Assembly: GCA_028277745.1 (NCBI GenBank)
Contig: JANQFR010000067.1
Span: 1-64,000 of the forward strand
Direction of reading: 5' to 3'
Length of the DNA: 64,000 nucleotides
Source of the DNA: Phycisphaeraceae bacterium
GTDB taxonomy: Bacteria; Planctomycetota; Phycisphaerae; Phycisphaerales; Phycisphaeraceae
Positions 1 to 64,000 of the stretch are shown here, piece by piece. The position numbers were made by a program, and so were the translations under genes. The first letter of the stretch is position 1. Each line of letters begins with the position of its first letter. Under the pieces are notes generated by a model, which was not told the origin of the DNA, did no database searches, and saw only the letters and a program-made list of their open reading frames with translations.

Positions 1-130
1 ACGCCATCACCCGGACCCTTCACTACATCGCCGAACCACACGGCGATGGACGTAGGTTCACGCGCGGGCGTCCGAATGTCAAGCGCACAAATGTGAAAAT
101 GTCGGTGTGTGATTTTGTTTTTATCTGCAA

Positions 131-141
131 GCCTTTTAAGC
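131..141. repeat. Short direct repeat matching the tRNA-Lys att core
   Basis: The 11 bases GCCTTTTAAGC are repeated exactly at 1659-1669, inside the anticodon arm of the tRNA-Lys 3' half. The two copies flank the Rep gene and the small ORF and lie in the same orientation. The bases left of this copy do not resemble a tRNA 5' half, so it is not the reconstituted tRNA. It could be an att site of a tandem or nested element, or coincidence. Seen: the repeat. Inferred: its role. Confidence 0.4.
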
Positions 142-155
142 ACGTCATGTCATGG

Positions 156-1286
156 TTATTCCTGATTGAACCGGGCCGCACGGCCACTTTGTTTCTCATT
201 CAGGTATCCGCTGACGATCATCATTTGCGGCGATGAATTGTTGGGCCGAACGCCTGTAGCCAAGTATTCGATTACTTCTCCAAGGCGCTCACCGGTATGT
301 TGAGCCATTGCCGTCAAGGTGGGTGCGGCGCACCGCCGGAGCCAGCCCGCGAATCGATCGTAGCTCGTGGGCAGGCGTTGTTTCTTCGCCCGTTTGGGTT
401 CGATCGCGGCAAGCAGCTGCGCAAACCAAGGCGATCGTGGCCGACGCGCCAGTTCGCGCGACTCGGTATTCACCCGGAAGTCGATCGCACCCAGCGCGTA
501 ACGCGCGATCTCTTGAGTGGGGTCTTCGCTCGACAGCACCGTTTCGGACACCTCGGCGGCGCAGACACCGGTGAACTCAACCTCCCAACGCTCCCATTGA
601 CCCGGCGATTTCTCGCCCGTCTCCAGGCCCTTGTCGTAGACGCGGACGTACCGGCCTGAGCCGTTCTTACCCCGGCGGCCAAGGTTGACGCCGCGGCCGA
701 GGATCCGGCCGTCCTGGCGGCGCGGCTCACGCAGCTCCCAAGTGCGGCAGCCGCACAACTCGTCTCTCAAGCATGAGTGCAACACGTCATCGATCAGGCC
801 GACGTGATCGGCCCCGAAATCCAGACGCAGGTCGAACCGCGTGGCGTGGCGGCCCCACATCATGTCCCGCATCAGTTGGATCGCCTGGTCGAAATCGAGC
901 GAGGCCAGGGCCTTGCCCGGGAGGTCGAGGCACATGCCCGGCTCGTCGCGGTCAGTGAAATGGTGCAGCACCATGACGCCGCCGTCCCATTGACGCCCGG
1001 CGTCGTAGAACCACATCCCCTTCCGGGGATGGCTCGGGCCGAAATGTGCGCTGAGTTGTTGGGTGACCTGATCCAGGTTCATCAACGGACCGGCGACGCG
1101 GAACCAATCGATACCGGCTTCAACCGGTTGTGACTTTGAGCCTCGTGTTACCGGGAGGGGCGGCCCGTTCGAGTCGGCGGCCGGGGTCAAAGCCGGGGTC
1201 GCGTCCACCGGCCGCGACCCCGCGTCTTCGCCCCCGGCCGCTGCACGCGGCGCGTTTTCGGAGAGCAGATCGTGGTCAGTCTTCAT
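156..1286 (-). CDS. Rep_trans-family replication initiation protein
   Basis: This 376-residue protein resembles the replication initiation factor family of rolling-circle plasmids, integrative elements and filamentous phages (Rep_trans, which includes RstA of CTX phage). Visible family features are IDWFRVAG near the N-terminus, RFDLRLDF in the middle, YVRVYDKGLETG, and WERWEVEF. The first 60 residues are low-complexity and Ala/Pro/Ser-rich, probably disordered. The ATG at 1286 is chosen over one 60 bases upstream because AAAGGA lies about nine bases before it. It sits inside the region bounded by the tRNA-Lys scar at 1656-1702 and reads away from it. Family knowledge says such proteins nick an origin and start element replication; the active-site tyrosine was not assigned. 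The integrase, if any, lies left of the window. Confidence 0.8.
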   Translation of the reverse strand: MKTDHDLLSENAPRAAAGGEDAGSRPVDATPALTPAADSNGPPLPVTRGSKSQPVEAGIDWFRVAGPLMNLDQVTQQLSAHFGPSHPRKGMWFYDAGRQWDGGVMVLHHFTDRDEPGMCLDLPGKALASLDFDQAIQLMRDMMWGRHATRFDLRLDFGADHVGLIDDVLHSCLRDELCGCRTWELREPRRQDGRILGRGVNLGRRGKNGSGRYVRVYDKGLETGEKSPGQWERWEVEFTGVCAAEVSETVLSSEDPTQEIARYALGAIDFRVNTESRELARRPRSPWFAQLLAAIEPKRAKKQRLPTSYDRFAGWLRRCAAPTLTAMAQHTGERLGEVIEYLATGVRPNNSSPQMMIVSGYLNEKQSGRAARFNQE

Positions 1287-1413
1287 CGTGCGGATTCCTT
1301 TCCACCGTGGGTGACACGGCTCGGCGCCGGATAGGCAGGGGATCAACCTGCCCGCCCCGCCGCGTCGCCGCCGATTGGGGGTGAGCGGCGACGCGGCGGA
1401 TCAGGCAGGTTTT

Positions 1414-1626
1414 TTAGGTTTCTCCGGTTGGGTGGAAATGGATGATGGCCAACACTTCTGCTTGAACCGAATGCGGAAGCGACGGCCACCGGCGTATCAA
1501 CGCCATTAACCGTGCGTCGTTTTGGGGACAATTTGGGGACGCAGGTGCTGCGGAACAGTCACCTGTTCGGTTGGTATTCAGTTGTGAGGTATTGGCGGTA
1601 TCTCCGGCAGGATCGTCATTTATCAC
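1414..1626 (-). CDS. Small hypothetical protein or 3' remnant of an element gene
   Basis: A 70-residue reading frame from a GTG at 1626. Its second half (DARLMALIRRWPSLPHSVQ and following) reads as an amphipathic helix pair and resembles C-terminal tails I associate with integrase-linked genes of planctomycete elements; that link is from memory. The frame stays open upstream through the tRNA-Lys fragment, but that extension (GGIRTHNQRLKRP) is the familiar antisense translation of a tRNA and is not protein. The gene lies just inside the att scar and upstream of the Rep gene on the same strand. It may be a real small element protein or the tail of a truncated integrase. Confidence 0.35.
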   Translation of the reverse strand: MINDDPAGDTANTSQLNTNRTGDCSAAPASPNCPQNDARLMALIRRWPSLPHSVQAEVLAIIHFHPTGET

Positions 1627-1655
1627 GTTTTCTGACGTATTGGATATGTTTCCGC

Positions 1656-1702
1656 CCGGCCTTTTAAGCCGCTGGTTGTGGGTTCGAATCCCACCCCGGT
1701 CA
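1656..1702 (+). other. 3' half of tRNA-Lys(TTT), attachment-site scar
   Basis: Seen: an anticodon loop CTTTTAA (1661-1667, anticodon TTT) with a mostly paired stem, a five-base variable loop, a perfect T-arm (GTGGG, TTCGAAT, CCCAC; 1678-1694), the acceptor 3' strand CCCGGTC (1695-1701) and discriminator A. No D-arm or acceptor 5' strand (expected GACCGGG) lies upstream, and the outermost anticodon-stem pair (1656/1672) is C-C. This is what an integrative element leaves at its far end after recombining in a tRNA anticodon arm. The intact tRNA-Lys should then lie at the element's other end, left of the window. Confidence 0.75.
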
Positions 1703-2268
1703 TTCCCCCAAGCCTTTACTGAAAATGATCTTAAGGATGTTTCAGGGTTTTGGCGTTCCGAGCTGGTCGTGGGCCGCAATGTAGGCCTGTTCTAGGCGGG
1801 TCCCAATGGACCGAACATGGGCTCGCCGTAATGTGCGGGTCACTTCCGTGACTTCTGCTTGTCACGGGCATTGTGTTCCTCAAATCGCTTCCAGCACCCA
1901 CCAGTCGATGGTGTCGGGATGGGTTTGCGAGGCAGGGGGGAGATATCGCGTCACTCTACTTGGCACAGCCATTCGCTCCGTCACCTACGCCTTCGCGAAT
2001 GGAAGAAATCGGCGAGACGTCGAAAGCCATTGCTCGCTTGGCCCAAGTCGGTCACCACCGCCAAACCCGATTGATTTCCTGTGATAAAATATTTAATCTA
2101 CGGCGATATCTCTTCCGTCTACGACGCGGCGGCGTGCACAGCATCGAAAGCCGCCTGCGGAAACCAGACCGTGTTTCTGAGCCACGCCTAAACCGAAACA
2201 TCCGCGCCTAGTCAGTCATTGGGCGCTGCGTATTCACTGCTTTCCAACACGATGCGAGGTATGGACTC
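1703..2268. other. Gene-poor, probably degenerate stretch
   Basis: Several short overlapping frames exist on the plus strand (for example 1806-2084 and 1873-2211), none with a recognisable domain. Coding-like phrases occur in different frames, which suggests decayed sequence next to the element junction. One short frame at 2081-2191 is listed separately. Confidence 0.5.
2081..2191 (+). CDS. Possible small ORF or gene remnant
   Basis: A GTG-initiated 36-residue frame beginning MIKYLIYGDISSVYDAA and ending VFLSHA before a TAA. It has a strong third-position G/C bias from residue 8 onward, as in the real genes here, and two cysteines. No family is recognised and no good ribosome binding site precedes it. 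It may be the decayed end of a gene interrupted by the neighbouring element. The call rests only on codon composition. Confidence 0.25.
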   Translation: MIKYLIYGDISSVYDAAACTASKAACGNQTVFLSHA

Positions 2269-3978
2269 ATGTTGCCGTTTTGCCACAGATTTCACCGAGA
2301 TTACAGGAGGTTGGTTACCGCTGGCGTCGCGCTCGTGTCGGCGTGTTCGGCGGCCCACGCTCTGGCTGATAATCAGGAAGATTCGAAGCCAGAGCGTCGT
2401 CCCAACATCGTCTTTATCCTCACCGACGACCAGGCGAACGCCGAACTGGGTTATCTGGAGGGCAAGGCACTCACACCGAACCTCGACCGTATGGCCGTCG
2501 AGGGCGCCCGGTTCAACAGGAACTACGTCGCTTCCAGCGTCTGTTCGCCCAGCCGCTACACCATTCTCAGTGGCCAGTTCGCCAGCCGCAGCGAACTGCC
2601 CTTCTTCAACAAGGACACCACGGTCGAGGGGGTTCGGCGGGTCTTGTGGAACATCGGTTTTACGCAGGACCAGCCCAATGTGCCCCGCGTCTTGCGGGAC
2701 CATGGCTACCGCACCGGCTTCGTAGGCAAGTGGCACGTCAACGGCGTGGGCAAGCCCTTCGAGATGCCTCCGGCGGGAAGCGATCCTTCAGACCCGAAGA
2801 TCGCCGAACTGCTGAAGTTCAACCACGAGAACATTTGTGAGGGCATCCGTTTCTACGGCTTCGACTACGCCGACGCGGCCTACCGCGGCAACCTGCACGA
2901 CGACCGGCTGCTGCGCCACACCGGCATGGACCAGCACAACATGGAGTGGTTGACCCGGGCGGCGCTGGACTTTATCGAACAGAGCCAAGACGGCCCGTTC
3001 TTCCTGTACTTCGCCCCGACGCTGACTCATATCCCCGACGTGAATGAATCACTCAAGGCCGATCCACGCATCAGCGGGGAGGGGTTGTTGCCGGAACCGA
3101 TCACCGGCATCATGCCGTCGCGGGAGAGCATCTACGAACGGCTTGACGCCGCGGGGGTCGATCACGCGCTGGCGAAGGCCACCTGGCTCGACGACGGCAT
3201 CGGGGCGGTGCTCAACAAGCTCGAGGAGTTGGGGGTCGCTGAAAACACGCTGGTCGTCTACATGAACGATCATGGCATGGCCGACCGGAGCAAGGGCACC
3301 GCCTACGAGGGCGGCCTCATCACTCCCACGCTGGCTTATTGGCCCGGCCGCATCAAGCCGCAGACCGTGAACGCGATTACGCAGAACACCGACTTCGCCC
3401 CGACCTTCTTTGAGATCGCCGGGGTCACGCCGCCCGCCGGCATGGTGCTGGACGGCAAGAGTTGGATGCCGCTGGTCGAAGGCCGCGCCGACGCGACCCA
3501 CGCGTCCGCCTACTCCGAGATCGGCCTCACCCGTTCGGTGTCGACGCCCGGGTGGAAGTACATCGCTTTCCGCGTCCCCACGAGCCTGCAGCGGACGAGG
3601 GAACAGCGTCTGGCCGAGCACAAGGCTGATCTGGAAAAGATGCGTATCCAGCACCCGTGGACCGAGGGCAACCCGCGCTACGCCCTCGACCCCGAAGCCC
3701 GCTACCACCAGATGGGCATGGGCCCTGGCGGCACGTGGTTCGAGCGGACCCAGCGCAACCCCCAGGCAGCGTGGTACGACAACTACTTCGACGCCGACCA
3801 GCTCTATGACCTGACCAAAGACCCACAGGAAAGCACAAACCTCGCCGATGACCCGGCCTACGCCGAGAAGCTCGCTGAGATGAAAACCTTGCTGCGTGGT
3901 TACCTGGAAACCATGCCCGACGAGTTTGAGAATTTCCTTGATGTCGACGCCGGACCGATGGCCGAAATCAATAAGTAA
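2269..3978 (+). CDS. Secreted sulfatase (formylglycine-dependent)
   Basis: A 569-residue type I sulfatase. A signal-peptide-like hydrophobic stretch lies at about residues 14-33. The metal-binding LTDDQ follows (Asp53, Asp54), then the maturation signature CSPSR with Cys92 as the residue converted to formylglycine. Later family elements include GKWHVNG near residue 150, MNDHGMADR near residue 333, and the C-terminal LYDLTKDPQES. Such enzymes hydrolyse sulfate esters, here probably on a polysaccharide outside the cytoplasm. It converges on the LacI/GH16 operon, which suggests the same substrate, a sulfated galactan being the best guess. No copy of the operator found at 9552-9563 was seen upstream. 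The ATG at 2269 has only a weak GAGG upstream. Confidence 0.88.
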   Translation: MLPFCHRFHRDYRRLVTAGVALVSACSAAHALADNQEDSKPERRPNIVFILTDDQANAELGYLEGKALTPNLDRMAVEGARFNRNYVASSVCSPSRYTILSGQFASRSELPFFNKDTTVEGVRRVLWNIGFTQDQPNVPRVLRDHGYRTGFVGKWHVNGVGKPFEMPPAGSDPSDPKIAELLKFNHENICEGIRFYGFDYADAAYRGNLHDDRLLRHTGMDQHNMEWLTRAALDFIEQSQDGPFFLYFAPTLTHIPDVNESLKADPRISGEGLLPEPITGIMPSRESIYERLDAAGVDHALAKATWLDDGIGAVLNKLEELGVAENTLVVYMNDHGMADRSKGTAYEGGLITPTLAYWPGRIKPQTVNAITQNTDFAPTFFEIAGVTPPAGMVLDGKSWMPLVEGRADATHASAYSEIGLTRSVSTPGWKYIAFRVPTSLQRTREQRLAEHKADLEKMRIQHPWTEGNPRYALDPEARYHQMGMGPGGTWFERTQRNPQAAWYDNYFDADQLYDLTKDPQESTNLADDPAYAEKLAEMKTLLRGYLETMPDEFENFLDVDAGPMAEINK

Positions 3979-4125
3979 TTCCGGTCACTTCGGTTAGATC
4001 TTGTTTCATCGATTGAGATGCTTTTGTTGATGTCCAGTTCTCCGTGATCCTCTCAGGAAATCCTGATCCAGGGGCGGTTTTGCGGACGTCTGTAAAGAAG
4101 AGAAAGCCGGGGAGGGACGGCAAGA

Positions 4126-5187
4126 TCAATCCGATTTCGGACGCCGACATGCACAGGTGTGGCGTTTGACGAGGTTGGCGTTGAGGTACAACAGGTTGTC
4201 GGTCACGTCACGCGGCGGCTTGCCGGCGGCCAGATCGAAAGTCAGCCGGATGATCGCCCGCACCGCGGCCGGCCAATGCAGGTCGAACGTGGTGAGCGGC
4301 GGAGTCAGTTCGGCGGCTCGCGGCAGGTTGTCGAAACCGGTCACACTCACGTCCTGACCGACGCGCAAGCCCGCAGCACGCACCGCTTCGATCCCGCCGA
4401 TCGCCAACCAGTCCGAGGCATAGATGACTGCGGTGACGCCCCGGTCGCGCTTGAGTAAGCTGGCCGTGGCTTCCTCAGAGCCCTCGGCGTTGGTCTGCTG
4501 ACGGTCCAACTCGATGACCCAGTCGTGATCCATAGGCAGGTGAAACTCATTCATGGCTGAATGGTAACCCTGATAGATTGCATGGAAGTGCGGCGATTGG
4601 CGCGGTCCGGTCATCAACGCGATCCGCTCATGCCCCATTGCGGCGAGGTACTGCACCGCGGTTTCACCGGCCGACCGGCTGTCAGGCACAATCGAAACCT
4701 GATTCGGAAGGTCACTCTTGTGCTGGATGCTGATACAGGGCTTGTCCAACTCATGGATTTTCCGGCGGGTCGAATCCGGGAACTCGCCTAGCAGCACCGG
4801 GACGTTGGTGGACGCCGTGTCGAACTGTTGCTGCAGGTCGTTGTCATCGGTGTAGTCGATCACCGTGACGCCAAGGCCTTGGGCGGCGGCTTGCTGCTTG
4901 AGTGCTTTGATCAGTTCTGTGGCGTAAGGATTCACCTCGCCGTGAGGTCCGTAGTAAGGATTAAACAACAGGCCGATCTGGAACGCCGGATGGGCTTTGA
5001 GCTGCCGCGCCGCGGTGTTGGGAACATAACCAAGCCGGTTGGCGGCTTCGAGCACCTTGGCTCGCGTCTCGGCGTTAACGCCGTAGCGGTTGTTGAGCGA
5101 GCGTGAAACCGTGCCGATACTCAGGTTCAATGTCCTGGCCAGCTCACGGATGCCAACATTGCTGGATTTACTCTTTGTGATGCTCAT
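4126..5187 (-). CDS. LacI-family transcriptional regulator
   Basis: A 353-residue regulator with an N-terminal LacI helix-turn-helix at residues 12-31 (IRELARTLNLSIGTVSRSL), a hinge region ending PNTAARQLK near residue 64, and a periplasmic-binding-like sugar-sensing domain beginning FQIGLLFNPYYG. It is the last gene of the leftward operon; its ATG overlaps the GH16 stop by four bases. A perfect LacI-type palindrome at 9552-9563 in the operon promoter makes it the obvious candidate for an autoregulating repressor that also controls the divergent GH36 gene. The inducer is unknown, probably a mono- or oligosaccharide from the polysaccharide attacked by the GH16 enzyme. Confidence 0.92.
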   Translation of the reverse strand: MSITKSKSSNVGIRELARTLNLSIGTVSRSLNNRYGVNAETRAKVLEAANRLGYVPNTAARQLKAHPAFQIGLLFNPYYGPHGEVNPYATELIKALKQQAAAQGLGVTVIDYTDDNDLQQQFDTASTNVPVLLGEFPDSTRRKIHELDKPCISIQHKSDLPNQVSIVPDSRSAGETAVQYLAAMGHERIALMTGPRQSPHFHAIYQGYHSAMNEFHLPMDHDWVIELDRQQTNAEGSEEATASLLKRDRGVTAVIYASDWLAIGGIEAVRAAGLRVGQDVSVTGFDNLPRAAELTPPLTTFDLHWPAAVRAIIRLTFDLAAGKPPRDVTDNLLYLNANLVKRHTCACRRPKSD

Positions 5188-6803
5188 GGCGTATCCCCCG
5201 CGTCTGCATGATGATCGCGCGGCAACACACTCGGGTAGGAGACGCCGATCTTGAGATCATCGATCGAAGCGCTGCCGACGCCCCCACGACGCAAGCGGAC
5301 CGAATGGATATCCGAGGGCTTAGGCAAGTCATCCTTCTGATTGATGTGCCAGCCCTGGCTGAAACTTGTGTTGCCGTGACGGTCGACATTGCGGTAGAAG
5401 TAGGGTTCCTTAATGTCCTGGAGCGGCAGGGGCAAGGCGCTCAGGCTGACCGCCGGCTTGCCGCCCTGCCGGCTGGGCGTAACCCGGCCGACCAACAGGT
5501 AGTCTTTATTATCCTCGAAGAACGGATCGGTGTTTTCCGAGGCCGGGTAAGCTGTTGCGGTGCTGGCCTGTGTCTTGAAGCCGGCCAGAAGATGGTTCTC
5601 GTTGTCGATGCCGACGGAAAAGATACGGCCCCCGTTGGCGTCTTCGAAATCGAGGTGTATTTGTGCGCCGGCCTCTTTACGCACCGGCAAACTGAAAAAC
5701 CACGGATGATCGTTCTGGATCGGCATCACCTGGTCAAGCGCGACGGGTTTGCCGCCAGTGAGCGTCTCCGGAGCAACGCGTTGAACAGGTTTCGTGGTTA
5801 AAAGGCGCTTGGGTTTATACACGCGCAGGTAATCAACCGCCATCACATCGCCGTCAGCGTCGTCGGTCAGCGGTGACCACGAGCTACCCCACGGGATGTT
5901 GCTGAAGACAATATGCATCCGGTCGCCATTGTACCCGCCCAGGTAGGACCAGTCGTCTTGCCCAAAGTTGCCGTATGCGCGTTTCTCTTCGTTGTCATAC
6001 CAGTGATCAAATTTACCAACGCCGGTGCGCCATTGATGGGTATACCGTGGGTGGGTGTCGCCGCGCCAGACTTCCTGGCCATTCAGGTAGAAGATAAACT
6101 CGCTCTCACCGTACCATAAGCCCCAGATGTGATAGTCATCCCAGGTGTGAGGAATGACGAAACCCTGGGCGATATGGTTGTGTTTGCCGTTGTCCTGGAT
6201 GATGTAGCCGAAGGTTTTCCAGTCGTGCCACGCCATGTGCCCGTGCCCGGTGTTGTCGTCATGGCGGACGTCCTTGCGGGACTCGATGATGTCGATTTCG
6301 TATCGGTCCAGGTACGTGTGTCGAGGCTTGCCCACGCAAGCCAGCCAGAACGCGTTGTTGACGCCGGAAGCCTTGCCGGGCTTGAAGCGGGCTTCGATGT
6401 AGACATTGTTTTCGATAGGGCTGTGCGTATAGACGTATCCCGCGGTCCACTCCGAGATTTGGCCGTCGTGTTCTTTGCTTTCGCGTCGGACATGCAACAA
6501 CAAGTTTCCGTCTTTGACCTCCAGATTGTCGGGCCCGCGCAGCGTGTTGTGCTTCATCCCCAGTTGGCCGTATTCCAGCGATTTCCAGAGATTCTCGTCG
6601 AGCGCGGGCCCGTCGAATTCGTCGGAGAGGATCAACACCATCTCTTCACCCAATGGATCGGCCGCGGGCTGAGGAAGGGGTTGATCGGCGGATACAGGCT
6701 TGATGCCGCAGACGATGAACAACAGAGCCAGGCCACACCGCCAGAAGCATGGCGTGATCCATAGGCCTTGGCCGAAGCAACTACGTATGTGGTCATGGAG
6801 CAT
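5184..6803 (-). CDS. Secreted GH16 glycoside hydrolase with C-terminal sandwich module
   Basis: A 539-residue secreted enzyme. A hydrophobic signal segment covers about residues 21-38. The GH16 domain runs from LSDEFDGPALDENLW (residue 59) to about residue 330 and contains the catalytic signature EIDIIE with Glu169, Asp171 and Glu174. GH16 enzymes retain configuration and cut beta-1,3 or beta-1,4 glucans and galactans; agarase, porphyranase, carrageenase and laminarinase cannot be told apart by eye. The last 200 residues end in a pattern (LRRGGVGSASIDDLKIG) like that of the two concanavalin-like proteins upstream, so it may be a related carbohydrate-binding sandwich. It is fourth in the leftward operon and translationally coupled to lacI. 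Confidence 0.88.
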   Translation of the reverse strand: MLHDHIRSCFGQGLWITPCFWRCGLALLFIVCGIKPVSADQPLPQPAADPLGEEMVLILSDEFDGPALDENLWKSLEYGQLGMKHNTLRGPDNLEVKDGNLLLHVRRESKEHDGQISEWTAGYVYTHSPIENNVYIEARFKPGKASGVNNAFWLACVGKPRHTYLDRYEIDIIESRKDVRHDDNTGHGHMAWHDWKTFGYIIQDNGKHNHIAQGFVIPHTWDDYHIWGLWYGESEFIFYLNGQEVWRGDTHPRYTHQWRTGVGKFDHWYDNEEKRAYGNFGQDDWSYLGGYNGDRMHIVFSNIPWGSSWSPLTDDADGDVMAVDYLRVYKPKRLLTTKPVQRVAPETLTGGKPVALDQVMPIQNDHPWFFSLPVRKEAGAQIHLDFEDANGGRIFSVGIDNENHLLAGFKTQASTATAYPASENTDPFFEDNKDYLLVGRVTPSRQGGKPAVSLSALPLPLQDIKEPYFYRNVDRHGNTSFSQGWHINQKDDLPKPSDIHSVRLRRGGVGSASIDDLKIGVSYPSVLPRDHHADAGDTP

Positions 6804-6856
6804 AAGGCAGTTTTATGGGGCAGGGGTGTTGGGTTGTTTCGATACCGTCAGGCGGA

Positions 6857-7636
6857 TTACGGCAGCAAATCGCCGTACCAGAAAATTCGTGATTCAGAGC
6901 TTTTGTACGAGCCGTCATTAATAATCGCCTGAAGCGATTCGTAATTCTCACTTTCGGCGTGTCCATCCAGATAGGCGTAATTAGCGCTGGCGCCATTGAC
7001 GTGCCGCGGATCGCCGTAGAAAGGAGACCCCTTGAGCAATCGACCTAGCGTCGAACGCCATTCGAGCCGTGAGTTATTGATGGTCGTTCCGTTCGGGACG
7101 CCATTGGTTGAGACATCGCCGAACAACACGGTCTCTGTTTGATCGACAATGGCATCAAACTTCTGATACTGACTGGCGGAGCCTGGGATGGAATCCCCGG
7201 CGACGGTATAGCCGGGCTGAAGACGGGGGTTGCACCCATAAGGGCGGGTGTCGGTGGCGATGGTCGGAGCTTCCGCCGCAGAGGGGCAGTTGAGGGCCGT
7301 CCCTTCCCATGGCGCAGCGTCGAAGACGTTGGACGAACCGCTGATGTTCGCGTTGAATTGAAGATGGTCGGCCAAGGCTTGCTGCCACCAGATCACAGTG
7401 CCAGATCCAGCCGGAGAGCGGGATCGGACAATAGCATTGTCGTAGTCGGCTGCATAGCTGTGAGCGCCTATGATCAGACTGCGGAGGTTGCTGGCGCACT
7501 TGATATTTCGTGCGGCTTCGCGTGCCGATCTCAGAGCCGGTAATAAGATCGACACCAGCAAGGCGATGATCGAAATGACGACAAGCAACTCGATCAGCGT
7601 GAAACCATGATCAGAAAAGGCGTGTTGGCGTTTCAT
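6857..7636 (-). CDS. Type II secretion-like pseudopilin (prepilin-type signal)
   Basis: A 259-residue protein with a class III prepilin leader. A short basic leader ends at Gly11, followed by [16 protein letters not shown], which is both the peptidase site and the transmembrane helix. The C-terminal part contains PRHVNG and YLDGHAE, the H-x-DG motif of the large planctomycete pseudopilin family. Such proteins are usually cleaved and methylated by a prepilin peptidase and sit in the inner membrane or a pseudopilus; many copies exist per planctomycete genome with unknown specific roles. Its place in a polysaccharide operon suggests a part in secretion or display of the GH16 or PEP-CTERM proteins. 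No prepilin peptidase is in the window. Confidence 0.9.
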
Positions 7637-7729
7637 GGGAAGAACCTCGATCCTTCAGGGGCCAGATTGATTCTTTCAGAAACAAAATAAAGAGCTGATG
7701 CGCAGGCTTTTGCCGGTACGCCTGAAGCC

Positions 7730-8563
7730 TTATCGCCGAAAACGCTTGAAAGAAAGCACCACGCCAATGCCGAACAGGCACAGGCTGCCCGGTTCGGGGA
7801 TCGGGAGACCGGTGACTTCTTCAAAGGCGTTCTCGTTATCGCTAAGCGTAATGAAGTCGATGTAAGAGTTGCCGCTGACGCCTGAAGCGCCGCCGACGGC
7901 CAAGCGGCTCAGGGACAACGAATTGACGTTGGTCGACGATGCGGACAACTGCGCCGAGGGCAGGGGCGAGGTCAGGTCGGGGTTGACCCAGGCATCAATC
8001 GTAAAGCCGGTGGAGCCATCGAACACCACGCGGAAAAGCACCAGCGAGTCGCCGCTGCTGAGCAACGCATCGGAAGCGACGACGTCGGCGCCGGCGCCCG
8101 CGTTAAAGATCAGATCAGTACCCGAGGCCATCAGGCGGGGACGGTCGGCGAGACTGGCGTTGCTTACAGGGTTGTTAAAGCCTAGGCCCGCGGTGCCGCC
8201 GCCGTTGGTGTTGACCAGGAAACTGCCCCAGACCGTGCCCGTGAGTGCGGCAGTCAGATCGACTCCGTTCTGCCGTTCAGCGCTGTTGTCAAGCACGATC
8301 GCTTGCGCAGCGATGCCGCTTTGCGTGAGCGCGAAGCCCGTGCTGACCGGTGCGGTGAGATCGCCCACGGCAGCGGTGACGTCCGGCACGCCGGAATTGG
8401 ATGACCAGTCGCCCGTCATGCCGGTCCCGGCAGCGGTCTGTCCCCTGAGCACACCGGTGTTGAGGTTGTTGAAATCCGTCTGGACCAAGGCGGCTTGCGC
8501 CACGCCAGTCCACGACACGGCTCCCAGGGCAAGGGTGATGACAGATCGTCTTAGAATCTGCAT
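7730..8563 (-). CDS. PEP-CTERM-anchored concanavalin-like surface protein
   Basis: A 277-residue exported protein with signal peptide (residues 1-24, ending VAQAA), a beta-rich concanavalin/LamG-like body, and a C-terminal PEP-CTERM sorting signal: the PEP triad, a hydrophobic helix, and a basic tail KRFRR. PEP-CTERM proteins are processed by exosortases and linked to exopolysaccharide or surface layers in other phyla. It shares a fold with the protein upstream (WGSFLV, AGLGFNNP, INPDL-like, AVGGASG). A carbohydrate-binding surface role fits the operon. Its start overlaps the upstream gene by 13 bases, so translation may be coupled. Confidence 0.88.
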   Translation of the reverse strand: MQILRRSVITLALGAVSWTGVAQAALVQTDFNNLNTGVLRGQTAAGTGMTGDWSSNSGVPDVTAAVGDLTAPVSTGFALTQSGIAAQAIVLDNSAERQNGVDLTAALTGTVWGSFLVNTNGGGTAGLGFNNPVSNASLADRPRLMASGTDLIFNAGAGADVVASDALLSSGDSLVLFRVVFDGSTGFTIDAWVNPDLTSPLPSAQLSASSTNVNSLSLSRLAVGGASGVSGNSYIDFITLSDNENAFEEVTGLPIPEPGSLCLFGIGVVLSFKRFRR

Positions 8564-9483
8564 GACAGGAGTCCTCCTTCAAAGATGAGAGTGCGATGGA
8601 ACAAGACAACTTGTTGCGTCAATGAACTCGAAACGGGGGACGCCCCAATGGGGGCTGCTACGGGCGAGATGGCTTTGGCGCCGGACAAGGGGGCGACGCC
8701 GGTCGGCTCTTCCAGTCCCGCAACAAATGGCTGACCCGTGACATCGGTAAAAGCGTCGGAGTCGCTGCTGATACGGATCGCGTCGAGTTGCCCGCCTCCC
8801 ATCCCGCCGACGGTGATGCGGTCAATGCTGCCGTTGCCGATGGTTGCAGAGAAAAGGTCAGGCTTGGGCAGCGGCGCGAGAAGATCGGGGTTAATCCACG
8901 CAGCAAACCCTTTATCCGGGCTTCTGGGGCTGTAAACGATCCGATAGAGGATCAGTGTTGGCTTGCCGGCCTGGATGGCCCCGGCGGCTCGTTTTTTGTC
9001 TTTTCCGCCGATCCGATAGACCAGATCGACCTTGTCAGAGTCGGCTTCAGCAATGATCGCCTGTGCGCTGAAAGTAGAGTGGGTTAACCCGGTGTTGAAT
9101 CCCAAGCCGGCTGCGCCTCCCGCGGGGACCTGAATGAGGAAAGTTCCCCACACCTCGTTCCGGAGACTGGAAGCGAGCGGGCGGTGGACCACCCGTCCCT
9201 CGGAGTGTGTCATTTTCAGCATGTGGCTTTTGCCGCCCTGCTCGAGGTTGTGGTTGATCGCAGCCGGCGCTCTCAGGTCACCGGGCACAACCCGGACCAT
9301 CGCGGTATCACCCGTCCAGGACGAGCCGGCTTCAAACCCTTCACCGCCGCTTTGATCTCGCAATTGACCGGTGCGGACATCGTTAAAGTCCGCGTGAACC
9401 GACTCCGCCAGCGAAATCTGAGTCCCGGTCAGTGTCAGGGTAATCGCGGTAACCAGAGCAGATAAAGACGTGCGATGGGGCAT
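8551..9483 (-). CDS. Secreted paralogue of the PEP-CTERM protein lacking the sorting signal
   Basis: The first gene of the leftward operon, 310 residues, with a signal peptide (residues 1-27). The body is clearly paralogous to the next gene: WGTFLIQ versus WGSFLVN, AGLGFNTG versus AGLGFNNP, AAWINPDLLAPLP versus DAWVNPDLTSPLP, and AFTDVTGQPF versus AFEEVTGLPI. After that point the downstream paralogue has PEP-CTERM, while this protein continues with an unrelated tail (EEPTGVAPLSGAKAISPV and onward) that runs into the start of the next gene. It is therefore probably a released, not anchored, carbohydrate-binding partner. The tail may be a frameshift or read-through product. The promoter is at 9544-9571. 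Confidence 0.8.
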   Translation of the reverse strand: MPHRTSLSALVTAITLTLTGTQISLAESVHADFNDVRTGQLRDQSGGEGFEAGSSWTGDTAMVRVVPGDLRAPAAINHNLEQGGKSHMLKMTHSEGRVVHRPLASSLRNEVWGTFLIQVPAGGAAGLGFNTGLTHSTFSAQAIIAEADSDKVDLVYRIGGKDKKRAAGAIQAGKPTLILYRIVYSPRSPDKGFAAWINPDLLAPLPKPDLFSATIGNGSIDRITVGGMGGGQLDAIRISSDSDAFTDVTGQPFVAGLEEPTGVAPLSGAKAISPVAAPIGASPVSSSLTQQVVLFHRTLIFEGGLLSCRF

Positions 9484-9543
9484 GAGTCGGTCTACCCATA
9501 TATGAATCAGAGCCTTGACGGCGGGATGGAAACCTTTACGATG

Positions 9544-9571
9544 ATTATATCGGAAACGTTTCCCATTGCAA
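9544..9571 (-). promoter_or_regulatory. Promoter of the leftward polysaccharide operon
   Basis: On the minus strand, TTGCAA (9566-9571) and a perfect TATAAT (9544-9549) are separated by 16 bases, a sigma-70-type arrangement. Transcription would start about 55 bases before the first gene's ATG at 9483. The spacer contains the LacI-type palindrome, so a bound repressor would cover the promoter core. Confidence 0.7.
9552..9563. promoter_or_regulatory. LacI-family operator
   Basis: GGAAACGTTTCC is a perfect 12-base palindrome with the central CG and AAACGTTT core typical of LacI/GalR-family operators. It lies exactly between the -35 and -10 of the leftward promoter and 80 bases upstream of the GH36 ATG, so it may serve both directions. 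The likely ligand is the LacI protein encoded at 4126-5187. Confidence 0.75.
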
Positions 9572-9642
9572 GAGGCCGGATTCTTGTTTTTGCCCGGCCA
9601 GTCATCCGGCCGATCCGCCGCCTACCCGTTCGTCAGAAAGCC

Positions 9643-11706
9643 ATGAAACACAAGACTTCTTCTCTCAGCACCCGCCAAACTGCCGCTACTAAGCCTTCAT
9701 ATGGCAACCAGCCGACCGAGGTTCTTGAACTGACTGGCCAAGACATGACTGATGGGGCCGGGCTTGTTAGCAAAATGTTTTCCGGAGCCCCGGATAAGCA
9801 GGGGGTGCTGATGCGGCTGCCGATGAAACTGCCCGACTTCGGTGAGGCGTGTTACTACGCCTGCTCACAAAAACACGACCCGCTGGGGCAGGCGAACGGC
9901 TACTGGCCCGGCGGCGCCAATCGGATGCAGGCGTTGCGCGTTGACGATTTCACCGACCTGACCCACGGCGGGTTACTGCTGCTGCTGCGACTGGCCGATG
10001 ACCGACACCTTGCGCTGGCGCCGGTCGCGGGGGAGATGGCCGTCGCGTATTTCACGAGTCACCAGCAAAGGCTGCACCTGGAAGTTTCGACCTGGGGAAC
10101 CGCCCCGATCGAGGGCAACCTGCCTCTGATCGCCTGGGGCGTTGGCCACAGCCCATGGGACGCGGTGCGGCGGGCATGGGGGCCGATCTTCCAACACGCT
10201 CAACTCGGCAAGGCGACCCAGCCCCGTTCAGCCAAGACTTACCCCGAGATGTTCACTTACCTGGGGTGGTGCACCTGGGAGCAATACAAGTCCGATATTC
10301 ACGAAACGATGCTGCTTGAAGCGTTGGAGCATATCGAGACGTCGGGCCTGCCGATCCGCTACGCCCTGTTCGATGACGGTCATTTGCACCACACCAAAGA
10401 TCGGCGGTTGTTGAGCCTGGAGACCAACGCCGAGAAGTTTCCCAACGGATGGGGCAACCTGCTGGCTCGGCGTGGCGAGAACCTGATGTGGTTCGGACTC
10501 TGGCTGAACTTCAACGGCTATTGGCGGGCCATCGCAGAGGCGAATCAGATGGGCGATCTCAATGATCACCTTGCTCCGATCCCACGCGGCGACTTGAAAC
10601 CGGCGGAAGGCTTCATCCATGCGTTTGCGTTCTATGACGCGATGATCGGCGCCGCCCAGGCCGCAGGGTTCGACTTTGTGAAGGTGGATGACCAAGCCCA
10701 GGGGCTACAGCAATACCAGGGTGTGGCCCGCCCGGTAAGGCAGGCGGCTGAGAACAGTCAGGCCCTTGAAGCGGCTTGTGCGCACCACGACCAGGGCCTG
10801 ATTAACTGCATGGCTCACAACAGCGTCTGTCTCTTCAACACACGGCATTCCGCGGTGACGCGCTGCAGCGAGGATTACAAGGTCAACGATCTCTGGCGAG
10901 CCAAAGCGCACCTGCACAACTCGTTCGCCAACATGCTCTGGTTCGGCCCGACGGTGTGGGGCGACCACGACATGTTTCACAGCAACGATCCGCTGGCCGG
11001 CCGCGCGATGGCGATCTCCAAGGCGATGAGCGGCGGGCCGATCTACGTCTCCGACGACCCGACGGACTTTGACCCCGCCAACATCTGGCCGCTTTGTCTT
11101 CAGGATGGCAAACTGCTGAGGCCTCTGGCTCCCGCGATGCCGCTTCCCGACAGCGTCTACCTCAATCCATTCAAGCAGGCGGAAGCGTACCGGACCGTGG
11201 CGCCGTTGCCGAATGAGGCCGCGGCGTTTGCGTTGTTCAACTTGACTCACCCCGAGGCGCCGGTGACCTGCGCCGTTGGGTTTGACGATTATGTTGCGGC
11301 AGCCGATCTGCTTGACGATGGTCAGGAATGGACAACGCCGGCCGAGGGCGTTTTGTTTTACGACTGGCATACCGCCGCGGTCCAGAGGCTGATGCCCGGC
11401 GAAGCGTCCGAGCCGATCGCGATGGAAGCTTTCGATTGCCGGCTGATCCTTGCCACCCCGATCCGACACGGCTGGTCGGTGATCGGTCGCCCCGACAAGT
11501 TTCTCTCTCCCGCCGCGGTGTCGGTGCGCTTCGTCTCGGCGGACGAGTTGATCCTCAACATGCCCGAATCAGCGCCAATCGTCATTTGGAGCGAAACCGC
11601 GTTCATCCATGATGGACAGGCTCCCATCACCTCGATCTCTACAAACCTGTGGCGGATCGACCTGCCCGACATGCCGAAGCCGGTCTCACTGCGTTTGTCC
11701 CGGTGA
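9643..11706 (+). CDS. GH36-like enzyme of the raffinose synthase/Sip1 family
   Basis: A 687-residue protein resembling the plant-type raffinose synthase/seed imbibition branch of GH36. Catalytic-site motifs are FVKVDDQ (Asp349, candidate nucleophile), RCSEDY (Asp411, candidate acid/base), WGDHDMFHS and SGGPIYVSD. Bacterial members are usually alpha-galactosidases; whether this one hydrolyses or transfers alpha-galactose cannot be read off. No signal peptide is apparent, so it is probably cytoplasmic and acts on imported oligosaccharides. The ATG at 9643 is chosen over an in-frame one at 9475, because the earlier start would put the LacI operator and divergent promoter inside the gene. It is transcribed divergently from the GH16 operon. 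Confidence 0.85.
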   Translation: MKHKTSSLSTRQTAATKPSYGNQPTEVLELTGQDMTDGAGLVSKMFSGAPDKQGVLMRLPMKLPDFGEACYYACSQKHDPLGQANGYWPGGANRMQALRVDDFTDLTHGGLLLLLRLADDRHLALAPVAGEMAVAYFTSHQQRLHLEVSTWGTAPIEGNLPLIAWGVGHSPWDAVRRAWGPIFQHAQLGKATQPRSAKTYPEMFTYLGWCTWEQYKSDIHETMLLEALEHIETSGLPIRYALFDDGHLHHTKDRRLLSLETNAEKFPNGWGNLLARRGENLMWFGLWLNFNGYWRAIAEANQMGDLNDHLAPIPRGDLKPAEGFIHAFAFYDAMIGAAQAAGFDFVKVDDQAQGLQQYQGVARPVRQAAENSQALEAACAHHDQGLINCMAHNSVCLFNTRHSAVTRCSEDYKVNDLWRAKAHLHNSFANMLWFGPTVWGDHDMFHSNDPLAGRAMAISKAMSGGPIYVSDDPTDFDPANIWPLCLQDGKLLRPLAPAMPLPDSVYLNPFKQAEAYRTVAPLPNEAAAFALFNLTHPEAPVTCAVGFDDYVAAADLLDDGQEWTTPAEGVLFYDWHTAAVQRLMPGEASEPIAMEAFDCRLILATPIRHGWSVIGRPDKFLSPAAVSVRFVSADELILNMPESAPIVIWSETAFIHDGQAPITSISTNLWRIDLPDMPKPVSLRLSR

Positions 11707-12129
11707 TTGATGCAAACGCCATTCAAGAGATCAGGCTTGTACGCAAGGCATAGCCCGCCGTGTTCTGTGCGTCCCTGACGGCTACCGGGGGATGCCGACG
11801 ATCGCCAAGGGAGCCGGGTGTCGCGGCTGAGATTCTTTCGACACCCCAAGCAACGTCGCTCCGGGGGGTTGGGCATGAAGAGTTTTGCCTATCGCTCGCC
11901 CCGCCAGAACAAGCGTTCTGTGAAGACCCGGCTTAACCTGGCGTCTTGACAGACAAACACCCCGGATTCAGGTGCGTCTGGCCAAGTTCAGGAAACCCAC
12001 ACGGCGTCTCAATAGTGGGGATTTGTCACCGGATTAGTCATTTTTACACATATTGGTCCGGTATGATGAAACAATCATTCCGTGGCATCGTCTGAATTGT
12101 GGGTCGGGTAAGATTTCGGGAAAAATCGC
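11707..12129. other. Intergenic stretch before the giant TPR operon
   Basis: Apart from the inverted repeat at 11816-11846, no gene is convincing. A 24-residue basic frame starting near 11874 lacks support. Near the operon, ACCGGA (12028-12033) and TCCGGT (12057-12062) form widely spaced inverted half-sites in an AT-richer patch that probably contains the promoter, but no clear -35/-10 pair stands out. Confidence 0.4.
11816..11846. repeat. Inverted repeat downstream of the GH36 gene
   Basis: Eight-base arms GGGTGTCG (11816-11823) and CGACACCC (11839-11846) enclose a 15-base loop. It starts 110 bases after the GH36 stop. No T-run follows on the plus strand, so it is not a canonical intrinsic terminator. 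It may stabilise the mRNA 3' end or be a protein site. Confidence 0.4.
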
Positions 12130-15100
12130 ATGAATTTACGCTCGTTGGTGGTGATCGGGGCCTTGGGAAGCCTTTTGGTCTGGGTGGCGACCGATTCTTC
12201 ACTGGCTCAAACGAGCGATGGAGAAGTGGTCGGGGTGGTTTCGCCCGCCGAACTGCCCGCGAAAGCTCAACGCTATTACGACGCGTTGAGAAGATCGCCG
12301 CAGCCGGGTTTGATTTTCGAGCGATTCTGCGATGCGTGGCTCGCCGACCGCTCGGCGGAGGACTTAGAGGGCTTTCTCCGGCGGCAGAGCGAGGCGGGCG
12401 ACCCGGCGGACCAGCTCATCCTTGGTTTCTATTTCGCGCGAGAGGGCCGGAACGTCGAGGCGATCCGAGTATTTCGGGAAACCCTGGAGCATCACCCCGG
12501 ACAGGCGTCGGCCTGGTTTTTCAAGGCGGAGATCGAGGCGGCGACACTGGACTTTGAGACCGCCTTGTCCGACTTGGAGTCCGCCGCCGCGGCCGGGCCT
12601 CACGACGCGCTGGCCGCGGACATCGCCGAATTACAGGGCCGGCTGCTGGTGCGGATCGGCCGGCGTGACGAAGGGCTCGCCGCGTGGGCCAAGCTGCTTG
12701 AGCGGCGCCCTGATGATCCCGAAGTTTACGAAAACCTCATCGTCATTCAGGTGGAGGAAGGCTTATTTGATCCGGCCATCGAAACCCTTGACCGGCTGAT
12801 CGAACGCACCGCGGACCCGCAGAAAAAAGTCGGCCGCCAGCTCTGGCGCGGCGACGTGCTGCAACAGGCCGGACGAAAAAACGCCGCGATCACGGTCTAC
12901 GAAGCTGCGCTGGATCAGGTCGGCAGCGGCGGCTGGCTCGAACGTCAGATCCTGTCGCAGATCGAGCAGGTGTACCGCCGGGATCAGGAACTCGACCGTT
13001 TCGCTGAGCGATTAGCCGAGCTCTCCTCGGAGCGCCCCGGACGCGTCGAACTGGCTCGGCGACGGGCCAGGGTGCTCACTGAACTGGGCGAAACCGCGGA
13101 GTCGATCGAACAATGGAAGGCGTTGCTGGAACGCGTGCCAGGCGATCGCGAGCTGCGCAGCGAATTTGCCGACGTGCTCGCGGACGCGGACCGAACGCCG
13201 GAAGCGATTGATCTGATCGAGGTGCTGTTGGCCGATCGGCCGGACGATGGCGAAATGCGGCTTCGGCTCGCGGGGCTCTACAAAAAAGCAGACCGCGACG
13301 AGGACGCGGTAGAGCAGGTTCGGGCGTTTGTCGACGGTTCTGACGGTTCCCTGTCGTCGGTGGTGCGTGCGGCGCGGACGCTCGAACGACTGGAATTGAA
13401 AGAGCCCGCTGAAGCGCTGCTGCGTCAGCACGCCGAGCGGAACCCGGTCGACCCGGGAGCTGGCAAGGCGCTGGCCGAGTTGCTGTACCGCATCGGTCAA
13501 CAAGACGAAGCGGTGGCGATGTGGCGGGCCATGGCCGAGACGGCCGACGGCTCAGCCGACCTCCTCGATGCGGCTCGGGCACTGTCGTCGCGCGGGCAGG
13601 CCCAGCCGGCCCAGGAAGCCCTGCTGGGACGGGTTGAAGCCTTTGCCGACGACCCGGAGGTGCTTGGCGCCTTGGCGGAGGTTTCGTTGCGCAGCGGCGA
13701 GCCGGCGGCGGCGACGCCATGGTTGCGGCCGTGGGTGCGGGCGATCGAGGACACCGAGTCTCTGGAGCGAGCCGTGGACACCGCGGCTCGCGTGGCCCGC
13801 GCGTCCGAATTGGACGACGATCTGATCCGGGAACTGACCGAAGCGACCGCCGAATCCCGGGCGGACGGCGAAACGTGGCTGCTCGCGAATCTGCACGAGC
13901 AACGCGGCGACACCCCCGCCGCCGACGCGACCCTGGAGCAGGCTGGGGACGACAGCGAAGCGCTGATCCGCGCCCGCGTGGGCTTGTTGAAAGGAAGGGG
14001 CGACTACGCCCAGGCGGCCGAAACACTACGCGTCCTTGTCGATCGGCCCGGCGGCACACGGTCGGTGTTGCTGCGTGAGTTGATCGATCTGTACGCCAAA
14101 GACCTCAGGATCGACGAGGCCCTGATGTGGGTCGAGCGGTGGAAACAGGCGTCGCCCGGCAGCATCAGTCCCTGGCTGCGCCAGGCGTCGCTGCTCGAAG
14201 GCGAAGGAAAGGACAAACAATCCACCGAGGTCCTCGAACGGGCGTCGCGACAATTCCCTGATGATGTCTCGGTGGCGTCCACGCTTGCCGAGGCGTACGC
14301 GCAGCAGGGCCGAGAGTCCGACGCGCGGCGGGTCTACTGGCGTTTGTACGATGCTTCGGAATCCACCGCTGGGAAGTTGTCCTGGGCCCGAAAGCTGGCT
14401 GAACTGACGCGCTACAGCGATCGGGGCGAGGATTTGATCCATCAATTCGAGCAACGCCGCGATCAGGATCGCAACAACATCGAGCCGTACCTTGCGCTGG
14501 CCGAGGTCTACCGGGTCCTAAACCGGTACGAAGAACGACGGGCGTCGCTGATGGAAGCGGCCCGTGTGCAGCCGGAGAACTTGGAACTGCTCCTGACGAT
14601 CGCGCGGACCGAGCAACAAGCGGGCGATCTGGAACAGGCGGCCGCGACCTTGCGGCGAGCCATGCCGCTGGACCAGAACGGCCGGGTGCGTCAGCAATTG
14701 GCTTCGCTACATGTCTACCTCGGCCAGCCCGACCGGGCGATGGCGCTGCTCAACGACCCGGAGAGCGGGAGCCTGACGCCGGAAGAAGCCATGCGGTTCG
14801 CCGATGCCTTGATGGCTCAGGACGACTGGGAATCTGCCGCGGCGTTCCTGACGCCGCGGGTCGAGGCGGAGCCCGACGACTACCGGTTAGCCTACCTCTA
14901 TGGTGTGGCGTTAAATGAATCGCTGCAGACCGAAACGGCGACGTCGGTGTTCCTGTCGGTCCTGGACATCAACCAGGAACGGCCCTCTACGGGCGCGGCG
15001 CCTCAGGACCCGTTCGCGGCCTACACCCAGATGCTCCAGCGGATGATGCCCGCCGATGCGATGGCGTTGATCCGCCAGCAATGGGCCAGCCACCGCGCCG

Positions 15101-18100
15101 CCAGCTATCGGCGACGAGGTATGCACACGATGTACAGCGGCGGATCGGGTGTGCCGCAGGTCGTCACGCTGCCGGTTTCCTACACCGACGCCCATTCGCT
15201 GGCGATCGCGCATCTTCGGTTGATCGCGGAAGACTCCGACGAAGCCTATCGGGACGAATTGACCGCCGCGATGCAGGGACGGGGCGTGCGTTTGGCGCAC
15301 GTCTTGATGGACATGACTTCCAACCCGCACGGCGGCGTCGAGCTGACGCCGGACATCGTCGAGAAGCATCGTGATGAGCCCGCGGTCCTGGCCCTGGGGA
15401 TCATGATGGCGGGTTGGGGAAGGGATCAACTGGACCCCGAGTTGCTGGAACACGGAATCGAGCAGTTTGCCGAGGAATGGCCGGAACTGGCTTTGATGGC
15501 CTCGCTGGGGCTGTTGGGCCAAGCCGACGACGCCCAGGCGGCCGAGATGTGGCCGGGGATTGAGCAACAGCTTGATCGTATCGATGAGCCGACCGAATTG
15601 ATGATTCCCGCGCTGGCGTCCTACACCGGGGCGATGCCCCAACAAGGCCAGTCTGTCACGCTCTCTGACGAGCAGCGGCGCGTGCTGACGGCCAAGCTCC
15701 GGCAGTGGTATCTCGCGATGGATGCCAACAGCCAATATCGACCTTGGCTGATGCAGTCGATCATCAGCTCCATGTTGGAGTCTGAAGACTGGGCGGCACT
15801 GGGTCAATTCATCGCCGCGGAAACCCGGAGGCATCGCGAAAGAAACGCCGGACGGGCGACGGGCCGGCAAGCCGCACAGATGCGCATGATGATGCGGCAG
15901 AGGCAAGGCGTGATCCAGGAATTGAACTTCCCCCCGGACTCGCTCGCATCGATTCCCGGGGAGTTGACCGGTGTCCTGGGCGGCCAGCGAAACATGTACG
16001 GGATGACCTTCACGGTCGATCATGAAGCCCTGCTGGGCGAGCTTCCCCAGGACGCCCCACCGCTCTTGCGCGCCCTGATCGCGGGAGCGGCGGAGGACGG
16101 CGACACGTTGACCGCGGAGTTGGACGCCATCTTGACCGGTCCGCAGCCCACGCTCGATGCGTTCCTGGCGCGGGCCGCGTGGGAAGGCCGCGAAGGGAGC
16201 CCGGCCGAGGCGGCCAAACGGTTGATCCGCGCATCGTATCTGCCGATGAGCCGCGCCGACCGGCGGGTCGTCGATGGCGCGACGGTGGCTTATGCTTTGG
16301 CGTCGGACGACGATCTGTCCGATGAGATCAAGTCCTCGGCCCAGCGTGCAGCGCTGCGGCTGCGGCAGTCAGCGGTCACCTACGAAGACCGCTCAGCCGT
16401 GGTCGAAGCGCTGGAAGACCTGGGGCTTGAGGAGGAAGCCGAGCGGATGGAGGAACGACTGGCGTCTGCGCCGTCGTCGCAGACGAGCATGGTGAGAGGG
16501 TTCGTCCAGACCCGGTCACTCTCGGGCACGGACCGCATCCGTGACCTGCTGGCCGAGGGGCGGCGGGAAGACGCCGTGAAACTCGCTCACCGCGAGGTCC
16601 AGACGTTGGCTCAAAACATGATGGGCGGCAACGTGTGGATGCTTCAGAATTCCGACGCCCGAAACCTGCTGAACATGGTGCGCAGCCGGGACATGGTCGA
16701 CGAGGTGATCGCCGAGGCCGATCCCGGCAGCCAGGCCCGCGGGCAACGGCGGGTGATGTTCGGCGTGGTCCTTGAAGTACTGGATCAAACCGACCGGGCG
16801 GCCGAGGTTTACCGGGCCAGTCTGGCCGATCGGCCAGACGCGGGGGCGGCGAGCCAGTTATTCATGATCGAGCTGAAGCGTGACGACCCGGCCGCCGCCG
16901 CCGCCGTGCTGTCCGCCCTGCCTTCCCGCATGATGGCGTCGATCGGCAATCAGCTCGTGCAGCAGTTCCACTACCGGGCCAACAACGATCCGCTATTCGT
17001 TCTGAGTCTGGCCGAGGCGGCCGCCCTTTGGATCGAAGCGTCTGACGACCCCGAATCGTTACCCGCCAACTGGACGACGAACCTCTGGCACTGGCTCACC
17101 AACAATCAACACTACAGCGGGCGATCGCTGCCACATCTTTACAACGCCAAGGCTCGGGCAAATGATGACGCCAAATCGAAGCCCATCTTCGACGTGGACC
17201 TGCAACAAAAACGTCTCGTCGCTCACGACCGCCTGGCCGGGGCGCTGCTGCGTATCCCGTCCGTCGCGCCCGACGCGGCGGCCCGCCTCGCGCTCAGCGC
17301 CGAGCTGCGCGGCCAACCCCTCGAAGAGTACATCGGCCACATCGAAACCGCCTTACAACACAAGCCCAGCCGCGGCGGCGTCCACACCATTTCCTACTCT
17401 TATTCACGCCAATACCAGCCGGATGTGCTGCCGCTTCGATCGGCCGCCGAAGCCCTAGCGCTTTACGCCGCCCGCCACGGTCAACCCGACCGCGTCGAGG
17501 CCGTGGCCCAGACCTTACGCTCTCAACGGCGCAAGAGCGAGGCCGAACGTCTTGAAGCGATCCACGCCCTGCACGCCGCGCCGCCCGAAACGTTCCTCGC
17601 CGCGGTCGAAACATGGATCAGACTCAATCGACGCCCGCCCGGATCGGCTTCACCCGCGATGCGTCCTGTCATCGACGCCTGGATCGATGACGGGCGGCCC
17701 GAAATCGCGTTGGAGCCGGTCCTCCTGGAGGTCGTCAAACGCGATCAGCATGGCTCGAACGATTTGATCATTTCGATGATGCGGTACGCCAGTGAGCTGG
17801 CCGAGCGTGACGGCTCCTCCGCCGCGAGCGAGTGCCTCGAACGTTTCGCCACCGTCTACATCGGCCCGGCGGACAAGCGGGTCGAGTTGATCAACAAGCA
17901 TTTCAGCAACCAAGGCTGGAGACCGAACTCGCTCAACGGCAAGATGCAACTCTACACGCAGTCCCTGGCGCAGGCCTTCGAGAACCCTCGGCTCGTCTGG
18001 GCTGCGCTCGACCAGCTTGCCCCGTTCGCCGCCTCGACTCAAGCCACGCACAACGTCAACTACAACCACCGGGTCTATGAAGTATTTGACAACATGCTTG

Positions 18101-21100
18101 ATCGTGCGGCGTCCGCGGAGGACCCGGCGGAGGCGCTCATCGCTGAACTCGAGGGCTCGAAGCTGCTGGCGGATATCCCCGAGTTCCGGTCGTACGTTTT
18201 CGAGGGACGCCGCGAAGGCCGATCGGGCATCGATCTGCTCCGTCGTTATGCCGCTGAAGCCAACAAGGAGAAGTGGGGGCCGGTCGTCGACCGGGCGGTG
18301 ACTTCGATCGAGTCACGGCCTAAGACGATCGGAACCGTGCTGACCGTTTCAGCACTACGCAACGAAGATTTGGGCGTGACGCTCGCGAAACTCACGCCGT
18401 ATCACGGCGCCATTGAAGGCATGGACCCCACGGCCCAGACCGAGATCCTCGCGGCGTTGCCTCCGATCGAGGAGGCCGGCCTCGCCGATGCCGATCCCAA
18501 GGTCCGGGCCTTGGCTGAATTGCTCGGCGGGGCGCGTGCCGACACGCTCACCGATCGCGCCCAAAAGATCCTGGACATCCGCGCCTTCGATCCCCACAGC
18601 AATCAGGCCTGGGAAATGAGCCGGGGCCTGCCCACTCTGCTCATGGGCCTCTACCGTGAAGGTCGGGGCGATACCGCCTTTGAACTGTTCGCCCACTGGG
18701 ACGGATTAGTCCTCAAGCAACGACGCAACCAAGGCCACTCCAACGGCCGCAGTTCCGAACGCTTTCTGCGTGAAATCCTCGACAGTTACCGCGACGGTGA
18801 AGAAGACGACTCCCGTCACCTCGCCTGCCTGGCGTTTTTCGTCGATGCCGCTGGACGCTCCGAACCGCGGATCTGGCTCGAATCCTGGGTCTTACACGCG
18901 TCGCAGAACCGGCTCGACAAGTTGCTGGCAAGCGTCGAGCCGATCGCGGGGGAACAAGACGTTCAACCGCGCCGCTATGCGGCGGGGCTCGAACAGCTCG
19001 CTCAGCCGGTTGAATCCCTGCATGCCGCTCCCCTGCTGTACGCGCTCTATGCAGAGGCCGATGACCGACATCAACCCCGAAACTACGCTCAGGGCTTCGA
19101 TCTGTTGGGAGAGCTTCGCGCGAAGGAGGAAGCAACCGATCGAGACACGATGCAGCCTGGCTCGCTTTGGGTCACGGCCGAGGCGGCGCTGCGTCTGGCG
19201 CGATGGAAAGAGGCTGATGACGATCACCCCGCGCTCGCCGAGGACCTGGCGTTTGTCGACCGCTACCTGATTGCCCTGGCCGCCGACCCAAGCCTGCCGG
19301 TGACAACGAGGCTGGGAGTGCTGCGTCAGATCGCATCGGTGTTAAACCGCGACACGCCGCCGGATACCGCTGCCGCCGCGGGCCGACTTATGATTGAGAC
19401 ATTGAACAAGGAGGCCACGCTTGTCAGGGCGCCGGTCGTTGAAGAACTCCTGGAAACGCTCTGGACCGTTGGCCCGGCAGAAGGTCGGCCCACTGATCCG
19501 CAGATCGTCAAGGCCTACCTCGACGTGGTGAGTCGCAAGGCTCGTCCCCACGAAAACGACCTGCTGCGCGTCTCATTGCCTCATCCGTATAACGTCGTCT
19601 CCGGCCGCACGGGACTTGGCGGCCCGAGGGCCTCGCTGATCGTTCTGGAGATGGCGCTGCGGCAGGACCTGCAGGACGCGGTCGAAAAACTGCTGCGTCT
19701 GGAAAATCACCGGCTGGCCACGTGCCCGGCGGCGTGGGCGCTGCTTGCCCAGCACGGCCGAACCGACCTGGCGGCCGAGGCGATCCGTCGTTCGTATGCC
19801 GACGCCCGCCCCGCGAGGGTGTGGGGCATCCTGTACACCCCGGCCATCGCCGAAGCGACGCCTCGGCTGCTCGCGGCGCTCGACCGGGAAGACGATGACG
19901 GCCTGCGATTCCTGGCGGAGGCCGCCTTGGCCAGTCTCGCCGACATCAGCGACGACGAACAAGACCCGCGTTATCTCGAACTCGAGTCCACCTATGCGGG
20001 CCTGCCAAGCCGTTCCGAACGGTTGGCCGAGCTGGCCGAACGTTTTGCGTCGGTTTCGATACGCAACCCCGCGCTGCGCGAGGCGGTTTTGCTGACGCTG
20101 GCGAGCGATGATCAGGCCGCGTCCCTGCTCGAAGCGCCTCTGGCGGAAGCCTGCTCCTCCGTCACGCTCGCGTCGCTGTCGGCGGGCCATGACCATACCG
20201 TCGAGAGCAAGCGGCAACTCGTCTATGCTTCGCTCGTGGGCCCGATGCGTCGTGGCGATCCGGCCCCCGTGATCGCCCAGATCGAAGCGATCAATGACGG
20301 GGCGGGCCTGGGCTCCAACAGCGGCTGGCAACTCCGCAACCAACACCGGCAACTCAAGCGTCTGTTCACCCGCTGCCTCGAATATGATCCGAAGCGTGAC
20401 AACGTGACCTCGGGACCCGAGGACCTCGTCGCCCTGCGGGACGCGTGGGCCATGATGCTTCGGCCCGCCGAGTTCATCCAGCACCCCGATGTCAACCGCC
20501 GTGATCTCGCCATGCTCGTGGTGCTCTACGCCCTCGACCCCGCGGCCGACATGGCGGGCTTTGACACGTGGTGGGACCAGATGCCCTCGCATCTCAACGT
20601 CGGTCAGCCTCATGGAGGCGACGTGCGGTATGTGCTCGGCAAGCTCGTGAAACGACCGTCGATCAGCCCCGAACGCCGCGTGGACACGATCGTGCGCGCG
20701 ATCACGTCAGGAATTTCGATCGATAGCAGCAATGTCCTCGAACGCATGGTTTTCGATGATAAGCTTTTAAACGCGGACGAGTTGGCCGAGCATGGAGAGC
20801 GATTCACCGCGAACTGGGGAGCCCGTGGAAAGATCGGTTTGGCCAGCGCGCTGGCGCGGGGCAAGCAGGCCGCCGCCGAGTCGGCGTGGAACGATGCCAT
20901 TCAGGCCGTCACCGATACGCAAGGCGACAAAAGCTACGAAGCGGACAGGCTGCTGCTGATCGAAAGGTTGGTCAAGCACAAGCAACTCGACCTCGCCGAC
21001 GCACAGCAAAAAGACTGGAAGCCCGCCGACGCCAAGATCGGCGACCGTCTCGAAAAATTGCGTAAAAAACACTTCCCTCCGGCAGAAAAAGGTGATAAAC

Positions 21101-21156
21101 AGGACAGTTCGGCCATGTTCACGCCAAGCGTATCGCTTCCTCAGGAGTCGTCATGA
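12130..21156 (+). CDS. Giant exported TPR-repeat protein (3008 residues)
   Basis: An uninterrupted 9-kb reading frame. A signal peptide occupies residues 1-27 (hydrophobic LVVIGALGSLLVWVA, then a site after SLAQ). The first 1100 or so residues are dense tetratricopeptide repeats, for example QASAWFFKAEIEAATLDFE, DPEVYENLIVIQVEEG and EAYAQQGRESDARRVYWRL. The remainder is still alpha-helical and Ala/Glu/Arg-rich but with less regular repeats, probably degenerate TPR/HEAT-like solenoid. No enzyme domain was seen. It heads an operon with a DUF4175-like membrane coiled coil, MoxR, DUF58 and two VWA proteins. In Bat operons a TPR protein (BatC) has the equivalent place but is far smaller. A periplasmic scaffold or adaptor for the MoxR/VWA complex is inferred. 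Confidence 0.9.
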   Translation: MNLRSLVVIGALGSLLVWVATDSSLAQTSDGEVVGVVSPAELPAKAQRYYDALRRSPQPGLIFERFCDAWLADRSAEDLEGFLRRQSEAGDPADQLILGFYFAREGRNVEAIRVFRETLEHHPGQASAWFFKAEIEAATLDFETALSDLESAAAAGPHDALAADIAELQGRLLVRIGRRDEGLAAWAKLLERRPDDPEVYENLIVIQVEEGLFDPAIETLDRLIERTADPQKKVGRQLWRGDVLQQAGRKNAAITVYEAALDQVGSGGWLERQILSQIEQVYRRDQELDRFAERLAELSSERPGRVELARRRARVLTELGETAESIEQWKALLERVPGDRELRSEFADVLADADRTPEAIDLIEVLLADRPDDGEMRLRLAGLYKKADRDEDAVEQVRAFVDGSDGSLSSVVRAARTLERLELKEPAEALLRQHAERNPVDPGAGKALAELLYRIGQQDEAVAMWRAMAETADGSADLLDAARALSSRGQAQPAQEALLGRVEAFADDPEVLGALAEVSLRSGEPAAATPWLRPWVRAIEDTESLERAVDTAARVARASELDDDLIRELTEATAESRADGETWLLANLHEQRGDTPAADATLEQAGDDSEALIRARVGLLKGRGDYAQAAETLRVLVDRPGGTRSVLLRELIDLYAKDLRIDEALMWVERWKQASPGSISPWLRQASLLEGEGKDKQSTEVLERASRQFPDDVSVASTLAEAYAQQGRESDARRVYWRLYDASESTAGKLSWARKLAELTRYSDRGEDLIHQFEQRRDQDRNNIEPYLALAEVYRVLNRYEERRASLMEAARVQPENLELLLTIARTEQQAGDLEQAAATLRRAMPLDQNGRVRQQLASLHVYLGQPDRAMALLNDPESGSLTPEEAMRFADALMAQDDWESAAAFLTPRVEAEPDDYRLAYLYGVALNESLQTETATSVFLSVLDINQERPSTGAAPQDPFAAYTQMLQRMMPADAMALIRQQWASHRAASYRRRGMHTMYSGGSGVPQVVTLPVSYTDAHSLAIAHLRLIAEDSDEAYRDELTAAMQGRGVRLAHVLMDMTSNPHGGVELTPDIVEKHRDEPAVLALGIMMAGWGRDQLDPELLEHGIEQFAEEWPELALMASLGLLGQADDAQAAEMWPGIEQQLDRIDEPTELMIPALASYTGAMPQQGQSVTLSDEQRRVLTAKLRQWYLAMDANSQYRPWLMQSIISSMLESEDWAALGQFIAAETRRHRERNAGRATGRQAAQMRMMMRQRQGVIQELNFPPDSLASIPGELTGVLGGQRNMYGMTFTVDHEALLGELPQDAPPLLRALIAGAAEDGDTLTAELDAILTGPQPTLDAFLARAAWEGREGSPAEAAKRLIRASYLPMSRADRRVVDGATVAYALASDDDLSDEIKSSAQRAALRLRQSAVTYEDRSAVVEALEDLGLEEEAERMEERLASAPSSQTSMVRGFVQTRSLSGTDRIRDLLAEGRREDAVKLAHREVQTLAQNMMGGNVWMLQNSDARNLLNMVRSRDMVDEVIAEADPGSQARGQRRVMFGVVLEVLDQTDRAAEVYRASLADRPDAGAASQLFMIELKRDDPAAAAAVLSALPSRMMASIGNQLVQQFHYRANNDPLFVLSLAEAAALWIEASDDPESLPANWTTNLWHWLTNNQHYSGRSLPHLYNAKARANDDAKSKPIFDVDLQQKRLVAHDRLAGALLRIPSVAPDAAARLALSAELRGQPLEEYIGHIETALQHKPSRGGVHTISYSYSRQYQPDVLPLRSAAEALALYAARHGQPDRVEAVAQTLRSQRRKSEAERLEAIHALHAAPPETFLAAVETWIRLNRRPPGSASPAMRPVIDAWIDDGRPEIALEPVLLEVVKRDQHGSNDLIISMMRYASELAERDGSSAASECLERFATVYIGPADKRVELINKHFSNQGWRPNSLNGKMQLYTQSLAQAFENPRLVWAALDQLAPFAASTQATHNVNYNHRVYEVFDNMLDRAASAEDPAEALIAELEGSKLLADIPEFRSYVFEGRREGRSGIDLLRRYAAEANKEKWGPVVDRAVTSIESRPKTIGTVLTVSALRNEDLGVTLAKLTPYHGAIEGMDPTAQTEILAALPPIEEAGLADADPKVRALAELLGGARADTLTDRAQKILDIRAFDPHSNQAWEMSRGLPTLLMGLYREGRGDTAFELFAHWDGLVLKQRRNQGHSNGRSSERFLREILDSYRDGEEDDSRHLACLAFFVDAAGRSEPRIWLESWVLHASQNRLDKLLASVEPIAGEQDVQPRRYAAGLEQLAQPVESLHAAPLLYALYAEADDRHQPRNYAQGFDLLGELRAKEEATDRDTMQPGSLWVTAEAALRLARWKEADDDHPALAEDLAFVDRYLIALAADPSLPVTTRLGVLRQIASVLNRDTPPDTAAAAGRLMIETLNKEATLVRAPVVEELLETLWTVGPAEGRPTDPQIVKAYLDVVSRKARPHENDLLRVSLPHPYNVVSGRTGLGGPRASLIVLEMALRQDLQDAVEKLLRLENHRLATCPAAWALLAQHGRTDLAAEAIRRSYADARPARVWGILYTPAIAEATPRLLAALDREDDDGLRFLAEAALASLADISDDEQDPRYLELESTYAGLPSRSERLAELAERFASVSIRNPALREAVLLTLASDDQAASLLEAPLAEACSSVTLASLSAGHDHTVESKRQLVYASLVGPMRRGDPAPVIAQIEAINDGAGLGSNSGWQLRNQHRQLKRLFTRCLEYDPKRDNVTSGPEDLVALRDAWAMMLRPAEFIQHPDVNRRDLAMLVVLYALDPAADMAGFDTWWDQMPSHLNVGQPHGGDVRYVLGKLVKRPSISPERRVDTIVRAITSGISIDSSNVLERMVFDDKLLNADELAEHGERFTANWGARGKIGLASALARGKQAAAESAWNDAIQAVTDTQGDKSYEADRLLLIERLVKHKQLDLADAQQKDWKPADAKIGDRLEKLRKKHFPPAEKGDKQDSSAMFTPSVSLPQESS

Positions 21157-22783
21157 CCAAACCGACTTCCCCCCCAGACCCGGCCCCGCTCTCAGGCGCC
21201 AACCCGGAGCCTTCGCCGATCGATCACGCCGTGCATGACGCCTGTCGTCATCTCAATCGCGGCGTTGTGCGCCACATGACGTGTTGGTCGGCATTGATCG
21301 GCGGCGGGACGGCGATGGCGCTGGGGCTGATGTACGCGGTGCAGGGGCTCCGTGTGCCGCTGTGGATTTATGGCGTCTCGGCGTTGGCGGCGGCGATCGT
21401 CTTCCTGGTCGGGTGCTGGCGGCGGTGGTCCAATCACCAGGAAGCGGCGGGCCGATTGGACGAACGATTTCGCCTGGCCGACGGCGTCAACGCCGCTCGG
21501 ACGTTTGGGGCCGAACGCCGCGAGGGTGGGTTCTACGCATTACAGAAGCAATGGGCCGAGCGAGCGGTTTCCAAGGTTCAACCCGAAGCCTTGCGGCCGC
21601 GTCTGTCTCGACGGTTAGCCGCCGCGGCGCTGGTGTTGCCGCTGTTAGCGGTCCTGCTGGGGTTCCGCCCGCCCTCTGACGCCATCCTCGAAGCTGAACG
21701 CCAAGCCGCGGCCACCCTTCAACTCGGCCAGGAGCTTAACCATGGGATCCGCGAGGAGGTCAAGCGTCACCTCGACGAAGCGGAAGAGTTGGAAAGAGAA
21801 CTGCTCGATCCCGAATCGCTCAAGGAACTCGCCGAGAGGCTCGAAACTTCTGAACAACGAGCCGACCTCATGCGCCAGTACGCCGAGATGGAGCAGGAGT
21901 TGGCCGAGCGGTCCCTGGCTTTGCAGCAGAAGCGTGCAGAGCGTCTCATGGACGAAGCGGCTTCTCGGTTGTCGGAAAACGCATCGTCGATGGCGTTGGC
22001 CGAGGCGCTGCGGCAGAAGCGCTATGACGATGCGGCCGCGCTACTCAAGAAAAAGCAGCCTGACCCCAAGGCCGATGCCAAGACACAACGGGCCCAGCTC
22101 GAGAAACTCAAGGCGGCCGCTTCCCACCTCGGGCAAGCCGCGAAGAGTTTCAAAGCCTCGGCCGGTTCTTCCGGAGCCAATCCCAGCGCCCGCGATCTGG
22201 CCGATGAGATGGCAACCCTCTCCGAACAACTCGACGCCGCGGCTCGGGATTATGACAACGCTCTCAAGAAAGCGCTGGATGAAGCCAATAAAAACGACAA
22301 GCTCGACGACGCGACCAAAAAGAAGCTCTCGGATTGCCAGGGACAGTGCAACGCCTCGAATCGCGAGTTGCAAAAGAAACTCCAACAACTCAGCGCTTTT
22401 CGCAAAGCCAGTCTCCGGCTGAACCAGATGCGGCGCACCCTCTCACAATGCCAAGGCGCGTGCGCCGGGCAGTGTCAGAGCCCCTTCGCCCAAAAAAAAG
22501 CGGGCGCGGGTTCGGTTGACTCTCTTAACAATCAATTCACTCCGGAAGACGGCCAGCTCGACGCGATCACCGGCGTCAAGAGCGCCGGGCCGTCTCAGAC
22601 GACCATCGAAGAAGCCTCTTCCGGCGCCGGAGTCTCCGGCCGGCGCGGCGCCGCGCCCGCTGCCGAGCACGCCCGGCAACTGGAGTCCTTCGTCGATCGC
22701 CCGGACGTGCCCGAGTCGCTCAAAGAAGGCGTCAAGACCTACTTTGAATCTTTGCCCCAGACCCCTGAGGAAACGCTGGCTCC

Positions 22784-22787
<4 letters not shown>
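21153..22787 (+). CDS. Membrane-anchored coiled-coil protein (DUF4175-like)
   Basis: A 544-residue protein overlapping the TPR gene by four bases. Two adjacent transmembrane helices lie at about residues 45-88 and a third at 151-169, followed by a long charged coiled coil (residues 180-400) rich in Glu, Lys and Arg. Two cysteine clusters stand out in this otherwise Cys-poor protein: CQGQC near residue 391, and CQGACAGQC near residue 430. The C-terminal 100 residues are Ser/Gly/Ala-rich. The layout resembles DUF4175-type proteins found beside MoxR/DUF58 genes in other bacteria, but the match is structural, not certain. It probably bridges the membrane between the cytoplasmic MoxR and the exported TPR protein. 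Confidence 0.7.
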
Positions 22788-23802
<1,015 letters not shown>

Positions 23803-23806
<4 letters not shown>

Positions 23807-24681
23807 TCCGAGGCATGCACCTGACGGACCCCGCATTCATTCAACGGCTGGAGTCCTTGGCGTTGCTCGCGCAGCGCGTGCTTGGCGGCAAGCTGCAGGC
23901 CAACCGTCGCACAACCCGCAAAGGCACGGGCGTGAGTTTTGCCGACTACGCTGAATACCACCCGGGCGACGACCACCGCGCGATCGATTGGCGAGTGTAC
24001 GGCCGGATGGAGCATCTGGTGATCAAGCTCTTCGAGCTTGAGGAAGACATGACGCTCGTGATCCTGTTGGACACCAGCGTTTCGATGCAAGCCAAGCTGT
24101 TCTACGCCAAACAACTCGCCGCGGCGCTGGGGTTCCTGGCTCTGCGCGGGCTGGACCGCGTCGCGGTCTACGCGTTGTCGTCGACGATCACGCCCGTTTT
24201 GGAAACCTCGCACGGCCGAGCGAAGGTCATGCCGCTTCTGCGCTCCCTTGAAAGCATCGAGGCCGCGGGCAAGGCCAGCGATCTTGAATCGGGCTGTCGG
24301 ACGCTTGTCGCTCGACATCGACGCCGGATGATGGTTGTGCCGATTTCGGATTTCTTCTTTCCCAGCGGTTTCGACGCTGCGCTGTCTCTGCTGCGTTACT
24401 ACCGCCACGAAGTATTCTGTCTGCAACTGCAAAACGAAACCGATCGCGGGTACGCCCCGCGGGGCGACGCGGAGTTGGTCTGCGTTGAGACCGGGCGAAC
24501 ACGCCGGGTCACCGTGGGGCCGGCCGAGGCGGCCGCATACGCCCGGGCGGTCGAAGACTGGAACGAATCGCTGTCCCACAGCTGCCGGCGGCGTGGGGTG
24601 GGTCTAGTGAGCACCACCAGCGACGTGTCATTCGACGAAGTCGTGCAACGTCTGCTCCGCCGCGGGGGACTCGTCGCGTGA
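23803..24681 (+). CDS. DUF58 protein
   Basis: A 292-residue DUF58 protein with the family signature GTGVSFADYAEYHPGDD followed by IDWRVYGR. An embedded VWA-like metal site DTSVS (Asp90, Ser92, Ser94) is present. DUF58 proteins are near-constant partners of MoxR and are thought to link it to VWA effectors. The GTG at 23803 overlaps the moxR stop; an ATG at 23815 (residue 5) is a reasonable alternative. No signal peptide or transmembrane helix is seen. Confidence 0.92.
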
Positions 24682-26630
24682 CTTTTTTAAGCCCGGGTTT
24701 TCTTTGGGGGCTGCTGCTGATCGCGCCGCTTGTCGGGGTCTACCTGCTCAAGGTTCGCCCGCGTCGACAGGAAGTCACCGCGATCTTCCTGTGGGACACG
24801 GTGCTGACGCAACGCAAAGCCAATGCGTTGTTGCAGCGGCTGCGTGACGTATTGAGCCTGCTGCTGCTGACCCTGGCGGCGCTCATGTTGGTCTTCGCGG
24901 CGGGACGGCCTCGATTCGACGAGGGGGATACGCGAGATGTGCTGCTGCTGATCGATCGATCCGTGAGCATGTCAGCCGACTTTCGCGACGACCGGCCCGG
25001 TTACTCGCGTTTCGATGCGGCGATCGACCGGGCCGAATCGCTGTTGCGTTCGCTTGGCGGACAAAGACGCGCGGCGATCGCCACGGTCGATGACCGGCTC
25101 GACTACGCCGTGCTGCTGACCGACGAGCCGCGTCGATTACGCGAAGCCCTGCGTGAGATCACCCCCGGACAGCTTCCCAGCGACGATGCGGCGCTGATGA
25201 GCATCAGGCAACTTGCTGGCTTGAGCGACGAGCTTCGCATCATATTGCTGACCGACGGCGTGGGCGTCGATCTCGAATCGCCCGTCGATACGGCCGAACT
25301 ACACATCGGCGAACACGATAACGAACACGATGGTGAAAACGACAACGCCTCGGCTCCGATCGGGATCGAGACCGTACGCATCGATGAGAAAAGCGGCGTT
25401 ATCCCGGAAAACATCGGGTTCATCGCCGCGGACATGGTCGCTGCGAATAACGGTCAGACCATGACGCTGATGTTCAGCATCGCCTCCAGCTTTCCCGACA
25501 CGGTGCGGGGCGAGGCGGTTCTTACGGCTGTCGGTTCCGATCCTGACAGGAACGCCGATGACTCCGACGGCATCGTGATTCGAGTGATCCCACTTGAAAT
25601 CGTACCCGGCGTGAATCCGCCGCAGATTTACGGCATCGACGCCGAGGCGGGACGTTACACTTTGCGCCTGGAGACGCTGGACGAAAACGGCGAAGCACGT
25701 CCCGACGCGCTTGCGCTCGATAATACGGCCTATCTCAGCGCGCCCGAGCCACGGCCGCTGCGTGTCGCGGTGGACGCGGCCGATCGCTACTTCTTCGAGA
25801 CGGCGGTGCTGGCGTTCGCCCGGAGCGGGAGGCTCATGGACCTGATCCCGGCGGGCGAGTCAGCCGAGCTTGCGATTTTCCGGGGCTCGGTGAGTCATCA
25901 CGGATCGGATTCGGCCGGCCCGCCGCTGCGGGTGGTCTTCGCGCCTGACGCGCCAGGCGATGGAGTGGCCTCGGTGGGTGAGCCGCTGGACGTGTCCTTG
26001 CCGCGGGTGCTGCTGCCGGACCATCCGATGCTGCGGTTCATCCCGGCGGAATCGCTCCGCTTCGACGGTGCGCGGCAAGTCGAGGCGGAAGCGGGGTCGG
26101 CGGTGTTGGTCGCCGATGTGTCGGGCGTTCCTCTGATCTGGCAGATGCGCGACCCCGACACTGGCGCCGTGACCCTGCTGGTCAACCTCGACCCGGTCGC
26201 AGCGGACTTCGTGCTCAGCCCGTACTTCCCCGTCTTGGTGTACGCGACGGCAACGCACCTGGGCGGACGCACTACTGAGGCTCGCTCCACGTTCGCCACC
26301 GGAAGCCACGTTCAGGTCCCTGGGTTGAGGCCCGGCGAGCGAGCCGAGATCCGTTTCGCCGACCAGACCCGGGCTACGACCGACAGCACGCAACCTGTCC
26401 GACTGCCGCAAGCCGGTTTCCACATCGCGCAAACCCCTGGCGACGCTTACGACCTACCGGCCTCGGTATTGCACCCGACCGAGTCGCTGCTCGAACCCGT
26501 CACTGCAGCAGCCACCGATTCCGAGGTCGAACTCCCCGGCGGTTATCCGCCCTGGATGTGGCTCACAGCGATCGCGCTGCTCGTCATCTCAGCCGAGGAA
26601 ATGCTCTACCACCGGCGGAAGGTGGGCTGA
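24678..26630 (+). CDS. BatA-like VWA membrane protein
   Basis: A 650-residue protein. The BatA N-terminal domain is recognisable: FLSPGFLWGLLLIAPLVGVYLL forms a membrane helix, then RPRRQEVTAIFLWDTV, then a second helix near residues 57-75. The VWA domain follows with the metal-site motif DRSVS (Asp93, Ser95, Ser97). The middle part is beta-rich and the C-terminus has a final helix (WMWLTAIALLVIS) and a basic tail. A His/Asp/Glu/Asn stretch near residues 212-225 (EHDNEHDGENDN) is low-complexity and may bind metal. A GTG start at 24678 overlaps the DUF58 stop. It should sit in the inner membrane with the VWA domain available to MoxR or periplasmic clients. Confidence 0.88.
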   Translation: MTFLSPGFLWGLLLIAPLVGVYLLKVRPRRQEVTAIFLWDTVLTQRKANALLQRLRDVLSLLLLTLAALMLVFAAGRPRFDEGDTRDVLLLIDRSVSMSADFRDDRPGYSRFDAAIDRAESLLRSLGGQRRAAIATVDDRLDYAVLLTDEPRRLREALREITPGQLPSDDAALMSIRQLAGLSDELRIILLTDGVGVDLESPVDTAELHIGEHDNEHDGENDNASAPIGIETVRIDEKSGVIPENIGFIAADMVAANNGQTMTLMFSIASSFPDTVRGEAVLTAVGSDPDRNADDSDGIVIRVIPLEIVPGVNPPQIYGIDAEAGRYTLRLETLDENGEARPDALALDNTAYLSAPEPRPLRVAVDAADRYFFETAVLAFARSGRLMDLIPAGESAELAIFRGSVSHHGSDSAGPPLRVVFAPDAPGDGVASVGEPLDVSLPRVLLPDHPMLRFIPAESLRFDGARQVEAEAGSAVLVADVSGVPLIWQMRDPDTGAVTLLVNLDPVAADFVLSPYFPVLVYATATHLGGRTTEARSTFATGSHVQVPGLRPGERAEIRFADQTRATTDSTQPVRLPQAGFHIAQTPGDAYDLPASVLHPTESLLEPVTAAATDSEVELPGGYPPWMWLTAIALLVISAEEMLYHRRKVG

Positions 26631-26633
26631 AGC

Positions 26634-29174
26634 ATGACGCTGACCGAGACATGGCCTTTGTGGCTGTTGCTGCTGATACCGTTCATGGTGTTGGGGTTGG
26701 CGTACACGTTGGCCGACCGCAGCCCGGCCAAACGCATCGGCAGTTTCATCCTGCGCGTGTTGGCGGTTGTACTCCTGGTGCTGGGTTTGTGCCGACCCAC
26801 GATCGAGCGCGACACGGACCGGCTGCACACCATTTTTGTGGTGGATGTCTCGGCATCGGTCGATCTGGCGTCCGCCCGGGCGGCGCTGGATTCGATCGAC
26901 GAGGCGATCGAACAGCTTGAGCCCCAAGACAGCTACAGCCTGCTGGCCGTGGGGCTGAAGCTTCGCCGTTTCTCGAACCCCCAACAGTTCCGCGAAGCGA
27001 TCGAGCGTTGGGAAGCCGGCCTCGGAGATGATCGGTTCCGCGCAGGGACCGATCTGCCCGCGGCGCTGCGGGCGGCGCGGCTGACCCTACCCGACAACGC
27101 GGCCGGACGATTGATGCTGTTCACGGACGCTCGCCCCACCGCGGATGGGTTCGCCGAAGCATTGGCGCAGCTTGAGCAACAAGGCGTCGAGGTTTTCAAC
27201 CAGACCCTGGCGGGTCTGTCGGTCCCGGAAGTGGCGGTGTCGAAGTTCGCAGCCAGCCCGGCGTTTGCCCACGAGGGCGAGGTGGTGAAACTGACCGCCG
27301 AGGTGGCCGGTAACCGCGATACCCCGGCCGAACTGCGTATCGTCCACCGCGGCGTCATCGTCGCGAGGCGGAACGTCGAGATCGTCGCCGATCAACCCCA
27401 GCGTGTCGAAGTCAACCTGCCGATGCTCACGCCGGGTCGAACCGTCTGGACCGCTGAGATCGCGCCGGTTTCCAGACCCGCGGCCGAAGCCGCGCCTTCC
27501 GACCACTTCGTGGTTAACAACGCGATCTCGACGACGGTCCACGTCACGGGGCGGCCCAGGGTTCTGGTTTTACACGAAAAACCGCGAGAGATGCGAGCTT
27601 TCGCCAACGCCATGGAAAAACAGGACCTGGTTGTTGAGGTGCGGCCGGCCGAGGGTGCGCCGCGGTCGCTGAATGAGTTGCTCGCGTTCGATGCCGTGAT
27701 CCTCGCCGACGTGCCGGCGACGGACCTGTCGCCTGCACAACTGGACATGTTCAAACGATTCGTGACCGACTTCGGCGGCGGGCTGGCGATGTTCGGCTCA
27801 GAGAACAGCTTCGGGCTCGGTGGGTATTACCGCACGGCGGTCGAAGAGGTCTTGCCGTTGTCCTCACGTTTTGAGCAGGAAAAAGAGAAGCCTTCGATGG
27901 CGATGGTGCTGGTGATCGACAAGTCCGGATCGATGGGCGGGCTACCGATCGCGCTGGCCCGACAAGCCGCGAAAGCCGCGGTGGACCTGCTGAGCCCCCA
28001 GGACCAGGTCGGCGTCGTCGGTTTTGATGGACAGGCCTTTGTCGCCGCCCCGATGCAGCCGGCGTCGGACCGTGAAGGTATCAAGTCGGCGATCGACCGA
28101 CTCGGGGCCGGCGGGGGGACGTACATGTACGCCGGGATGGATGCCGCCCGGCAGATGCTCGACACCGCGTCGGCGCGCATCAAGCACATGATCGTGCTGG
28201 GGGACGGCGTCAGTCAGCCTGCCGACCACACCGGGCTCACCCAGCAACTCGTCGACGCCGGCGTTACCATCTCCACCGTCGCCCTCGGCCCTGGCTCCGA
28301 CCAGGCGCTCATGTCCCACATTGCCGAGATCGGCCGCGGCCGTTACTACCTCACCATGGACCCCGCCAGCGTGCCGCAGATCTTCACCCGCGAGACCATG
28401 CAGGCCTCACGATCCGCAATCAAGGAAGACCTCTTCGCGGCCGTCCGTGTCGGCGACCATCCCTTGCTGACGGGATACGCCAACACCGAATTGCCTTTTA
28501 CGCTGGGCTATGTCATGACCCGCGCTCGACCCACGGCCCAGGTTCTGCTCACTACCGACACGGGCGATCCTCTGCTGGCGGTCAATCCGTACGGGCTCGG
28601 ACAGGGCATGGCGTTCACCGGCGACCTGACGCCGCGCTGGGGCGGGGAGTGGCTCGCCTGGCCGGGCTTCAGCGGTTTTTGGGCTCAGGCCATGCGAGCC
28701 CTGGTCCGACGCCCCAACGCTGACGCGTTGCAGGTGCAGATCCTCGCGACCGATCGCGGACTGACGATCGAAATCACCGAGCCGACGGAGAGCGAGCCCG
28801 TCGGGGGCCTGGCGGCGCCTTGGCAGGCCGAGGTGCTGGATGACGCGGGGCGTTCGGAGTCGGTTGAGGTTCGGCCGATCGGCGTCGGCCGCTACCTCGC
28901 CCGCATCGACGTCGACAAGAGCCAACGCCTGACCGTTCGCCTGCACGACCCGACGGGGAACCGGCTGCGGCTCGTTCAACACGACCGCCCGTATCCTGCC
29001 GAATACATGCTCACCGCCCGCCCCGATCCGGCGTTTACCAGCTTGCCGGCATTCGCGCCCGAAGCGATTCGGCTAGGCGTCGAACCGACCCGGACCGCGG
29101 CGTCGCTGACGCCGTGGCTCCTGCTGCTGGCCATCGCGTGCTATACCGGAGGGGTGCTGCTCCGGCGGCTGTGA
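26634..29174 (+). CDS. Large membrane protein with two VWA-type domains and a glutamine amidotransferase-like fold
   Basis: An 846-residue protein, last in the operon and three bases after the preceding stop. Two transmembrane helices lie at residues 7-25 and 38-52 and one at the C-terminus (LTPWLLLLAIACYTGGVLL). A first VWA domain begins at VVDVSAS (Asp71, Ser73, Ser75). A central segment reading DVPATDLSPAQ, then FVTDFGGGLAMFGS, resembles class I glutamine amidotransferase folds that accompany VWA proteins; no catalytic cysteine is visible. A second VWA domain begins at VIDKSGSM (Asp429, Ser431, Ser433). Both metal sites look intact. It probably faces the periplasm and may be the client-binding part of the complex. 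Confidence 0.85.
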   Translation: MTLTETWPLWLLLLIPFMVLGLAYTLADRSPAKRIGSFILRVLAVVLLVLGLCRPTIERDTDRLHTIFVVDVSASVDLASARAALDSIDEAIEQLEPQDSYSLLAVGLKLRRFSNPQQFREAIERWEAGLGDDRFRAGTDLPAALRAARLTLPDNAAGRLMLFTDARPTADGFAEALAQLEQQGVEVFNQTLAGLSVPEVAVSKFAASPAFAHEGEVVKLTAEVAGNRDTPAELRIVHRGVIVARRNVEIVADQPQRVEVNLPMLTPGRTVWTAEIAPVSRPAAEAAPSDHFVVNNAISTTVHVTGRPRVLVLHEKPREMRAFANAMEKQDLVVEVRPAEGAPRSLNELLAFDAVILADVPATDLSPAQLDMFKRFVTDFGGGLAMFGSENSFGLGGYYRTAVEEVLPLSSRFEQEKEKPSMAMVLVIDKSGSMGGLPIALARQAAKAAVDLLSPQDQVGVVGFDGQAFVAAPMQPASDREGIKSAIDRLGAGGGTYMYAGMDAARQMLDTASARIKHMIVLGDGVSQPADHTGLTQQLVDAGVTISTVALGPGSDQALMSHIAEIGRGRYYLTMDPASVPQIFTRETMQASRSAIKEDLFAAVRVGDHPLLTGYANTELPFTLGYVMTRARPTAQVLLTTDTGDPLLAVNPYGLGQGMAFTGDLTPRWGGEWLAWPGFSGFWAQAMRALVRRPNADALQVQILATDRGLTIEITEPTESEPVGGLAAPWQAEVLDDAGRSESVEVRPIGVGRYLARIDVDKSQRLTVRLHDPTGNRLRLVQHDRPYPAEYMLTARPDPAFTSLPAFAPEAIRLGVEPTRTAASLTPWLLLLAIACYTGGVLLRRL

Positions 29175-29245
29175 GTGGATCGCATGAAGAATCAAGCCCA
29201 CAGGTTTGCACCATCCGGGGCGAACACGTCGGCCATACGAAACGC

Positions 29246-30634
29246 TCAGGTATAGATAAACTGCGCGCTCAGAGTGGCCGCAACATCCGATGTTAGCCGG
29301 GCCCAGTGCGCCGAAAGGCCGGTCGGAAACGTATAGGCCGCGTAGCCTTCGGCAGGCACGTCAACTGTGTGATACGGACAGAACTCGCCACACCCCATGA
29401 AATCGAGCTCGATGGTGATGCGGACAGGCCCGCCGGCGTGCGATTTGACATGCAGGCACTTGTGCTCGAAACCGGTCATCAGGTACGGGTCGCTGGGGTC
29501 ATCGGGCTGGGGCTGCGTACGCCACCACGGCCCGCCCCAGCCGGCGGGCTTGCCGAACCCCCAGAGGTCATCGGTCTTGCCGAACCAGAGGCCGCTTTGC
29601 GGCTCCGCCGTGGTGGGGCTCAGGCCGTGGCTCGGCGAGGCGTTATCCGCGCCCATCACAAGCATGCCGCGCCAGGTGCAGAAGTCGCCAAGCACCCACA
29701 GATGCGTGCTGATCGGCCGCACTCCCCAGACCCGGCCGCCGTAGGCCCATGGGCTCAATTCGTAAAACATCCCATGGTGGTCCATGAGAAACCGCTCGTG
29801 CTCCACCTCACGGATGCGGGGCCACTCGGTCTGCCACTTGTGGTCGAAACAGTGCGATGCCTTGGGAAGGCGATAAGTTGTCCATTTCTTGTCCGCATTC
29901 GTGAAGACCTTCATGATTGCGGATGCCTGATCCCAGCCGGTCGCAAAGATCGTTTGCCCAAAATCATGTCGGCCTGCAACGCAGGTGAACGGCTTGCGAT
30001 CGAGGATGGTCCACGCGGATCCGTCGAACTCGGCAAGCCGGCCGCGGGCTTGTTCGCCGCGCCAATCGGGTTCGTGGTACTCGTTGCTGCAGATCACCAG
30101 CCGCCCGAAGCTGCAGTAGCAATCCTTGAAATGGACCTTGCCCTCGCCGTGCGTGTCCATCTCATCCTGCAGATCAAAAATCTGCCTGCATTCCAGCGTC
30201 CGCACGTTGAGTTCAAACAGTTCGCCTTCCATACACAGGACGTAGACGAGGTTGTCCGGGTCGGTCAGGTGCCGGGTGGCGCCGCAGACGCGGAGCGGCT
30301 GAAGTTCCGGCACGGTGCGGATCCGGTGCTCCGCGTCGATTACGTGCGGTCCGATGACAATCTGATTGGACGCGTGATGAACAAATCGGTTGGTGTATGT
30401 GCCATCGACCCCAAGCGTCTCGGGCACGACCTCCATGGACATGTCGGGCTTGATCCGCCGAAGGCTCACTCCGCGCCCCGACCGCTCCTTGTGTGAATTG
30501 TAGTTCAGCACGTAAAGCCGGCCGGCCCAGGGCATGAGGCAACCGACGCCGATTTCACTGCGCGGCGGACCCAACTCCGCCACCTGCGCCAAACTCGGCA
30601 CGACACCGCTGAATGATGCGATATTCGAATCCAT
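29246..30634 (-). CDS. Beta-propeller-like protein paired with a sulfatase (unknown function)
   Basis: A 462-residue protein not assigned to a named family. It is beta-rich with recurring patterns such as LVYVLCMEGELFELN, FGRLVICSNEYHEP and GQTIFATGWDQ that look like propeller blades, and it has several Trp/His-rich loops in the second half (GWGGPWWRTQP). No signal peptide is seen. The ATG at 30634 is chosen over one 60 bases earlier because GAGGAA lies seven bases upstream and this start falls ten bases after the sulfatase stop. The gene pair points to one carbohydrate pathway; a sugar lyase-like or binding role is possible but not shown. Confidence 0.6.
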   Translation of the reverse strand: MDSNIASFSGVVPSLAQVAELGPPRSEIGVGCLMPWAGRLYVLNYNSHKERSGRGVSLRRIKPDMSMEVVPETLGVDGTYTNRFVHHASNQIVIGPHVIDAEHRIRTVPELQPLRVCGATRHLTDPDNLVYVLCMEGELFELNVRTLECRQIFDLQDEMDTHGEGKVHFKDCYCSFGRLVICSNEYHEPDWRGEQARGRLAEFDGSAWTILDRKPFTCVAGRHDFGQTIFATGWDQASAIMKVFTNADKKWTTYRLPKASHCFDHKWQTEWPRIREVEHERFLMDHHGMFYELSPWAYGGRVWGVRPISTHLWVLGDFCTWRGMLVMGADNASPSHGLSPTTAEPQSGLWFGKTDDLWGFGKPAGWGGPWWRTQPQPDDPSDPYLMTGFEHKCLHVKSHAGGPVRITIELDFMGCGEFCPYHTVDVPAEGYAAYTFPTGLSAHWARLTSDVAATLSAQFIYT

Positions 30635-30644
30635 TTCAAGTTCC

Positions 30645-32048
30645 TCAGAGTGCTGAAGCCTCATCGATCCAGGGCGCGAGCCCGGCCAATTCACGCTTCA
30701 TCAGGACAACCCGTTCCTTGCAAATCGGGTCTGAAACCCGGTTGATGACCTCGCCCGGGTCGGATGCGAGGTCATAAAGCTCGTCCACGTCTTGTTCGTT
30801 GTAGACGTATTTCCACCGCCGATCACGGAGCATCGCCAGACGACTGCGGCAGACAGGTTTGACCCAGTTGGCTTCGTGGAATTCACTCACAACATGAGGC
30901 CGGCCCTGCCACGCGTCGTCGGACAGGTCGTGCCCCTCGACGCCGTCACGAGCGGCTCCCGCGAGGGACAGCAGCGTCGCACTCAGGTCCGTGAGATCAA
31001 TCAGCCTTTCATCGCTACGGCCCGCCGGCCCGCCGGGCCACCCCAGCAAAGCCGGGACACGTACCAATGGCTCATACATCATCGGGCCTTTGTAGATCAT
31101 GCGGTGATGCCCGTTCATCTCCCCGTGATCGGCGACGAAAAGCACCGCGGTCTCGGCGGGGTCAACGTGGTCGAGCAATCCGCCGATCAACGCGTCAATC
31201 ATGGCGCAGTAGCCAAAATAGGCTGCGCGGATTTTCCGCCATTTCAACTCATCCCACTGCGAGCCCCACTCGCGGCAACGGAAGCGGCTCTGAATGCACG
31301 GCTTGCCCGTGAACGGCGCATCGAACGTGTTGGGCAGCGGTAGTGCTTCGGGGTCAAAGCAGTCGTGCCAATCCGACGGAATAAAGTAAGGGGCGTGGGG
31401 CCCGAAGAAACTAACCATCAGCGCAAAGGGTTGGTCGACTCTATTCAGGCGCATCAGTTCCTGCTTCGCCGCCTTCGCGATTCGGCCGTCGATATGATCG
31501 TCGACGTCATACGCTGCAACGCCCTCTTGCGGCGCGGTCGAACCGGCCATCACCTCATGGCCGGCCGGGGCTGTCCTCAGATCCATATCACGAACCATGC
31601 GTTGCCAGCCGCGGGGATCGTCAGGATCGAGATGCCATTTGCCGACGTAGCTCGTGCCATAGCCCGCCGCACGCAGCCGATCCGCCAGCGTCGGCATGCC
31701 CTTGGGCATCGACCTGTCGTTGCCGATGACGCCGTGACGGTGCACAGGGACACCGAGTTGAAAACTGGCCCGAGCCGGCGTGCAGATCGGCGCCGGGGTG
31801 AACGCCTGGGTGAAATGAACCAACCTCCGCCGAAGTTCCGAAAGATGAGGCATAGGGATCGGCGCCTCATGATCGAGCAGTAACGCCTGCATCTGATCGA
31901 CCATCACCATCAATAGATTGGGACGGTCACGCGACAAAACCACCCCCTCGTGCGGTGTGATCGTTTTCCTGGCTTTTGGATCGCCAACACGCTTCATCCC
32001 ATACGGCGCCGACCACTTGCTTGATCCCCACGGCGACACGCCTCGCAC
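30645..32048 (-). CDS. Sulfatase without signal peptide
   Basis: A 467-residue sulfatase with metal-binding VMVDQ (Asp51) and the maturation signature CTPAR, Cys89 being the residue converted to formylglycine. GTSYVGKWHLDPDD and FVADHGEMNGHH are typical family motifs. No signal peptide is present, unlike the sulfatase at 2269-3978, so it is probably cytoplasmic and desulfates imported oligosaccharides. The start is uncertain: an ATG at 31997 (residue 18) would remove a poorly conserved leader. It is the first gene of a two-gene unit with the propeller-like gene, and its promoter candidate at 32162-32189 contains a palindrome over the -10. Confidence 0.88.
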   Translation of the reverse strand: MRGVSPWGSSKWSAPYGMKRVGDPKARKTITPHEGVVLSRDRPNLLMVMVDQMQALLLDHEAPIPMPHLSELRRRLVHFTQAFTPAPICTPARASFQLGVPVHRHGVIGNDRSMPKGMPTLADRLRAAGYGTSYVGKWHLDPDDPRGWQRMVRDMDLRTAPAGHEVMAGSTAPQEGVAAYDVDDHIDGRIAKAAKQELMRLNRVDQPFALMVSFFGPHAPYFIPSDWHDCFDPEALPLPNTFDAPFTGKPCIQSRFRCREWGSQWDELKWRKIRAAYFGYCAMIDALIGGLLDHVDPAETAVLFVADHGEMNGHHRMIYKGPMMYEPLVRVPALLGWPGGPAGRSDERLIDLTDLSATLLSLAGAARDGVEGHDLSDDAWQGRPHVVSEFHEANWVKPVCRSRLAMLRDRRWKYVYNEQDVDELYDLASDPGEVINRVSDPICKERVVLMKRELAGLAPWIDEASAL

Positions 32049-32157
32049 GCAGGACGCGCCCCGGCCGATGGAACCGCTCGAACGCCCGACGACGGTCGCC
32101 TCGCGGCGATACGCCGGGTTTGATCTCCGGTGGATTCGGCAGGAGAGACACCATTGA

Positions 32158-32189
32158 TGCTATTTTAGCAATATTTTGCCCGGCCGCAA
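32158..32189 (-). promoter_or_regulatory. Candidate promoter with operator palindrome over the -10
   Basis: On the minus strand TTGCGG (32184-32189) and TAAAAT (32162-32167) are spaced 16 bases apart. The -10 lies wholly inside a 13-base palindrome at 32158-32170 with five-base arms TGCTA and TAGCA around TTT. A repressor site blocking RNA polymerase is the simple reading. The sulfatase start is about 110 bases downstream. The regulator is unknown; the palindrome differs from the LacI-type site at 9552. Confidence 0.45.
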
Positions 32190-32308
32190 GCCCACCGACC
32201 AGGAACCCGGATTGAAGTGGCCTCCATTAAGATCTCATTGAAGGGGCGTTCACAGGTCGTGCGGGTCGTAGGCGGGGAGGGGCGGCCGTGGGGGCCGAAC
32301 CGGCCGGG

Positions 32309-33226
32309 CTACGCCAGTTTGCGGAGTTGATGGGCCAGGTCTTCGCAGGCCGACAGGTAGCGGTCGCCGAAACGGTGGACGTGGAGCATCATGGTGTGGA
32401 GCCAATAGATGCGGCAACGCCTGTCGAAACCCGGACGCAGGGGCTGGCGTGAAGCGTAAGCGCGTAGAAAAGCGTTGTCCGCGGTTTTAAACAGGCGGAC
32501 GTAGGCCAGTTCGTACTCGGCGTCGGCGAACGCGGGGGCGGGGTCGATCAGCGCCTGGATGGCCGGACGGTCGGGATGGCGATCGTCGACGAGGATGTTG
32601 GTCGCCCACAGGTCGCCGTGCACGAGGGCCGGCGGTGCGTCGTCGAGCCAGCGGTCGAGGCGGTCGAGTTGATCCTCGATGGCGTTGCGTGCGCGGATGG
32701 ACAGCTGGTCGCGCACCACGTCGAACTCGTGCCGGATCATGGGGGCGAACATATCGAGCCAGCGCGGTTGCTCGTCCCCGCCGATCGGCGAACCGAAACG
32801 GTCACGCGTATGGCGGTGGAGCTCGGCCAGATGATGCGCCAGTTGTTCCTGAAACACGATGATGCCCCGCGGGCTCAGGCGGGCGTCGGACAGATTGACC
32901 GCGTCGACATGGCTCAGCAGCAGGCCGCTCAAGTCCAGGTCGTCGGACCGGTCGATCACCGCCAGAGGCTGGACGACCGGGAGGTTGGTGTGCTCGCGGA
33001 GATACCTCAACCCGGCGGCTTCGTGGCGGAAGATCTCGACGCGCTGGGCGTCATGGGTCTTGGCGACAATCGCCCCCGGCTCACCGTCGGTCATCAGGAC
33101 ATAGACCCGGTTGATCATGCCGCCATGAAGCTTGGCGACCCGGACCACGGTCAAGCCCGGGTCCAGGTATTGCCGCACGACCTGGGTTGCGACGTCGGCG
33201 TCGATGTTGGGGCCCCGTCTGTTCAA
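32309..33226 (-). CDS. Fructosamine kinase-like/APH-family phosphotransferase
   Basis: A 305-residue kinase of the fructosamine kinase/aminoglycoside phosphotransferase fold. Visible motifs are VAKTHD (candidate ATP-binding lysine), the catalytic loop VHGDLWATNILV, which is highly typical of fructosamine-3-kinases, and IDPAPAFADAEYELAY for metal binding. The reaction expected is phosphorylation of sugar adducts on amines, leading to deglycation, or phosphorylation of a free ketose amine. It is a single gene with no obvious partner. The start may be uncertain by a few residues. Confidence 0.85.
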   Translation of the reverse strand: MNRRGPNIDADVATQVVRQYLDPGLTVVRVAKLHGGMINRVYVLMTDGEPGAIVAKTHDAQRVEIFRHEAAGLRYLREHTNLPVVQPLAVIDRSDDLDLSGLLLSHVDAVNLSDARLSPRGIIVFQEQLAHHLAELHRHTRDRFGSPIGGDEQPRWLDMFAPMIRHEFDVVRDQLSIRARNAIEDQLDRLDRWLDDAPPALVHGDLWATNILVDDRHPDRPAIQALIDPAPAFADAEYELAYVRLFKTADNAFLRAYASRQPLRPGFDRRCRIYWLHTMMLHVHRFGDRYLSACEDLAHQLRKLA

Positions 33227-33629
33227 AAACTTATTATCCGCGATTCAAGATTAAGAACGCCTACCAGATGAAGCCCCGGGCCATCCGGCCGCCAGGCTAG
33301 CCCGCGCCGGCGTCAAACGAACCCGTTTACTCCATGTTGCATAACGTTCGATTGAGGTAGCGCGGCGATTATAGCGCGAAGGCGCTGTCGCACAAACTCC
33401 GCTGCGCATCGGATCCGAATCATCCCACCGCGAGCCGCTGTCGATTGGACCGACCAAGTCATTGTGAATCGAAGGCAGCGGCCATACCGACGTCGCCGCG
33501 AAGGATCTACAAGGCCGACGGCCAAGACCGATCGCATGAAGTAGTCCTCTCCCGGCGAGCAGCCGCCCCGCTTCGGCTCAACACAATGGATCAGATGTGG
33601 AAAGACTTCTTGATACGATGGGATTCGAA
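33227..33629. other. Intergenic stretch, no gene seen
   Basis: Frames here on either strand are short and resemble no family. The minus-strand frame 33313-33774 is a product of reading across the tRNA-Ala gene. No clear promoter or terminator was found. Confidence 0.5.
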
Positions 33630-33702
33630 TGGAGCTGAGGAGGCTCGAACTCCTGACCTCTTGTATGCCATACAAGCGCTCTCCCAACTGAGCTACAGCC
33701 CC
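33630..33702 (-). tRNA. tRNA-Ala(GGC)
   Basis: The minus strand folds into a full cloverleaf. Acceptor GGGGCTG pairs with CAGCTCC with one G-U. The D-arm begins TAGCTCAGTTGGGAGAGC. The anticodon stem CTTGT/ACAAG holds the loop ATGGCAT, giving anticodon GGC. The T-arm reads AGGAGTTCGAGCCTCCT. The discriminator base is A and CCA is not encoded. Confidence 0.95.
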
Positions 33703-33998
33703 AACGCCCGGTGACGTACCCACCGGGTAGGCCTGCCGGCCTAGATCTTTGGCGAGACCCGACCGGCAGGACAAAACAGCTTAGCTGACCCGCTCCGGGT
33801 CGGCAAGTCCTGCTGTGCGTATCGCCCTGTTATCGGCCCCGCAGGCCGTCTGATGGCCGTCGGATCTGAACTGGTCGCCCTGCACGGCTACTACGCATCG
33901 TTTGCTCGACGACGTCGCCAGTCGTGCCGTCGCCGGCGGTCACCCGTGAGGGGGGTGTAAACCGCCAGCGGCGTAGCCGCATTCCTGTGGAGTCTTCC
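33703..33998. other. Intergenic stretch, no gene seen
   Basis: Nothing with a recognisable product on either strand. The minus-strand frames extending to 34109 are antisense to the frameshifted small gene at 33999-34159. Confidence 0.4.
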
Positions 33999-34159
33999 AT
34001 GCCTTCTAAGAATCGGACGCACATTTCGATCCGCAAGGAAACCCCCATCAAAGGTTGCTTGAACAGATTGATCGGCTGAATGCTGCGTACGCCGAGTGCA
34101 AGCTGCCATATGAAGACGGCGCGAGTGAACCGGATCGTGATTTAACCGTTTACGATTAG
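33999..34159 (+). pseudogene. Frameshifted small gene, possibly ribbon-helix-helix-like
   Basis: An ATG at 33999 has GGAG seven bases upstream and reads MPSKNRTHISIRKET before losing coding character. A different frame then continues HQRLLEQIDRLNAAYAEC, followed by KLPYEDGASEPDRDLTVYD and a TAG at 34157-34159. Adding one C to the five-C run at 34042-34046 joins both into a smooth protein of about 53 residues. The basic beta-strand-like start followed by a helix recalls ribbon-helix-helix DNA-binding or antitoxin proteins, but this is weak. It could be a true single-base deletion or a sequencing error. It is followed 59 bases later by the dodecin-like gene. Confidence 0.5.
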
Positions 34160-34218
34160 CATTCCAGTGAAGTAGTCATTGGGTCTAGCCACGCAAATTC
34201 CACTTCTGAGGATTTATC

Positions 34219-34497
34219 ATGCAACATCCAGCCGACCATCACCTTGAACATTCCGACGTAATTCAAGTCATAGGTCACTCTCACGACAGCTTCGACGATG
34301 CTGTGGCCTCGGCATTGAAGGAACTAGCTAAGCCAGAACCGGGTCACGACCACCATCCTGGTTATAGGTTCGTCTCCTTTAAGGTGGTGGAGATGGGCGG
34401 CGTCGTCGAGCACAGCACTGAAGATAAGAAGCTTGAAGTTATTCATTACTCCGTGCGCTTGGATGTTGAAGCGAGGCATCAGCACAAAAAGGGATAA
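34219..34497 (+). CDS. Dodecin-like protein, His-rich
   Basis: A 92-residue protein matching the dodecin pattern: VIQVIGHSHDSFDDAVASAL (strand 1 and helix), FVSFKVVEMGGVVE (strand 2), and a last strand HYSVRLDVEAR. Dodecins are small dodecamers that bind flavins between stacked tryptophans. Here the usual Trp of the RWFEVVE strand appears to be Ser (VSFKVVE), so classical flavin stacking is doubtful. Ten histidines are concentrated in the N-terminus, the GHDHHPG insert and the C-terminal RHQHKKG, suggesting metal binding. GAGGAT precedes the ATG at good spacing. Confidence 0.7.
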   Translation: MQHPADHHLEHSDVIQVIGHSHDSFDDAVASALKELAKPEPGHDHHPGYRFVSFKVVEMGGVVEHSTEDKKLEVIHYSVRLDVEARHQHKKG

Positions 34498-34876
34498 ATC
34501 TTTTTTAAGTCGGATGAACATGGTCCTTTGGAAATTGGCTCTAGGCTAAGCCGCCACTGATCAATCAGGGATTCACTGTTTACTATAAATTTGGGCTTGT
34601 AAGCCGAACCGACACAAGATATGGCGTTATCTGTCTCGCCAAGGCGGCTGGGCAAGTTGGGATGTTCCCCGCACATCCCGGCCATTATTTTGCTCAGTGA
34701 CCCGGGCGGCCATCGCGGTCGGCGGGGGTGCTGATGGGCGGATTCTCCCGCGCAGATCAGCTGCAAATCGCGTCCGGCGACAGCGACACCCAGTCCGTTC
34801 CCCTCACGATTGGTGATATGACCCCAGCCGAATCATGCCGTCGTCAAGCCGAATGACCATCCCGGGGCTCGAGGCG
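34498..34876. other. Intergenic stretch, no firm gene
   Basis: A 40-residue plus-strand frame from an ATG at 34734 to a stop at 34854-34856 has fair codon composition but no recognisable product and no good ribosome binding site. Minus-strand frames here are short. Nothing else was seen. Confidence 0.4.
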
Positions 34877-35689
34877 CTAGTCGAGGAGAAACGCCAACCC
34901 CGACGCGAACTTTTCGCCGCTCATTTCGCCGTGCGATGGCACCTCAATGAGGGTGGTGTGGCGGAACTTCATCTCGCCGAACCCGTTGATGACGGTCGAC
35001 ATGAACTGTGAATCTTTCTTCGTGTTCTCGGGTTTGAAGAAGACGAACCGTCTGCTCTGGCGCGCCACCCCGGTGAGGCTGCCGGTGGGCTTGGTATAGC
35101 TCGCCGAATAACGCATCAGCGCATCGCTGAGCGTGTCGACCCGCCGGAAAAAATCCAACGACCCCACGGTCATGGCGCCGCCAAAAACATCGGAGAAAAC
35201 GATGCCGACCCGGACCGCGATCTTGCCGCCGTAGCCGGTCCCGCCGACAAAGAGCTTCTTCTTGTTCACCCGGTAGCGTTTCACCGCGTTGACCGCCGCG
35301 TCCACCGCCATGCCGTAAGCGTGATAGTCGTGGGTGCTGTAGGTGACGCTGTCGGGCGCCACCCAGATCAGCCGGTGCTCTTTCAGGGCCTGCCGCCACT
35401 CATCCGGAGGCTGGCCGCCGCTGAGCCAGACCAGCACGCCAAAGCGTTTCTTGCCGTCATAGCTCTCCGGGAGATAGATGTCGAACTCAATATCCTCGAT
35501 GTCATACTCGTTGATCGGATCACCGCGGTCGCCGAACCGCTTCATGATGGAGGGCACGGTGCTTGCTGATGAGTGGATCTTGAACGTCTCGGTGAACGCG
35601 CCGGTCTTCGACTCGCCCTCAGCCCAACTGAACGTGGCGTAGACCAAGACCACGCCGACCGCCGCCGCGGTATGACGAAACCTTTTCAT
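34877..35689 (-). CDS. Exported alpha/beta-hydrolase-like protein with altered nucleophile motif
   Basis: A 270-residue protein with a signal peptide (MKRFRHTAAAVGVVLVYATF, cleavage near SWAEG). The body looks like the esterase/PHB-depolymerase-type alpha/beta-hydrolases: FDIYLPESYDGKKRFGVLVWL, then GG, then a helix, then LFVGGTGYGGKIAV where the GxSxG elbow is expected. The expected serine is Gly (GTGYG). A candidate histidine remains in VPSHGEM. It may be a non-catalytic binding protein or use other residues. The ATG at 35689 is chosen because the longer frame starts with TTG and hides the signal peptide behind a leader. It stands alone. Confidence 0.6.
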   Translation of the reverse strand: MKRFRHTAAAVGVVLVYATFSWAEGESKTGAFTETFKIHSSASTVPSIMKRFGDRGDPINEYDIEDIEFDIYLPESYDGKKRFGVLVWLSGGQPPDEWRQALKEHRLIWVAPDSVTYSTHDYHAYGMAVDAAVNAVKRYRVNKKKLFVGGTGYGGKIAVRVGIVFSDVFGGAMTVGSLDFFRRVDTLSDALMRYSASYTKPTGSLTGVARQSRRFVFFKPENTKKDSQFMSTVINGFGEMKFRHTTLIEVPSHGEMSGEKFASGLAFLLD

Positions 35690-35816
35690 TTCTGATGCTC
35701 CCGGATGAACCGAAATCCTCACTGCAGGCCGCAAAACTCAACTTGGATCATAACAACTCATCCCACGCGTACAAGCCCGGATTTCCTTTGATAAATCCCA
35801 AATCCGGGGAATCATC

Positions 35817-36722
35817 TCAGCCCCGCACGATCACCCGAGCCGGCCGCACCACCGTTAACAGACGCCCGTCGATCACCGCCAAGCCCACAAAGATCACTCC
35901 GACCCCGACCAACGAAACCGGCTCCAACGCCTCACGCAACAGCATCACCCCCAGCGTCAACGCCGTCACTGGGATCAGATACGTCACCAGCGACAGGTGC
36001 GTCGCCCCCCACCGCCGCAGCACCGCGAAGTACACCAGGTACGCGGCCGCGCTGCTCAGCTCGGCCAGCATCACCACCGCCAGCCAGCTCAACCCATCCG
36101 GGCGCAGCCGCCAAGGCTGCTCCGCGATCAGCACCGCCGGCAGGAGCAACACCGTCGAACAACTCAACATCGCCGCCGCGTTCACCGTCGGCGAGGTCTC
36201 CCTGAAACGCTTCCCAAAGACCACGCCCGCGGCGTAACACACCGACGCACCCAGCGCCGCGAACTGCCCCAGGCTCAGCCACGACACCCCCGCATGCAGC
36301 GTCGGCAGCATCAGCACCACCACGCCGAAAAACCCCACCGCCACGCCCGCCCACTGCCGCAAACCCATCCGCTCGTCGCGCGCCATCGCGTGCACCATCA
36401 ACACCGTAAAGATCGGCACCGTCGCGTTCAGGATCGACGCCTGCCCCGCGGTGATGTGCAGTTGCCCCCACGAGATCAACGAGAAAGGCAGGACATTGCT
36501 CAACAGCCCCATCACTCCATATGCCAGCCACACCCCCGGTGACCCCGGCACACGATGCCCCCGTAGCCACACCACCGCCCACAACGTCGCCGCGGCCAAA
36601 CCCACGCGCAGCAACACCAGCGTCAGCGGCGTAAACCCCACCAGAGCGATCTCGACAAAGATGTACGAGCCGCCCCACAACAGCGACAGGAGCACCAGGG
36701 TCGTCCATTTGTTCCACAACAT
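35817..36722 (-). CDS. EamA/DMT-family transporter
   Basis: A 301-residue inner-membrane protein with about ten transmembrane helices in two EamA repeats, beginning WTTLVLLSLLWGGSYIFVEIAL, a typical DMT start. The second repeat starts near LSLGQFAALGASVCYAAG. Such proteins export metabolites or small toxic compounds; the substrate is unknown. The ATG at 36722 removes a 34-residue non-hydrophobic leader of the longer frame. It is divergent from a TetR gene with a palindrome between them, so it is the probable target of that repressor. Confidence 0.88.
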   Translation of the reverse strand: MLWNKWTTLVLLSLLWGGSYIFVEIALVGFTPLTLVLLRVGLAAATLWAVVWLRGHRVPGSPGVWLAYGVMGLLSNVLPFSLISWGQLHITAGQASILNATVPIFTVLMVHAMARDERMGLRQWAGVAVGFFGVVVLMLPTLHAGVSWLSLGQFAALGASVCYAAGVVFGKRFRETSPTVNAAAMLSCSTVLLLPAVLIAEQPWRLRPDGLSWLAVVMLAELSSAAAYLVYFAVLRRWGATHLSLVTYLIPVTALTLGVMLLREALEPVSLVGVGVIFVGLAVIDGRLLTVVRPARVIVRG

Positions 36723-36834
36723 GCGTGATTCCTTGCAGGTCCGTCCGCACCGCGCCTGCAGTGCGTCCGTTCGGCGCCCAGGCCCGACGACGAGCCTCGA
36801 CACCCGCGAGTCTACGATCGGCACACGCCTGGCT

Positions 36835-36855
36835 ATCCTGACTCGAAGTCAGGAT
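36835..36855. promoter_or_regulatory. TetR-type operator candidate
   Basis: A perfect inverted repeat with nine-base arms, ATCCTGACT and AGTCAGGAT, around the triplet CGA. It lies between the divergent EamA (start 36722) and TetR (start 36913) genes. Size and position fit a TetR-family site controlling both genes. Confidence 0.7.
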
Positions 36856-36912
36856 CCGACTGACGACAAGTCCACCTACAATGATGTCGGGACACCCGAC
36901 GGAGCCTCCGCC

Positions 36913-37536
36913 ATGGCGAACAACACAGCACTGCAGACCCCCAAGAACGGCCGGCACGCCCAGCCGCGGAAGAACACGCGCGAGCGGATCACCCGCATCG
37001 CCATGGACCTCTTCTACGAGCATGGCTTCCACGCCGTCGGCCTCGACCGCGTCATCGAACAGGCCGGCGTAACCAAAACCACCTTCTACTATCACTTCGA
37101 ATCCAAAGACGACCTCATCCTCACCGCCATGAGCGAACGCGACGAAGCCAGCGTCCAACGCTGGCGCGACGAGGTTCGGCAAGCCGCCGGCGGCGACCCC
37201 CGCCGGATGCTCATCGGCTTCGTCGAATCGCTCAGCGTCTGGTTCGAAGACGAGCGGTTCCACGGTTGCGTCTACACCAACGCCGCCGCCGAGTTCCCCA
37301 GCCGCTACGACCCGATCCACCAACTCGGCGCCGTCCATAAACACCGCATCGAAGCCATGCTCGACGAGGTTGCCGAAGATGCCGGCGCCGCCGAACCCCG
37401 GGCCCTGGCCCAGGAACTGATGGTGATCATCGAAGGCGCATTGGTCTGGCGCCACGTCGCCGCCCGCCCCAACGCCGCCGCCGTCGCTCTCCAACTCGCT
37501 CACCGCACCCTCGCGGCTCACTTGCCCGACCCCTGA
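36913..37536 (+). CDS. TetR-family transcriptional regulator
   Basis: A 207-residue regulator. The N-terminal helix-turn-helix is clear: TRERITRIAMDLFYEHGFHAVGL and then AGVTKTTFYYHFESKDDL, both highly typical. The C-terminal ligand domain contains DERFHGCVYTNAAAEFP, a pattern common in TetR proteins of the YxaF/LmrA-like group. The ATG at 36913 is used; the open frame extends upstream to 36451 but would overlap the transporter antisense and the operator. It probably represses the divergent EamA transporter and itself through the palindrome at 36835-36855. Confidence 0.92.
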   Translation: MANNTALQTPKNGRHAQPRKNTRERITRIAMDLFYEHGFHAVGLDRVIEQAGVTKTTFYYHFESKDDLILTAMSERDEASVQRWRDEVRQAAGGDPRRMLIGFVESLSVWFEDERFHGCVYTNAAAEFPSRYDPIHQLGAVHKHRIEAMLDEVAEDAGAAEPRALAQELMVIIEGALVWRHVAARPNAAAVALQLAHRTLAAHLPDP

Positions 37537-37662
37537 ACTACACTCCTCACCGTTTCCGTGTCCCTGCAGCGAAACCAACCCCGGCGCCCTCAGATCACTC
37601 GTCCGGGGTGCCGGTCGTTTCGGTCTCTTTGTCGGGCGGGCTTCATCGGCGCGTGGACCCGC

Positions 37663-38571
37663 TCAGCCGCCGAGGGCGAGGGAGTCGCGGACGCCGAGGT
37701 TGTCGTAAATCCGGCGGGTCGCGTCGGACTTGTTGAGGGTGTAGAAATGGATACCGCGGACCTGGTGGTCGAGCAGGTCGCGGCATTGCTCGGTCGCCCA
37801 GTGGATGCCGACGCGCTGGACGGCGTCGGCATCATCGCCGGCGCGGGCCACGGCCTTGAGCAGCGCGGCGGGGAACCGGGAGCCGCCGGCGAGGTCACCC
37901 ATCCGTCGCATGCCTTTGACGGAGCTGATGGGCATGATGCCGGCGATGATGGGGACGCGCACGCCGGCGAGGTCGCAACGGTCGCGGAAGTCGTAGAAGT
38001 CGCGGTTGTCGAAGAAGAGCTGGGTGCAGATGTAGTCGGCGCCGGCGTCGACCTTGGCCTTGAGATAGTCCATCTCCAGGAGGCGGTTGGGGGTGGCGGG
38101 GTGGCCCTCGGGGAAGCCCGCGACGCCCACGCCGAAGCCGCGCGGGTCGGAGTGGCCGGGGAATTGGCGGATGAACCGGACGAGGTCGACGGCGTGCTGG
38201 AAGGCGTCGTCAGCCTTGTTGTAATGGTCTAGGCCTCGGGGCGGGTCGCCGCCTAGGGCGAGGATGTTGCCGATACCGAGCTGGGCGTAGCGGGTGAGGA
38301 TGTCGGTGATGTCCGCTTCGCTGTGGCAGACACAGGTCAGGTGCGGGACGGTGGGGATGGGGGTGGTGGTCTTGATCCGCTCGACCAGGTCGTGGGTCAG
38401 CTCACGGGTGGACCCGCCGGCGCCGTAGGTGACGGAAACGAACGCGGGCTTGAGGGCCTCGAGGTCCGCGATCGTGCGGTACAGCCCCTCGGCGGCCTGG
38501 GGGGTCTTGGGGGGGAAGAACTCGAACGAGAAGGTCGTGGGGTGGCGGTCGAAGATGTCCTGGCAGTGCAT
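37663..38571 (-). CDS. metF: Methylenetetrahydrofolate reductase
   Basis: A 302-residue cytoplasmic flavoenzyme that reduces 5,10-methylene-THF to 5-methyl-THF for methionine synthesis. Family motifs are FSFEFFPPKTP at the N-terminus, FVSVTYGAGGSTRE, HLTCVCHSE, NILALGGDPPRG and TQLFFDN. The length is normal. It stands alone here. The 35 bases before the ATG contain nested complementary segments that may pair with the AAGGATG ribosome binding region; this is recorded as a finding, not as a riboswitch. Confidence 0.95.
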   Translation of the reverse strand: MHCQDIFDRHPTTFSFEFFPPKTPQAAEGLYRTIADLEALKPAFVSVTYGAGGSTRELTHDLVERIKTTTPIPTVPHLTCVCHSEADITDILTRYAQLGIGNILALGGDPPRGLDHYNKADDAFQHAVDLVRFIRQFPGHSDPRGFGVGVAGFPEGHPATPNRLLEMDYLKAKVDAGADYICTQLFFDNRDFYDFRDRCDLAGVRVPIIAGIMPISSVKGMRRMGDLAGGSRFPAALLKAVARAGDDADAVQRVGIHWATEQCRDLLDHQVRGIHFYTLNKSDATRRIYDNLGVRDSLALGG

Positions 38572-38750
38572 GCTAAATCATCCTTGCATCCGGATGAACT
38601 GATGATAAAGGGCGGGGAGCTGGGGTGTCAACCCAGTCCGTTGGACGTTTCTGACGGTTGTATCGGCTATGCGGTTAAGGCGGGCCATCCGCGGACCGAT
38701 GACCACCCCATCACGGGCCCGGGGCCATCGGGCGGAAGGGATAGCTGCGC

Positions 38751-39788
38751 ATGCGCATCGCGTTGGATTTGAGTCTGTTGGATCATGGCCGGCCCACGGG
38801 GCGGGCGATGTCGCGTCTGTACGAGGAGTTATCGGCGTTAAGGCCCGATTGGGAGGTCGTCGGCTACCACCGTCAGCCGGTGGAGGCTATGCGGCTGCCC
38901 ACGAATGTGACGCCCCGCCGGCTCGGGTTCGGCCAGGAATTCATCGGTGCCCTGACGGGGCGGCTGGCGGGCGTAGACCTGGTGCACAGCAACGGCCGAC
39001 CGACGCTGGCCGGCGCGGCGGCGGTGGTGACGCTGGACCACGTGCGGGCGGTGGATCGCGAGGCGGCGGCGCGGGCGAGAGCGGTGATGTGTGCGACCTC
39101 GGCGTTGCGGCATCAGGCGATCTGGCAGCTCGGGGTTGACCCTCAGCGGGTTCACCTGACGCCCTGGGCCGCGGTCGAGGCGTCCGAGACGGTGTCCGGC
39201 CGACGCGTCCGGCAGGCGATGGAGCGTTACCGGGTCGGCCGCTCGTTTGTGCTGCACTTCGGGGGGCGGAAAACAACGGAGGTCCTGGCGGCCTGGGCGG
39301 CCGCTCGGCGCGGGCTGGCGGCGCACACCCAGTTGCTGGTCGTGGGGCTGGATGGCCCCAGCCAGACCGCGCTGAGCCGGGAGGCGGCGCGGCTTGGGGT
39401 GGAGTCGAGCGTGCTGCTGCACGGCTGGGCGGACGAGGCGGACGTTCCGCTGTTGCTGACCTTTGCCGAGATGCTGGTTCACGTGGGCGGGTCGTCGTCG
39501 TTCCCATCACGGGTTCTCGAGGCGATGCGCTTGGGGCTGATGGTGGTGAGCGGGCCGGGCCCAGCGGTGGAGGAAATCGGGGCCGACGCGGTCTGTTTCG
39601 CTCAGGACGGGGCCGAGATGGCGCGGGCGATCCGCCGGGCCTTGAAGCGGCCGGGCGCACGGGACGCCTGGATCGAGCGTGGCCGACGCCGGGCGGCGGC
39701 TTACAACTGGAAGCGGTGCGCCTTGGCGTATGCGGACGTGTTCGAGACGATCGCCTCTTCGCGGGGGTGGCTGCGTCAGGCAGCCTGA
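38751..39788 (+). CDS. Glycosyltransferase, GT4-like
   Basis: A 345-residue GT-B glycosyltransferase. The N-terminal domain begins MRIALDLSLLDHGRPTGRA, and the C-terminal domain shows FVLHFGGRKTTEVLAAW, LLHGWADEADVPLLL and PSRVLEAMRLGLMVV followed by GPGPAVEEI, matching the GT4 donor-binding pattern including the ExxxxG-like glutamates. Donor and acceptor are unknown. It is the first of three closely spaced genes with a second glycosyltransferase and a small membrane protein, probably for exopolysaccharide or glycolipid synthesis. Confidence 0.82.
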   Translation: MRIALDLSLLDHGRPTGRAMSRLYEELSALRPDWEVVGYHRQPVEAMRLPTNVTPRRLGFGQEFIGALTGRLAGVDLVHSNGRPTLAGAAAVVTLDHVRAVDREAAARARAVMCATSALRHQAIWQLGVDPQRVHLTPWAAVEASETVSGRRVRQAMERYRVGRSFVLHFGGRKTTEVLAAWAAARRGLAAHTQLLVVGLDGPSQTALSREAARLGVESSVLLHGWADEADVPLLLTFAEMLVHVGGSSSFPSRVLEAMRLGLMVVSGPGPAVEEIGADAVCFAQDGAEMARAIRRALKRPGARDAWIERGRRRAAAYNWKRCALAYADVFETIASSRGWLRQAA

Positions 39789-39812
39789 GAAACGGACGGA
39801 AAGGACCAACTG

Positions 39813-41153
39813 ATGATGCAACCGGACTACATGCAACTGGGGGACCCCCCTACGCCCTCGCGGACGGACGTGCTGGTGATCAGCGAGTCGGGCCTCTGGC
39901 CGATGGACCGGGCCGTGCGGGTGCAGGGATGCGGGCTGATCCGCGCATTGAGCGAGGCGGGGATGAAGATCGCGGTGTCGACCCTGCGGCCGACCCAGGA
40001 CGCACCTTTCTGGCTGACGGGCCTGCTGCACCCCTGGCCGGAGGCTCAGCCGACTCACGTGCGAGAGCTGATCGAGAGCTGGGGCGGCGTGTGCGGCTCA
40101 CTCCGCCGGACGCTGATCCGCAGCCAGGCGATCGACGCACCCGCCATCGCAGGGCTTCTGCCGCTGGTTGACGAGCTTCGACCGAGAGCGGTGATCGCGC
40201 TGGGCCAGCACGGGCCGGTGCTGCTCAAGGGGCTGTCGACGACCCACCCAGCCGTCAAGCGGGTCTGGTGCACGGGGGAGGAGCCGGCGTCTTACCTGAT
40301 CCAGTGCCTGCTGCGCGATCCTGCGGCGTTGTGGCGGCTGCGGGCCTCGCTGATCTGCCAGTTTGCCGGGATCGAGTGGCTGTTCGCACGGGGATTGGAC
40401 GCGATCCTGGCGCCGGACCGTGGGGAAGCCCGCAAACTCCGGATCATGACCGGCGTGAAACAAGCGGTGACGCTGCGCCACGGGGTGGATGCGACCGTTT
40501 TCAAGCCGGAAGCGGCCCGGACGACGCCGCGGAGCCTGGTGTTCCGGGGGCGTCTGGATATCGAGCCCAACGTGCATGGCTTGCGCTGGTTCACTCAACA
40601 CGTCTGGCCCAGCCTGAGGAGCCGATCGCACACGGCGACGCTTCGCATCATTGGGCGGAACCCTTTGCCGTCGATCCGGGAGTTGGGCGCGATCCCGGGC
40701 GTCCGCGTGATGGGCGGGGCGGATGAGGCGCATCAGCATGTCCGGGAGGCGTCGGCCGCGATCCTGCCGCAGCGTTTCGGCGGCGGGGTGCAGCACACGC
40801 TGCTGGAAGCCGCCGCGATGGGCTTGCCGATCCTCGCCTCGCCCGCCGCGACGAAGGGGCTGGACTTACTGACCGACAGCAGCCCACTGGTGCTCTGTCA
40901 CCGGCCGGCCGAGTGGGTTGAATCGGTCTGGCGGCTGTGGAACGACCCGTCGCTGGCGGCCGACCTGTCGCGAGCGGGCCGTTCGTGGGTGACGCGGTCG
41001 CACACGTGGGAGGACGCCGCGACGCGCGTGATCGCCCTGCTGAATCAAGTCCTGCCGCGTGATCAAAGGATAACAACGACTTCTGCGCCGCCGTTGCAGA
41101 CCATCGGCGGCAAGAAGCGTGATGAACAAGCTTCACTCGGTGAGGCCGCGTAG
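39813..41153 (+). CDS. Glycosyltransferase, GT4-like
   Basis: A 446-residue GT-B glycosyltransferase 24 bases after the preceding one. The N-terminus starts DVLVISESGLWPMDRAVR. The C-terminal half reads SLVFRGRLDIEPNVHGLRWF, then IIGRNPLPSIREL, then ILPQRFGGGVQHTLLEAAAMG, a classic GT4 donor-site pattern. No membrane helices are present; it is cytoplasmic or peripheral. The sugar and acceptor are unknown. Confidence 0.82.
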   Translation: MMQPDYMQLGDPPTPSRTDVLVISESGLWPMDRAVRVQGCGLIRALSEAGMKIAVSTLRPTQDAPFWLTGLLHPWPEAQPTHVRELIESWGGVCGSLRRTLIRSQAIDAPAIAGLLPLVDELRPRAVIALGQHGPVLLKGLSTTHPAVKRVWCTGEEPASYLIQCLLRDPAALWRLRASLICQFAGIEWLFARGLDAILAPDRGEARKLRIMTGVKQAVTLRHGVDATVFKPEAARTTPRSLVFRGRLDIEPNVHGLRWFTQHVWPSLRSRSHTATLRIIGRNPLPSIRELGAIPGVRVMGGADEAHQHVREASAAILPQRFGGGVQHTLLEAAAMGLPILASPAATKGLDLLTDSSPLVLCHRPAEWVESVWRLWNDPSLAADLSRAGRSWVTRSHTWEDAATRVIALLNQVLPRDQRITTTSAPPLQTIGGKKRDEQASLGEAA

Positions 41154-41165
41154 GAAGGAGGACGT

Positions 41166-41609
41166 GTGGCCTGGACGTCGATGCATTTCGCTGTGGGCAT
41201 GGCGGGCGGCGCCGCCATCGCCGCCGTTGGGTGTGCGATCACCCGCCGGGGCTGGCGTTGGGTCCCGGGGGCGATGGTGGCCGGCGGGTTCTGGGCGATC
41301 CTCCCCGACACGCCGCGCCTGTTCCGCGAAGATTTTCCTTGGGTCCCCTTCATGGGGTGGTACGCGAACAAGACGACCGAAGCGTGGCTGCACGAGATCG
41401 GCAACGTGTTTTTCTTTCACCAAACGCTGGACCGACAGCCGCACAATTACTCCCTGCACGGCCTGCTGCTGATCATCCTGCTGTTTACCTTGGGTTGGGT
41501 GTGGATGCTCCTGTTAAATCGGCATGAAAGACGTCGCGGGTCTCAAGCGGCTTTAGGCATCGCCGGACGCATTAAACCGAGATCGGAGCACGATCAACGA
41601 GCAGGTTAA
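41166..41609 (+). CDS. Small membrane protein, possibly DUF457/YdjM-like metal-dependent hydrolase
   Basis: A 147-residue protein starting at GTG 41166, six bases after a strong AGGAGG. Helices lie at residues 9-26, 34-46 and 98-116. Polar residues expected of DUF457-type membrane metal hydrolases are present: His7 in the first segment, ILPDTPR with Asp, and His residues in FFFHQTLDRQPHNYSLHG. The spacing suggests co-expression with the two glycosyltransferases. The family call is tentative. Confidence 0.6.
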   Translation: MAWTSMHFAVGMAGGAAIAAVGCAITRRGWRWVPGAMVAGGFWAILPDTPRLFREDFPWVPFMGWYANKTTEAWLHEIGNVFFFHQTLDRQPHNYSLHGLLLIILLFTLGWVWMLLLNRHERRRGSQAALGIAGRIKPRSEHDQRAG

Positions 41610-41784
41610 CCACGCGCTGACCGGCCGCGAACGGGTAATCCCTGACCTCCTGGGACGCATATCATGTCTACTATGGACCAAAGTCCAGCGGCGCGTTAAA
41701 CTGTGACTGTTTCAGAATCAAATCCCCGCTCATCATTCACAACTCGCGGGGTATGGTGGTCTCAGCCAAGGAAGGTTACAACGT

Positions 41785-42084
41785 ATGTCTGAGCGGCCCG
41801 ATGAATTGTGGGTGTTCTCGGTAGCTACCGAATCAAGCGTCGATTCGGTGAGCCTGGTGACGGAGAGCGACTCGGGGGTGAGCGACTGGGTGGAGATGGC
41901 CCGGGACCGCAACGGGCAATGGTCTGCGCAAAGGCGTTTCCCGCGCGGCGGTTACCGTGTCCGGTACTTCACCCAGGAAGGCTCGACGATCATCAACTGC
42001 GGAGGTCACGGCCTCAGCGCCCGGCGGCTGGAAGGCAACGCCGGTGTGAGCGTCGAACCCGATCACGTCGCCATGAACGCGTGA
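41785..42084 (+). CDS. Small CBM48-like protein (tentative)
   Basis: A 99-residue protein with AAGGAAGG upstream of its ATG. The pattern WVEMARDRNGQWSAQ, then FPRGGYRVRYF, is like the early-set beta-sandwich of CBM48/AMPK-beta glycogen-binding domains, in which W, the D-G-W turn and P-G-Y-R-F recur. No signal peptide. If correct it is a free-standing single domain without an enzyme. A leader hairpin with CCCCGC and GCGGGG arms lies 30-60 bases upstream. Function unknown. Confidence 0.5.
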   Translation: MSERPDELWVFSVATESSVDSVSLVTESDSGVSDWVEMARDRNGQWSAQRRFPRGGYRVRYFTQEGSTIINCGGHGLSARRLEGNAGVSVEPDHVAMNA

Positions 42085-42177
42085 ACGCCACGCGCTTCGC
42101 ACCTCAGCCCTGCCCCGAGGAGCAGCGTTCAAGGTTTTGCTGCGTCGGGGCGGCAATCCGTATAACATCCGGCCCTG

Positions 42178-43386
42178 ATGGATCGGACGCGTCTGGATAT
42201 TGAAGATCGCGGCGTCCCGGCCGCGCTGGCGTGGGCGTGTTTTCTAGGCAGTTCGTGGACCTGGGTGATCGGGATGATCGCCCCCGCGCTGTTCGTCCGC
42301 GACTACGGCTGGCTGGGCTTCGTGGCGTTCGCCACGCCCAACGTGCTGGGCGCCGCGGCGATGGGGTTCGTGCTGAAGACCCCCGCCGCCAGCCGGGCGG
42401 TGACCCGCCGGCATCAGGACATGTGCCTGCGGTTCAGCGACGTGACCATCGCGTACCACACGTTCGTGATGGGCTGGCTGTTCAGCCGGCTGCTGGGCTG
42501 GCCGATGGTCGTGGTCGGCCTGGGGGCGACGGCGGTGATCTGGATGCTCGTGCAGCGCAGGACGGCGACGCGGTTTGTCGCGGTGGGGGTGTCGCTGATC
42601 TCGCTGGGGCTCTTCGTCCTGTCGTGGTTCACCGATCACGCGTGGGCCGGGGTCTTGCACGACGCTCCACGGTTATCACGGGCGGACCTGCTGCTGTTCG
42701 TCCCGGCCGCCGCGTTGGGGTTCCTGCTGTGCCCGTACCTGGACCTGACGTTCCACCGCGCCCGCCAGTCCACGGAGGCGAACACCGGCCGCCTCGCTTT
42801 TGCGGTCGGTTTCGGGGGCGTGTTCCTGATGATGATCCTCTTCAGCCTGGTCTACGCCTGGGTGATCGTGCAGATGGCGACCTCGGACGCGGTGGGGCTC
42901 GACGGCCTGACGCTGCTGTGGATCATCCTCGCGATTCACCTGACGCTTCAGGCGGCGTTCACTACGGCGCTGCACATGCGGGAGATCACGGTCCGCCGGG
43001 GTAACAAGGACCTGCCGCGGATCGGGGCGGTCGCCGCCGCCGGGTTGCTGGTTGGGGGGATCGCGGTCTTCAGCACCGCCCTGCCGTTCGGGCTCACCAT
43101 GGGGGAAATTTTTTACCGTTGCTTCCTGCTGGCGTACGGGCTGCCCTTCCCGGCGTATGTCCTGCTGTGCATGATCCCGACCCGCCGCCCGGTGGCCGGG
43201 CGCACGCGGGCGATCGTCTGGCTCATCGCGACCCTCGCGGCGTTGCCGTTCGCCTACCACGCGTTCATGGCCGAAACCCACATGGGTCTTCTCGCCGCCA
43301 CGGCCGTCCTCCTGGCCGCCCGCCTCGTGCTCGACCTCTTCCCCTTCAAACCCGCTACAATCCCGCCCCCCCAGCCTGATCCCTGA
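42178..43386 (+). CDS. Polytopic membrane protein of unknown function
   Basis: A 402-residue protein with about ten to eleven predicted transmembrane helices. The start LGSSWTWVIGMIAPALFVRDYG, then LGFVAFATPNVLGAAAMGF, faintly recalls sodium/solute symporters, but no transport motif was confirmed. A short polar loop with HRARQST sits in the middle. It is followed 20 bases later by the RdgC-like gene, possibly in one transcript. I do not recognise the family. Confidence 0.7.
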   Translation: MDRTRLDIEDRGVPAALAWACFLGSSWTWVIGMIAPALFVRDYGWLGFVAFATPNVLGAAAMGFVLKTPAASRAVTRRHQDMCLRFSDVTIAYHTFVMGWLFSRLLGWPMVVVGLGATAVIWMLVQRRTATRFVAVGVSLISLGLFVLSWFTDHAWAGVLHDAPRLSRADLLLFVPAAALGFLLCPYLDLTFHRARQSTEANTGRLAFAVGFGGVFLMMILFSLVYAWVIVQMATSDAVGLDGLTLLWIILAIHLTLQAAFTTALHMREITVRRGNKDLPRIGAVAAAGLLVGGIAVFSTALPFGLTMGEIFYRCFLLAYGLPFPAYVLLCMIPTRRPVAGRTRAIVWLIATLAALPFAYHAFMAETHMGLLAATAVLLAARLVLDLFPFKPATIPPPQPDP

Positions 43387-43406
43387 CCTTAACCCCCGCT
43401 CCGCCC

Positions 43407-44618
43407 ATGCCCTTCCAATCCGGCCGTGTCAGTTTCTGCCGTTTCCGCGTCCACGGCGACGCCCCCGCTCAGCCCGATGAGACCGCGCTGGCCATCCTCA
43501 GCGACTTCGCGTTCAAGGAAACCGAGATCGGCGCCCCCGACGAGGTCGAGATCGGGTTCATCACCGGCCAACACATCCTCGACACTCAGTTCACCTACGA
43601 AAAAAACGGGTTCGGCTCGAGCCTGCTCTTTGCGTTGCGCATGGACACCCACAAGCCGCCGTCGGAGATCAAGAAGGCCTACAAGCAGATCCACGAACAG
43701 GCGGCGTCGGCCGCGTCGGCGACCGGGTTCGCGTCGAAGGCGGAGAAACGCCGCGCCGCCGAGGAGGCCCAGCGGCAACTCCATGACGACCTGGCCGCCG
43801 GCAAGTTCCGCCGCTCCAAGTCGGTCCCGTTGTTGTGGGACCTGAAAACCGCCACGCTTTACTGCGGGGCGGCGGGTAACACGGTGATCGAGAAGCTCAC
43901 GCGCCTGATGAAAGACGCGTTTGCGGTGGACCTTCAGTATCTCAGCGCCGGGTCGCTGGCGGGCGTCATGCTCCGCGACGCGGGGCGGGGGCGCGATTAT
44001 GAGGACCTCAAGCCGTCGGCCTTCACACCGCCGCCTCCCGCGGCCCGGGAGAACCACGAGGACGCCGACGGCCCCCGCGACCTCAACGCCCCGCTGGTCC
44101 CCTGGGTCGCCCAGGCGGTGGACCTGAAGGACTTCCTGGGCAACGAGTTCGCCTTCTGGCTCTGGCGCTGCCATGAAACGGCCGACGGCCGGGTCGAGGC
44201 CGGCAAAGACGAGCTTTATGTCACGATCGACAAGGCCCTGGACATGGATTGTGCGTGGGACGCCGGGGGCAAGCAGACGCTGCGCGGCCACGCGATCACG
44301 CGGCTGCCCGAAGCGGGCGACGCGCTGCGGACCGGCAAGTGGCCCCGCAAGCTCGGCCTGCTGATCGCCGACGGCGAGCATCATTTTGAAGTGACGCTCC
44401 AGGTCGACAAGATGGCGGTATCTTCCGCCGTGCTGCCGGAGGTGGAAGACGCCCAATCCCCGCGCGAACTGATCGAATCGCGTCTTCAGCTCACCGCGGC
44501 CCTGGCCGGCGCCCTGGACAATCTTTACCGGGCATTCCTCGACCAACGCACCCGGTCGGGGTGGAGCTCGCGCCGCGGGGAGATCCGCGACTGGATCGTC
44601 AAACGGTTGGAAAAGTGA
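43407..44618 (+). CDS. RdgC-like protein (tentative)
   Basis: A 403-residue cytoplasmic protein. Segments resemble the recombination-associated protein RdgC: FRRSKSVPLLWDLKTATLYCGA where RdgC has its processing and strand region, KLTRLMKDAFAVDLQYLSAG, and LGNEFAFWLWRCHE, which matches the EFLTWLW-type motif. RdgC forms a ring around double-stranded DNA and modulates RecA in proteobacteria. The N-terminus and the charged middle (SKAEKRRAAEEAQRQL) are less alike. The assignment is from pattern memory and could be wrong; the gene is otherwise a conserved unknown. Confidence 0.5.
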   Translation: MPFQSGRVSFCRFRVHGDAPAQPDETALAILSDFAFKETEIGAPDEVEIGFITGQHILDTQFTYEKNGFGSSLLFALRMDTHKPPSEIKKAYKQIHEQAASAASATGFASKAEKRRAAEEAQRQLHDDLAAGKFRRSKSVPLLWDLKTATLYCGAAGNTVIEKLTRLMKDAFAVDLQYLSAGSLAGVMLRDAGRGRDYEDLKPSAFTPPPPAARENHEDADGPRDLNAPLVPWVAQAVDLKDFLGNEFAFWLWRCHETADGRVEAGKDELYVTIDKALDMDCAWDAGGKQTLRGHAITRLPEAGDALRTGKWPRKLGLLIADGEHHFEVTLQVDKMAVSSAVLPEVEDAQSPRELIESRLQLTAALAGALDNLYRAFLDQRTRSGWSSRRGEIRDWIVKRLEK

Positions 44619-44667
44619 GGGGCGGGCCAACCGCCAGATCAACTTTCAGGCGATCGCTTCGCCGCTT

Positions 44668-44718
44668 TAGCCGGCGGGCTACGCCCGCCTGGTCCAGGGC
44701 CGCGTAGCGGCCCGGCTA
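44668..44718. repeat. Cruciform-like palindromic (REP-type) repeat
   Basis: Outer arms TAGCC (44668-44672) and GGCTA (44714-44718) enclose two hairpins: GGCGGG-CTACG-CCCGCC (44673-44689) and GGGCCG-CGTAG-CGGCCC (44697-44713). The two hairpins share reversed loops, giving a three-way junction. It lies 27 bases before ald. It looks like an intergenic repeat of the REP/MITE kind; a partial match (GGCCGGGCTACGCC) is near 32303. It could also act as a terminator or mRNA boundary. Confidence 0.6.
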
Positions 44719-44744
44719 AGCCAACAGGTTGTTATGATCTCATC

Positions 44745-45851
44745 ATGATTATTGGCATCCCCAAAGAATCGAAGGCTCATGAGTACCGCGTCGCCATGCT
44801 GCCGGTCGGCGTGGAGTTGCTGGCTGCGCAGGGACACGCCGTGCTGGTGCAGTCCACGGCGGGGATGGGCAGCGGCTACGACGACGACGCGTACGCCGCG
44901 GCGGGGGCGACGCTGGTCGAGGACGCCGCGGAGGTGTTCGGCCGGGCGGAGATGATCGTCAAGGTGAAGGAGCCTCAGCCGGACGAGGTCGAGATGCTGC
45001 GGGACGGTCAGGTGGTGTTCACATACTTCCATTTCGCGGCGGACCGCGAGCTGACGCTGGGCTGCCTGGACCGGAAGATCACGGCGGTGGCGTACGAGAC
45101 GCTGACGGATGGCCAGGGCCGGCTGCCGCTGCTGACGCCGATGAGCGAGGTGGCGGGCCGGATGGCGATCCAGGAGGGGGCCAAGTATCTGGAGAAGCCG
45201 CAGATGGGGCGGGGGATCCTGCTGAGCGGGGTGCCGGGCGTGGAGCCGGCGAAGGTGACGGTGATCGGCGGGGGCGTGGTGGGGACCAATGCGGCGCGGG
45301 TGGCGGCGGGGTTGGGGGCGAACGTCGTCATCATGGACGTGAACCTCGATCGGCTGCGTTACCTCGACGACGTGATGCCGCCTAACGTGCGCACCATCTA
45401 TTCCGACCCGCACGCGGTCCGGTGGCACGTCAACAACAGCGACCTGGTCATCGGCGCGGTGCTCATCCCCGGCGCCCGCACGCCGGTGTTGATCCCGCGG
45501 TCCATGCTGGCTCAGATGCACAACGGCACGGTCATTGTGGATGTCGGGGTCGACCAAGGCGGGTGTGTGGAGACGTCGCGCCCGACGACGCACGAGGACC
45601 CGACGTTTGTCATCGACGGGGTGGTCCACTATTGCGTCGCGAACATGCCCGGCGCGGTCGGCCGCACGAGCACGCAGGCGCTGTGCCACGCGACCCAGCC
45701 GTACGTGATCAAGCTCGCCAACACCGACGACCTGCCTCGGCTGGCGATGGATGACGCCTCGATCGCCAGCGCGATCAACATGCACAACGGCAGGCTCACC
45801 CACGACGGGGTGGCGGCGGCGCACGGGCTTGAGACGATGCTGGCGAAGTAA
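44745..45851 (+). CDS. ald: Alanine dehydrogenase
   Basis: A 368-residue NAD-dependent enzyme interconverting alanine with pyruvate and ammonia. Family motifs are MIIGIPKESKAHEYRVAMLP at the N-terminus with the substrate-binding Arg15, VKVKEPQ with the catalytic Lys, TYFHFAADRELT with His, and the Rossmann motif GGGVVGTNAARVAAGLGA. The C-terminal VDVGVDQGGCVETSRPTTH is also diagnostic. The length is normal. It converges on dapA with only seven bases between them. Confidence 0.95.
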   Translation: MIIGIPKESKAHEYRVAMLPVGVELLAAQGHAVLVQSTAGMGSGYDDDAYAAAGATLVEDAAEVFGRAEMIVKVKEPQPDEVEMLRDGQVVFTYFHFAADRELTLGCLDRKITAVAYETLTDGQGRLPLLTPMSEVAGRMAIQEGAKYLEKPQMGRGILLSGVPGVEPAKVTVIGGGVVGTNAARVAAGLGANVVIMDVNLDRLRYLDDVMPPNVRTIYSDPHAVRWHVNNSDLVIGAVLIPGARTPVLIPRSMLAQMHNGTVIVDVGVDQGGCVETSRPTTHEDPTFVIDGVVHYCVANMPGAVGRTSTQALCHATQPYVIKLANTDDLPRLAMDDASIASAINMHNGRLTHDGVAAAHGLETMLAK

Positions 45852-45858
45852 GCGGCGG

Positions 45859-46734
45859 TTACGGCGAAAGCAACTTCTGATCCTGCAGCAGCGTTTCGAG
45901 CGCCGCGGCGGCGGGTTCGTCCATCTCGCACAACGGCAGCCGCAACTCGCCGGTGTCGGCGCCGACGAGCTTCATCGCGGTCTTGATGGGGATCGGGTTG
46001 GTCGCCAGCGTGAGGCACCCCTTGCACATCGCAAAGAGCTTGAGGTGGCGTTCACGCGCGGCGGCGAAATCGCCCGAGAGGCCGGCTTCGACCAGTTGCT
46101 TGATCGCGGCCGGCATGAGGTTGCTCAGCACGCTGATGACGCCCTTGCCCCCGATGCTCATCAGGGGCAGGGTCAGCGAGTCGTCGCCGCTGATGATGGT
46201 GATGTCGCACAACGACGCGATCTCAGACGCGATGTCGAGCGAGCCGGTGGCTTCCTTCACGGCGACGATCTTCTCGTGCTCCGCCAGACGGGCCACGGTC
46301 TGGGGCGCCATGGTGATGTTTGTGCGGCCGGGGATGTTGTAGAGCACGATCGGCAGCCCGACCTCGTCGGCCACGGTCATGAAGTGGCGGTAGAGCCCTT
46401 CCTGCGTGGGCTTGTTGTAGTACGGGTTGACCATCAGGGCCATGTCGGCGCCAACGGATTTGGCGTGCCGCGTGAGCGAGAGCGCCTCGTCGGTCGAATT
46501 GGACCCGGTGCCGGCGATCACGGGGACGCGGCCGGCGGCGGCATTGACGGTCGCCTCGATCACCTGGCCGTGCTCTGCGTGCGACAGCGTGGGGGATTCG
46601 CCGGTCGTCCCGACCGGGACCAGGCCGTCGATGCCGTGGTCGATCTGGAACTGGACGTTGTCGCGGAGACGGTCGAAATCCACCGCCCCGGCCTTGAACG
46701 GCGTCACCATCGCGGTGTAGGCGCCTTGCAGCAT
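45859..46734 (-). CDS. dapA: 4-hydroxy-tetrahydrodipicolinate synthase
   Basis: A 291-residue TIM-barrel aldolase that condenses pyruvate with aspartate semialdehyde in lysine and diaminopimelate synthesis. Motifs: GVTPF-like MVTPFKAG, VGTTGESPTLSHAEH, LMVNPYYNKPTQEGL, VLYNIPGRTN with the catalytic Tyr, and AVKEATG with the Schiff-base Lys. The ATG at 46734 is preferred over a TTG 15 bases upstream because AAAGG lies seven bases before it. It is downstream of a TM/coiled-coil gene and larC2 on the same strand. Confidence 0.95.
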   Translation of the reverse strand: MLQGAYTAMVTPFKAGAVDFDRLRDNVQFQIDHGIDGLVPVGTTGESPTLSHAEHGQVIEATVNAAAGRVPVIAGTGSNSTDEALSLTRHAKSVGADMALMVNPYYNKPTQEGLYRHFMTVADEVGLPIVLYNIPGRTNITMAPQTVARLAEHEKIVAVKEATGSLDIASEIASLCDITIISGDDSLTLPLMSIGGKGVISVLSNLMPAAIKQLVEAGLSGDFAAARERHLKLFAMCKGCLTLATNPIPIKTAMKLVGADTGELRLPLCEMDEPAAAALETLLQDQKLLSP

Positions 46735-46791
46735 GGGATGACCTTTCAAAGGAAGGCGGACAGTTTACGGAAAAACCGGCTGCGCCCAAAA

Positions 46792-47304
46792 TCAGGCTTT
46801 ACGCAACGCGAGGATCAATTCAACTTTGCCGAGGTGTTCATCGAGCTGCTGGGCGATCTCCACCGGCGTGCGGCCCTGATCGGCCAGCTCGTACACCTTC
46901 TGCGCGGCGGGGTCGGCGATGTCGGGCCCGGCCGTGTCCGCCTCTTCCGGCTGCGACATATGGAGCTGGCTCATCTGCCCGAGCGATTCCCGCAGCTCCT
47001 GCAGTTGAGCGATCTTAAGCTCCGCCTCGTTGAGCAGCTTCTCCAACTGGATGGACTTGGCGTCGAGCTGAGACCCGACGCGTTTGGCCATCTGCTCGAT
47101 CTCGACCATCAGGCGTTCGAGATCGCCGCGCATGCCCGACTGCTGGCGGTTGCGTTCGATCTGTTCGGTGGGCGACAGCCGGTTGGCGTCGGCGCGGCGG
47201 CGTTTGCGGATGCCCATGAGCAGGCTGGTGATGATCAGCACCAGGCCGATGATCAGCAGGCCCTGCAGCCAAAACGGCGAGTCTTCCGCGAGGAGCAGCA
47301 TCAC
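46792..47304 (-). CDS. Membrane-anchored coiled-coil protein, unknown
   Basis: A 170-residue protein with one N-terminal helix (FWLQGLLIIGLVLIITSLLMG), a basic stop-transfer RKRRRADANR, a coiled coil at about residues 45-115, and a C-terminal helical segment (AAQKVYELADQGRTPVEIA, then QQLDEHLGKVELILALRK) that looks like a small helix-turn-helix or DUF-type tail often seen in bacterial single-TM proteins. The GTG at 47304 overlaps the larC2 stop; ATG at 47301 is an alternative. Function unknown. Confidence 0.75.
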   Translation of the reverse strand: MMLLLAEDSPFWLQGLLIIGLVLIITSLLMGIRKRRRADANRLSPTEQIERNRQQSGMRGDLERLMVEIEQMAKRVGSQLDAKSIQLEKLLNEAELKIAQLQELRESLGQMSQLHMSQPEEADTAGPDIADPAAQKVYELADQGRTPVEIAQQLDEHLGKVELILALRKA

Positions 47305-47741
47305 CGGGACGCCTCCTCGGCGGCCGCCATCACGTCGCGCAGGGGCACGCCCCGCTGCTGGGCCAGCGTTCTGACGTCCTCGTATTCCGGGCGGCGGACG
47401 ATGACGCGTCCATCGAGTTGGCCGACCTTGATGCGGACGCTGCCGTAAGGCGTGTCCACGGTTTCATGATGGCGGTCGAGGACCACCCGGTCCCACATGC
47501 GGCGGCGCACCCCGAAGCTGCCGGTCAGCTCGAGTACACGCGTCGCCAGCGCGTCGGCGTCGGCGGGCCTGCACAGCAGCGAGAGGCACACGCCAGGGCG
47601 TTGTTTTTTCATCAGGATCGGCGTGGTCCAGCAGTCGAGGGCGCCGGCGTCCATGAGAGCGGTCTGAGCGTGCCCGACGAGCTGTGGGGTGACGTCATCC
47701 AGGTTTACAACGAGTTCCACGACTTGGTCGGCGGCGGGCAT
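47301..47741 (-). CDS. larC2: Stand-alone LarC C-terminal domain (LarC2-like)
   Basis: A 146-residue protein matching the C-terminal part of LarC, which inserts nickel into the pincer cofactor of lactate racemase and related enzymes. Segments VVNLDDVTPQLVGHAQTAL, GALDCWTTPILMKKQRPG, CLSLLCRP, ETVDTPYGSVRIKV and PEYEDVRTLAQQRGVPLR align well with LarC C-termini. In Lactiplantibacillus larC is two frames, larC1 and larC2, joined by frameshifting; here no larC1 lies next to this gene. It overlaps the downstream coiled-coil gene and is divergent from tilS. Whether it works alone or with a distant larC1 is unknown. Confidence 0.85.
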   Translation of the reverse strand: MPAADQVVELVVNLDDVTPQLVGHAQTALMDAGALDCWTTPILMKKQRPGVCLSLLCRPADADALATRVLELTGSFGVRRRMWDRVVLDRHHETVDTPYGSVRIKVGQLDGRVIVRRPEYEDVRTLAQQRGVPLRDVMAAAEEASR

Positions 47742-47787
47742 ATGCAGGATTTTAACGCAATAACCGACGCGGGAGTAAGATCAGGCG

Positions 47788-48783
47788 ATGGGCAGACACC
47801 GCCTGGTCAGATTGACGGCGCACGGCCTGGGGCGCCGGTGCGGCATGCAGGCGGGCGGCCATATCCTGACGGCGGTCAGCGGCGGGTGTGATTCCGTGGC
47901 GCTTCTGATGGCCTTGGACACGATCGCCGGCCAGCGGCGCTGGGGGCTAAAGCTGACCGTCGGCCATGTCCATCACCACCTGCGAGGCCCGGACGCGGAC
48001 CGGGACGCCGCGTTTGTCCGCGCCTTGGCCGACCGCCTCGACCGGCCGTTTGAACAGCGCGATATCCGGCCGGGAGGCGAATCGGGGAACCTCGAAGCCA
48101 ACGCGCGGCGGATGCGTTACGCGGCGCTAGCGGACATCGCCCAGACCTGCGGCGCCGGGTGGATCGCGACCGCGCATCATGGCGACGACCAGATCGAAAC
48201 CCTGCTCATGCGGGCCCTGCGCGGCTCTTCGGCGGAAGGGCTGCGGGGGATCGCCTGGCGTCGTCGGCTGCCGTCGGGTCACACGCTGATCCGTCCGATG
48301 CTGCTCGCCGACCGGGCCCTGGTGATGGACTACCTGGCGCAGCTCGGCCAGCCGCACCGGGAAGACCGGACCAACATGGACACGTCACGTTTACGCGCAC
48401 GGCTGAGGCGGGATGTCCTGCCGGTGCTGCGTGAGTTGTCCAACGACCCGGCGAAACGGGCCGCGGCGTTGAGTGAGCATATGCGCGACTTGCATCGTCT
48501 GGTCGAAGAACAGATCGATGCGGCGCTGCGGGGTGTCGCCGACGGCGAACTGAGCCGGGCGTCGGCCCGGGCGATGAGTCGTGTGGTGCTGACCGGCGTG
48601 CTGCGACGGATGCTGCTGGACGCGGGCGCGGCGCCGGACCGGTTAGGTCGTCGGACGCTCAATGACATCGCCCGCGCCGCTCAAGACGGGGCCGGCGGCA
48701 GTCGTCGATTTGAATTGTCAGGCGGGACGGCGGCTGAAGTGACGCCCGACGTCGTCAGGGTGCTGCCGAGGGTTCGATGCTAA
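47788..48783 (+). CDS. tilS: tRNA(Ile)-lysidine synthase
   Basis: A 331-residue N-type ATP pyrophosphatase that converts C34 of the tRNA-Ile CAU anticodon to lysidine. The PP-loop is SGGCDS (residues 31-36), and further motifs are VGHVHHHLRGPDADRD, AHHGDDQIETLLMRALRGSS and REDRTNMDTSRLRARLR. The C-terminal domain is short, as in several phyla. The ATG at 47788 gives a 19-residue leader before Met20; the latter is a possible start. It converges on the HTH gene, overlapping it by four bases. Confidence 0.93.
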   Translation: MGRHRLVRLTAHGLGRRCGMQAGGHILTAVSGGCDSVALLMALDTIAGQRRWGLKLTVGHVHHHLRGPDADRDAAFVRALADRLDRPFEQRDIRPGGESGNLEANARRMRYAALADIAQTCGAGWIATAHHGDDQIETLLMRALRGSSAEGLRGIAWRRRLPSGHTLIRPMLLADRALVMDYLAQLGQPHREDRTNMDTSRLRARLRRDVLPVLRELSNDPAKRAAALSEHMRDLHRLVEEQIDAALRGVADGELSRASARAMSRVVLTGVLRRMLLDAGAAPDRLGRRTLNDIARAAQDGAGGSRRFELSGGTAAEVTPDVVRVLPRVRC

Positions 48784-49241
48784 CCCTCGGCCTCTTCTTG
48801 TTTTTCGCTGTTGGTGTTGAGCTTGGCCCGCGCTTCGCGCACACCCATGTCGCGGATTATAGCGATGGCGGGGAGTTGGCTGTCGCGCGGCCGGGACCGG
48901 CCCTGCTCCCAGGCGTAGATGGTCTGTCCGGTCACGCCGATCAGTTCCCCCATGTCGGCGGCCGAGAGCCCGAGGCGTTCCCGGTGTGACGCGAGCCCCT
49001 TGGCGGAGAACCGGATGCCGGCCGAGTCTTCCGGCGCCGGCGCGACCTTGCCGCCGCGTTGCTTTTCCTGCTTTTCCAGCACATTGAGCCGGCGGGTCAG
49101 CTGTTCGTTCGTCCGCTTGAGCGCCGCGATGTCACGACGTTGCTGGGCGACCTGTTTCTTCATCGCGTCCGTCGCCTCGCGGATTTCCTTGCGGGCCAGA
49201 CGGCGGACCTCTTCCTTCATCACCTGGGCTAGGTTAGGCAT
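48780..49241 (-). CDS. XRE-type helix-turn-helix protein with coiled coil
   Basis: A 153-residue protein. An N-terminal basic coiled coil (residues 5-62, with AALKRTNEQLTRRLNVLEKQ) precedes a C-terminal Cro/XRE helix-turn-helix, LASHRERLGLSAADMGELIG followed by VTGQTIYAWEQG and RSRPR. The coiled coil probably dimerises it. This arrangement, coil first and HTH after, is found in a small planctomycete/proteobacterial family of unknown targets. It has no obvious linked target here. Confidence 0.82.
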   Translation of the reverse strand: MPNLAQVMKEEVRRLARKEIREATDAMKKQVAQQRRDIAALKRTNEQLTRRLNVLEKQEKQRGGKVAPAPEDSAGIRFSAKGLASHRERLGLSAADMGELIGVTGQTIYAWEQGRSRPRDSQLPAIAIIRDMGVREARAKLNTNSEKQEEAEG

Positions 49242-49316
49242 ACGTTCGATTCCTCATGAGTAAAGTCGTAAGGTTAGGTTTGATGGAGAGCGACAGGCGC
49301 CCGCCTCGCAGCGGAG

Positions 49317-49727
49317 TCACGTGCGTCGCCACGGCACGCGCGGCGCGTCGCCCCACAGCATCTCAAGGTCGTAATGCGCCCGGGTCGCCGGTTCAAACAG
49401 ATGAACCATGACCTGCACGAAGTCCAGCACCAGCCACGTCGCCGCTTCGTCACGATCGACGCCCAGCCGGTCGAATCCGCGATCCGCGGCGAGCTCCTCC
49501 ACGTGATGTCCGACCGCTTTGATCTGTCGGTCAGACGTGCCGGTGGCCAGAATAATGAAGTCGGTCAACTCGCTTCGGCCGCGGACGTCGAAGACCAGCA
49601 CGTCTTCACAGTGATCATCCGCCAGAAGCCTGGCGGATTCCACGGCCAGTTGGCGCGGCGCCTCCGCGTCGTCGCCGGGAGACGTAGAAGTTTGAGCGGT
49701 TTCAGGCTTGGGGGCGGGATTGGGCAT
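49317..49727 (-). CDS. rsfS: Ribosome silencing factor
   Basis: A 136-residue RsfS/Iojap-family protein. It binds uL14 and keeps ribosomal subunits apart in starvation. Motifs: ARLLADDHCEDVLVFDVRGR, SELTDFIILATGTSDRQIKAV, then ATWLVLDFVQVMVHLFEPATR and the YDLEMLWGDAP end. The N-terminal 30 residues are a poorly conserved extension rich in Pro, Ser and Thr. It lies between the HTH gene and rpsU on the same strand, with gaps of 76 and 87 bases. Confidence 0.95.
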   Translation of the reverse strand: MPNPAPKPETAQTSTSPGDDAEAPRQLAVESARLLADDHCEDVLVFDVRGRSELTDFIILATGTSDRQIKAVGHHVEELAADRGFDRLGVDRDEAATWLVLDFVQVMVHLFEPATRAHYDLEMLWGDAPRVPWRRT

Positions 49728-49814
49728 GATCTAAATGTTAGGCCGCGCAGCGAATAACCCGCAAGCTTGATTCCAGCCAGCGGGTCCTTGCACAGAGCCC
49801 CCCCACGGACAAGG

Positions 49815-50018
49815 TTATCTGCGGGGAGCCGCCGTGCCGATCTGCTGACGCCGCTTGACGCTTTTGCGCAGCGCGCGTTGCTTCCGCTCCGAGGGCTTTT
49901 CGTAGTAAGCGCGTTTCTTAATGTCTTTGGTCAAGCCTTCTTTTTCACACAGCTTCTTGAATCGCCGCATCATCTGCTCAGCGGACTCGCCGCTTCGGGC
50001 CTTGATCCGAATCGCCAT
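49815..50018 (-). CDS. rpsU: 30S ribosomal protein bS21
   Basis: A 67-residue basic protein with the bS21 signature SAEQMMRRFKKLCEKEGL followed by KRAYYEKPSERKQR. bS21 assists initiation on the small ribosomal subunit. AAAGGATG lies seven bases before the ATG. The length is normal for the family. Confidence 0.95.
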   Translation of the reverse strand: MAIRIKARSGESAEQMMRRFKKLCEKEGLTKDIKKRAYYEKPSERKQRALRKSVKRRQQIGTAAPRR

Positions 50019-50097
50019 AAAACATCCTTTTAAAGTTAGAGATCGGATCTAAAATTGTGCCAAATCGCCCGCTTCAGGTCAAATGATGAAATCAGAT

Positions 50098-50892
50098 TTA
50101 CGCCAGCCCCCACGATCGGAGGTTATTCAAGCTGATTTTGAGTGACTCGAACGGGTCCAAATCGCCGTTATCGCGTTCAATGATGTACCAGTGAACGCCG
50201 GCCTCCCTCGCCGCGTCCAGGATCGCGGGCCAATTCAGGTTGCCGGCGCCGACCTCGCACATCTTGTGTTCCCGTGAGGGGGAGATGGTCATGTCTTTCA
50301 CATGGATCGCCGGGATATTGCCCTTGAAACGCCTGATCCACGCAGCCGGGTCGCCGCCGCCGTGGGCGATCCAGTAGGTGTCGACCTCCCACCACACGTC
50401 ATCGCCAAAAACGCTTTCCATCAGGTCGTAAGGGGTATCTGTGGGGCTGATCGACTCGGGATGGTCCGACAACCCGAAGGGGGCGAGTTCGTGGCTGTGG
50501 TTGTGATAGCCGACCTTGACGCCCGAACCGCGGTACTGCTGGGCGATCTGGTTAAACGACTCGGCCCACGCCTTCCATTCTTCTTTGGATTTGCCGCCGA
50601 ACCCGAACCCGCCGATCGCGGTCAATCCGCACCCGATGGCCTGATGATAAGCGATGGTCTTTTCCGCCTCCGCCAACGCATCGACGCCTCGATGGGTGGC
50701 GCAACAGGCCATGCCGTGGTCGTCGAGGATTTTCTTGAACTCGTCAGCCTCGATCGTGTTGAAGCCCGAGGCCGACGCCTGGATCGCGCTGAATCCGATC
50801 TCTTTTAGCTTGGCGCAGCTTTTGGCGATGTCGCTGGGCGTCTCGCAATGGTCGCGGAGGGTGTACATCTGGGCGGCGATCTGGGTAGACAT
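50098..50892 (-). CDS. Sugar phosphate isomerase/epimerase-family TIM barrel
   Basis: A 264-residue xylose isomerase-like TIM-barrel protein. Motifs: AAQMYTLRDHCETPSDIA at the N-terminus, KVGYHNHSHELAP with metal-binding His residues, WWEVDTYWIAHGGGDPAAW, HVKDMTISP and WYIIERDNGDLDPFESL with a late glutamate. Such proteins isomerise or epimerise sugars and are numerous in planctomycetes; the substrate is unknown. No signal peptide is seen. It stands alone between rpsU and the cydAB terminator. Confidence 0.88.
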   Translation of the reverse strand: MSTQIAAQMYTLRDHCETPSDIAKSCAKLKEIGFSAIQASASGFNTIEADEFKKILDDHGMACCATHRGVDALAEAEKTIAYHQAIGCGLTAIGGFGFGGKSKEEWKAWAESFNQIAQQYRGSGVKVGYHNHSHELAPFGLSDHPESISPTDTPYDLMESVFGDDVWWEVDTYWIAHGGGDPAAWIRRFKGNIPAIHVKDMTISPSREHKMCEVGAGNLNWPAILDAAREAGVHWYIIERDNGDLDPFESLKISLNNLRSWGLA

Positions 50893-50989
50893 AAAAATCG
50901 GCTCCGGTCAAAAATATACTTGCTTCGGAGGGAGTTTAGCGGGTATCCCAGAAAGCCGCCAACCGTCAGGTTCGGCCGAAATGAAAACA

Positions 50990-51010
50990 CCCCCCGGCAG
51001 AGCCGGGGGG
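50990..51010 (-). terminator. Intrinsic terminator of the cydAB operon
   Basis: A nine-base-pair GC hairpin with arms CCCCCCGGC (50990-50998) and GCCGGGGGG (51002-51010) and loop AGA. Reading on the minus strand it is followed by a T-rich run (GTGTTTTCATTTC). It lies 32 bases after the cydB stop. Confidence 0.85.
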
Positions 51011-51042
51011 CTAACGGATAACACATTTCTTGCACACAGGGT

Positions 51043-52068
51043 TTAGTAGCTGTGTTCGCCCAACTGCACCTTGCCCCGGAACGTCCAGTAGACGATCGTG
51101 GTGTAGGTGAGCACGCACGGCATGCCGATCAGAGCGATCAGGGCCATGATGCCCAGCGTTTTCTGGCTGCTGGCGGCGTTGTAGATGGTCAGGCTGTTGG
51201 TCGCCGGGTCGACGCTGCTGGCGGCGAGGTTCGGGAACAGCGCGATGCAGAACAGGAACACGAACGCCGCGATCGAGCAGCTGCTGCTGATGAACGCGAA
51301 GCCGGGCCGGTTGGCGTGGATCGACCGCGGGATATTGGCGATCGCAAGGATGTTGAGGACGACCACGATCCACGCCCACGGGAAGTCGCGGAAGTTCTGG
51401 GTCGCCTGGGGCACCTTGACGAGCGTCCAGATCGTGACGAGCAGATAGATCGCGAGGAACGTGCCGAAGGTGTGCCACATCCACCCTTTCACGGCTTGCT
51501 GCAGCTCCCCTTCCGTCTTCAGGTAGAGATAGATCGTCCCGTGCATGGCGAAAAGGGACACCGCCAGCAGGCCGACGGTGAGCGAATAGGGGTTGAGCAG
51601 GTCGGACAGGTTGCCGGTGAACTCATAGGCGCTGTCGAGCGGGATGCCGATCATGGAGTTGCCGACCGCGACGCCGAAGAGGAAGGTCGCCAGGAACGAG
51701 GCGAAGAAGAAGCCGAAATCCCAGAAACCACGCCAGGCCCTGCCCTCGCGTTTGGATCGGAACTCCAGCGACACCGCCCGGAAGATGAGGGCGAAGAGCA
51801 GCATCATGAACGGGACGTAGAACCCCGAGAAGATGGTGGCGTACGCCTCCGGGAACGCCGCGAACATCGCCCCGCCGAAGGTGACCAGCCAGACCTCGTT
51901 GCCGTCCCAGAGCGGGCCGATGCTGTTCATGGCGATCCGTTTGTTATGGTCGCCTTTGATGAAGATATGCATCATACCGACGCCGAGGTCGAACCCGTCG
52001 AGGACGGCGTACCCGGTGAGGAGTACGGCCAGCAGGATGAACCAAAGCAGGTTGAAGTCCATGGGCAT
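51043..52068 (-). CDS. cydB: Cytochrome bd ubiquinol oxidase subunit II
   Basis: A 341-residue, eight- or nine-helix membrane protein of the cytochrome bd oxidase. Typical CydB segments are GYAVLDGFDLGVGM near the N-terminus, IGPLWDGNEVWLVTFGGAMFAAFPEAYA, and FRAVSLEFRSKREGRAWRGFWD. The oxidase oxidises quinol and reduces oxygen to water with high affinity. It follows cydA by 27 bases and ends at a terminator. No cydX-like small gene was recognised. Confidence 0.95.
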   Translation of the reverse strand: MPMDFNLLWFILLAVLLTGYAVLDGFDLGVGMMHIFIKGDHNKRIAMNSIGPLWDGNEVWLVTFGGAMFAAFPEAYATIFSGFYVPFMMLLFALIFRAVSLEFRSKREGRAWRGFWDFGFFFASFLATFLFGVAVGNSMIGIPLDSAYEFTGNLSDLLNPYSLTVGLLAVSLFAMHGTIYLYLKTEGELQQAVKGWMWHTFGTFLAIYLLVTIWTLVKVPQATQNFRDFPWAWIVVVLNILAIANIPRSIHANRPGFAFISSSCSIAAFVFLFCIALFPNLAASSVDPATNSLTIYNAASSQKTLGIMALIALIGMPCVLTYTTIVYWTFRGKVQLGEHSY

Positions 52069-52095
52069 ACTCGCGTTTAGCGACGGAGAGGGGGC

Positions 52096-53787
52096 TTACT
52101 CGTTGCGGTCTTTGGGGTTGGTCGGCCGATCCGGGACATAATCGATGCCGTCGGTCGGGGCGTGGGGGTGAACATCCTGCTCGACGATGTGCTGGCCCGG
52201 AGCCGCAGCGCTGTCGGAGGCCTGCCCGGGGCGGGTCATCGATTCGGTTTTTCGCGCCGCGGCGGAGAGGAAGCCCGCCACCGTCGTCTCGTCGCCGCTC
52301 TCGGGCGTGGCGGGCCCGTGCTGGATCTTGGTGTTAAGCACAAAAATCCAGACAAAAAACAGCAGGATGTAAATCAGCGAGAACATGACGATCGAGGCGA
52401 GCACCTGGTCGGCGTGGACCGATTTGCTGTGGGCGTCCGCGGTGCGAAGCCCCACGACCATCATCCCGCCGTCGCTCCCGTCGGGCGTGGGGCGGGGGAT
52501 CTTCTCGTAATGGACCTCGCCCTTTTCATTCAACGCTGCAAAGCCTGTCGCGGGGTCTTTCACCACCGTGGGATGGACCACCCAAGGCTGCCGCCCGACC
52601 TCGGCCGCGACCCACCCCGCCTCGTTGGCGATGAACCCGCCAAGCACCATCACGACGTAGATCATCAGCAGCCAGCGCTGTTTGAACAGCGTGCCCCGCC
52701 ACCAGAAGAACACGCCCAGGACCGTGAACAGGATAAACAGCGTGCCGAGGCCGACCATGGTGTGGAACGCGATGAACGGCAACTGCCAGGGCGGGCGGTC
52801 CCCCTCAGGGATCGCGTCGAGGCCGATGACCGCCGTCTCGGGGGGAAACTCACGGTACACCAGGATGGAGAGCAGGCCGGGGATCTCGATCGGCAGGTAG
52901 ATCTCATCACTCGTGAAACTGGGGATGCCAAAGACGTGGATACCGGTCGGGCCCTCGCCCGTGACGAAGTGCCCCTCCATTGCCGCCAGCTTGGCCGGCT
53001 GGAGCTTCGACACCATACGGGCGTTGCTGTCGCCCGTGGCCGCGGCGAGGAGCGAGCCGACCAGCGCGAACACCAAGGCCACCTTGAAGCAGGGCTTGGC
53101 GACGTCCAGGTGTCTGCCGCGGAGGATGTAGTACGAGCAGATGCTCAGCACGAAAAAGCCGCCCAGCACCATGCAGCCGGTCCATACGTGCGTTAGCCGG
53201 TTCACGGTTGAGGGGTTGAAGACCACGCCCCAGAATTCGACGATCTCCGCCCGCATCACCGGCTGGCCGTCCTGGAACCACGGCGTCCCGTCCCTCATCA
53301 TCTGCACCACGTGCGACCCCGCCGGCGTCTGCTGCCAGCTGTTGGCAATGATGATCCAGACGCTCGAAAAGATCGACCCCAGGCTCACCATCACCGCGCT
53401 GAACAGGAAAAAGCCCTTGCTGACGCGTTTGCGGCCGAACACCAGGACCGCCAGGAAGCCCGATTCGAGGAAGAACGCGAAGATCCCCTCGGCCGCCAGC
53501 ACCGAGCCGAACACGTCGCCGACAAACCGCGAATAGGTCGCCCAGTTCGTGCCGAACTGGAACTCCATCACGATCCCGCTCGCCACCCCGACCGCGAAAC
53601 TCACCGCAAACAGCTTGATCCAGAACTCGCCGGCCCGCTTCCAGACCTCGTTGCCGGTCTTGTAATAAGTCGCCTCGAAAATAACGATGAGCAGGCCCAG
53701 CCCGATCGTGAGCGGGGGAAACAGGTAATGAAACATGATCGTCAGCGCGAACTGAATCCGGCTCAACAGGACGACATCAAGCTCCAT
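52096..53787 (-). CDS. cydA: Cytochrome bd ubiquinol oxidase subunit I
   Basis: A 563-residue CydA. Features: SRIQFALTIMFHYLFPPLTIG with the heme ligand His20, NSWQQTPAGSHV, TVNRLTHVWTGC with the second histidine, and GWVAAEVGRQPWVV. A soluble stretch of about 60 residues before the last helix (EKIPRPTPDGSDGGMMVVG, then a charged part) and a 60-residue C-terminal extension after it (SGDETTVAGFLSAAARKTE onward) lengthen it compared with many homologues. First gene of the cydAB operon. It is divergent from the LCAT-like gene. Confidence 0.95.
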   Translation of the reverse strand: MELDVVLLSRIQFALTIMFHYLFPPLTIGLGLLIVIFEATYYKTGNEVWKRAGEFWIKLFAVSFAVGVASGIVMEFQFGTNWATYSRFVGDVFGSVLAAEGIFAFFLESGFLAVLVFGRKRVSKGFFLFSAVMVSLGSIFSSVWIIIANSWQQTPAGSHVVQMMRDGTPWFQDGQPVMRAEIVEFWGVVFNPSTVNRLTHVWTGCMVLGGFFVLSICSYYILRGRHLDVAKPCFKVALVFALVGSLLAAATGDSNARMVSKLQPAKLAAMEGHFVTGEGPTGIHVFGIPSFTSDEIYLPIEIPGLLSILVYREFPPETAVIGLDAIPEGDRPPWQLPFIAFHTMVGLGTLFILFTVLGVFFWWRGTLFKQRWLLMIYVVMVLGGFIANEAGWVAAEVGRQPWVVHPTVVKDPATGFAALNEKGEVHYEKIPRPTPDGSDGGMMVVGLRTADAHSKSVHADQVLASIVMFSLIYILLFFVWIFVLNTKIQHGPATPESGDETTVAGFLSAAARKTESMTRPGQASDSAAAPGQHIVEQDVHPHAPTDGIDYVPDRPTNPKDRNE

Positions 53788-53898
53788 GTCTCGACTCCCA
53801 GACCATCAGTTCTCAATATCTGGTGACGACCTCGACAAACTAACACATCAATCGGCGACATGCACCACTCGGACGTAATTTCTTATTAAGGTCATGCC

Positions 53899-55320
53899 AT
53901 GAAAGCCTATCTGCCCATCGTGTTGGCCCTCCTGCTGGCGGCCGGCTGCGTCACCCGGCCCAAGGCGCCGCAACTGGGGGGCATCTACAGCCGTGCCGCG
54001 ATGCACCAGGACCCGGTGCGGAACCCGGTGATCGTCATCCCCGGCATCCTCGGCTCGAAACTGGTCGACGACCGGACCGGCCAGATCGTCTGGGGCGCGT
54101 TTGCCGACGATTACGCCGACCCCGAAACCCCGGCCGGCGCCCGGCTGATCGCCCTGCCCATGGCCCGGGGCGAGACGCTGGCTAACCTGCGCGACACCGT
54201 ACGGTCTGACGGATCGCTCGACCGCCTTAAGGTCTCTCTGCTGGGGCTGCCGATCGAACTCAACGCCTACCTCCAGATCCTCGGCGCCCTCGGCGTCGGC
54301 GGATATCGCGACCTCACACTTGGCGAGTTGGGCGTTGTCGATTACGGCGATGATCATTACACCTGTTTCCAGTTCGACTACGACTGGCGCCGCGACAACG
54401 TCGAAAACGCCCAGCGCCTGGCTCGGTTTATTCAGGAAAAACGGGTTTACGTTCAAGGCGAAATCGAGAAACGCTTCGGGGTAAAAGATCACGATGTGAA
54501 GTTCGACATCGTCGCTCACTCCATGGGTGGATTAATCACGCGTTATTACCTGCGATACGGCGACGCTGAACTCCCGGAAGACGGCGACCTGCCGATCACC
54601 TGGGCCGGCGCCGAGCACGTCGACCGGGCCATCCTCGTCGGCACGCCCAACGCCGGGGCCGCCCAGGCGCTGCTCCAACTCGTCAACGGCGTGAGATTCG
54701 CCCCGTTCCTGCCGGAATACAACGCGGTCACCCTCGGCACGATGCCTTCGATTTACCAGCTGCTGCCCCGCACGCGGCATAGAGCGGTCGTCGCTGAAAA
54801 CCACGCCAATGTCGACGTCTACGACGTGGACGTCTGGACCCGGTACGGCTGGGGCCTGGCGGCGCCCTGGCGCGACGAGCAGATCGCCCAACTCCTGCCG
54901 GAGGTGACCGACCCCGCCGCCCGCCACGCAATTGCGCTGGATACGCTGACCAAAAACCTCAAGCGAGCCAAGGCCTTCCACGAGGCGCTGGACCGCGACG
55001 CGGCCCCGCCCGACGGGCTGCGGCTACACCTGTTCGCGGGCGACGCGGAGGACACCCCCGCGATCGTCACGGTGCAAGACGACGGCTCGGTCAAGGTCAC
55101 CCAGGAAGCCCCCGGCGACGGCACCGTCCTCCGCAGTTCTACCCTTATGGACGAACGCGTCGGTGGGGTCTGGAAGCCCAGGCTGGTTTCACCCATCGAG
55201 TGGTCGTCGGTTCACTTCATCTTCCGGAACCATCTCGGGCTCACGCAGGACGAAAGCTTCACGGATAACGTGCTCTACCTGCTCCTGGAAGCGCCGGACC
55301 CCAAGCCGCGTGAAGATTGA
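53899..55320 (+). CDS. LCAT-like lipoprotein lipase/acyltransferase
   Basis: A 473-residue lipoprotein with the lipobox LLAAGC (Cys17). The alpha/beta-hydrolase fold of the lecithin:cholesterol acyltransferase family follows: NPVIVIPGILGSKLVDDRTG is the family's signature opening, with WGAFADDY, YDWRRDN, and the nucleophile elbow AHSMGG (Ser208). It probably hydrolyses or transfers acyl chains of lipids at the outer face of a membrane. A late His (SSVHFIF) could be catalytic. It is divergent from cydA and convergent with murB, with only three bases between the stops. Confidence 0.82.
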   Translation: MKAYLPIVLALLLAAGCVTRPKAPQLGGIYSRAAMHQDPVRNPVIVIPGILGSKLVDDRTGQIVWGAFADDYADPETPAGARLIALPMARGETLANLRDTVRSDGSLDRLKVSLLGLPIELNAYLQILGALGVGGYRDLTLGELGVVDYGDDHYTCFQFDYDWRRDNVENAQRLARFIQEKRVYVQGEIEKRFGVKDHDVKFDIVAHSMGGLITRYYLRYGDAELPEDGDLPITWAGAEHVDRAILVGTPNAGAAQALLQLVNGVRFAPFLPEYNAVTLGTMPSIYQLLPRTRHRAVVAENHANVDVYDVDVWTRYGWGLAAPWRDEQIAQLLPEVTDPAARHAIALDTLTKNLKRAKAFHEALDRDAAPPDGLRLHLFAGDAEDTPAIVTVQDDGSVKVTQEAPGDGTVLRSSTLMDERVGGVWKPRLVSPIEWSSVHFIFRNHLGLTQDESFTDNVLYLLLEAPDPKPRED

Positions 55321-55323
55321 CGT

Positions 55324-56223
55324 TTACGGCCAGACCACGACCTCGCGTTGCAACGCGACGCCGAAGCGGTCCTTCACGGCCGATTCGATATGCTCCATCA
55401 CCGCGACCACGTCGTCCGCCCGGCCGCCGGCCTTGTCGACCGTGATGAAATTCGCGTGCACCGGCGACACCTGCGCCGACCCGATGGTGAAGCCCTTGAG
55501 CCCCGCGGCGTCGATCAGGCGGCCGGCCGCGTCGCCCGCTGGGTTACGAAACGCGCAGCCCGCGGAGTTGGCGCCCATCGGCTGGCTCGCCTTCTTGTAA
55601 GCGAAAATCTCTTTCACCCGTTGCATGATCTCCCCCGCGTCGCCCGGCTCGAGTTCAAACGTCGCGTCGAGGATGAACGGCGCGTCGATGCTCGCATGCC
55701 GATAGCCGAAGGAAAGATCGTCGTGTTGCAGGGTGACGGCCTCGCCGGCTTCGGTCATGACCCGGACCCTGGCGACCGACTGTCCGACATCGCCGAACGC
55801 CCCGCCCGCGTTCATCCGCACCGCGCCGCCGACCGTCGCGGGGATGCCCGCCGCCGCCTCCAGCCCCGAGAGCCCCGCCTTGGCGGTCTCCAGCACCAGC
55901 TTCATCAGGTCGTAGCCTGACCCCACGGTCACGGCCGGGCCGTCGATCGTGCACCGGCTGAACGCCTCGGCATCGAGCTTCACCACCACGCCGTCCACCC
56001 CCGCATCACGGACCAGGAGATTGGCGCCGCTGCCCAGCACGTACACGGGCGTCTGTCGCTCGTGACAGGCTTTCACCAGCAACGCCAGTTGGGATTCATC
56101 GCGGGGGCGCGCCAGGACCGCGGCGCGGCCGCCCACGCCGTACCACGTGTGCGGGCCCAGCGGCGCGCCGGCTTCGCAGGGGATATCCAGTTCGACCAGG
56201 AAATCACGGGGCGTCCGTGCCAT
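55324..56223 (-). CDS. murB: UDP-N-acetylenolpyruvoylglucosamine reductase
   Basis: A 299-residue flavoenzyme reducing enolpyruvyl-UDP-GlcNAc to UDP-MurNAc in peptidoglycan synthesis. Motifs: PHTWYGVGGRA, YVLGSGANLLVRDAG, GLSGLEAAAGIPATVGGAV followed by RMNAGGAFGD, FGYRHASI, and GANSAGCAFRNP, where Ser is followed by the Cys/Ser proton donor region. This supports the presence of peptidoglycan synthesis in this planctomycete. The ATG at 56223 is chosen because the longer frame has an 81-residue leader that overlaps the divergent M20 gene. Confidence 0.94.
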   Translation of the reverse strand: MARTPRDFLVELDIPCEAGAPLGPHTWYGVGGRAAVLARPRDESQLALLVKACHERQTPVYVLGSGANLLVRDAGVDGVVVKLDAEAFSRCTIDGPAVTVGSGYDLMKLVLETAKAGLSGLEAAAGIPATVGGAVRMNAGGAFGDVGQSVARVRVMTEAGEAVTLQHDDLSFGYRHASIDAPFILDATFELEPGDAGEIMQRVKEIFAYKKASQPMGANSAGCAFRNPAGDAAGRLIDAAGLKGFTIGSAQVSPVHANFITVDKAGGRADDVVAVMEHIESAVKDRFGVALQREVVVWP

Positions 56224-56247
56224 GACCGCCGATTGTATCCTAATGGC

Positions 56248-57456
56248 ATGACCGAAAAACCTGACGCCGACCTCGACGCGATCATCGACGCCCATTACGA
56301 CGCCTGGGTCGCCCTCCGCCACGACCTGCACGCCCACCCGCAACTCGCCTACGAGGAAACCTACGCCAGCGGGCGTGTGCGGGATGAATTGGATGCGATC
56401 GGCATCCCTTACCAGGCCGACATCGCGACCACGGGCGTCGTCGGCTGGATCGTCAATGACGATCACCGCGGCGACGCGATCGGCCTCCGCGCCGATATGG
56501 ACGCCCTGCCGATCACCGAGGAAACCGGCCTACCCTACGCGTCGCAGACGCCCGGGCTGATGCACGCCTGCGGGCATGACGGACACACCACGGTCCTGCT
56601 CGGCGCCGCACGCGTCCTCCACGCAATCCGCGACCGCCTCCCTTGCCCCGTCAAACTGATTTTCCAGCCCGCCGAGGAGGGCGGGGCCGGCGCCGCGCGG
56701 ATGATCGAGCAAGACGTGCTGACCGACGCGATCGGCGGCGTCGCCGTCGGCCGGATGTTCGGCCTGCACGGGATCAACCTGTTGGATGTGGGCCAGTACG
56801 GCGTGCGCATCGGCGCGTTCCTGGCGGCCAACGCCAGCTTCCACATCACCCTCCGGGGCCGCGGCGGCCACGCCGCGCTGCCGCACCTGGTTATCGACCC
56901 CGTGCCCGCCGCGGCTCAACTCGCCACCGCCCTGCAGACGATCGTGTCCCGTAACGTCGACCCGATCGAGTCGGCGGTCGTCACCCTCACGCAGCTTCAC
57001 GCCGGCAGCGGCGGGGCCGTCAACGTGATCCCGCCCGCCGCGACCCTGGCCGGCACCATCCGCACGCTCAAGGACGACGTTGCCGAACGGATCACCCGGC
57101 GGATCACGGAGCTGGCCGAGTCGACCGCCGAGGCCTTCGGCTGCACCGCCGAGGCTGTTTTGAAACCGGGCTACCCGGTCACCTTCAACCACCAGGAGCC
57201 GACCGAAACCGCCCTGGCGATCGCTCGGGACGTCCTGGGCGAAGCCAACGCCATCACCGTCCCCGTCCCTTTCATGGCCAGCGAAGACTTTTCGTTCTAT
57301 TCACAGCAGGTTCCCAGTTGCTTCGGCATCATCGGCGTCAGGCCGCCCGGGCGGAAAGACTACCCGGGGCTGCACCATCCGCAATACGACTTCACCGACG
57401 AGGCGCTCCGCGTCGGGGTCCGGTTGATGTGCGAATATGCGCTGCGGGGCGAGTAA
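56248..57456 (+). CDS. M20-family amidohydrolase
   Basis: A 402-residue metallo-amidohydrolase of the IAA-amino acid hydrolase/N-acyl amino acid amidohydrolase group. Metal-site motifs: RADMDALPI, MHACGHDGHTTVLLGAA, PAEEGGAGAARM and, late, ASEDFSFYSQQVP. Substrates are N-acyl amino acids or related amides; the precise one is unknown. No signal peptide. The ATG at 56248 lies 24 bases from the divergent murB start, so the longer upstream frame is rejected. Confidence 0.92.
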   Translation: MTEKPDADLDAIIDAHYDAWVALRHDLHAHPQLAYEETYASGRVRDELDAIGIPYQADIATTGVVGWIVNDDHRGDAIGLRADMDALPITEETGLPYASQTPGLMHACGHDGHTTVLLGAARVLHAIRDRLPCPVKLIFQPAEEGGAGAARMIEQDVLTDAIGGVAVGRMFGLHGINLLDVGQYGVRIGAFLAANASFHITLRGRGGHAALPHLVIDPVPAAAQLATALQTIVSRNVDPIESAVVTLTQLHAGSGGAVNVIPPAATLAGTIRTLKDDVAERITRRITELAESTAEAFGCTAEAVLKPGYPVTFNHQEPTETALAIARDVLGEANAITVPVPFMASEDFSFYSQQVPSCFGIIGVRPPGRKDYPGLHHPQYDFTDEALRVGVRLMCEYALRGE

Positions 57457-57471
57457 CCCGATCGAAGCCGC

Positions 57472-58419
57472 TTACGGCCAGACGTACGTGGCGCCTTCGG
57501 ACGCCGACTCAGAGTGCAGCTCTTCTGTGGTCATCTGGATATCGAACGTGAGTTCGCTCGCGACGCGCGGCCCGGTGAAGGTGCCCGCGGTGGGCGCCGC
57601 GTAAGAGGCGCTCGGCGAAGAGGCGACGGCGACGTGGCGGTTGGACACCGCCAACCCAACCGTCGGGTCGTAGCCCCGCCAGCCCGCGCCGGGCAGATAG
57701 ACCTCCGCCCAGGCGTGCAACTCGCGGCGGTCTTGATTCAGCGCGTCCCAGGCGTACCCCGAGACGAACCGGGCCGCCAGCCCCGCGGCGCGGCAGGCGT
57801 CGATGAACAGGACCGCCGAGTCCCGGCACGCCCCCTCGCCCCGCTCCAGCGTCTGGGTCGGCGTCCAGGGGTCGCCGGTGTCGCGCACGATGTGGGTGAT
57901 GTTCGACTGGATGTGCTGGGCGAGGCTCCACAGGAAGGTGATGGTCTGTCCTTCGCTCTGGCGGATGATCTCGCGGGCCAAGGCGTCGACCGCGGGATGG
58001 GGGCTGGGCCGTTCGCGGTAATGCCGCGACGCGGAGCCGACCGGCTCGGCGTAACGCGCGGGGACCGACTGGACGCCCTCATCCACGATGATGAAATCGA
58101 ACGGGTTGACGCAGAGGCAGTCGACCACGGAGGCGGTGGTGATCGTGAGGTGAGGGTGGCTCTTGTCGAACCAGAACCAGTGCCGGATATTGCCGTGCAG
58201 GTCGAAGCAATAGGTGTGACGGGCGGGCTGCGGGTCGGTCGTGATGGCGAACTCGACCAGGCGCTGGTCGTAGCTGGTGCGGGGTTGGAGCCGAATGACC
58301 ATCTGGTCCAGCGCGACGGGGGCCGAGTAGCTGAAGCGGGTCTGGTGGTCGATCCGGTAGCGTCGAACGGTCTGAACCGCGGGTTCGGTGGGTTCGGTAG
58401 CGAGTGCTGGCGTGGTCAT
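57472..58419 (-). CDS. Transglutaminase-like protein of the ATP-grasp/alpha-E cluster
   Basis: A 315-residue protein with the bacterial transglutaminase N-terminal domain (YRIDHQTRFSYSAPVALDQM) and a catalytic core: GEGACRDSAVLFIDACRAAG (Cys198), RELHAWAEVYLPGAGW (His235) and GYDPT (Asp251). In this gene context such enzymes are thought to act as peptidases or in peptide modification. It overlaps the alpha-E gene by four bases (ATGA) and is third in the operon. No signal peptide was seen. Confidence 0.92.
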   Translation of the reverse strand: MTTPALATEPTEPAVQTVRRYRIDHQTRFSYSAPVALDQMVIRLQPRTSYDQRLVEFAITTDPQPARHTYCFDLHGNIRHWFWFDKSHPHLTITTASVVDCLCVNPFDFIIVDEGVQSVPARYAEPVGSASRHYRERPSPHPAVDALAREIIRQSEGQTITFLWSLAQHIQSNITHIVRDTGDPWTPTQTLERGEGACRDSAVLFIDACRAAGLAARFVSGYAWDALNQDRRELHAWAEVYLPGAGWRGYDPTVGLAVSNRHVAVASSPSASYAAPTAGTFTGPRVASELTFDIQMTTEELHSESASEGATYVWP

Positions 58420-59402
58420 TGGACGGCCCCTGCGTGCGCGGCCTGGGCCGACGCTTGAGAGAAATCGAACTGAAAGAAAGCATGATCGAGCGCCATATCA
58501 ATGGCGTTGAGCTTCGACTGGAAGCGGTCGATGTATTCGTGGACGCCGGCGGCGACGATCTCTTCGATGTCGGTGTACTGCAACTCGCTGCGGAGCCTGC
58601 CGAGTTGGCGCATGACCGGCGCGGCCGAGGGGTTGTCGGGGGTCGCGATCTTGGCCAGCGACACCTCCGCCGCGCCCAGGCAATAGTTGAGCGAGCGCGG
58701 GAACGCCGGGTCGAGGGCCAGGAACTCGACGACTTTAGCGGGGGTGATGGCGCCGTGCTTCTGGCGGTACATCTCCAGGGCCCCGGCCGACCGCAACAAC
58801 GCCGCCCAGTGCACCACGTCCAGCGGCCCGCCGACGTCATCGGCGCGGGGCAGGAGCAGGAAATACTTGACATCGAGGATGCGCGACGTCTTGTCCGCCC
58901 GTTCGATCAGCCGACCCAGCCGCGCAAAATCCCAGCCCGTGCCGTGGCTGAGGGTCGCGTCGGTGATGCCCGCAAAGAGCAGGCTCCCGGTTTTCACGGT
59001 GGTGTAGAACGCCTGCGGCCGGTCCTCCCAGGTCGCGCTGTCGGCGCCGCGGCTGACCATGATGTGCAGCGCGTTGATCTGCTGCCACATCTCAGAGGTG
59101 ATCGCGTCCCGCACGGTCCGGGCGTTCTCCCGCGACGCCGCCACGCACGACGCGATCGAGTTGGGGTAGGTCAGGTCCAGCGTCAGGAACCGCATCACGT
59201 TGATGCGGCTGGGCTCATCGTACCGCTGGGCGAACGCCTCGGCGTCGCCGGTGACGCGCACCAGGGGCAACCACTGCTCCTGCACCCCGGCCGCGCGGTC
59301 CAGGCAGAGATTGAGATTGACGTCGATGAAGCGGGCGATGTTCTCGGCCCGCTCGATGTACCGGCTCATCCAATAGATCGAATTGGCGACGCGACTCAGC
59401 AA
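58416..59402 (-). CDS. Alpha-E domain protein (DUF403)
   Basis: A 328-residue all-alpha protein with the family's diagnostic start, MLSRVANSIYWMSRYIERAE and NIARFIDVN. Function is unknown; it is almost always found with a circularly permuted ATP-grasp and a transglutaminase-like protein, as here. It starts three bases after the ATP-grasp stop. The predicted cell location is cytoplasmic. Confidence 0.94.
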   Translation of the reverse strand: MLSRVANSIYWMSRYIERAENIARFIDVNLNLCLDRAAGVQEQWLPLVRVTGDAEAFAQRYDEPSRINVMRFLTLDLTYPNSIASCVAASRENARTVRDAITSEMWQQINALHIMVSRGADSATWEDRPQAFYTTVKTGSLLFAGITDATLSHGTGWDFARLGRLIERADKTSRILDVKYFLLLPRADDVGGPLDVVHWAALLRSAGALEMYRQKHGAITPAKVVEFLALDPAFPRSLNYCLGAAEVSLAKIATPDNPSAAPVMRQLGRLRSELQYTDIEEIVAAGVHEYIDRFQSKLNAIDMALDHAFFQFDFSQASAQAAHAGAVQ

Positions 59403-59405
59403 GCT

Positions 59406-60869
59406 TCAGACCCCGTCGCCCGGGGGCGGCGCCGGGCTGTCTTCGAGCACCCACGTGTCCTTGGTGCCGCCGCCCTGCGACGAATTGACCACCAGCGACC
59501 CCTTCCGCAGCGCCACACGCGTCAGCCCGCCGGGGAGCACGTAGACATCTTTGCCGAAGAGGATGTACGGCCGCAGGTCGACGTGCCGGCCCTCGAGCCG
59601 GTCGCCGACCACGGTCGGGGCCCGGGAAAGCGCCAGCGTCGGCTGGGCGATGTAGTCCTCCGGTTTGGCCTGGATCCGCTCGGCGGCCGCGGCCCGCTCA
59701 TCGGGGCTGGCGTGCGGGCCGACCATGATCCCCTTGCCCCCCGCCTCGTTGGCCGGCTTGACCACGAGCTGGTCGAGCTTGTCGAGCACGTGCCGCCGAT
59801 CGGTTTCCCGGCCGCAGAGGAAGGTCTCCACGTTGTTGAGGATCGGGTCCTGCCGGAGGTAGTAGCGGATCATGTCCGGGACGAAGGCATAGATCACCTT
59901 GCTGTCGGCGATGCCCGCGCCCGGCGCGTTGGCCAGCGCGACGCGGCCGCTGCGGTAGACATCCATGATTCCATCCACCCCCAGCGTTGATTCACGGTTG
60001 AACACCTTAGGGTCTAGGAACGCGTCATCGATCCGGCGATAGATCACGTCGACGCGCCGCAGCCCGAAGGTCGTTTTCATCATCACGTACCCGTCGTGAA
60101 CGATCAGGTCCCGGCCTTCGACCAGCGGCAGCCCCATCTGCTGAGCCAGGTAGGCGTGCTCAAAATAGGCGGAGTTGTAGATGCCAGGCGTCAGCACGAC
60201 AATCTGCGGCCGTTCGACCCCGTTGGGGGAGAGGTGCACGAGGGTTTCGAGCAGGCGCTCGGCGTAGTCATCCACCGGGCGGATCGGCAGCGAGCCGAAC
60301 AGCCGGGGAAACGTCTGCTTGAGCACCCGCCGATTTTCAAGGACATACGAGACGCCCGACGGGCAGCGCAGATTGTCTTCGAGCACGAAGAACTCGCCCG
60401 ACGCGTCGCGCACCAGATCGATCCCGCTGATGTGGCACCAGATGCCGCGGGGCGGCTTGAGGCCGTGGCAGACGCTCGATGTCGCGTGGTCCAGCTCGAT
60501 GAATTCGCGGGGGATCACGCGGTCTTCGATGATGTGCTGCGGGCCGTAGATGTCGCCGATGAACAGGTTGAGCGCCTCGATGCGTTGGCGTAGCCCTTTC
60601 TCAACGACGGACCAGTCGGCGGCCTCGATGATACGGGGGATCACGTCGAACGGGATGATCCGCTCGGTCGCGAGGTCGTCGCCATACACGTTGAAGGTGG
60701 TGCCGGATTCGAACAGGGCCAACTCTGCGGCGCGCTGGCGCTGCTCGAGTTCGCCGTCGGTGAGCGACTCGATCCGTTGGATCAACGGCTGGGCCCCGGA
60801 GCGGGGGTGGCCGGTGGTTTCGATCAGTTCGTCGAAAAATCCCTCGGTCGCGTAGCTTGTCAGTTCCAT
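59406..60869 (-). CDS. Circularly permuted ATP-grasp ligase (DUF404/DUF407)
   Basis: A 487-residue protein of the circularly permuted ATP-grasp type 2 family. Motifs: GTTFNVYGDD, ERIIPFDVIPRII, GIDLVRDASGEFFVLEDNLRCPSG, TPGIYNSAYFEHAYLA, and LVVKPANEAGGKGIMVGP. Members are predicted to form amide bonds, perhaps in small peptides. The ATG at 60869 is chosen over a TTG 48 bases upstream. It is first in an operon with alpha-E and transglutaminase genes. Confidence 0.93.
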   Translation of the reverse strand: MELTSYATEGFFDELIETTGHPRSGAQPLIQRIESLTDGELEQRQRAAELALFESGTTFNVYGDDLATERIIPFDVIPRIIEAADWSVVEKGLRQRIEALNLFIGDIYGPQHIIEDRVIPREFIELDHATSSVCHGLKPPRGIWCHISGIDLVRDASGEFFVLEDNLRCPSGVSYVLENRRVLKQTFPRLFGSLPIRPVDDYAERLLETLVHLSPNGVERPQIVVLTPGIYNSAYFEHAYLAQQMGLPLVEGRDLIVHDGYVMMKTTFGLRRVDVIYRRIDDAFLDPKVFNRESTLGVDGIMDVYRSGRVALANAPGAGIADSKVIYAFVPDMIRYYLRQDPILNNVETFLCGRETDRRHVLDKLDQLVVKPANEAGGKGIMVGPHASPDERAAAAERIQAKPEDYIAQPTLALSRAPTVVGDRLEGRHVDLRPYILFGKDVYVLPGGLTRVALRKGSLVVNSSQGGGTKDTWVLEDSPAPPPGDGV

Positions 60870-61020
60870 CGTTGGCCCACCTGTGCCTGCGGCGTAAGCA
60901 ACATCGCGGAAAAACAAGCAACGGCGCCTAAAATATAGACGCCTCGCGGGGGTGGATACATGCTTGCTGCCGCATTAATGAACAGTGAACAAACCGCGTG
61001 CCGCGGCGCAGGGGTCCGTG

Positions 61021-62187
61021 TCAGGATGGATCGCGGGAGGCGGTGGAAATCCAGCCGCCGCCCAGCACCTGCTCGCCGTCGTAGCACACCACCGCCTGCC
61101 CGGGAGTCACGGCGCTGATCGGGCGGTCGAAACCCACTTCCAGCGTATCTCCGCCCGTGCGGCGGACCCGGCCGGGGGTGGGCGGGCTGTTGTATCGAAC
61201 CTTGACCTGGCAGTCGCGCCAATCTTCAGGCGGCTCCTCAATGAGCCAGTTGGTCTGGTCGGCGGTGCAGGCGCTGGCCAGCAGATCGTCTTTCCCGCCC
61301 ACGGTGACGGTGTTGGCGGCCGGGTCTTTGTGGGTCACGTAGATGGGATAGCCCAGCGCGACCCCCAGGCCGCGCCGCTGGCCGATGGTGAAACGCTGCT
61401 GGCCGTCGTGCCGGCCAATCACATTGCCGTCGCGGTCGAGGATATCGCCCGCCGCGAAGCCCCCGTCTGTGCGGCGTTCGACCAGGCGGGCGTAATCGTT
61501 GTCCGGAACGAAACAGATCTCCTGGCTGTCAGGCTTGTTGAAGACCGGCAGGCCCAGGTCGTCGGCAACCTGTCGGACGACGGGTTTTTCCATCTCCCCG
61601 ATGGGCAGGAGCATGTGTTCGAGCTGTTCCCGCGGCGTGCCGAAGAGGACGTAACTCTGATCCTTCGCGTGATCCACACCGCGCAGCAGACGGGCGGCGG
61701 AGCCCCGCCCCACGCTCACCCGGGCGTAATGGCCCGACGCCACAACGTCGCAGTCGATCGACCTGGCGTACTGATGCAGCTTGCCGAATTTGAGCCAGTC
61801 GTTACAGCGGACACATGGGTTGGGGGTGCGGCCGGCGTTGTATTCGTCCACGAAGTAGTCGATGACCCGGCCGAAGTCCTTTTTGAAGTTCATCACATAG
61901 AACGGCACCCCGAGGATCGCGGCCACGTGGCGGGCGTCCGAGGCGTCATTGACCGAGCAGCACCCCTGGTGGCCGATCTTGATCTTGCCCGGGTCGCAGC
62001 TTCCGGCGTGGAGATTGTCGTAACCGTCGGCGGCCTCGATCGAGTCGTCGCTGCCGAGGCGCATGAAACAGCCCACCACCTCATACCCTTCCCGCTTGAG
62101 CAGCGCGGCGGCGACAGAGCTGTCCACCCCCCCGGACATGGCCACCAGCGCCTTGCGGGGGCGGTTTTTTCCCGTATGAAGGAACAT
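61021..62187 (-). CDS. mnmA: tRNA-specific 2-thiouridylase
   Basis: A 388-residue MnmA that puts sulfur on U34 of tRNA. The PP-loop is AMSGGVDSSVAAALL, then TPNPCVRCNDWLKF with the first catalytic Cys and QEICFVPD with the second. An insertion of about 20 residues after strand 2 contains GSCDPGK and HQGCCSVNDASDARHVA, with three cysteines; this variant occurs in several phyla including planctomycetes. The length is normal for that type. It stands 150 bases upstream of the ATP-grasp gene on the same strand. Confidence 0.94.
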   Translation of the reverse strand: MFLHTGKNRPRKALVAMSGGVDSSVAAALLKREGYEVVGCFMRLGSDDSIEAADGYDNLHAGSCDPGKIKIGHQGCCSVNDASDARHVAAILGVPFYVMNFKKDFGRVIDYFVDEYNAGRTPNPCVRCNDWLKFGKLHQYARSIDCDVVASGHYARVSVGRGSAARLLRGVDHAKDQSYVLFGTPREQLEHMLLPIGEMEKPVVRQVADDLGLPVFNKPDSQEICFVPDNDYARLVERRTDGGFAAGDILDRDGNVIGRHDGQQRFTIGQRRGLGVALGYPIYVTHKDPAANTVTVGGKDDLLASACTADQTNWLIEEPPEDWRDCQVKVRYNSPPTPGRVRRTGGDTLEVGFDRPISAVTPGQAVVCYDGEQVLGGGWISTASRDPS

Positions 62188-62285
62188 TCAGCACCATTTT
62201 AGCTCATACGGGACCCGATCTCTCGCTATAGTGTGACCGTTCTCGATCAGGCATTCATCGCTCGCACCATCAGGAGACCTCTGCC

Positions 62286-64000
62286 ATGAAACGGATTTGC
62301 TCGTTCACCACGTTCGGCGCGGCGATGTTGGCGCTGATGATCAGCGCCGCGTCGGCCCGGGCCCAGGCGCCTGCGGCACTGAATCAGGCGCCCAAGGACG
62401 CCCAACTCGTGCTGGTCATCCCGAACCTCCAATCGTTCAGCGACAAACTCGCCAATCTCAAAGACCAATTGAACTTGCCGGCGCCCGCGATGGACGACTT
62501 GTTGGGCGAGTTCAAGGCCGAGTTCGGGATGGATAACGGCTTCGACGACAACGGCTCCATGCTGGTGGTCGTTGAGGACCTCGCCACGGCCCTGGCCAAC
62601 GGAACCCAGCCGGCGTATGTCATGCTGATCCCGGTGACCGATTACGCAGCGTTCATCGGCAACTTCAACGGCCAGGCCGACGGCGGGTTGACCGCTCTGA
62701 CCATGCCCGGCGGCCAGCCGGGGTTTGCCAAGCAGGTGGGCGGTTTCGCGGTGCTGAGCCCGGACGAGATCGCCGTCGAGAGCTACACGCCGGGCAACGA
62801 CGCCGCCGGTTACGCCACGAAGGCGGGCAAGCTGGGCGGCGATTACCTGTCCAGCGGCGATGCCGCGCTGTTTATCGATATCGAAGCGATGGCCCCGGCG
62901 CTCAAGCCGGTCGTCGCGGGGATGCTCGACCAGGCCGAGATGCAGGCCGAGATGATGGAGCAGCAAGGGTTCCCCGAGTCCCAGACTCAAAGCATGAAGA
63001 TGATGGCCCAGGTGTACGGCGCCATCGCTGACGTCGTGCTCGACGGCGCCGACAGCCTGGTCAAGACCTTTGACCTCAACGACACCGGCATCGGCTTCAC
63101 CGTCGCGATGCAGACCAAGCCCGGCAGCGAACTGGCCCGGCTGTTCCCCGGCGGGTCGGCCGACGCGTCGCAACTCCTGGCGATGCTGCCGGACAACCCA
63201 TATGTCTTTGCCTCCGCGATCGACGCCCGAGCGGTCGACTTCGTCGGGCTCATCCAGAAGTTCCTCGGCGCCGTACCCGACGAAGGCCCGATGGTCGGGA
63301 TGGTCGCAATCTACAAAGACATGATGCCGATGCTTGAACAAATGAACGGCGTCTCCAGCGTGATGTATCCCCCGGACCAGGACGCCATGATGGCCGGCGG
63401 TTTCATGAACGCGCTGACGGTCTACACCGTCAAAGACGCCGCCGCCTTTGTCGAGGCGCAAAAGGTCTACATGCAGAAGCTCAACGGCCTGTCCGTCCCG
63501 ATGGGCTTGCCGATGGACGGCGGTGATCCGCCGGTGATGACGTTCACCACGTCCTATACGGAAAACGCTCTGGAGATCGAAGGGGTCCAGGTCGATCAAT
63601 ACCAGATGCAGACCAATTTCCCGCCCGAAGCCATGATGGAAATGGGTGAAATGGCCGGGTTCATGCAGATGTTCGCGGGCGGGTACAACGGTTACGTGGC
63701 CACCAAGGGCGACAAGGTGATCATGACGACCGCGCTGGACCCCCAACTGGTGACCGCCGGGCTCGCCGCGGCCGACGCGGCTGGCGGCCTGGGCTCGGCC
63801 GGGCCGATCGCGAAGGAACGCCCGGCGGCGATCCCGCCCTCGGGTGTCATGGAAAACTACCTCTCAATTTCGGGCGTCGCTCAGACCGTGAACGCGTTCA
63901 TGGGGATGATGGGCATGGAGCCGATCCAGCCGCCGGCCGACCTCGCGCCGATCGCCGCCGGCGCCGGCGCGGCCGACAACGGGCTCGCCTTCCGCCTCTA
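62286..64000 (+). CDS. Exported Met-rich protein, 3' end beyond the window
   Basis: An open frame from the ATG at 62286, with AGGAG upstream, that runs to the window end without a stop (571 residues visible). A signal peptide is clear: MKRICSFTTFGAAMLALMIS ending ASARAQA. The mature part is Asp/Ala/Met-rich with many Met-Met and Gln-Met pairs (for example MLDQAEMQAEMMEQQG, and GEMAGFMQMFAGG). Repeated beta-strand patterns such as ALFIDIEAMAP recall the DUF3352-like periplasmic proteins common in planctomycetes. Function unknown; it is partial only because the window ends. Confidence 0.85.
   Translation, partial: MKRICSFTTFGAAMLALMISAASARAQAPAALNQAPKDAQLVLVIPNLQSFSDKLANLKDQLNLPAPAMDDLLGEFKAEFGMDNGFDDNGSMLVVVEDLATALANGTQPAYVMLIPVTDYAAFIGNFNGQADGGLTALTMPGGQPGFAKQVGGFAVLSPDEIAVESYTPGNDAAGYATKAGKLGGDYLSSGDAALFIDIEAMAPALKPVVAGMLDQAEMQAEMMEQQGFPESQTQSMKMMAQVYGAIADVVLDGADSLVKTFDLNDTGIGFTVAMQTKPGSELARLFPGGSADASQLLAMLPDNPYVFASAIDARAVDFVGLIQKFLGAVPDEGPMVGMVAIYKDMMPMLEQMNGVSSVMYPPDQDAMMAGGFMNALTVYTVKDAAAFVEAQKVYMQKLNGLSVPMGLPMDGGDPPVMTFTTSYTENALEIEGVQVDQYQMQTNFPPEAMMEMGEMAGFMQMFAGGYNGYVATKGDKVIMTTALDPQLVTAGLAAADAAGGLGSAGPIAKERPAAIPPSGVMENYLSISGVAQTVNAFMGMMGMEPIQPPADLAPIAAGAGAADNGLAFRL

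Follow-up and report, generated by a model that had tools for sequence, protein, structure and literature searches.

A predicted LacI-family repressor and its probable operator in the promoter spacer of a planctomycete gene run

The closest known scheme to the locus described here is that of the local, autoregulated LacI-family sugar repressors (Ravcheev et al. 2014, PMC4052901; Camas et al. 2010, PMC2978694). Local autoregulation by a repressor of this family is very common and is a textbook switch: 72% of the studied LacI-family factors are autoregulated, most family members are local, and their sites typically lie at a distance of 30-140 bp upstream, with a peak at 22 bp in the spacing of tandem sites (PMC4052901). 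A code for the recognition of these operators has also been published, in which R20 of the regulator goes with G at position 6 and L54 with a central CG, residue 55 being related to position 2 and residues 15/16 to positions 5/4, respectively (PMC2978694).

In the window, that is, the whole stretch of 64,000 nucleotides of Phycisphaeraceae DNA that was analysed, the minus strand from 9571 to 9544 is read directly from the sequence as 5'-TTGCAA-TGGGAAACGTTTCCGA-TATAAT-3'. The first-pass annotation had described a palindrome in a 16-base spacer between TTGCAA and a perfect TATAAT on this strand, and this description was exact. The -35-like hexamer TTGCAA (9566..9571, minus strand) matches the consensus at 4/6 positions and the -10 hexamer TATAAT (9544..9549, minus strand) at 6/6, and transcription would be expected to start near 9537. 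The 16-nt spacer is filled, except for 2 nt on either side, by GGAAACGTTTCC (9552..9563), an exact 12-bp palindrome with a CG centre that we propose as the main operator, O1. Its centre is located 74 bp upstream of the first ORF of a run of minus-strand genes. No other exact copy of the 12-mer exists in the window or elsewhere in the 5.12 Mb genome.

TTGCAA-16-TATAAT is a predicted sigma70-like promoter. It was the top of three matches in a scan of 8.3 kb, with 10/12 positions. Chance alone would give 2.6 matches at the 9/12 threshold, so that the match is not significant by itself. Sigma70-like matches at chance frequency in the region, together with the 116 sites found in the genome when up to two mismatches are allowed, would suit the view that this is a chance palindrome in promoter-like sequence with no regulatory role. 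We consider this hardly credible. The intergenic DNA examined around LacI genes, 76,393 bp in all, contains 16 perfect CG-centred 12-bp palindromes, and at that rate only about 0.03 are expected in the 159-bp intergenic region that holds O1; moreover, the palindrome, its spacing and the gene layout are conserved across genera. The operator arrangement is almost certainly real, judging from this conservation.

The gene that closes the run (4126..5187, minus strand) encodes a protein with an N-terminal LacI HTH (PF00356, 43.2 bits against a cut-off of 27, residues 13-57) followed by a periplasmic-binding-protein-like sensor domain (PF13377, 95.6 bits). The alignment reads LSIGTVSR ... AARQLK, with the TVSR helix (AA-17 to 20) and the hinge leucine (AA-54) in place. 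None of the cut-offs of the named LacI-type equivalogs (PurR, CcpA, RbsR, GalR, CytR) was reached, the best scores being 122 bits against 382 for RbsR and 119 against 501 for PurR.

Orthologs of this regulator were searched for in 400 genomes of the order, 51 of the family and 392 of the phylum, and also in GTDB contigs. The only ones found, with 46-50% identity, belong to three genomes of a single further genus; the wider searches of order and phylum gave no more of them. The locus L078 (Phycisphaerales bacterium UBA7800) was counted as that of G072, as matches and identities were equal. The stop codons that appeared within the ortholog matches are those at the C-terminal end, the 348-aa ORFs being intact. 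A C-x-C pair (C345, C347) at the C-terminus of the protein is invariant in the four orthologs.

All three orthologous clusters have the layout GH36 <- | -> prepilin-like gene - LacI, which is the divergent layout of the window, and in the intergenic region of each (3/3), upstream of the orthologous regulator, a perfect palindrome, GTAAACGTTTAC, is kept as the counterpart of O1. It is placed within a spacer of 16 bp that follows TAGACT or TGGACT, with 2 bp between it and a downstream TAAGAT -10 element, and this is the position that O1 has relative to its own -10. Over a 20-bp block the window and the orthologs match at 16/20 positions; in the three comparisons 3, 5 and 5 of 1000 dinucleotide shuffles scored at least as high. 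The three clusters are close to each other and belong to one genus, so this amounts to one independent cross-genus comparison.

Both palindromes, GGAAACGTTTCC here and GTAAACGTTTAC in the orthologs, are even, have a central CG and carry the G at position 6 that is expected for R20. NLSIGTVSR, L54 and K55 are identical in the DNA-binding domains of the window protein and its three orthologs; R20, L54 and K55 agree with the published code, and the corresponding G6, CG and A2 are bases kept in both genera. At half-site positions 6, 4, 3, 2 and 1 the two genera agree. Only position 5 differs, with G here and T in the other genus, although residues 15/16 (I, G) are identical, which is consistent with a loose reading of this position by the protein. 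The proposal that the co-encoded LacI protein regulates its own gene is supported by footprinting, the palindrome, its position relative to the -10, the divergent layout and the recognition helix all being kept in the three genomes.

The palindrome could also be a LacI-family operator that is bound, mainly or additionally, by another LacI paralog or by a global regulator. LacI-type HTH matches number 66 in the genome, 65 of them exceeding the Pfam cut-off, which is about twice the top lineage average given in PMC4052901 (32, Streptomycetaceae), and one paralog, L084, has I,G at positions 15/16 as well. Such binding is nevertheless improbable, because the LacI ortholog is co-located with the site in all four clusters, where it is the only regulator common to all, and the operator is unique in the genome.

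The first-pass annotation had suggested that a genome-wide search for the palindrome would define a regulon, and no second convincing target emerged. The two-genus pattern GNAAACGTTTNC has two copies in the genome, the second one inside an ORF. With up to two mismatches the sites exceed those of the reversed pattern (116 against 53), a control that differs from the operator pattern in CpG content. The sites with one mismatch lie mostly within ORFs or in terminator-like CCCCGGAAACGCTTCCGGGG hairpins, which, along with the placement of the second copy, makes the regulator look local and, together with the uniqueness of O1, argues against a global one. Two further candidates were rejected: GGAAACTTTTCC at C88:133666, intergenic and upstream of a sulfatase gene, is without the CG centre, and GGGAACGTTTCC, near a LacI gene on C45, is in coding DNA.

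In a systematic scan of the neighbourhoods of LacI genes, perfect CG-centred and GC-centred palindromes were found in similar numbers (16 and 18), and in the lack of an overall CG excess perfect 12-bp palindromes do not seem to be general near LacI genes in this genome. Some individual sites can be pointed out. GCAACCGGTTGC flanks another LacI gene (5966-7003) on both sides (L101, 5906 and 7094) and is likely to be an operator pair, GTTAGCGCTAAC is placed between two divergent LacI genes (L085, at 6574), and in genome G030 GAAAACGTTTTC was found upstream of other LacI-type genes (L142, L149), being likely operators of those paralogs. A prepilin-like gene is present within 5 kb in 32 of the 51 LacI genes examined (neighbourhoods L082-L139) and is directly adjacent in 12.

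Taking the evidence together, we estimate a probability of about 0.87 that the LacI-family repressor encoded at 4126-5187 has GGAAACGTTTCC as its operator, through which it would silence the run including its own gene and probably the divergent GH36 gene as well. In the absence of effector the repressor dimer would bind the palindrome within the -35/-10 spacer and shut out RNA polymerase. The run, with the lacI-type gene in it, would then be silenced, and probably GH36 too. Binding of an effector, which is presumably an oligosaccharide set free from the target glycan, would cause the dimer to leave the site.

The run is composed of five minus-strand genes. The first ORF (8551..9483) encodes 310 aa with no family and is a paralog (32% identity, E 1.7e-33) of the next gene (7730..8563), which encodes a PEP-CTERM secreted protein of 277 aa. 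These are followed by a gene for a prepilin-like DUF1559 protein (6857..7636), by one for a GH16-like secreted hydrolase (5184..6803) and by the LacI-family regulator with its recognition helix NLSIGTVSR, which closes the run as the first-pass annotation had claimed. The gaps between the five genes are, in order, -13, 93, 53 and -4 bp, and no terminator-like sites were found in them on the minus strand. The genes would be expected to share a single transcript, and the longer gaps, 7637-7729 (93 bp) and 6804-6856 (53 bp), could hold internal promoters. In the GH16-like protein an EIDIIE motif can be read from the sequence and the nearest solved relatives are porphyranase and laminarinase, all of these structural matches being weak; its score for kappa-carrageenase is 37 bits against a curated cut-off of 350.

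The run that had been described as a polysaccharide operon is in part lineage-specific: the prepilin-like and LacI genes are its only members common to the window and the orthologous clusters. In those clusters neither the GH16-like gene nor either of the secreted paralogs is present, and LacI is followed downstream by a sodium:solute symporter and a protein of about 1140 aa. By this comparison the conserved unit is composed of GH36, the operator, the prepilin-like gene and LacI. The suggested coupling of a secreted depolymerase with oligosaccharide processing is weaker for the same reason, and as far as the clusters indicate it is specific to the window's lineage.

The divergent gene, encoding a GH36 / raffinose synthase-Sip1-like protein, is placed at 9643..11706 on the plus strand. 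Its start is almost certainly 9643 and not 9475, because the N-termini of the orthologs align there and the operator would otherwise fall inside the ORF. O1 lies about 85 bp upstream of this inferred start codon, and both this distance and the 74 bp to the first ORF of the run are inside the 30-140 bp range of the family. An inverted repeat, GGCCGGAT...ATCCGGCC, is present at 9580-9615, between the operator and the GH36 start.

It had been proposed that one site may control both directions. The divergent layout and the distance of the site speak for it, but the promoter scan showed no convincing GH36 promoter in the window. Control of GH36 by O1 is likely, less firmly so than autoregulation. 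A tenable view, if the less probable one, is that the operator controls the minus-strand run only and GH36 uses an independent promoter nearer its start, which would be compatible with GGAAACGTTTCC being the operator of the run. No convincing GH36 promoter overlaps O1 in the window, where the possible promoter TTGACG-16-TACGAT (9515..9542, plus strand; 9/12) is at chance level. In the other genus the site and the GH36 start are well over 100 bp apart, and other promoter-like sites lie closer to the gene. Against this view, the divergent layout is kept in 4/4 clusters, and the other genus has a TTTACA-17-TAAAAA that points towards GH36 and shares sequence with the right half of the operator.

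A candidate weak second operator, O2 (GTAAAGGTTTCC, 9528..9539, minus strand), has one mismatch to the two-genus pattern. It lies 24 bp from O1, covers the expected transcription start, is overlapped by the possible GH36 promoter and may contribute to repression. We regard it only as a candidate, because it is not conserved in the orthologs, its spacing is off the 22-bp peak and it was noticed post hoc. More doubtful is the idea that two divergent promoters overlap here and contain O1 and O2, so that one repressor pair would switch both mutually exclusive directions. O1 would then be in the spacer of the minus-strand promoter and just downstream of the expected plus-strand start, and O2 the reverse.

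The locus thus offers a well-supported predicted repressor-operator pair in a planctomycete lineage. It also allows the LacI recognition code to be tested on a small scale, since the helix residues are the same while half-site position 5 is G in one genus and T in the other, and the host genome, with its many LacI-type HTH matches, is a rich set for studying how similar repressors avoid cross-talk.

PurR/CcpA-type operators are centred on AAACGTTT, and PurR has K after the hinge leucine and H at position 20. The site and the protein described here resemble this type in the AAACGTTT core and in the K after the hinge leucine. In contrast to PurR, position 20 is R, and residues 15/16 are I,G. The protein is no ortholog of PurR or CcpA, since its NCBIfam scores are far below the cut-offs of both.

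As for geometry, the engineered promoters Pspacer (PMC7804116), Ptrc1O-core and PA1lacO-1 (PMC3922697) have a lac operator between -35 and -10, as O1 here. Placed in the spacer, an operator is in direct competition with RNA polymerase, and repression is strong in these engineered lac promoters (PMC7804116, PMC3922697). PA1lacO-1 carries in addition another operator close to the start site, comparable to the candidate O2 (PMC3922697). Unlike these constructs, the sequence found here is natural, the putative O2 is weak and 24 bp away, and the protein is a different one. Compared with the local LacI-family repressors, the regulator is the last gene of the run, prepilin-like and PEP-CTERM genes are part of that run, and the clade and the presumed effector differ from those that have been studied.
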